IMG/VR virus record: IMGVR_UViG_3300022074_000456
Coordinates: 1 to 21,033 of that record
Source of the DNA: a virus
Strand: one strand, 5' to 3'
DNA length: 21,033 nucleotides
Both the position numbers and the translations under genes were made by a program. The notes beneath the pieces were generated by a model. That model was not told the origin of the DNA. It did not search any database and saw only the letters and a program-made list of their open reading frames with translations. Below, in pieces: positions 1 to 21,033 of this stretch. Numbering within the stretch: the first letter of the stretch is position 1; every line of letters starts with the position of its first letter.

Positions 1-2
1 AA

Positions 3-119
3 TTTCAAGATTCTTCTGCACTTGGAGACGACAGTTCAGGAAACACGAATGATTTTTCAACAAATGGTTCACCAGGAGCAGACCATCAAGTTCTTGATAG
101 TCCAACATTTGGGAGTTAA
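3..119 (+). CDS. C-terminal end of a truncated tail fibre-like protein
   Basis: An open frame runs in from before the window and stops at TAA 117-119. The visible peptide contains DSSGNTNDFS and ends in LDSPTFGS. A DSSGN-NDF...DSPT ending is, from memory, common in tail fibre/LamG-type proteins of marine podoviruses, where it is often followed in the same polypeptide by a SPRY domain. Here the SPRY domain instead starts a new ORF six bases downstream in another frame. The function as a receptor-contacting fibre is inferred from this motif and the neighbour. Confidence 0.6.
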   Translation, partial: FQDSSALGDDSSGNTNDFSTNGSPGADHQVLDSPTFGS

Positions 120-124
120 TTAAT

Positions 125-1918
125 ATGCCATCATCAGGAAATTTTGCAGTTCTTAATACTTTAACAAAAGGAAGTAGGAGTGATTTAGAAGATGGTAATA
201 CAACCTTAGCTTCTACTACTGCTGATAATGCTGGAGTAAATGGTTCTATTGGTATAACATCTGGTAAATGGTATTGGGAAGTATACATTACATTTAGTGG
301 TACTGGTTTCTACTATATGGGATTAAATTCTGGGTATGAAGGTGGTGGACATTATCATTCTGGTAATGCTCATTTAAATGGCATGTCCCCAGGAGCTATA
401 AGGATTAGAGGAGAAGCAGGTACTTTACATGACGATTCAAGTAGTGATGACCCTGATAAATGGGGGACTGTATCCTTAACTAGCACAGGTGTTACAAGTT
501 TTAGTAATGGCGATATTATGATGTTAGCCCTAGATTATGATAATAAAAAATTATGGTTTGGTAAAAATGGAACATTTTTCAATTCTGGAAATCCTTCTGG
601 AGGTAGCAATCAACAAGCAAGTTGGACTGGAGATGTTCCTATAATTTTTCCTAATTTTGAGGGTTACCATAATAACAAGTTTACAGTTAATTTTGGCTCT
701 GATAGTTCTTTTGCTGGAAGAAAAACAAGTGGTTCTGCAAACGCAACTGATTCTAATTCAATAGGGAATTTTTTTTACACACCCCCAGCTTCGTTTCTTG
801 CCTTGTCAAGTGCTAACTTACCCATATCAGATGACATAGACCCAGCACAGACTAATGATGATATACCCCAAAAACAATTTGGTGTTGTTACTTATACAGG
901 TAATCAACCTACTGGACAAACAGTAAATTCATTAGGTTTCAAACCAGACCTCATTTGGGCAAAAAGGCGTAGTAGTACACAAAATAATATGTTATTAGAT
1001 TCTTCAAGATTAAATAGTAGAAGCACACCTTTTATGCTTCAAAGTGATCTTCAAGGAGCAGAAATAGATGACCAATCACAAGGAAATAATAATAAGATTA
1101 TATCTTCTTTCAATACAGATGGATTTACATTAGGAGGAAGTAATAGTGGTCCAAATGATGCTTCAAGAACTTATGTTGCTTGGTGTTGGAGAGCTAATGG
1201 GGGGGTGACTAGCTCGAACTCAGACGGAGCAACTGCTTCTGTAGTTCAAGCGAATACTAAGGCTGGGTTCAGTATCTGTACATATACAGGATTTTCAGGA
1301 GCATCAGGTACTTCTACAGTTGGTCATGGTTTACAAAAAGCTCCAGAATTTATTATAACAAAATCAAGAAATTCAGATAGTGGTTGGTGGGTTCAACATG
1401 TTGGTTTATCAGCAGTGACAAAAACTATACTCCTTAATAGTAATGCAGTTGAAGGAGATTATTCTGGTTATGGAAGTTTATCAGCACCAACATCTAGTGT
1501 GTTTAGTATTAATGGAGTTGAAGGTATAGGAGGTTCAGCAAAAAATTATATAGCCTATGTCTGGCATTCAGTTGAAGGATTCAGTAAATTTGGTAAATAT
1601 GAAGGAAATGCTAATGCAGATGGTGCATTTATATATACAGGATTTAGACCCAGAATGATAATATTGCGAGCTATTAATGTAGCTTCTGATGGTTGGTTAA
1701 TGTATGATACAGCAAGAGAAACATTTAATGTTATGGATTCAGTTTTACAACCACATCTTTCTTCTGCTGAATACTCTAATGCTGCTTTTAGACTAAATGT
1801 ACTTTCAAATGGTTTTAAACTCAGGTCTTCTGATAACGCAGTTAATGGAACATCTTATGACCCATATATTTATATGGCATGGGGTGACGTTCCATTTAAA
1901 TATAACAATACTTTTTAG
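125..1918 (+). CDS. Tail fibre-like protein with SPRY domain and DUF7483-like repeats
   Basis: 597 aa. Residues about 35-200 look like a SPRY/B30.2 beta-sandwich: GKWYWEVYI near the start, and DYDNKKLWFGKNGTFF further on. Residues about 255-597 hold about three copies of a beta-rich unit of the type FGVVTYTGN...SLGFKPDLIWAKRR, SICTYTGFSG...HGLQKAPEFIITKSR, and FIYTGFRPRMIILRA...YIYMAWGDVPFKY. This is the DUF7483-like arrangement, from memory, of marine phage fibres. It probably forms a trimeric distal fibre that contacts the host surface. The ATG at 125 has GGGAG at 111-115 as ribosome site. No signal peptide or membrane segment is seen. The upstream fibre fragment ends six bases before it, so the two may act as a split fibre. 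Receptor specificity cannot be read. Confidence 0.8.
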   Translation: MPSSGNFAVLNTLTKGSRSDLEDGNTTLASTTADNAGVNGSIGITSGKWYWEVYITFSGTGFYYMGLNSGYEGGGHYHSGNAHLNGMSPGAIRIRGEAGTLHDDSSSDDPDKWGTVSLTSTGVTSFSNGDIMMLALDYDNKKLWFGKNGTFFNSGNPSGGSNQQASWTGDVPIIFPNFEGYHNNKFTVNFGSDSSFAGRKTSGSANATDSNSIGNFFYTPPASFLALSSANLPISDDIDPAQTNDDIPQKQFGVVTYTGNQPTGQTVNSLGFKPDLIWAKRRSSTQNNMLLDSSRLNSRSTPFMLQSDLQGAEIDDQSQGNNNKIISSFNTDGFTLGGSNSGPNDASRTYVAWCWRANGGVTSSNSDGATASVVQANTKAGFSICTYTGFSGASGTSTVGHGLQKAPEFIITKSRNSDSGWWVQHVGLSAVTKTILLNSNAVEGDYSGYGSLSAPTSSVFSINGVEGIGGSAKNYIAYVWHSVEGFSKFGKYEGNANADGAFIYTGFRPRMIILRAINVASDGWLMYDTARETFNVMDSVLQPHLSSAEYSNAAFRLNVLSNGFKLRSSDNAVNGTSYDPYIYMAWGDVPFKYNNTF

Positions 1919-1931
1919 GAGGTGAAATAAT

Positions 1932-2567
1932 ATGTGGGCTTATGTAAAAGATAACAAGATACAGGAACTTATTAGGTTTCCTAAAACAATGCTAATAGAT
2001 GGTGTAAAGCATCCAAGACAAATCTTTACTTCATGGACTGCTGCTGAAAAAAAAGCTGTAGGAATATTACCAGTAACTTCCGGTACTAAAATAGATGATA
2101 GGTTCTACATATCCAATAATGAAACCTATGCGATTGCAAGCGATGGTAATTCTGTAGTTGGCACAATAACAAAAGCAAAAAACAAATCTCTTACTGATAC
2201 TAACGAAGTCAATGAAGATGGCTCTAAGATGTTAGATGAAAAAGGCAATCAAGTTGTAACTCCGGGGCTGCGAACTATAGCGAAACAAAAAGCAGATAGA
2301 ACAGCACATAGTATGCTTAGTCAATTTAGTTGGTTAGTAGAGAGAAAGATTACAGCAGATGTTGCGATACCTTCGGAGGTAACAACCTTCATGGCTAGTG
2401 TTAGAACTGCACACAAATCAATATGCGATGCAATAGATGCTTGCAATTCAATGACCAAGTTTATTGCAATACATACTAATGAATATAATGAAGATTATAC
2501 TTTAAAAACTATTGCTAAAGTAAATGATTGGCCTGATGACTATGATATAAAGAGTTACTACAGATGA
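1932..2567 (+). CDS. Fibre-adjacent hypothetical protein, possible fibre assembly/chaperone type
   Basis: 211 aa, starting MWAYVKDNKIQEL, with a strong AGGAGG-type ribosome site at 1917-1922. The N-terminal half is short and beta-rich, with FYISNNETYAIASDG. The middle contains ADRTAHSMLSQFSWLVERKITADVAIPSE, which resembles the helical C-terminal part of DUF4376-like or tail-fibre-assembly proteins found next to fibre genes. That similarity is from memory and weak. The gene follows the SPRY fibre by 13 bases and overlaps the next gene by ATGA, so it belongs to the same late transcript. A structural or chaperone role in fibre formation is an inference from position. Confidence 0.6.
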   Translation: MWAYVKDNKIQELIRFPKTMLIDGVKHPRQIFTSWTAAEKKAVGILPVTSGTKIDDRFYISNNETYAIASDGNSVVGTITKAKNKSLTDTNEVNEDGSKMLDEKGNQVVTPGLRTIAKQKADRTAHSMLSQFSWLVERKITADVAIPSEVTTFMASVRTAHKSICDAIDACNSMTKFIAIHTNEYNEDYTLKTIAKVNDWPDDYDIKSYYR

Positions 2568-2815
2568 GTATAGAACCTTACATGATATGGAGCGGGTTGC
2601 TGTCTATGATAATAGCATTATTGTCGTATATGTTTACAACCCTAGTTCGCAAAGTACAAACTCTGCAAGATAGAATAATTGATACCAGAGAAAGCTATTC
2701 AACTAAGATAGAATTAAAAGATGTGAAGTCAGACTTTCACCATGATATTAAACATATTATAGATCAGCTTAAAACATTAAACGAAAAAGTTGATAACCTA
2801 AAAGTACAGAAATAA
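2564..2815 (+). CDS. Small membrane protein with coiled coil, lysis-region
   Basis: 83 aa, starting in a 4-bp ATGA overlap with the preceding gene. Residues about 7-27 form one hydrophobic segment (GLLSMIIALLSYMF). It is followed by a charged heptad-like helix to the C-terminus containing VQTLQDRI and DQLKTLNEKVDNL. This is a one-TM, cytoplasmic or periplasmic coiled-coil design like XhlA/haemolysin-type lysis accessory proteins or an i-spanin. It lies upstream of holin and lysozyme genes. The family is not recognised with certainty; the lysis role is inferred from position. Confidence 0.6.
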   Translation: MSIEPYMIWSGLLSMIIALLSYMFTTLVRKVQTLQDRIIDTRESYSTKIELKDVKSDFHHDIKHIIDQLKTLNEKVDNLKVQK

Positions 2816-2827
2816 CACATAAAAACC

Positions 2828-2845
2828 GAGGTAGTTTAGTACCTC
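2828..2845 (+). other. Small inverted repeat in the 2816-2900 gap
   Basis: GAGGTA-GTTTAG-TACCTC can fold as a 6-bp stem with a 6-nt loop. No T-run follows, so it is not a canonical intrinsic terminator. It may stabilise or process the late transcript between the coiled-coil protein and the next gene. Confidence 0.3.
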
Positions 2846-2900
2846 CAGAATCAAACTGAGCCATTTAAACGGTTCGTAATTTTACAGAAAATATACAATT

Positions 2901-3527
2901 ATGGTTGAACCAGTTACAGCAGTTCTTACAGGGATAGCTTTAGTTAAGAAGTCTGTAGATTTTATAAAAAGCAATATATCAACCGCTCAAGATATAGGAG
3001 ATATAATAGGTCATGTTGATAAAGCACTTAGCGGACAACAACAAGTAATCAAAGATAGAGACTCAAAAAACTTAGACCATTTTGCAACAGAGAATATTGC
3101 TAAAGAAATCATAGATGCCAAGTTAGCTCAAGAACAACTCTATGAAATGAAGATGTTAATTGATCATAGGTTTGGTCATGGTACATGGTCATACATCTTA
3201 GAAGAAAGAAAGAAAAGATTAGATGCTAGAAAAAAAGCTATTCAAGAAGAGAAAGCAAAAAAGCTAAAGAAAAGACAAGAGATAGAAGAATATGTGAAGT
3301 ACGGATTTATAACTTTAGCAGTTATATTATTTCTTTCAGTAGCTATAGGTATCACTTTCAAATTTGTATTAGCACATCCAGTAGAAGGAGATGAATTATC
3401 CTGCAAACTGTATGAACCTAAATACTTTTTAATTTGTATGAGTGAAGGTAGAGGTTATGCCGACACACAACTATACCTTGATTACAAAAGAGAAAAAGAA
3501 AACTGGATAATTATAGAAGGAGATTAA
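2901..3527 (+). CDS. Conserved marine-phage membrane protein of unknown function
   Basis: 208 aa. The N-terminus MVEPVTAVLTGIALVKKSV is, from memory, a recurrent beginning of a phage protein found next to lysis genes of marine phages. Residues about 60-133 are strongly helical and charged (ILEERKKRLDARKK and EEKAKKLKKRQEIEE). One membrane segment covers about 134-157 (FITLAVILFLSVAIGITF). A short tail with two Cys (CKLYEPKYFLIC) follows. The topology would place the basic coiled coil inside and the Cys-bearing tail outside. No function is known to me. It sits two bases before the holin gene in the same late operon. Confidence 0.7.
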   Translation: MVEPVTAVLTGIALVKKSVDFIKSNISTAQDIGDIIGHVDKALSGQQQVIKDRDSKNLDHFATENIAKEIIDAKLAQEQLYEMKMLIDHRFGHGTWSYILEERKKRLDARKKAIQEEKAKKLKKRQEIEEYVKYGFITLAVILFLSVAIGITFKFVLAHPVEGDELSCKLYEPKYFLICMSEGRGYADTQLYLDYKREKENWIIIEGD

Positions 3528-3528
3528 T

Positions 3529-3900
3529 ATGCTACAAGCATTGATTGGGCCAATAGGAAATATTGCCACAACATTTTTAAAGAACCGAGCAGAAAAAGCA
3601 AAAGCAAAACAAAAACTAGCAGTTGCAAAAATAGAAGCTCAAGCAAAACAAGTTGAACAAACTGGTAATTGGGAAGAGAAGGCAATGGATGCTTCTGCTA
3701 ATAGCTGGAAAGACGAAGCATGGACAATTTTTTTTATCTTAATAATTGGAGCATCTTTTATAGAACCTCTGCAACCGGCTATGCAAAAAGGTTTTACTTT
3801 TTTGGAACAAGCTCCTGATTTTATTAAGTATGGAATACTAGCATCAATCGCAGCATCGTTTGGGTTGCGTTCTATATCTAAATTTATTGGCAAAAAGTAA
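3529..3900 (+). CDS. Putative holin, GTA_holin_3TM-like
   Basis: 123 aa. A charged N-terminal helix (about 15-50) is followed by NSWKDEAWTIFFILIIGASF (58-77, first membrane segment), QKGFTFLEQAPDFIKYGI and a second hydrophobic segment about 98-115 ending IAASFGLRS. The order SWKDE / hydrophobic / GF..L..AP...KY / ASFG-R is characteristic, from memory, of the holin family first described in gene transfer agents (PF11351-type). It would form inner-membrane lesions at the end of infection and release the lysozyme encoded 11 bases downstream. GGAG-type sites precede both genes. The assignment rests on motif order and context. Confidence 0.75.
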   Translation: MLQALIGPIGNIATTFLKNRAEKAKAKQKLAVAKIEAQAKQVEQTGNWEEKAMDASANSWKDEAWTIFFILIIGASFIEPLQPAMQKGFTFLEQAPDFIKYGILASIAASFGLRSISKFIGKK

Positions 3901-3911
3901 AGGAGCAATAC

Positions 3912-4358
3912 ATGATTAAAGAACTACTAGAAGTAATTAAGAAAGAAGAAGGCAGTAAGATGCAAGATGGTAAACACATACCATATCGATGCAGCGAAAA
4001 CAAACTTACATTAGGATATGGATTGCTAATAGATCCAGACGTTCCCGGAGCTGGTATTACAGATGCACAAGCAGAGATGTTACTAGAGACTTCTGTTAAT
4101 CAATTTTTAGTAGAGCTACATAATAAATTACCTTGGTACAAAAACCAACCAGAGCAAATACAAATAGCAATAGCAAACATGGCATACCAGTTAGGTGTAC
4201 CAAAACTATTACAGTTTAAAAAAACATTAGATCATATCGAGAATGGAAGATATGCGATGGCAGCAGCAGAGTGTAAAAACTCTAGATGGTTTCAGCAAAC
4301 TCCAAACAGAGCAGAGAGAGTTGCAGAAGTTTTTAACAATTATAGCAAAGGAGAATAA
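3912..4358 (+). CDS. Endolysin, GH24 phage lysozyme
   Basis: 148 aa, close to the usual size of T4-type lysozyme domains. E13 in KKEEG is the expected catalytic acid. It is followed by PYRCSENKLTLGYG, so C27 and T33 occupy the second and third triad positions, giving the E...C-5aa-T form (Cys replacing the Asp of T4 lysozyme) used by many phage lysozymes. Later helices include IANMAYQLGVPKLLQFKKT and NSRWFQQTPNRAERV, both typical GH24 landmarks. It cleaves peptidoglycan glycan strands. There is no signal peptide or SAR-like N-terminal membrane segment, so export should depend on the holin just upstream. Confidence 0.85.
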   Translation: MIKELLEVIKKEEGSKMQDGKHIPYRCSENKLTLGYGLLIDPDVPGAGITDAQAEMLLETSVNQFLVELHNKLPWYKNQPEQIQIAIANMAYQLGVPKLLQFKKTLDHIENGRYAMAAAECKNSRWFQQTPNRAERVAEVFNNYSKGE

Positions 4359-4359
4359 T

Positions 4360-4500
4360 ATGCCCGGACATTACGGTAAGAAAAAAGGAATGAAGAAAAC
4401 TATGAATGGTGCTTTGAAGGGTAAGCAAAAAACTTTACCAACTGCACTAAAGAAAAAAATAATTGCATCTAAAAAGAAAAAGAAAATGGGGAGGGCATAA
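4360..4500 (+). CDS. Tiny Lys-rich protein (46 aa)
   Basis: 46 aa beginning MPGHYGKKKGMKKT and ending in KKKKKMGRA; more than a third of the residues are Lys or Arg. The start at ATG 4360 has AAAGGAG just upstream (about 4347-4353). A longer in-frame start inside the lysozyme gene is rejected because it lacks a ribosome site. The stop shares its last A with the next start (TAATG). MPGHY followed by lysines recurs in marine phages, to my memory, without a known role. The charge suggests binding to nucleic acid or virion DNA; that is inference. Confidence 0.65.
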   Translation: MPGHYGKKKGMKKTMNGALKGKQKTLPTALKKKIIASKKKKKMGRA

Positions 4501-4643
4501 TGGTTAAAAGAGGATTATATGCAAACATAAATGCAAGAAAGAAAAAAGGAATATCACGCAGTAAAAAGAAATCAACTATCAGTCCACAAGCATACGCAAA
4601 TATGAAAGCTGGTTTTCCTAAAAAGAAAAAGAAGAAGAAGTAA
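4500..4643 (+). CDS. Tiny Lys-rich protein (47 aa), MVKRGLYANI type
   Basis: 47 aa: it starts MVKRGLYANINARKKKG, has SPQAYANMKAGFP in the middle and ends in seven lysines. It is translationally coupled on both sides by TAATG junctions (4498-4502 and 4641-4645). The opening [MK]RGLYANI is a recurring phage small-protein motif in my memory, usually next to other basic proteins. The extreme positive charge with a conserved aromatic/aliphatic head suggests a structural or DNA-associated role, unproven. Confidence 0.65.
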   Translation: MVKRGLYANINARKKKGISRSKKKSTISPQAYANMKAGFPKKKKKKK

Positions 4644-4858
4644 TGTCTGAAATAAACATGATGCAAACCACAGGAGATATTGGTACGAAGAATGTTACTA
4701 TTAACTCTAGTGGTGGTGAGCTATCGGATGTGCAAGCAGGTATAGAATTTATCTTTAATATGCGTGAGCATATAATAGATATTGGTATAGCTACTGTATA
4801 TCTATTTGTTTGTTACACATTATATTTATGGTTAAAAAAGAGGTTTAGTAATGGCTGA
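4643..4858 (+). CDS. Small single-pass membrane protein
   Basis: 71 aa. The polar N-terminal part (about 1-35, with GTKNVTINSSGGELSD) precedes one hydrophobic helix at about 44-63 (IIDIGIATVYLFVCYTLYLW) and a short basic tail KKRFSNG, which predicts the C-terminus inside. It is coupled to its upstream neighbour by TAATG and overlaps the next gene by 8 bases. No family is recognised. The size and topology allow a pinholin or antiholin-like role, but the GTA-type holin is a better lysis candidate. Confidence 0.6.
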   Translation: MSEINMMQTTGDIGTKNVTINSSGGELSDVQAGIEFIFNMREHIIDIGIATVYLFVCYTLYLWLKKRFSNG

Positions 4859-5126
4859 CAAACAACCACCTAAAACTAAAAAGTATTATAGATCTACAAA
4901 GTCTGGTGCAGGTATGACACAGGCAGGTGTTAAAAAATATAGAAGAGATAATCCCGGATCTAAACTAAAGACTGCTGTTACTGGTAAAGTAAAAAAAGGT
5001 AGTGCAGCAGCTAAAAGAAGAAAGTCATATTGTGCTAGAAGTGCAGGACAGATGAAGCAGTTTCCGAAGGCAGCGAAGAACCCTAACTCAAGATTGAGAC
5101 AAGCAAGAAGGAGATGGAAATGTTAA
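4851..5126 (+). CDS. Basic conserved phage protein (DUF6321-like)
   Basis: 91 aa with GAGMTQAGVKKYRRDNPGSK, TAVTGKVKKGSAAAKRRKS and YCARSAGQMKQFP, ending in NSRLRQARRRWKC. The succession G-x-T-x-A-G-x-x-x-Y-R, then AVT-K, then RRKSYCAR-x-GQM recurs in many tailed phages, where I associate it with DUF6321. The function is unknown. About 30 percent of residues are Lys or Arg, so nucleic-acid contact is plausible. It overlaps the preceding membrane protein by 8 bases, and its 3' end carries the AAGGAG site for the next small gene. Confidence 0.7.
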   Translation: MADKQPPKTKKYYRSTKSGAGMTQAGVKKYRRDNPGSKLKTAVTGKVKKGSAAAKRRKSYCARSAGQMKQFPKAAKNPNSRLRQARRRWKC

Positions 5127-5251
5127 TTATAAACAAAATAAAAAACCTATTTAGTAGAATAAAAAAAAGATTAGTGGGTAAGCTATGTGAGTGTAAAGAC
5201 AAAGTGATTCCCAAGAAAAGTAAAAGAGGTAGACCTAAAAAGTCTGGTTAA
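5120..5251 (+). CDS. Small AT-hook protein (43 aa)
   Basis: 43 aa starting MLIINKIKNLFSRIKK and ending KSKRGRPKKSG. The RGRP core flanked by lysines is an AT-hook, which inserts into the minor groove of AT-rich DNA. A CECKDK segment lies in the middle. The start at 5120 is preferred to an in-frame ATG at 5114 because AAGGAG at 5108-5113 is correctly spaced for 5120. It overlaps the previous gene by 7 bases and is the last gene before attP. It could bend or coat AT-rich phage DNA, or take part in the recombination complex next door; this is inference. Confidence 0.6.
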   Translation: MLIINKIKNLFSRIKKRLVGKLCECKDKVIPKKSKRGRPKKSG

Positions 5252-5254
5252 TCT

Positions 5255-5283
5255 TGGTGCCAAAGTGGTGCCAAAATGGTGCC
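5255..5283. repeat. attP arm repeats, left cluster (three copies, 11-bp period)
   Basis: TGGTGCC occurs at 5255-5261, 5266-5272 and 5277-5283, each followed by AAA, so the repeats are spaced exactly 11 bp, about one helical turn. With the two copies on the other side of the tRNA-like core, they look like arm-type sites for the tyrosine integrase. Each TTGGTGCCAA is also nearly palindromic. Binding has not been shown. Confidence 0.65.
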
Positions 5284-5374
5284 AAACTCCATCATATTAG
5301 TATGGGATTCTATCGTGTTCTAAGGCATACAAAACATACGCAAAGCCTTATAAACTAGGACTTTTTATGGTCAT

Positions 5375-5407
5375 AGCTAACGGGTTCGATTCCCGTTGGG
5401 GACGCCA
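5375..5407 (+). other. attP core: 3' end of a host tRNA gene
   Basis: ACGGG-TTCGATT-CCCGT forms a perfect T-arm (5 bp, 7-nt loop with TTCGATT). It is followed by TGGGGAC, discriminator G and CCA, ending at 5407. This is the 3' end of a tRNA gene without a matching 5' half upstream, so it is not a complete tRNA. Such a segment next to a tyrosine integrase is the attachment-core identity block that rebuilds the host tRNA on integration. The partner acceptor strand would begin GTCCCCA. From memory, bacterial tRNA-Arg(CCU) genes have similar ends, but the isoacceptor is not settled. Confidence 0.8.
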
Positions 5408-5432
5408 ACTTTTCTGCACCTTTGAGGGTGCT

Positions 5433-5450
5433 TGGTGCCAAAATGGTGCC
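5433..5450. repeat. attP arm repeats, right cluster (two copies, 11-bp period)
   Basis: TGGTGCC at 5433-5439 and 5444-5450 repeats the left-arm motif in the same orientation and with the same 11-bp spacing. With the left cluster it gives the arm-core-arm plan of a lambda-type attP. A small GCACC/GGTGC hairpin (5416-5430) lies between core and right arm. Confidence 0.65.
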
Positions 5451-5467
5451 AATCCACCACGGGTAAC

Positions 5468-5495
5468 TTGACTCTACCTGTCAATAATATATACT
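5468..5495 (+). promoter_or_regulatory. Integrase promoter with repressor operator on its -35 box
   Basis: TTGACT (5468-5473), a 16-bp spacer and TATACT (5490-5495) form a good sigma70-type promoter for the integrase gene. The -35 box is also the left half of a 17-bp inverted repeat, TTGACTCTACCTGTCAA (5468-5484). The same repeat type overlaps the rightward and leftward early promoters, so the integrase gene should be shut off by the phage repressor. ACGGGTAAC (5459-5467) abuts it and is repeated in the region before terL. Confidence 0.75.
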
Positions 5496-5522
5496 CTTAT
5501 TATAAATTAATAGGAGGTCTGA

Positions 5523-6644
5523 ATGCTAAAAGTAACTAAAAGAACTGATAGAAATTCATGGTACGTTTGTGAACGTGCCATAGGTGGTGGTCGTAAATTT
5601 TTTAAATGTGAATTAGAAGCTAAAGCTCATGCAGCATCTAGATGGCAAGAGTATTTAAAAGATCAGTATATACCAACTACTGTATCAGGATATAAAGGCA
5701 TAGCTGAATGGTATGCTTATCAAAAAACTAGATACACACAAGGAGAGTTTCTAAGACAAGAGTTAAGACACAAAGAAAACATTGCTGAAAAATTTGCAAA
5801 GATTATTGTGCAAGGTAAAACTATAGAACAATGGGATCTAGACAAACTTGTTACCCATCCAAGAAGTCCTGCTTCTATATCGCAAGAAATAATATCTCAG
5901 GTATTATCAATGGACATATCACACAAAACAATGAAGGGGTTATACTACTCGTACAAAAATATATTTACTTTTTTTCATGAGAGAAAGTGGACACATGAGA
6001 ACGCAATAGGTTCTACAATGTTTCCAAAACAAAAACATGGAGCAGAGGATAATAAAGCTATTCGTATATCAAAAGAAAATATAGAGAAGATAATCAGTTA
6101 TGCTAAACCAGAATACAAACTTGTAATAAAGTTTGCTGCATTTACTGGTTTAAGACAAGGCGAGTTGAGAGAGTTGCGTTGGAAGGATATAAACTTTGAG
6201 AACAACACAATTACTGTATCAAGAAGTATACAATTGTTTGGAACTATTGGTCATACAAAAACTAAAAATGGTCAGAGAATAGTTCCTCTAGTTCCTAGTA
6301 TAGCACAAGAGTTAAAAGAACTTTGTATGGCTACTGGTAGACCTGATGATAATAAATTAGTATTTGTTGGAAGAGATGGTAAAAGAATATATGGTCAAAC
6401 TCTTAGAGATAATTTAGATACTGCTTGTTTACTAGGTAAGGTAGCTAGAATAAAATGGCATGACCTTAGACACTTCTATGCTTCTATACTTTTACAAACA
6501 TACGGAGATGACTTGCATAAAGTAACTAGTTTTATGGGGCATGGTTCTATAGAGATGACTAGAAAAGTATATGGTCATTGGCTAGATGATAAGAAGCGTA
6601 ATGCAGAAGATGCAGCAAAACTAGATGCAGCATTTACTCTTTAA
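5523..6644 (+). CDS. int: Tyrosine-family site-specific integrase
   Basis: 373 aa, normal length for a lambda-type integrase. An arm-binding-like N-terminal region (1-60) is followed by a core-binding helical domain (about 60-170) and a catalytic domain (about 175-373). The catalytic set is visible: R211 in TGLRQGELRELRW, K246 in HTKTKNG, H313 and R316 in HDLRHFYAS, H340 in MGHGSIEMT and nucleophile Y350 in KVYGHW. It would cut and rejoin attP and the host tRNA attB. AGGAGG at 5512-5517 supports the start at 5523. The promoter overlaps a repressor operator, and the gene lies directly beside attP. Its 3' end overlaps the convergent leftward operon by 11 bases. Confidence 0.95.
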   Translation: MLKVTKRTDRNSWYVCERAIGGGRKFFKCELEAKAHAASRWQEYLKDQYIPTTVSGYKGIAEWYAYQKTRYTQGEFLRQELRHKENIAEKFAKIIVQGKTIEQWDLDKLVTHPRSPASISQEIISQVLSMDISHKTMKGLYYSYKNIFTFFHERKWTHENAIGSTMFPKQKHGAEDNKAIRISKENIEKIISYAKPEYKLVIKFAAFTGLRQGELRELRWKDINFENNTITVSRSIQLFGTIGHTKTKNGQRIVPLVPSIAQELKELCMATGRPDDNKLVFVGRDGKRIYGQTLRDNLDTACLLGKVARIKWHDLRHFYASILLQTYGDDLHKVTSFMGHGSIEMTRKVYGHWLDDKKRNAEDAAKLDAAFTL

Positions 6645-6867
6645 AAGGATCTTTAGTATATTCAAACTCTTTATAATAATCATAGTTGATAGCCTTGCTT
6701 AGAAACATCTGAGCAAGGTTTAACAACTGTTCTTTATTCACAGGCTTTTTATGAAGCTTGTTACCTATAAGAATACTAATCTCTGTTTCTGTTGCCCATA
6801 TCAGTATGCGTTCCTTTGAACTTGTCAATTTCTGCTCTGGGTATATGCCATCTTCCGCCATCGCCAA
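6634..6867 (-). CDS. Small hypothetical protein at the end of the leftward operon
   Basis: Up to 77 aa, ending SKAINYDYYKEFEYTKDPFKE. The convincing protein-like part is WATETEISILIGNKLHKKPVNKEQLLNLAQMF. The first 30 codons overlap the excisionase-like gene in another frame, so the true start may lie nearer its end, for example at a TTG at codon 14 or a rare start after the AAAGGA near 6812. The stop lies inside the 3' end of the convergent integrase gene. No family is recognised. The position next to a putative excisionase suggests an accessory role in lysogeny control. Confidence 0.45.
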   Translation of the reverse strand: MAMAEDGIYPEQKLTSSKERILIWATETEISILIGNKLHKKPVNKEQLLNLAQMFLSKAINYDYYKEFEYTKDPFKE

Positions 6868-7000
6868 TCTTATATCCTTTTATAAAACCTGCATTAATAA
6901 AGTACCTTAACCTTTTCCTGTTAGTCTCATTAATCTCTTCGCCCCATAATTCTCTAATGGCTTCTGCTGAGTTTAATAATGCTTTACGGGAGAAGTTCAT
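6776..7000 (-). CDS. Excisionase-like winged-helix DNA-binding protein
   Basis: 74 aa. The sequence SAEAIRELWGEEI (11-23), then RKRLRYFINAGFIKGYKIG (29-47) and RWHIPRAEIDKFKG (50-63), follows the HTH_17/MerR-like excisionase pattern: a helix-turn-helix, a small wing with a basic turn, then a helix that begins with an R/I-P-x-x-E-I motif. Such proteins bind beside attP and steer integrase towards excision. AAAGG lies before the ATG. The gene sits in the leftward operon convergent to int and overlaps the upstream 94-aa gene by 17 bases. Whether it is Xis or only a regulator is inferred from context. Confidence 0.65.
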   Translation of the reverse strand: MNFSRKALLNSAEAIRELWGEEINETNRKRLRYFINAGFIKGYKIGDGGRWHIPRAEIDKFKGTHTDMGNRNRD

Positions 7001-7268
7001 TTGTATCTACCTTTTCTATTGTTGTTTCTTTAGGTGTATTAACAAACAAATTAAAACTAGCAATCTTTGTTGTGTTATATCCTTCACCAGTTCTTTTCTG
7101 TATGACTACATTTATTTTAGAATTATTTGTATCAGAGAAATACTCAACCATTCTTTTAGCTAACTCCTCATCCGTTACATTTAACCAACAGCTTGCAGTA
7201 ACGTGATCATCAACAGTCATATTACTAACAATCTTTATCTTACTATTTCCAAACTCTGGTTTACTCAT
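6984..7268 (-). CDS. Hypothetical protein coupled to the annealing-protein gene
   Basis: 94 aa from MSKPEFGNSKIKIV. The start at 7268 is chosen because it forms an ATGA overlap with the stop of the annealing protein and has AAAGGA upstream; the ATG three codons earlier is less well placed. The body alternates beta-like stretches (SKIKIVSN, HVTASCWLNVT, KINVVIQKRT, KIASFNLFV) with one helix (DEELAKRMVEYFSD). That would suit a small OB- or beta-grasp protein, but there is no clear single-strand-binding signature. Position between recombination genes and the excisionase suggests a recombination accessory. Confidence 0.55.
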   Translation of the reverse strand: MSKPEFGNSKIKIVSNMTVDDHVTASCWLNVTDEELAKRMVEYFSDTNNSKINVVIQKRTGEGYNTTKIASFNLFVNTPKETTIEKVDTNELLP

Positions 7269-7939
7269 TCTGCACATCCTTTCATTTTAATGTTTATAAA
7301 TTGTTTTAAAACTTGGTAACTATCATTGTCTGTCTTGGCATACTCCACTAGGTATTCATTGTTAGCAGCTATCCATTTCTGGAACTCTGCAACAAACTTA
7401 TACTTGCCTAGTGTCTGCATATTAATATCTCTCCATGCTTCCCAGTTCTCTCTAGGGTGAAAAGATATATCATCCAATGGGTGTTCATCTCTTTTAGTTG
7501 TAGATACTTTTTCTTTTTCTTTAATTAATTTAGCAACTACTTTGCTTTCTTGCTTTGTTAATGCTGCAACCATTTCTTCAGCACTAGCAAACTCTGTACC
7601 TGCTAGACCACAACTACCTAAAGCTCGACCTATTGCTCCTGTTTCACAATTCATAAGAGCTGAACTTTGATTTATTTTACTACTGTTTCTAAATTCTTCA
7701 CATGATCCTTTGCCTATAACTCTATCATTAGCATCAACAATACTTGCTACAACAACAACAACTTCATCTGTGTATTTAAATATGTCAGTTTTAATTCCTA
7801 AGTTAAGACCATAATGTTTTCTAAAAAGCTCTATTCTATCTTTGACCATAGTATAGCCTTTGCCTTTTATATTTACGCCATGTGTTTGTAACAACTTGGC
7901 ACATTCAGCCATCACAAGTTTATGATTAATCTGTTCCAT
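7265..7939 (-). CDS. Putative ssDNA-annealing recombinase (Sak3/Rad52-like)
   Basis: 224 aa. GYTMVKDRIELFRKHYGLNL (29-48) is followed by DEVVVVVASIVDANDRVIGKG (58-78) and ALMNCETGAIGRALGSCGL (94-112), with FASAEEMVAAL next. The (V/A)DR-x-x-x-F-R...A-x-I-x-D...ETGAIGRALA..G order is what I know from the Sak3/Rad52-like phage annealing proteins. These bind single strands made by a phage exonuclease and anneal them during replication and repair. The PD-(D/E)XK exonuclease encoded two genes upstream in the operon is the natural partner. The C-terminal third (about 130-224) is more variable. An ERF-family call would mean the same role. Confidence 0.7.
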   Translation of the reverse strand: MEQINHKLVMAECAKLLQTHGVNIKGKGYTMVKDRIELFRKHYGLNLGIKTDIFKYTDEVVVVVASIVDANDRVIGKGSCEEFRNSSKINQSSALMNCETGAIGRALGSCGLAGTEFASAEEMVAALTKQESKVVAKLIKEKEKVSTTKRDEHPLDDISFHPRENWEAWRDINMQTLGKYKFVAEFQKWIAANNEYLVEYAKTDNDSYQVLKQFINIKMKGCAE

Positions 7940-8138
7940 ACAAACCTGACCAATCTACATAGACGCATCCCATAAGATAGCCAACACTTATCAGCAATCC
8001 TGCAATGCAAATGTATTTTATAATTATTAAATTAACTTTATGTTTTTTATGTATTGTAGTATTTTGTATGTGATCCCTTATCAAGTTGAAATTCAGACCT
8101 TCATATTCGTTAAGGGATCGTTTTAGTTTTCGCTTCAT
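7926..8138 (-). CDS. Small single-pass membrane protein in the recombination operon
   Basis: 70 aa. The basic N-terminus MKRKLKRSLNEYEG and a further HKKHKVN precede one hydrophobic segment at about 37-58 (LIIIKYICIAGLLISVGYLM); the end VDWSGLYGTD is polar. The Lys/Arg bias predicts N-terminus inside. It overlaps the annealing-protein start by 14 bases and is separated by one base from the exonuclease gene. No family is known to me. In this place such proteins could be superinfection-exclusion or host-membrane factors, but there is no direct evidence. Confidence 0.55.
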   Translation of the reverse strand: MKRKLKRSLNEYEGLNFNLIRDHIQNTTIHKKHKVNLIIIKYICIAGLLISVGYLMGCVYVDWSGLYGTD

Positions 8139-8139
8139 A

Positions 8140-9102
8140 TTACCTCCATATCTTTTTAGCGTTTTGTAAAACTGTAGGGTTTAAATCTTTCCAACCAAAC
8201 ATCGCACCCCATTGAGGATCACATAGTCTAAGTAAGTCCTCTACATCCTTGGCTGTCTTTAGTAGTCGTTCTCTTCTCTGGCAACTCTCTATAATAAATG
8301 CTAGTGCATCCTGTAGTTGATCCTCCGATGGTGTAAACAGTCTGTAACCAACTCTATTTGCATAGACAATCGTAGGTATAGTTTTATTTGTTAAATGCCA
8401 GTAGCCTGCAATCTGTGTCATGTGTGCAGGTCTTATCTCTTGCGGTAAACTATTAGCTCTTGGACTACCTGTTAGGTTTCCATCCCATTGCGTTTTAAGT
8501 TCTATCATTTTGCTATAGTCAGGCTTGCCATTATACATGAGGTCACAGCCGGGTAGGGGTTTGTATAAATCCACTTCAGCTTCTAATCTATTAAGCTTGT
8601 TTTTATTTTGAGCTTCTCTTAATCCTTCTATGGCATGAGTAGCAACTAGATCCATTTCACTAGCTGTGCCTTCATCAGACTTCTTCCATACCATCTCACC
8701 CTTTACTTCTTTCTGGGCATACAAAAGTTTTTCTTTGTGTTCTAGTTCTGCTGTTTCTTTGGCGTGATCTCGCCATGCAGGTATCTTGTATTCTCTTAGC
8801 TTTTCATAACCCTCTTTTAATGCTTGAGCGTAAGGCATATTATCTAGTAAATGCTTATCGCATATATCCTGTACAATTTTGCCTGAGTGCATCTTTACAT
8901 TAGAGTCAAAGTATTCCTCTATAGTTTGTGATGCTAAATCTCTATCGCCTTTTATTTCACCTTTAAGAATAGACCAAGCTTTGTTGACTATTACTCTTTT
9001 TCTACACTTGTTCCAAAAAGTTTGTCCATCACTACTCGATGGATTACTATGATGAAAATAGTATTTATCCCTTGCATACTTTGGGGTTATCTCTTCTGCC
9101 AT
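8140..9102 (-). CDS. PD-(D/E)XK family nuclease, likely recombination exonuclease
   Basis: 320 aa. The nuclease signature is at 193-203: K-P-D195, a short linker, then I-E201-L-K203, i.e. D...E-x-K. It is followed by the family's Q-x-x-x-Y (Q230, Y234 in MTQIAGYWHL). E173/E175 in LEAEVDLYKP may supply the upstream acidic residue. The N-terminal 130 residues are helical and highly charged. This is the PDDEXK_1/RecB-Cas4-like fold used by phage 5'-3' exonucleases. With the annealing protein downstream it would form a two-component recombination system. The ribosome site (AGAGG) sits inside an inverted repeat at 9109-9125. Confidence 0.75.
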   Translation of the reverse strand: MAEEITPKYARDKYYFHHSNPSSSDGQTFWNKCRKRVIVNKAWSILKGEIKGDRDLASQTIEEYFDSNVKMHSGKIVQDICDKHLLDNMPYAQALKEGYEKLREYKIPAWRDHAKETAELEHKEKLLYAQKEVKGEMVWKKSDEGTASEMDLVATHAIEGLREAQNKNKLNRLEAEVDLYKPLPGCDLMYNGKPDYSKMIELKTQWDGNLTGSPRANSLPQEIRPAHMTQIAGYWHLTNKTIPTIVYANRVGYRLFTPSEDQLQDALAFIIESCQRRERLLKTAKDVEDLLRLCDPQWGAMFGWKDLNPTVLQNAKKIWR

Positions 9103-9108
9103 GTTTAC

Positions 9109-9125
9109 CTCTCTAAGTTAGAGAG
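9109..9125 (-). promoter_or_regulatory. 17-bp palindrome covering the exonuclease ribosome site
   Basis: CTCTCTAA-G-TTAGAGAG on the plus strand is perfectly palindromic around one base. As RNA from the minus strand it can fold as CTCTCT-AACTT-AGAGAG, and the 3' arm (AGAGAG plus the following GT) is the ribosome site seven bases before the exonuclease ATG. It lies in the 30-bp gap between repressor stop and exonuclease start. It could lower exonuclease translation from the repressor transcript, or be a regulator site. Confidence 0.45.
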
Positions 9126-9132
9126 ACAAAAA

Positions 9133-9843
9133 CTAAGTAACGATAATTTTCATATCACAACATTTAAGAGATTGAACTGCCATAACAACGTGAGATGCCC
9201 ATTCTATTTGTACGGGGTTAGCATCCTGAGAACTAGTAACATCATAAGGATTAAGCATAGTATATGTTTGGGTATAAGATAAACTGATATTAAAATCCTT
9301 TGGTGGTGCGTTTGGAAACAACACACACATTCTTATATCACTACTATCTTTAACTTTAGCCACACACAATCCTCTGAAAGAACCTTCTGATATTTTCTTT
9401 TCTTCCATAGGAAGTTTACTAACAAACATAATCCTGCCCTTTTTCCAATCATCATAACTAGCATCATCAGGATATTGAAAGCCTACTAAGTTATCTGGTA
9501 ATCGCATAGTAGTTCTAGCTATCTTAGTCTCTAATCCCGGCCATGAGTGAACATGGTGTTTATTATCTATCCAACCTCGAATAGATATATCTTGATGCTT
9601 CTCACGCCTTGATAATACCTTATCTAAACCAAGCATCTCAGCATAGAAACGATCTGGCTCTACTTCTAGTATTTTAGCGTAAGCATCTGCATCATCTCTA
9701 TTTACCTGTGTTCTACCATTCATGTGCCTAGAAACAGTTTCAGGTGTACACTTAACTAACTTAGCTAATTTCTTACCTGATATGTTCTTATCTGCTGCTA
9801 GTTTTTTTAGAATTGTACTCATCTCTTCTGCATTCACAACCAT
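9133..9843 (-). CDS. Phage repressor (CI-like), HTH plus degenerate S24-like domain
   Basis: 236 aa. Residues about 6-57 form an HTH_3 domain: MSTILKKLAADKNIS, KKLAKLVKCTPETVSRHMNG and DADAYAKILEV. The C-terminal part (about 85-236) has the layout of an S24/LexA-type dimerisation domain (IRGWIDNK...LVGFQYPDDAS..DWKKGRIMFVSK), but the catalytic GDSM serine motif and a clear Lys partner are absent. The ATG at 9843 with GGAG eight bases upstream is chosen over an in-frame TTG at 9882. That TTG belongs to the promoter -35 box. It is divergent from the Cro-like gene and should bind the 17-bp operators at 5468, 9907 and 14899. It is likely the lysogeny repressor. Confidence 0.8.
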   Translation of the reverse strand: MVVNAEEMSTILKKLAADKNISGKKLAKLVKCTPETVSRHMNGRTQVNRDDADAYAKILEVEPDRFYAEMLGLDKVLSRREKHQDISIRGWIDNKHHVHSWPGLETKIARTTMRLPDNLVGFQYPDDASYDDWKKGRIMFVSKLPMEEKKISEGSFRGLCVAKVKDSSDIRMCVLFPNAPPKDFNISLSYTQTYTMLNPYDVTSSQDANPVQIEWASHVVMAVQSLKCCDMKIIVT

Positions 9844-9854
9844 TTTATTCTCCA

Positions 9855-9882
9855 ATTCTACGTTATCATTAAACAATGTCAA
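9855..9882 (-). promoter_or_regulatory. Repressor promoter (PRM-like), close to the start codon
   Basis: On the minus strand TTGACA (9882-9877), a 16-bp spacer and TAGAAT (9860-9855) make a strong promoter for the repressor. Transcription would start near 9848, about five bases before the ATG at 9843, so the transcript would be almost leaderless, as for lambda cI from PRM. The -35 box equals one operator half-site, but no second half follows. The full operator at 9907-9923 lies 25 bp upstream of it. Confidence 0.55.
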
Positions 9883-9906
9883 ATCTCAAAAAAATTATTT
9901 TAGCCT

Positions 9907-9934
9907 TTGACTCTTAAAGTCAATTATATAAACT
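9907..9934 (+). promoter_or_regulatory. Rightward early promoter with 17-bp operator
   Basis: TTGACTCTTAAAGTCAA (9907-9923) is a perfect 6-5-6 inverted repeat. Its left arm serves as -35 (TTGACT) and, after 16 bp, TAAACT (9929-9934) as -10, pointing at the Cro-like gene (ATG 9982). This matches the integrase and leftward promoters in both operator and spacing. It is the expected main operator for the divergent repressor. Confidence 0.7.
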
Positions 9935-9981
9935 ATATTCTTAACAGATGCAAATAATTAAAACCAGTTGGTAAATTATAA

Positions 9982-10188
9982 ATGAAGTTAAATGAATACA
10001 GAATGAACAAAAAATGGTCTTACGGAAGGCTTGCTATGTTACTCGGTTGTAGCCACGCAACTGTATGCAGACGTTGGTGTTTACCAACTACGCACCCTAA
10101 CAGTATGATACCTGACCGCAAGTTTATGGCAGCTATATTACGCTTAACAGATGGAGCAGTACAGCCTAATGATTTTTATATGGAATAA
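9982..10188 (+). CDS. Cro-like HTH regulator
   Basis: 68 aa. MKLNEYRMNKKWSYGRLAMLLGCSHATVCRRW is a Cro/XRE-type helix-turn-helix (about 13-32) with the recognition helix HATVCRRW, and the C-terminus LTDGAVQPNDFY is the ending typical of short Cro-like proteins in proteobacterial phages. It is the first rightward gene, divergent from the repressor, and would bind the same or overlapping operators to favour lytic growth. The leader is about 40 nt; no strong Shine-Dalgarno is seen (GGTAAAT region only). A degenerate operator lies just after the gene. Confidence 0.8.
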   Translation: MKLNEYRMNKKWSYGRLAMLLGCSHATVCRRWCLPTTHPNSMIPDRKFMAAILRLTDGAVQPNDFYME

Positions 10189-10197
10189 ATGTATGCA

Positions 10198-10214
10198 TAG
10201 ACTTTTACTGTCAT
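10198..10214. promoter_or_regulatory. Degenerate fourth operator-like repeat
   Basis: TAGACTTTTACTGTCAT matches the 17-bp operator pattern TTGACWCTWAMWGTCAA with mismatches at positions 2, 7 and 17. It sits ten bases after the Cro-like gene. No good -10 is placed at 16 bp on the plus strand; on the minus strand TACATT lies 15 bp away. It may be a weaker repressor or Cro site. Confidence 0.4.
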
Positions 10215-10233
10215 GTAGTTTGCAGGTGATTCG

Positions 10234-10485
10234 GTGAGCGAGTATCAAAGACTACGAAAAAGTATGCAATGGCATCCTATCGCTTTTAAAAGACCTAATT
10301 CAAATGAGTGGACAGAGATAGAGCCTGATGTAGTGATACAAGCAAGACAAGATTTTGATAGAGGACACATAGATATGTGCCAGAAGAAAGGTGCTAATGG
10401 TTATACGCATCTTATGGTGAAGAAAGCACAAGACATGATGAACAAACCAAAGAAACGCAAACCTTATTTTGGGAAGGGTAACTAG
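10234..10485 (+). CDS. Hypothetical early protein
   Basis: 83 aa from a GTG start with AGGTGA a few bases upstream. It contains MQWHPIAFKRPNSNEWTEIEPDVVIQARQDFDRGHIDMCQ in separate readable blocks and ends with a basic tail (KKRKPYFGKGN). HI-MCQ-K-GANGYTHL looks structured, but no family is recognised. It follows the Cro-like gene and precedes a gene that starts in its stop codon (TAGTG), so it is part of the rightward early operon. Confidence 0.6.
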   Translation: MSEYQRLRKSMQWHPIAFKRPNSNEWTEIEPDVVIQARQDFDRGHIDMCQKKGANGYTHLMVKKAQDMMNKPKKRKPYFGKGN

Positions 10486-10652
10486 TGAAGTATGAGATAG
10501 TCATAAAGCTCAATGCCAGTAGAAGGCCAACCCTTGCAGAGCTAAACGACTTTCTCTTTTGCAGGATAAGGGATAACGACTTGAAATATACTGTAAACAC
10601 CAAGGAAGAGCCTATGGAGTTAAGGAGGGATCATGTCAAGAAACAAACATGA
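10485..10652 (+). CDS. Small hypothetical protein (55 aa), GTG start
   Basis: 55 aa beginning MKYEIVIKLNASRRPTLAEL and ending KKQT. The GTG shares its first G with the upstream TAG stop, the kind of overlap seen in coupled phage genes, and the 3' end overlaps the methyltransferase-like gene by 20 bases. The start of a ferredoxin-like beta-alpha pattern is visible (EIVIKLN, then helix LAELNDFLF). No function is recognised. The coupling on both sides is the main reason to accept it. Confidence 0.5.
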   Translation: MKYEIVIKLNASRRPTLAELNDFLFCRIRDNDLKYTVNTKEEPMELRRDHVKKQT

Positions 10653-11196
10653 CTACTACCCTACACCCTATAGCATTGTAGATACGGTTGTAAGGCTCGT
10701 AGACGAGCAATGGGATGTCAATAGGATCTGGGAGTGCTGTGCAGGGGATATGCGTTTCAGTAACGCTCTAGGCAGGAATGACAGGCAAGTCATATCTACG
10801 GACATAAGAACGAACCAGAACTTCTACTGGTATAAGGAAACACTAGCCCCGGCATTGGTTACTAATCCCCCTTTTAATAGCATACGAGATTTTATTGATC
10901 ATGCTTTTGCTATAGGGGTAGAGAAGATGGCACTGGTATGCCCAGAGCGTTTATGGGCGTGTGGTAGAGGGTATGCACAATGGAACAGGCATAGGCCTAG
11001 CCATTGGTACAACCTGACATGGAGGGAGGACTATCTCGGTAAAGGTGGCAAGCCGGATAGAGCATTAGCCATAGCAATATGGAACAGGCCACATTCGGAG
11101 CAATGCTTGTATCAGGTATTGGATAAACAAACCAAACAAGGAGATTTATATGAATTACATAGCAGCAGTACAAGGCAAGAAGTGGGTGCAGTATAA
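10633..11196 (+). CDS. SAM methyltransferase-like protein (NPPF type), possibly DNA adenine
   Basis: 187 aa. DYYPTPYSIVD (7-17) is the usual opening of phage adenine methyltransferase-like proteins. WECCAGDMRFSNAL (33-46) fits motif I (E-x-x-A-G-x-G), with Met replacing the final Gly. STDI (55-58) is the acidic residue after strand 2. TNPPFN (77-82) is motif IV, the N-P-P-F catalytic motif of N6-adenine enzymes. The protein is short and has no obvious target-recognition domain. It could methylate phage DNA against restriction or act as a regulator. AGGAGG at 10623-10628 supports the start. Confidence 0.65.
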   Translation: MSRNKHDYYPTPYSIVDTVVRLVDEQWDVNRIWECCAGDMRFSNALGRNDRQVISTDIRTNQNFYWYKETLAPALVTNPPFNSIRDFIDHAFAIGVEKMALVCPERLWACGRGYAQWNRHRPSHWYNLTWREDYLGKGGKPDRALAIAIWNRPHSEQCLYQVLDKQTKQGDLYELHSSSTRQEVGAV

Positions 11197-11296
11197 GATG
11201 TACAGGCTTTTTAATGATGTTAAGGCAAGAGGGTATTTGCAAAACAAGTACAAGGATAAGCTTATTGCAATCTATCCGGTGGATAGAGAGTTATGA
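11150..11296 (+). CDS. Small hypothetical protein (48 aa)
   Basis: 48 aa starting MNYIAAVQGKKWVQYKMYRL, ending IYPVDREL, and rich in aromatic and basic residues. AAGGAG at 11138-11143 precedes the ATG. It overlaps the methyltransferase-like gene by 47 bases and the zinc-ribbon gene by ATGA. The length and double coupling support a real gene, though the 47-base overlap is long. No family is recognised. Confidence 0.5.
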   Translation: MNYIAAVQGKKWVQYKMYRLFNDVKARGYLQNKYKDKLIAIYPVDREL

Positions 11297-11457
11297 ACTG
11301 TTATCACTGTGGAACAGAGCTGATATGGGGTGGGGATCACGATTGTGAGGAGGATGAGGATTATAACATTGTTACTAACCTTTCCTGCCCCAATTGTGAA
11401 GCTTTTGTACTGGTGTATTGGGATAAAAAAGCAAGTGAGGATAAGCATGAAGCGTGA
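11293..11457 (+). CDS. Small zinc-ribbon protein
   Basis: 54 aa. CYHC (3-6) and CPNC (32-35) give a four-cysteine zinc ribbon; between them is IWGGDHDCEEDEDY and a VTNLSCPNCEAFVLVYW strand. MNCYHCG-x-ELIWGGDHD with an acidic loop is a recurring small phage protein in my memory, function unknown. It starts in an ATGA overlap and its end overlaps the next gene's start at 11447 by 11 bases. A nucleic-acid-binding or transcription-modulating role is plausible. Confidence 0.7.
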   Translation: MNCYHCGTELIWGGDHDCEEDEDYNIVTNLSCPNCEAFVLVYWDKKASEDKHEA

Positions 11458-12001
11458 AAACACTAGTTATAACTCTCTAGTTAACACTAGTAATAACCAG
11501 TTATCTAGAGAAGCAGTAACAACCCACCTAGATTCTTATTGTTTTAAAAGAGAGCTAATGAGAGAAGCTATATATAGCTATATAGTTATAACTAGTAATA
11601 CTAGTATTAACACTAGTTATTACTTGTTGTCAGATAGGGTTGTCAAGAGGGATTTTGGAAACACTAAGGAATTAGCACGTTTTAAGAGACAGATTTCACT
11701 TGTTAATGATTGCAAGTTTGATAGAAACAATCAAGATAGCGAATCACTTGCAGTAAATGTTGAGGATGTACAGAACTTGTTAAGACGTACAACGCTTAAC
11801 ATGAATGCACAATATCGACAGGCAAAGGATAAGCGTAGAAGGATGGATGGTATTGACTGGAGATTGCAAAGAGTGTTTAAAACTTTACGTAGAAGATTAA
11901 GCATAGACAGGTATAATGAAACAGTAAAGTATGTGGGTGGGTTATCCAGAGTTGATAAGAGTGATTGGCTAGACGAAGCAGAGGTGTTGTATGAACTCTA
12001 G
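11447..12001 (+). CDS. Unknown early protein carrying iteron-like repeats in its gene
   Basis: 184 aa. The ATG at 11447 is chosen because GAGG lies six bases upstream and gives a short overlap with the zinc-ribbon gene; longer in-frame starts overlap that gene fully. The N-terminal 60 residues are rich in Asn, Thr and Ser (NTSYN, NTSNN, NTSINTSYY), encoded by repeated AACACTAGT units. The C-terminal 110 residues are basic and helical (RQAKDKRRRMDG and RVFKTLRRRLSIDRYNETV), compatible with DNA binding. No family is recognised. Lambda O and similar initiators carry the origin inside their own gene, so a replication initiator role is suggested but unproven. Confidence 0.55.
   Translation: MKRENTSYNSLVNTSNNQLSREAVTTHLDSYCFKRELMREAIYSYIVITSNTSINTSYYLLSDRVVKRDFGNTKELARFKRQISLVNDCKFDRNNQDSESLAVNVEDVQNLLRRTTLNMNAQYRQAKDKRRRMDGIDWRLQRVFKTLRRRLSIDRYNETVKYVGGLSRVDKSDWLDEAEVLYEL
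11459..11623. repeat. Iteron-like cluster, candidate replication origin
   Basis: A 15-bp unit AACACTAGTWATWAC occurs at 11459-11473, 11483-11497 and 11609-11623. An imperfect inverted copy lies at 11585-11599, and a perfect 12-bp palindrome AATACTAGTATT at 11597-11608. ACTAGT appears five times in about 160 bp. The intervening DNA is AT-rich (TATATATAGCTATATAG). This matches the plan of an initiator-bound origin within a coding region. The same 12-bp palindrome recurs at 15172-15183. Confidence 0.5.
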
Positions 12002-12410
12002 GTTATTAGCAATGAACTGGGATATGCCTAGTATACATAGATTGTATATGGAAGCAGCAACTTCCTTGCATTATCTACCCCCTGTTTTAAGAAAAAAGCA
12101 TAGTTCGTTATGGCCTAGTTATGCACTTGCAAATTCTTGGAGTGGGTATGGTTATGACAACTCGGTAAGGGTACAGCCTACTACAGAGGATATAACTCGG
12201 TTAGAGTTTGCATTGGAACTCGGTTGGGAACTCGGTAAGGAAGATAGAATGGTGCTATGGTATACTGCTCATAGTGCTGTTAATAGAGAACGTGGAGCAA
12301 GATGGACTCGGTTGGCTAAGCGGTTTCATTGTGATAGCAGAACTGTCAAAGCCAAGTATGAAAAAGCCCTTATCAGAGTTTACTATCTCATCAAAGGGCT
12401 TCAGAGTTAA
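11991..12410 (+). CDS. DUF6362-like HTH protein, possible late regulator
   Basis: 139 aa. WPSYALANSWSGYGYD and TTEDITRLEFALELGWEL, then EDRMVLWYTA and a C-terminal HTH at about 104-130 (RWTRLAKRFHCDSRTVKAKYEKALIRV), follow the order I recall for DUF6362: P-x-x-W-P, an I-x-R-x-E-x-x-L helix, (D/E)-x-R-x-x-x-W, and a sigma-region-4-like HTH. Such a protein ends early operons of alphaproteobacterial phages. It overlaps the preceding gene by 11 bases and is the last rightward early gene, so activation of late genes is possible; that role is inferred. Confidence 0.65.
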   Translation: MNSRLLAMNWDMPSIHRLYMEAATSLHYLPPVLRKKHSSLWPSYALANSWSGYGYDNSVRVQPTTEDITRLEFALELGWELGKEDRMVLWYTAHSAVNRERGARWTRLAKRFHCDSRTVKAKYEKALIRVYYLIKGLQS

Positions 12411-12416
12411 GCTTTG

Positions 12417-12701
12417 TTATTCTATTATACTTGATATATATAAACACCATTGCATATCAGGGTTTTCAGCCATATCCCATAACAAAACACATTTATTTTT
12501 TTTAGAATAATATTGAAAACATATCAAAGCATCTAGTTTATTATTACTATCATACCAAAGCATAGTTCCTTTATTATCTTTACCAATATGATTTATACTA
12601 CCTTTATGTAGTTCAAACCTATCTGGTTGTTTATGATAAAAACTTGCCATGCTTGTATGATGTAAACTTTCTATGTCTTTATCTGGTATATCAATTATCA
12701 T
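12417..12701 (-). CDS. Hypothetical protein, last gene of leftward operon
   Basis: 94 aa, starting MIIDIPDKDIESLHH, with AGGAGG just upstream. Aromatic and acidic residues dominate; LDALICFQYY and KCVLLWDMAEN look like beta strands of a compact domain. No family is recognised. It ends six bases from the convergent DUF6362-like gene and starts directly after the stop of the 59-aa gene. It is the promoter-distal member of a run of eleven leftward small genes. Confidence 0.6.
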   Translation of the reverse strand: MIIDIPDKDIESLHHTSMASFYHKQPDRFELHKGSINHIGKDNKGTMLWYDSNNKLDALICFQYYSKKNKCVLLWDMAENPDMQWCLYISSIIE

Positions 12702-12881
12702 CTATTCCTCCTTGTTTTGTTCTAGGTATTCATCTATTACTGTTTTCATCTGCACCAGTATTCCTGCCAAGTGATTACCCTCTATAGTTTTGAGTATAGG
12801 ATCTTCTTCTATATCCGCTACAAGATCAATAAATCTATTTTGATAATGTGATATTCTTTGTTCTATTAAATCTATAACCAT
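12702..12881 (-). CDS. Small helical hypothetical protein (59 aa)
   Basis: 59 aa: MVIDLIEQRISHYQNRFIDL, then EDPILKTIEGNHLAGILVQM and a helical acidic end. The whole protein could be two amphipathic helices. AGGAGG lies before the ATG, and the stop abuts the next ATG with no gap. No family is recognised. Confidence 0.6.
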   Translation of the reverse strand: MVIDLIEQRISHYQNRFIDLVADIEEDPILKTIEGNHLAGILVQMKTVIDEYLEQNKEE

Positions 12882-13067
12882 CTATTCCTCCTTCTCTAGT
12901 TGTGTCATACATTCCTTTTTAGCTCTAGCTACTTCTACCTCTGTCATGTTGTTAGCTATAGACTCGGCTAGTTCTACCGCTTGTTTAGACTTCTCTTCTG
13001 TTGCAGCGGTTATAGATAGCTTAAGAGCTAACACAAGGGCTTCATGGTTGTTTTTAGGTTGTTGCAT
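12882..13067 (-). CDS. Small helical hypothetical protein (61 aa)
   Basis: 61 aa beginning MQQPKNNHEALVLALKLSIT and then AATEEKSKQAVELAESIA with an Ala/Glu-rich helix to the end. The ATG at 13067 has GGAG eight bases upstream; an ATG two codons earlier is too close to that site. It overlaps the upstream gene by 14 bases. The sequence resembles small phage helical proteins of unknown function (E-A-L-x-L-A-L-x-L-A-I-x-A pattern). Confidence 0.6.
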   Translation of the reverse strand: MQQPKNNHEALVLALKLSITAATEEKSKQAVELAESIANNMTEVEVARAKKECMTQLEKEE

Positions 13068-13248
13068 TTTCATTCTCCTTTACATTTTCCAAATAAGCAT
13101 TTGAGTAATTATCTGGGTCTATATACAATTCTCCTTCTATACTTAAACCTGCCTCATCTTCTAAAATCTTTCTAGCTTCTTGTTCTGTATTAGCTACAAT
13201 TTTATATTGATATGTAGCTTGTACACTAAATAAAAATTCTTTACTCAT
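13054..13248 (-). CDS. Small hypothetical protein (64 aa)
   Basis: 64 aa from MSKEFLFSVQATYQYKIVAN. The pattern beta strand, TEQEARKILEDEA helix, then strand is shared with the 52-aa neighbour (QYKISIN...ASSEEEAIEMVQ), suggesting the same small fold. GGGAGA lies before the ATG at 13248; an in-frame ATG 12 codons earlier lies inside the upstream gene and is not used. Acidic C-terminus. No function is known. Confidence 0.6.
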   Translation of the reverse strand: MSKEFLFSVQATYQYKIVANTEQEARKILEDEAGLSIEGELYIDPDNYSNAYLENVKENENATT

Positions 13249-13459
13249 TTTCAATCTCCCTATTAATTTTTTGTAATACTTCACCTAAATTATTATTTTT
13301 AAGTTCACAAAGTAATTTTATGCTATCGTCAGCTACAGAAAAATCTTGTTCTCTCCATTCTTTTTCTTGCTCCTTCCAATCTTTAACATCTTCATCTGTA
13401 CCAAAAGATATAGTATATTTGTTATTTTCGTAAACTTTTCTAATGTATATTTTACTCAT
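13241..13459 (-). CDS. Small hypothetical protein (72 aa)
   Basis: 72 aa starting MSKIYIRKVYENNKYTISFG, then DEDVKDWKEQEKEWREQDF and a C-terminal helix LGEVLQKINREIEN. AGGAG precedes the ATG. The start overlaps the stop of the Cys-rich gene by ATGA, and its end overlaps the following gene by 8 bases. It is highly charged and probably compact; no family is recognised. Confidence 0.6.
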   Translation of the reverse strand: MSKIYIRKVYENNKYTISFGTDEDVKDWKEQEKEWREQDFSVADDSIKLLCELKNNNLGEVLQKINREIENE

Positions 13460-13623
13460 ATTTTAATCTCCTGAATATTTATATCTAAATAATCTGCCAT
13501 TAAGTATCTTAGTTCTGTGTAGCAATCATCACAAAGTAAAAGATTAGATGCTCTGTTTTCCATATCTTCTGGGTATGCTTCATTAGAGCAACCTTCTTTT
13601 TGACATTTAATTTTTTTACTCAT
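13456..13623 (-). CDS. Small Cys-rich, zinc-finger-like protein (55 aa)
   Basis: 55 aa: MSKKIKCQKEGCSNEAYPED and later LLLCDDCYTELRYL. Four cysteines in a C-x4-C...C-x2-C arrangement (7, 12, 31, 34) suggest a zinc-binding knuckle or treble-clef fold. It overlaps the next gene by ATGA and the upstream 52-aa gene by 8 bases, in the ATGAGTAA style used elsewhere in the operon. Ribosome site GGAGA is present. Function unknown; small zinc proteins of early phage operons often bind host proteins or DNA. Confidence 0.6.
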   Translation of the reverse strand: MSKKIKCQKEGCSNEAYPEDMENRASNLLLCDDCYTELRYLMADYLDINIQEIKI

Positions 13624-13774
13624 TTTTAATCTCCTCTATTATTTCTACTTCTTCTATATCATAATTTAAATCTGCAAGATTAAGTGTTTCTTGCACCATT
13701 TCTATAGCTTCTTCTTCACTAGATGCAGTTACATTTTGTGTATCATTAATGGATATTTTATACTGTTTTTTCAT
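13616..13774 (-). CDS. Small acidic protein (52 aa)
   Basis: 52 aa: MKKQYKISINDTQNVTASSE, then EEAIEMVQETLNLAD and an acidic end (YDIEEVEIIEEIKNE). About a third of residues are Asp or Glu, so the protein is very acidic. The strand-helix-strand pattern resembles the 64-aa neighbour. It starts within the stop of the upstream gene (TAATG, 13776-13772). Acidity allows a DNA-mimic or anti-restriction role, but nothing shows it directly. Confidence 0.6.
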   Translation of the reverse strand: MKKQYKISINDTQNVTASSEEEAIEMVQETLNLADLNYDIEEVEIIEEIKNE

Positions 13775-13983
13775 TATGCAACCCTCCTTAAAATTCTAGT
13801 ATTTAATTTATTGTTAAGCATACCGCAGTATATATCATTGGCATAAACTCGGTTAGAAATAGTTATCTTGTTAGAACTCGGTAAAGTTCCTATATAATAA
13901 CTCCAAAAATCTCTGGCTTCCTCGCTTTTAAGAGCAAAGGAAACCTGAGAACTAGACTCGGTTATAATAACGTCAATACTCAT
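13774..13983 (-). CDS. Small hypothetical protein (69 aa)
   Basis: 69 aa beginning MSIDVIITESSSQVSFALKS and continuing EEARDFWSYYIGTLPSSNKI. The first strands and EARDFW helix suggest a small alpha/beta domain. It overlaps its upstream neighbour by 11 bases and the stop shares bases with the next start. No family is recognised. Confidence 0.6.
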   Translation of the reverse strand: MSIDVIITESSSQVSFALKSEEARDFWSYYIGTLPSSNKITISNRVYANDIYCGMLNNKLNTRILRRVA

Positions 13984-14224
13984 TAGCTAACTCAATTTTT
14001 TTAAGTAAATTTTTATTACTCCAATCAAATGTTTTATTATTCCAACCATTATAAGCTTCACAATAGATAGTATTTAAATAATATAATTCTACTTCCTGAT
14101 ATTCTTTATTATCTATAAATAACCAATCATTAACTATTTTATATTTTGTTTTGTTATTAATTGGCATATCATAAGCAGAGACTCCTCTATTACCAAACCA
14201 ATCAATTATATTGTTTATATTCAT
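13973..14224 (-). CDS. Hypothetical protein (83 aa)
   Basis: 83 aa from MNINNIIDWFGNRGVSAYDM. The ATG at 14224 is chosen since GGAGGT lies seven bases upstream; an ATG five codons earlier precedes that site and lacks its own. The protein is rich in Tyr, Trp and Asn (YKIVNDWLFIDNKEYQEVEL). No motif is recognised. Confidence 0.6.
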   Translation of the reverse strand: MNINNIIDWFGNRGVSAYDMPINNKTKYKIVNDWLFIDNKEYQEVELYYLNTIYCEAYNGWNNKTFDWSNKNLLKKIELANEY

Positions 14225-14265
14225 AAACCAGACCTCCATATAATGTTATCAGCAAATTGCTAACG

Positions 14266-14283
14266 ACTAGCCCGAAGGCTAGT
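14266..14283 (-). other. UUCG-tetraloop hairpin inside the leftward operon
   Basis: On the minus strand ACTAGCC-TTCG-GGCTAGT forms a perfect 7-bp stem closed by C(UUCG)G, an exceptionally stable tetraloop. No T-run follows, so it is not a standard terminator. It lies in the only gap of the operon, between the 31-aa ORF and the 83-aa gene, and could attenuate transcription or protect the downstream mRNA from decay. Confidence 0.55.
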
Positions 14284-14307
14284 TTCGTCTATTCAAGACT
14301 CGTCAGG

Positions 14308-14403
14308 TTAGCTAAAGTTGGTTATAAAATGCAGAGCAAAAAACCCCAACCAGAACACACACCATAAAAAGGCGAATGATACAAATAATTTAATGTAAAT
14401 CAT
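14308..14403 (-). CDS. Possible 31-aa membrane peptide
   Basis: An ORF starting in the stop codon of the 150-aa gene (TAATG) encodes MIYIKLFVSFAFLWCVFWLG and ends ALHFITNFS. It is nearly all hydrophobic and aromatic, a single membrane helix. The same GTTGCATAATGA junction joins the 69-aa and 52-aa genes, which argues that the coupling is real. With only 31 codons and no separate ribosome site, it stays tentative. Small phage membrane peptides can block host functions or superinfection. Confidence 0.45.
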   Translation of the reverse strand: MIYIKLFVSFAFLWCVFWLGFFALHFITNFS

Positions 14404-14855
14404 TATGCAACCTCTTCATTAAAGAGTCTTTTGTCATAGCTGTATTTATAAGCAAGCTTTTGAATATTATAATCTAAATATATTGATTGATTTGTAGCGG
14501 TGCGACCCCACCATGATTCAAAGTCTGTTTTAAGTATTGGCTCACCTTGTTCCTCTAGCTTATCTGTTAGCCATACAGAACAAACCCAATGCTCAAAAAC
14601 TTCTTGCATATCTGCTCCGTTGTCCTTTAGCTCCTCTATTTCTTCTGGGGTTGTTACGTCATATTCATATTTAAGCATAGCATCACTTTTATAAAAATTA
14701 ACGTAGTCGTCATAATCAAAGACTTGTTTTTTTAATAACTCATTTACTAAATGAGATTGACAACAATGAACGTGCCTTGATATAAATTCTCTTGTTATCT
14801 CTTGCATTGTTCCGTTATCAATCTCTCTAAATGCTTTCTTGTTTTCTTGTTTCAT
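14403..14855 (-). CDS. Conserved phage protein, first gene of leftward early operon
   Basis: 150 aa, acidic. It contains FISRHVHCCQSHLVNELLKK (25-44), VFEHWVCSVWLTDKLEEQGEP (about 85-105) and WWGRTATNQSIYLDYNIQKLAYK (about 115-137). I recall proteins with HCCQS...EHW-V-x-WLA-KL-E-GE...WGRT-TGQ-I-LD from many tailed phages and plasmids, without assigned function. GAGGT precedes the ATG. It follows the operator-controlled leftward promoter by about 26 nt, so it is the first product of that unit. An early host-takeover or defence-evasion role fits its place but is inferred. Confidence 0.7.
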   Translation of the reverse strand: MKQENKKAFREIDNGTMQEITREFISRHVHCCQSHLVNELLKKQVFDYDDYVNFYKSDAMLKYEYDVTTPEEIEELKDNGADMQEVFEHWVCSVWLTDKLEEQGEPILKTDFESWWGRTATNQSIYLDYNIQKLAYKYSYDKRLFNEEVA

Positions 14856-14887
14856 TTTCAGACCTCATATTAGTTAATAATGTATTT

Positions 14888-14915
14888 AATATATATAATT
14901 GACACTTACTGTCAA
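14888..14915 (-). promoter_or_regulatory. Leftward early promoter with 17-bp operator
   Basis: On the minus strand TTGACA (14915-14910), 16 bp, then TATATT (14893-14888) form a strong promoter for the eleven-gene leftward operon. The -35 is one arm of TTGACACTTACTGTCAA (plus strand, 14899-14915), the third close copy of the repressor operator and a perfect 6-5-6 repeat. Its arrangement is the same as at the integrase and rightward promoters. Confidence 0.75.
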
Positions 14916-15149
14916 GGTAATTGATTATAACTGATAATAACTGTTGCTAATGCTACGAAAATCAAGTAATTTTCTATAAAATAGCAATAGCTATTTATTC
15001 AAGTTATCTAGTATATTCACAACCAATTAGAGAGTCAGACCTCTTTATTAGGTAACTTGATTCGTTTTATATTATGGGTTGGGTAGGTCTTTTGTCTGGC
15101 TCAGCTACGCATGAGTCCCAGTTTTGTTTTTATATTTATATAGGGTGTG

Positions 15150-15174
15150 ACGGGTAACATACCCGTAGTATAAT
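15150..15174 (+). promoter_or_regulatory. Possible late promoter with a second operator class
   Basis: ACGGGTAACATACCCGT (15150-15166) is a perfect 6-5-6 inverted repeat with different arms from the repressor operators. TATAAT follows at 15169-15174, pointing towards terL. The sequence at the -35 position (TGTGAC, 17-bp spacer) is weak, which would suit an activator binding the palindrome. ACGGGTAAC also occurs next to the integrase promoter. Confidence 0.45.
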
Positions 15175-15200
15175 ACTAGTATTCTAGGCTTTGCGTGGTG

Positions 15201-15219
15201 TTGGTGCTATTTTGGTGCT
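15201..15219. repeat. Copy of attP-arm-like motif before terL
   Basis: TTGGTGCT occurs at 15201-15208 and 15212-15219, again with an 11-bp period. The 24-bp block 15201-15224 matches the attP right arm block 5432-5455 at 18 of 24 positions, including the final ATCC. The same protein may bind both places. Confidence 0.5.
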
Positions 15220-15315
15220 GATCCTATTAGCTTTTTTTGAATCCGCAGACACCCACGACCCCAAAAACTAGGGTCGGTCATATACGTATATGTATTACTA
15301 GAAAAGGAGAGTGTC

Positions 15316-16623
15316 TTGCCCACACACATCGAAATACCCTATACACCAAGACCCCTCCAAGCAAAACTCCACGCTGAGTTGCCGAAACACCGATGGGCGG
15401 TACTGGTAATGCACAGAAGGTGGGGTAAGACTGTGATGATTATCAATCATCTATTAAGAGAAGCAATACTAAATTCTAGACCTAATCCAAGATATGCGTA
15501 TATAGCACCTACTTACAGGCAGGCTAAGAGTGTTGCATTTGACTATTTAAAAGATTTTTCTAGGAAGATCCCTAATGTAAAGTTTCATGAAACGGAACTA
15601 CGGATAGATCTACCTAACGGAGCAAGGATAAGTTTGCTCGGAGCAGAAAACTATAATAATTTAAGAGGGCTATACCTTGACGGATGTTGTATCGATGAAA
15701 CGGCAGACATCCCAGAAGCGGTATTCCCTGAAGTAATACGACCTGCATTATCGGATAGGAACTCTAAAGAGAAGCCTACCTTTTGTTATTTCATAGGTAC
15801 ACCTAGAGGACATAATGCGTTCTTTGACTTATACGAGCAAGCTACAAAAAGTAAAGACTGGTATAGCGTAGTCTATAAAGCATCAGAGACAGGGATAGTT
15901 GATCAGGAAGAATTAGAAGCTGCACAGACTATGATGACACCAGATCAGTATGCACAGGAATTTGAATGTAGTTGGGTAGCTAATGTACCCGGCTCAATCT
16001 ATGGCAAGTACCTAGAAGAAGCAATGGAAGATAAGCGTATTACCAAAGTACCGTATGACCATTCCTTGAAAGTAGATACATACTGGGATCTAGGAATAGG
16101 CGATAGTACAGCGATATGGTTTGCACAAAATGATGGGCGTGCCATTAATGTCATTGATTATTATGAAAATAGAAATGAGGGGTTGCCCCATTATGTGGAT
16201 GTACTGCAAAGAAAAAAGTATTTATACGGAGATCATATAGCACCCCATGATATAGAAGTACGAGAGCTTGGCTCTGGTAAAAGCAGAAGAGAAGTAGCCT
16301 ACGACCTAGGCTTAGACTTTAGGGTAGCACCAAAGCTACCATTAGAGGATGGTATACACGCAGCACAAATGTTAATACCTCGTTGTTGGTTTGATAGTGA
16401 GCGTTGTAAGCTAGGTCTGGATGCACTAAGGCATTACCACAGAGCCTATAATGAGAGAACAAGAAGTTTTAGAAATAGTCCAGTACATGATTTCTCTAGT
16501 CATGCAGCAGATGCCTTTAGGTATTTAGCTGTAGGCCTTAAAGAAAGAAGCAACTGGAATCAACCGATGCCAAGAGCTGCATCGAGTAATTATAATCCAT
16601 TTACACATACAGGTGAATTATGA
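15316..16623 (+). CDS. terL: Terminase large subunit (ATPase and nuclease)
   Basis: 435 aa from a TTG start with AAGGAG six bases upstream. The ATPase domain shows Walker A HRRWGKT (33-39), the adenine-side APTYRQAK (64-71), and Walker B with catalytic E in CCIDETAD (D127, E128); GTPRG (161-165) is the coupling motif. The nuclease domain has D258 in YWDLGIGDST, the D281 region, and D399 in HAADAFRY. It packages DNA into proheads by docking on the portal encoded three genes downstream. It begins the late gene block after a 460-bp regulatory gap. The small subunit candidate is not upstream but lies after the portal gene. Confidence 0.92.
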   Translation: MPTHIEIPYTPRPLQAKLHAELPKHRWAVLVMHRRWGKTVMIINHLLREAILNSRPNPRYAYIAPTYRQAKSVAFDYLKDFSRKIPNVKFHETELRIDLPNGARISLLGAENYNNLRGLYLDGCCIDETADIPEAVFPEVIRPALSDRNSKEKPTFCYFIGTPRGHNAFFDLYEQATKSKDWYSVVYKASETGIVDQEELEAAQTMMTPDQYAQEFECSWVANVPGSIYGKYLEEAMEDKRITKVPYDHSLKVDTYWDLGIGDSTAIWFAQNDGRAINVIDYYENRNEGLPHYVDVLQRKKYLYGDHIAPHDIEVRELGSGKSRREVAYDLGLDFRVAPKLPLEDGIHAAQMLIPRCWFDSERCKLGLDALRHYHRAYNERTRSFRNSPVHDFSSHAADAFRYLAVGLKERSNWNQPMPRAASSNYNPFTHTGEL

Positions 16624-16835
16624 GTTTTTTAAGTCCCAAGATACCTACACCACCACCACCTCCTCCTGCTCCTCCACCACCTGCCATTAAACCGGTAGAG
16701 CGTGCAGAGATAGATAAGGAAGAGACAAGGTTAAAAAGAAGAAAAGGGGTAAGGGCTACCATGTTGACAGGATCAGCAGGTTTAACTACCGATGATGATT
16801 CTAGTTATACACCAACATTATTAGGAGGAAGTTAA
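16620..16835 (+). CDS. Proline-rich virion-region protein, first paralogue
   Basis: 71 aa. MSFLSPKIPTPPPPPPAPPP opens a polyproline stretch, followed by a basic turn (RLKRRKG) and RATMLTGSAGLTTDD with TPTLLGGS at the end. The next gene has the same plan and the same C-terminal motif RAT-x-LTG-x-x-GLT...TLLGG. This ending recurs, from memory, in short proteins between terL and portal in podoviruses, with no known function; a head or neck accessory is likely. It overlaps terL by ATGA. Confidence 0.7.
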   Translation: MSFLSPKIPTPPPPPPAPPPPAIKPVERAEIDKEETRLKRRKGVRATMLTGSAGLTTDDDSSYTPTLLGGS

Positions 16836-16836
16836 G

Positions 16837-17055
16837 ATGGGTTCATTTATAAATAGACCTTCTTCACCACCGCCACCACCAGCACAACCTGCACCGGTAG
16901 TACAACCAAGAGCAGCAGTACGAGCTAGCGATGATAGCCCAGAGTATAGAAAGAAAAGAAAAGTATCTGGTGAGCGAGCAACCATATTAACAGGAACGCA
17001 AGGGCTAACAGCAAGTGGAGATAGCACTTCTGTAAAAACCCTATTAGGAGGATAG
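16837..17055 (+). CDS. Proline-rich virion-region protein, second paralogue
   Basis: 72 aa: MGSFINRPSSPPPPPAQPAP, then SPEYRKKRKVSGERATILTG and GLTASGDSTSVKTLLGG. It is related to the gene just upstream by the polyproline head, the basic middle and the RAT-x-LTG...TLLGG tail, so the pair probably arose by tandem duplication. AGGAGG in the tail of the first gene is its ribosome site, and it abuts the portal gene with no gap. It is likely virion-associated; the function is unknown. Confidence 0.7.
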   Translation: MGSFINRPSSPPPPPAQPAPVVQPRAAVRASDDSPEYRKKRKVSGERATILTGTQGLTASGDSTSVKTLLGG

Positions 17056-18657
17056 ATGGCTGACGATAAAAAAGCAGTTGCAATTATGCACCAGTTCAAA
17101 ACCTTAGTAGATCAGAGGAGTTCGTGGGAATCTCACTGGCAGCAGCTTGCAGACTTTATAAGTCCTAGAAAAGCAGACATAACCAAGAAGCGAACCTCTG
17201 GTGATAAACGCACCGAACTAGTATTTGATGGTACAGCTATTCATGCAGCAGAAATGTTATCTGCTAGTTTGCATGGGATGCTAACCAATCCTAGTTCTGC
17301 ATGGTTTAGCTTACGTTTTAAGAATAGAGAATTAGACGGGGATGACGAAGCAAAGGAATGGCTAGAGGGTGTTACTGATGTGATGTATAGCTCTATTAAT
17401 AGATCCAACTTTGCCGAAGCAGTCCACGAGATGTATTCTGATTTAGTAGTCTTTGGTACAGGAGTTATGGGTATTGAAGAGGATGAGCAAAACGATTTAC
17501 GATTTAGCACTAGGCATATAGGAGAATGTTACCTAGCCGAAGATGCAGAAGGTAGAGTAGATACCGTATATAGAAAATTTAAGATGACCTGTATTGCTAT
17601 GCGCACTATGTTTGGGAACGACAACCTCCCTCCAAGATTACAGAACATGGCAAGGAATGAGCCTTATAAGGAAGTGGAATTACTGCACGCTGTGTTTCCA
17701 AGAGAAGCCTATGATATTACACAGCTTGATACAAAGAATAAACCTTTTGCAAGCGTGTATATCGATCCACATGATAAGATTACCATATCGGAAAGTGGGT
17801 ACGATGAACTGCCTTATGTATGTCCAAGATTCCTCAAAGCTTCTTTTGAGCGTGGTTATGGCAGATCTCCGGCTATGACCGCATTAGCTGATACAAAGAT
17901 GCTCAATAAGATGGCTGAGGTAACGATCCGCTCTGCACAGAAACAAGTAGATCCTCCTCTGATGCTCCCGGATGATGGATTTATGATGCCAATAAGAACT
18001 GTGCCGGGTGGATTAAATTATTATCGTTCTGGTACAAGAGATAGAATAGAACCATTGAATATAGGAGCAAACAATTCACTAGGCTTGAATATGGAAGAGC
18101 AGCGAAGGAATGCCATACGATCTGCATTTTATGTAGACCAGTTAATTCTATCGCAAGGCCCACAGATGACAGCTACCGAAGTAATCCAGAGAACAGAAGA
18201 GAAGATGCGATTACTTGGCCCGGTCTTAGGTAGATTACAAGCAGAGATGCTACAGCCTTTGATTGAGCGTTGTTATAATGTATTAGTGCGTAACAAGAAG
18301 TTTGCACCTGCACCAGAGTTCTTAGCGAATAGCGGAGTAGAAATAGAATATATCTCACCATTAGCCAAAGCTCAAAGACTAGGCGATGTACAATCTGCAA
18401 TGCGATTGTTTGAGATGCTTGCTCCATTATCGCAAGTCAATCCTACTGTATTTGATTATGTGGATATGGATGGTCTAGCTAAATATATTATTAAAGTATT
18501 AGGTGTTCCTGCATCTACTATTAAGAGCGATCAACAAGTTGCACAAGAGCGAGAAGCAAGACAACAACAGCAACAACAAATGGCAGAACAACAAGAAGCT
18601 CTACAGACAGCCGAAGCTGCCGGTAAAGCTGCACCTGCATTGAAAGCGTTACAATAA
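17056..18657 (+). CDS. Portal (head-tail connector) protein, T7-like
   Basis: 533 aa, a usual size for T7-type portals. RSSWESHWQQLADFISPRKAD near residue 20 is the N-terminal hallmark of the head-to-tail connecting family (PF12236-type). Further landmarks are MLSASLHGMLTNPSSAWFSL, the AVHEMYSDLVVFGTGVMGIEED region, YGRSPAMTALAD and QGPQMTATEVIQRTEEKMRLLGPVLGRLQAE. The C-terminus is Gln-rich (REARQQQQQQ) and then Ala-rich. Twelve copies would form the ring through which DNA is packed. It follows the proline-rich genes directly and ends in a TAATGA overlap with the next gene. Confidence 0.92.
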   Translation: MADDKKAVAIMHQFKTLVDQRSSWESHWQQLADFISPRKADITKKRTSGDKRTELVFDGTAIHAAEMLSASLHGMLTNPSSAWFSLRFKNRELDGDDEAKEWLEGVTDVMYSSINRSNFAEAVHEMYSDLVVFGTGVMGIEEDEQNDLRFSTRHIGECYLAEDAEGRVDTVYRKFKMTCIAMRTMFGNDNLPPRLQNMARNEPYKEVELLHAVFPREAYDITQLDTKNKPFASVYIDPHDKITISESGYDELPYVCPRFLKASFERGYGRSPAMTALADTKMLNKMAEVTIRSAQKQVDPPLMLPDDGFMMPIRTVPGGLNYYRSGTRDRIEPLNIGANNSLGLNMEEQRRNAIRSAFYVDQLILSQGPQMTATEVIQRTEEKMRLLGPVLGRLQAEMLQPLIERCYNVLVRNKKFAPAPEFLANSGVEIEYISPLAKAQRLGDVQSAMRLFEMLAPLSQVNPTVFDYVDMDGLAKYIIKVLGVPASTIKSDQQVAQEREARQQQQQQMAEQQEALQTAEAAGKAAPALKALQ

Positions 18658-18869
18658 TGACAGAGCATGATTATAAATTTGTATTTCAGTCCGATGAAGG
18701 ACAAAAGGTACTACAGGATTTACGAGAGCGTTTCTATGATAGAGAAACTTTTGTAAGGGGAGAGCCAGATACTACTGCCTACAATCAAGGGGCTAGGGGT
18801 GTCTTGTTCTATATTTATAGACAACTAGAAGATTTTAAACCATTAGAAGATATGGCAAAAGACAAATGA
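18657..18869 (+). CDS. Bbp19-like small conserved phage protein
   Basis: 70 aa: FVFQSDEGQKVLQDLRERFY (9-28), then RETFVRGEPDTTAYNQGARG and VLFYIYRQLED. The combination G-x-x-V-L-x-D-L, F...G-(E/D)-P...TA-x-N-(E/Q)-G-x-R-x-V-x-x-x-I is what I know from the Bbp19-like domain, found between portal and scaffold genes of podoviruses. It is thought to be structural, with no proven activity. It is coupled to the portal by TAATGA and to the next gene by ATGA. Confidence 0.65.
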   Translation: MTEHDYKFVFQSDEGQKVLQDLRERFYDRETFVRGEPDTTAYNQGARGVLFYIYRQLEDFKPLEDMAKDK

Positions 18870-19294
18870 AAAAAATCACAAAAAATATCATGAAAAAAAT
18901 ATCAGAAGAAATGGCTTCTGGTAAAAGTCTTGTCAAGATATGTAAAGATCATCCAGAGTTTCCATCGTATAGAACGATTACGAGAGCAGTACAAAAAGAT
19001 GAAGAGATGTGGGAGATTTATAGAAGAGGAAGAATACTACAAGCAGAATGGTATAGCGATCATTTAGCAGAACTAGCCACTAGCCCTTTACCAGAAAGTA
19101 TGGATGCTAAGTTTTTAAATGCAGAAGTACAGCGTAGAAGATTAGAAGTAGACACATTAAAGTGGACACTAGCAAGAATACAACCTTATGGCATCCGAGA
19201 CAAAAAAGAAGATGCCGGCAATCAAGGAGCAATTACCTTGTCATGGTCAAATGGCAATGTAGAAATATCGGATAACAATAACAAAGGAGAATAA
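18866..19294 (+). CDS. Small terminase subunit-like protein, out of the usual place
   Basis: 142 aa. Residues about 10-42 form a HTH (ISEEMASGKSLVKICKDHPE, then SYRTITRAV). A long helix follows (YRRGRILQAEWYSDHLAELA) and then RRRLEVDTLKWTLARIQPYG (90-109). HTH...R-A-x-x-x-Q-A-(D/E)...R-L-x-x-D-x-x-K-W-x-x-(A/S)-(K/R) is the layout of Sf6-type TerS proteins, which recognise the packaging site. Here the gene lies between portal and scaffold rather than before terL. The start at 18866 overlaps the previous stop; an ATG at 18890 is an alternative. The C-terminus is polar. Confidence 0.65.
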   Translation: MKKITKNIMKKISEEMASGKSLVKICKDHPEFPSYRTITRAVQKDEEMWEIYRRGRILQAEWYSDHLAELATSPLPESMDAKFLNAEVQRRRLEVDTLKWTLARIQPYGIRDKKEDAGNQGAITLSWSNGNVEISDNNNKGE

Positions 19295-19297
19295 CAC

Positions 19298-20140
19298 ATG
19301 GCTGAAGAACAACAGGTAGCGGAAGCTCCAGTAGAAACTGGGCAAGCTCCGTCTGAAGATTGGAAAGCAAGCTTACCAGACGATATAAAAGATAATCAAT
19401 TAATACATAACTTAGAAAGTGTAGAAGCATTAGCTAAAACAGCAATCCATGCACAGAGTATGGTAGGAGCGGATAAAGTTCCTGTGCCGGGTCGATGGGC
19501 AAATGATACGGATTGGGATAATGTCTACACCAAACTAGGTAAACCTGAAAATGCAGAAGGCTATAAGCTAGAAGTAAAAGAAGGTGTTAAAGTAGATAAA
19601 GATATAGAAGGGTGGTATCGAGGACTAGCTCATAAAGCAGGTCTCAACGATAGACAAGCAAATACTATTTTTCAGGAATACATGGCAAAGGAAGCAGAAC
19701 TACAATCTGCCAATGCTCCACCTAGTGAAGAACAACTAGAAATAAAAAGAGGAGAAGCAGAACTGTCCTTAAAAAAAGAATGGGGTAAGGCATACGATAA
19801 TAAAATGAAGGAAGCAAGAAACGTATTAGAAGAATTTGCTCCGAAAGAATTTGATCAACTAATAACGCAGGAAGGATTACCATTAGGTAACGATCCTGCA
19901 TTTATAAAAACACTAGCCAACATAGGATCTTACATCAAAGGGAAACTAGGTGAAGATAAAATGATTGGCGGAAAACAGGAACAGCAGTATACACCTGCTG
20001 ATGCTGAAAAAGAAATTGCCGCCTTGCGTGGCGATCCTCGTGATGGAGGGGCATACTGGGATAAAAAACATCCTGATCATTTACGAACTGTACAACAAGT
20101 GCAAGAGTTAATGGAGTATATGCACCCTGAAGAGGAATAG
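19298..20140 (+). CDS. Capsid scaffolding protein
   Basis: 280 aa, very acidic N-terminus (MAEEQQVAEAPVETGQAPSE). WKASLPDDIKDNQ, then ESVEALAKTAIHAQSMVGAD and VPVPGRWANDTDWDNVYTKLG with KPENAEGYKLE are classic marks of podovirus scaffold/assembly proteins. Later comes a long helical region (ELSLKKEWGKAYDNKMKEAR) and a C-terminal helix VQQVQELMEYMHPEEE. It would fill the prohead and guide capsid assembly, then leave. It sits directly before the capsid gene. The start has AAGGAG at 19284-19289. Confidence 0.88.
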   Translation: MAEEQQVAEAPVETGQAPSEDWKASLPDDIKDNQLIHNLESVEALAKTAIHAQSMVGADKVPVPGRWANDTDWDNVYTKLGKPENAEGYKLEVKEGVKVDKDIEGWYRGLAHKAGLNDRQANTIFQEYMAKEAELQSANAPPSEEQLEIKRGEAELSLKKEWGKAYDNKMKEARNVLEEFAPKEFDQLITQEGLPLGNDPAFIKTLANIGSYIKGKLGEDKMIGGKQEQQYTPADAEKEIAALRGDPRDGGAYWDKKHPDHLRTVQQVQELMEYMHPEEE

Positions 20141-20183
20141 AATTTACAGAAGATCGTAAAGTAAGATAAGCGAAAGCCCTTAC

Positions 20184-20244
20184 CGGTAGCACCGACAGCT
20201 AAAGGTGATTAACCTTAAATATAGAAGTGTCCTGCGAAAGCAGG
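20184..20244 (+). other. Three-hairpin leader between scaffold and capsid genes
   Basis: The 153-bp gap 20141-20293 contains CGGT-AGC-ACCG (20184-20194), AAGGT-GATTA-ACCTT (20202-20216) and CCTGC-GAAA-GCAGG (20231-20244, GNRA tetraloop), then an AT-rich stretch and AAAGGAG (20280-20286) for the capsid. The T-rich bases after the last hairpin (TTTGTTTTCTT) start ten bases on, so it could be a weak terminator. Transcript processing or a stable 5' end for the highly expressed capsid mRNA is more likely. Confidence 0.45.
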
Positions 20245-20293
20245 GTAGCAATTTGTTTTCTTAATATTATTAACTATTACAAAGGAGAGCGTT

Positions 20294-21033
20294 ATGAGTA
20301 CGCAAATTACAACAGCTTTTGTAAACCAGTTTAGCAGCAACATTACCATGTTAAGTCAACAAATGGGTTCTCTATTAAGAGAAGCAGTTGATGTGGAAAG
20401 CGTTACTGGTGAGAAAGCTTTTTTCGATCAAGTAGGTTCAGCGACTGCACAAGTCAGAACCTCAAGACATGGTGATACTCCGTTAATATTAGCGGCCTAA
20501 GTAAGTAATTACTTTTGAAAAATTCGGTTAATTCAGGGAAACTCTCTAGTAGACAATCCTGAGCCAAGCCCTTATAGGGAAGGTGCAACGACTATCCAGA
20601 AATGGAGTAGAGATCAAGCGATTTCGAAAAGCCGAACATCCTAATAGGATGATGATATAGTCTTATCTTGCAGGCAACTGTAAGCAGCGAAAGCGGAGAA
20701 AGTTAGCGACTTTCTTGAAAGTATTGTAATGGAAACACCACACGCTAGAAGAATGGTAACAATGGCAACTTATGAGTATGCTGATTTAATTGACGATCCA
20801 GATAAAGTCAGACTACTTGTAGATCCAACTTCAACTTATGCAAGAGCAGCAGCGATGGCTTTAGGGAGATCCATTGATGATATTATTATATCAGCCGCAA
20901 CTGGTTCTGCTAGCACAGGTAAAGCTGGAACAACATCCACAGCACTACCATCTGGACAGAAGATTGTTCATGCAAGTGGTGGTCTAACTAAAGCAAAACT
21001 AATATCTGCTAAGAAGATATTTGATCAAAATAG
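20294..21033 (+). CDS. Major capsid protein, split by a group I intron, 3' end outside window
   Basis: Exon 1 is 20294-20483 and exon 2 is 20727-21033, still open at the window end. Exon 1 contains MSTQITTAFVNQFSSNITML, REAVDVESVTGEKAFFDQ and RTSRHGDTPL. Exon 2 contains METPHARRMVTMATYEYADL, IDDPDKVRLLVDPTSTYARA and AMALGRSIDDIIISA. Joined, they give RHGDTPL-METPHARR, matching the R-x-x-DTP-x-(I/V/M)-(D/E)-TPH-x-RR pattern I know from T7-like marine podovirus capsids. Unspliced RNA would give only 68 aa, ending at TAA 20498-20500. Codon 64 (TTA) is split after its first base. Confidence 0.88.
20484..20726 (+). ncRNA. Group I self-splicing intron (243 nt), no internal endonuclease
   Basis: Conserved core: P = TTCAGGGAAACT (from 20532), Q = AATCCTGAGCCAAGCC (20555-20570), R = AGGTGCAACGACTA (20581-20594), S = GATATAGTC (20654-20662). 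P4 is TCAGG/CCTGA and P7 is GACTA/TAGTC. Hairpins follow at 20637-20651 (P8-like), 20667-20684 (GCAA loop, P9-like) and 20697-20715 (perfect 7 bp). Splice sites follow from the guide: exon CCGU pairs with GCGG (20492-20495) with the U.G wobble at the junction, and AUUA (20488-20491) pairs with 3' exon UAAU (P10). The intron ends in G20726. No ORF of useful length lies inside. Confidence 0.92.

Follow-up and report, generated by a model that had tools for sequence, protein, structure and literature searches.

The major capsid gene of a marine phage is very probably interrupted by a functional IA-type group I intron that lacks an endonuclease gene, lies between the first and second bases of codon 64, belongs to a set of introns at nine sites in this one gene, and has been passed between diverged phages. 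This reading comes from comparing sequences with a stretch of 21,033 bases of an IMG/VR virus record (hereafter the window), whose 3' end falls within the capsid gene. Without an endonuclease gene, a group I intron is commonly seen as a dead end or a passenger. The capsid gene of these marine phages appears to be a place where introns land that spread with no DNA-cutting enzyme of their own. Within this one short gene for a structural protein there is a large natural collection of introns that have gained sites, moved between phages and perhaps in some cases been lost precisely. Near-identical pairs of intron-bearing and empty alleles, together with ectopic introns at matching targets, make endonuclease-free movement testable in a protein gene. 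For annotation, about a quarter of the capsid records examined are split by introns and will be called broken genes.

The Interrupted Capsid Gene

The capsid frame that opens at ATG 20294 stops at an in-frame TAA (20498-20500) and resumes at 20727, as the first-pass annotation of this DNA had described. The gene is divided as follows:

20294..20483, + strand: capsid exon 1 (PF19821), from ATG 20294; residues 1-63 and the first base of codon 64; ends in CCGU (20480-20483)
20484..20726, + strand: group I intron (RF00028), 243 nt, IA-like, no ORF; last base G20726; junction taken from empty-site homologues
20727..21033, + strand: capsid exon 2, from the second base of codon 64 and extending past the window end; matches phrog_3437 residues 69-168

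Exon 1 matches residues 3-67 of phrog_3437 ('major head protein'), and both exons match the same family (phrog_3437, PF19821), one as capsid residues 1-64 and the other from residue 65 onward. Exon 2 contains no further intron in records L002 and L003, and in L002 it continues in one piece to residue 286. The 3' exon begins with UAAU (20727-20730), and joining CCGU-UAAU (the hyphen marks the junction) gives a predicted ligated RNA that reads ...ACUCCGU-UAAUGGAA... The joined exons, GAT ACT CCG TTA ATG GAA ACA (D T P L M E T), match the empty homologues and restore the RHGDTPL-METPHARR motif of the PF19821 capsid, which bears out what the first-pass annotation expected of splicing. The intronless homologues that it suggested seeking exist in dozens of IMG/VR relatives, in which site 64 is empty exactly at the insertion point of the window. 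Among 80 IMG/VR capsid loci, most are uninterrupted and read RHGDTPL-METPHARR or near variants, and insertions exactly there are confined to a minority. The window allele is found again in L002, L003 and L004 at 99.9-100% identity (four independent assemblies including the window), which rules out an assembly artefact.

The intergenic region upstream of the gene (20141-20293) was considered as a related structured RNA and rejected, since Rfam gives no match up to E 1 and the fold z is -1.3. Elsewhere in the window, 5523-6644 and 9133-9882 encode a tyrosine integrase and a Cro/C1-type HTH protein. The structural genes resemble those of HTVC010P-type pelagiphages, yet a lysogeny module is present; the integrase has only distant phage relatives (<26% identity among the matches listed).

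Anatomy and Covariation of the Site-64 Intron

A cmscan search of the window places a match to RF00028 at 20474-20684 on the + strand (102.0 bits, E 8.9e-26, model positions 1-253), well above the gathering score of 50. The covariance search that the first-pass annotation had proposed thus agrees with its claim of a group I core, as do the covarying helices P3-P9. The guide AUUAGCGG lies at 20488-20495, where that annotation had put it, and is complementary to CCGU-UAAU, with P1 and P10 both paired. The G.U pair that it described at the 5' splice site is U20483.G20492, and the final intron G that it noted is G20726. The paired elements are:

20480..20495, + strand: P1, exon CCGU and UA with UAGCGG; U20483.G20492 wobble at the 5' splice site; compensatory change between exon and guide
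20488..20491, + strand: P10 guide AUUA, pairing with 3' exon UAAU 20727-20730; 93% of cells paired, modest covariation
20499-20504 / 20509-20514, + strand: P2, compensatory in 5 of 6 pairs
20523-20529 / 20630-20636, + strand: P3, compensatory in 5 of 7 pairs
20533-20537 / 20558-20562, + strand: P4 (P and Q elements, with P5 and P6; RF00028 and covariation)
20543-20545 / 20551-20553, + strand: P5
20563-20565 / 20582-20584, + strand: P6
20590-20594 / 20658-20662, + strand: P7 (R and S; guanosine-binding helix), all cells paired, 1 of 5 pairs compensatory
20595-20598 / 20603-20606, + strand: P7.1, subgroup IA marker (five compensatory pairs together with P7.2)
20610-20615 / 20620-20625, + strand: P7.2, subgroup IA marker
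20637-20642 / 20646-20651, + strand: P8, from the pairing alignment
20667-20673 / 20678-20684, + strand: P9, from the pairing alignment
20687-20688 / 20693-20694, + strand: P9.1
20697-20703 / 20709-20715, + strand: P9.2, which aligns poorly to B-type introns

The strands of P7 form the P3-P7 pseudoknot, and the intron fold is more stable than all of 200 shuffles (z -2.8). Covariation was examined in an alignment of the eleven introns at site 64 against a proposed structure of 71 pairs. Standard pairs make up 94.6% of cells, and 27 of the 71 pairs are compensatory, with covariation in P3, P2, P9, P8, P7.1 and P7.2 and weak covariation in P10. None of 500 shuffles reaches the observed pairing, sliding the partner strand comes nowhere near it either, and RNAalifold independently yields nearly the same structure. 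The most telling compensation reaches across the splice border, where exon CCG faces guide GCGG in the window and CCA faces GUGG in L035 and L036. With P7.1 and P7.2 both present and covarying, the intron can be classed as group I and IA-like on its predicted structure, and the introns of phage Twort align to it. An exact match to 31 bases of its core occurs in introns of other genes (L114, L115, L119, L120, L122, L123, L124 and L126), on viral contigs that look unrelated.

The absence of a homing gene stands: the intron has only 243 nt, and its longest stop-free stretch is 41 codons. An intron-borne or degenerate endonuclease is ruled out by this length together with the stop codons. The first-pass annotation also remarked that the length is a multiple of three. 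This is due to chance and was rejected as a functional hint, since site-64 introns measure 240, 241, 243, 245, 246 and 247 nt.

The capsid transcript would fold the P3-P9 core, P1 would hold exon CCGU on the guide strand UAGCGG with the U.G wobble, and exogenous guanosine would cleave after U20483. P10 would align UAAU, and ligation would free the 243-nt intron to give full-length capsid mRNA. We infer these steps from the anatomy and covariation of the intron. The other reading of the interruption is a decayed intron or programmed frame break, with two proteins made from ATG 20294 and ATG 20729 and no splicing, and the in-frame ATG near the start of exon 2 speaks for it. This is most improbable, since the core is intact and covarying with compensation between exon and guide, exon 2 of most other alleles does not open at a start codon, and the two pieces are parts of a single capsid domain.

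Introns at Nine Sites in Related Capsid Genes

Group I introns are present in 41 of 154 capsid records (38 when the population of the window is counted once) and occupy nine sites, at residues 43, 51, 61, 64, 65, 84, 106, 202 and 275. Twenty-five alleles carry one intron, four carry two, eight carry three and one (L140) carries four. All nine sites share a U as last exon base, a G as last intron base and a guide whose pairing to its own exon includes the U.G wobble. Compensation between exon and guide also occurs at site 43 (GCGU with GCGC versus GCUU with GAGC). All capsid introns (61 tallied) are 188-269 nt long, too short to hold an endonuclease gene as well. Every intron-bearing record is confirmed by the RNA model, except L003, which is cut within its intron; in multi-intron genes some single introns fall below the model cutoff, and a few were counted from the insertion itself. 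Junctions were assigned by eye for site 64 of L038 and L066, site 43 of L150 and several site-202 introns, and were read by sequence search for site 275 and some further site-202 introns.

The introns at site 202 are about 190-204 nt long, lack P7.1 and P7.2 and are 38-55% identical to the others. These short introns (L029, L005, L040, L116 and others) are of a different type and co-occur in genes with IA-like introns; they may resemble the IC3 introns of tRNA genes. In the L140 capsid gene, with introns at sites 51, 64, 202 and 275, intron makes up about half of the gene. In L148 the gene that directly follows the capsid gene also has a group I intron, at about 2670-2920 (G095:3083-3300, - strand). 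No isolate phage with these capsid introns was found among 60 of 145 INPHARED capsid records, each of which was matched in one piece; the nearest isolates among the INPHARED matches listed are HTVC010P-type Pelagibacter phages, with capsid identity up to 66%.

Signs of Spread between Phages

Introns at the same site can be 95-96% alike in genes whose exons are about 70-78% identical. The site-64 introns of L035 and L039 are 95.9% identical while their flanking exons are 71% identical (77.6% over a longer stretch), and the window and L039 share about 82% in the intron versus 69% in the exons; part of this contrast arises because third codon positions change faster than structured RNA. The distribution of introns on the capsid tree is patchy, with at least 9 changes needed at site 64 and at least 10 at site 202, and intron-bearing site-64 alleles occur in several capsid clades. 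The exons of L035 (with intron) and L034 (without) are 97% identical.

In several pairs of intron-bearing and empty alleles, differences cluster around the insertion. This was tested within 1 kb of the insertion, which avoids non-homologous ends. L048 and the empty L046 differ at 21 of 180 positions within 90 bases of the site versus 10 of 1820 far away (p 7e-16). At site 202, L040 and the empty L043 differ at 15 of 60 near versus 59 of 1576 far positions (p 2e-8), and at site 106, L179 and the empty L038 at 14 of 60 versus 66 of 1682 (p 2e-7). Among the other pairs, four are weaker (p 0.007 to 0.06) and one gives p 0.11. Such flanking tracts are left by co-conversion in td homing (PMC2988022). 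Divergence near the insertion could instead reflect selection on splicing context, or intron loss together with the flanks. Relatives show divergent flanks clearly at sites 64, 106 and 202; the window has almost no tract, only the P1 base change from CCA to CCG.

The empty relatives listed from the A clade all have CCA. The window has CCG, and over the 60 bases upstream of the site it departs from L020 at this base only, while the 100 bases downstream equal those of L007. In this comparison, the presence of the intron goes with a change of the exon base paired to the guide. At site 202 the exon end is GGU, as the guide requires, in all intron-bearing alleles, and UGU or CGU in nearly all of the empty ones. 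The empty site-202 allele of L070 has a junction equal to the spliced product of L077 (0 of 60 mismatches) and unlike its intron-free sisters L078 and L079; this is possibly a precise intron loss, or an allele that was never invaded. The comparisons reveal a homing-like spread, and in relatives the flanks resemble those left by co-conversion. The site-64 allele would have passed between diverged phages most likely via recombination during co-infection, with short exon flanks carried along. Candidates for the trigger of transfer are a trans-acting or lost endonuclease, plain recombination, and reverse splicing at the RNA level.

Search for a Homing Endonuclease

In the window and the overlapping contig G002 (overlap of 426 bases; together about 32 kb, where the genomes of relatives are about 34-37 kb), there is no match above cutoff to HNH_3, HNH, GIY-YIG, LAGLIDADG_3 or endonuclease VII. 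GIY-YIG, LAGLIDADG_3 and endonuclease VII were also not found in the intron-bearing records, and the general HNH model gave only sub-cutoff matches there. Weak HNH matches at the capsid start of G098, G107 and G108 are below cutoff and were taken as chance. A protein of 80 amino acids that matches HNH_3 occurs in five records with intron-bearing capsid genes, 5-6 kb from the capsid gene, and in 1 of 50 intron-free records, and is absent from the window and G002:

G028:22743-22823: HNH_3 protein
G098:14172-14264: HNH_3 protein
G107:12665-12757: HNH_3 protein
G116:16873-16953: HNH_3 protein
G105:6569-6655: HNH_3 protein

By the gene order of the window, this protein probably lies near the terminase, and this place suggests a packaging nuclease; the alternative is a free-standing homing enzyme. 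The first-pass annotation had supposed that the intron may be mobilised in trans or be a degenerated homing element. Homing-like spread and co-conversion-like flanks in relatives agree with the mobility in this proposal, whereas no trans-acting endonuclease of the five families was found in the window or G002 and the 61 introns are too short for a degenerate gene.

Possible Routes of Movement

Introns at different sites are closest when their 5'-exon targets agree (permutation p 8e-4, post hoc on the same data and indicative only). With the guide region excluded, introns at sites 64 and 275, which share CCGU, reach 76% identity at best; those at sites 51 and 106, which share GGCU, are 74% identical; and the site-84 intron and the intron of the next gene (L148), which share GACCU, are 78% identical. 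In a tree with other phage introns the 51 and 106 pair is supported (100/99), and in the other two pairs (64 with 275, and 84 with the next gene) the partners are nearest to each other but weakly placed. Without outgroups, site 84 groups with the next-gene intron (87/94), and grouping of 64 with 275 is not rejected (p 0.31). These ectopic introns were either placed by reverse splicing or arrived by any insertion route from which only guide-matched landings survived splicing. Reverse splicing requires four to six complementary bases, with no direct evidence for it (PMC3984707). Guide-directed reverse splicing as the means by which endonuclease-free group I introns move inside phage structural genes and from one such gene to another seems a rather unlikely reading.

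Ordinary recombination of co-infecting phages may spread intron-bearing alleles without dedicated mobility, splicing keeping the introns neutral, and this is a tentative possibility. Such phages are mosaic, the upstream flank of the window matches L020 and its downstream flank L007, and an endonuclease is unnecessary. However, the insertion-centred tracts at three sites and the at least 9-10 changes per site probably exceed what undirected recombination would give. The tracts in relatives are short and divergent and fit break repair, as would be expected if a free-standing phage endonuclease cut the empty site and the ORF-less intron were copied during repair. Both td co-conversion (PMC2988022) and collaborative homing of ORF-less introns (PMC3984707) have been described, and the 80-amino-acid HNH_3 protein is present in five intron-bearing records versus 1 of 50 intron-free ones. 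This route is nevertheless somewhat unlikely, because none of the five endonuclease families has an above-cutoff match in the window or G002, the small HNH protein is confined to some lineages in a place that suggests packaging, and one enzyme per site would call for about nine specificities.

Comparison with Known Systems

The intron of the window belongs to a known kind. A setting of many endonuclease-free introns moving in one capsid gene is apparently unreported, no report having been found among searchable open-access papers. A close parallel is mycobacteriophage LittleE (Pope et al. 2013, PMC3706429): its capsid gene has, at a single site, an 819-bp intron whose bottom strand carries a LAGLIDADG-like ORF. 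Both have a group I-like intron in the major capsid gene, an exon ending in U, an intron ending in G and intronless relatives. The splicing of the LittleE intron was demonstrated by RT-PCR and N-terminal sequencing (PMC3706429), whereas splicing in the window is predicted from sequence, and the window intron is 243 nt long, lacks an ORF and lies in another capsid family. The lactococcal phage Tuc2009, as cited in PMC3706429, likewise has a group I intron within a capsid-subunit gene; the likeness is drawn from that citation.

In Twort, the Bastillevirinae and ICP1, phage genes have up to three introns, the hosts are polymerase, terminase, tape-measure or lysis genes, types IA2 and IA3 dominate among phage introns, and endonuclease genes are present in 32 of 45 Bastillevirinae introns (PMC11878797, PMC10448857). 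The capsid set differs in having nine sites in one gene, with at most four occupied at once and none with an endonuclease. Ectopic group I introns of rDNA have been attributed to reverse splicing (reviewed in PMC3984707). Like the capsid set, they comprise related introns elsewhere at short targets complementary to the guide; the rDNA case concerns rRNA genes, whereas the capsid set occupies a protein-coding phage gene.
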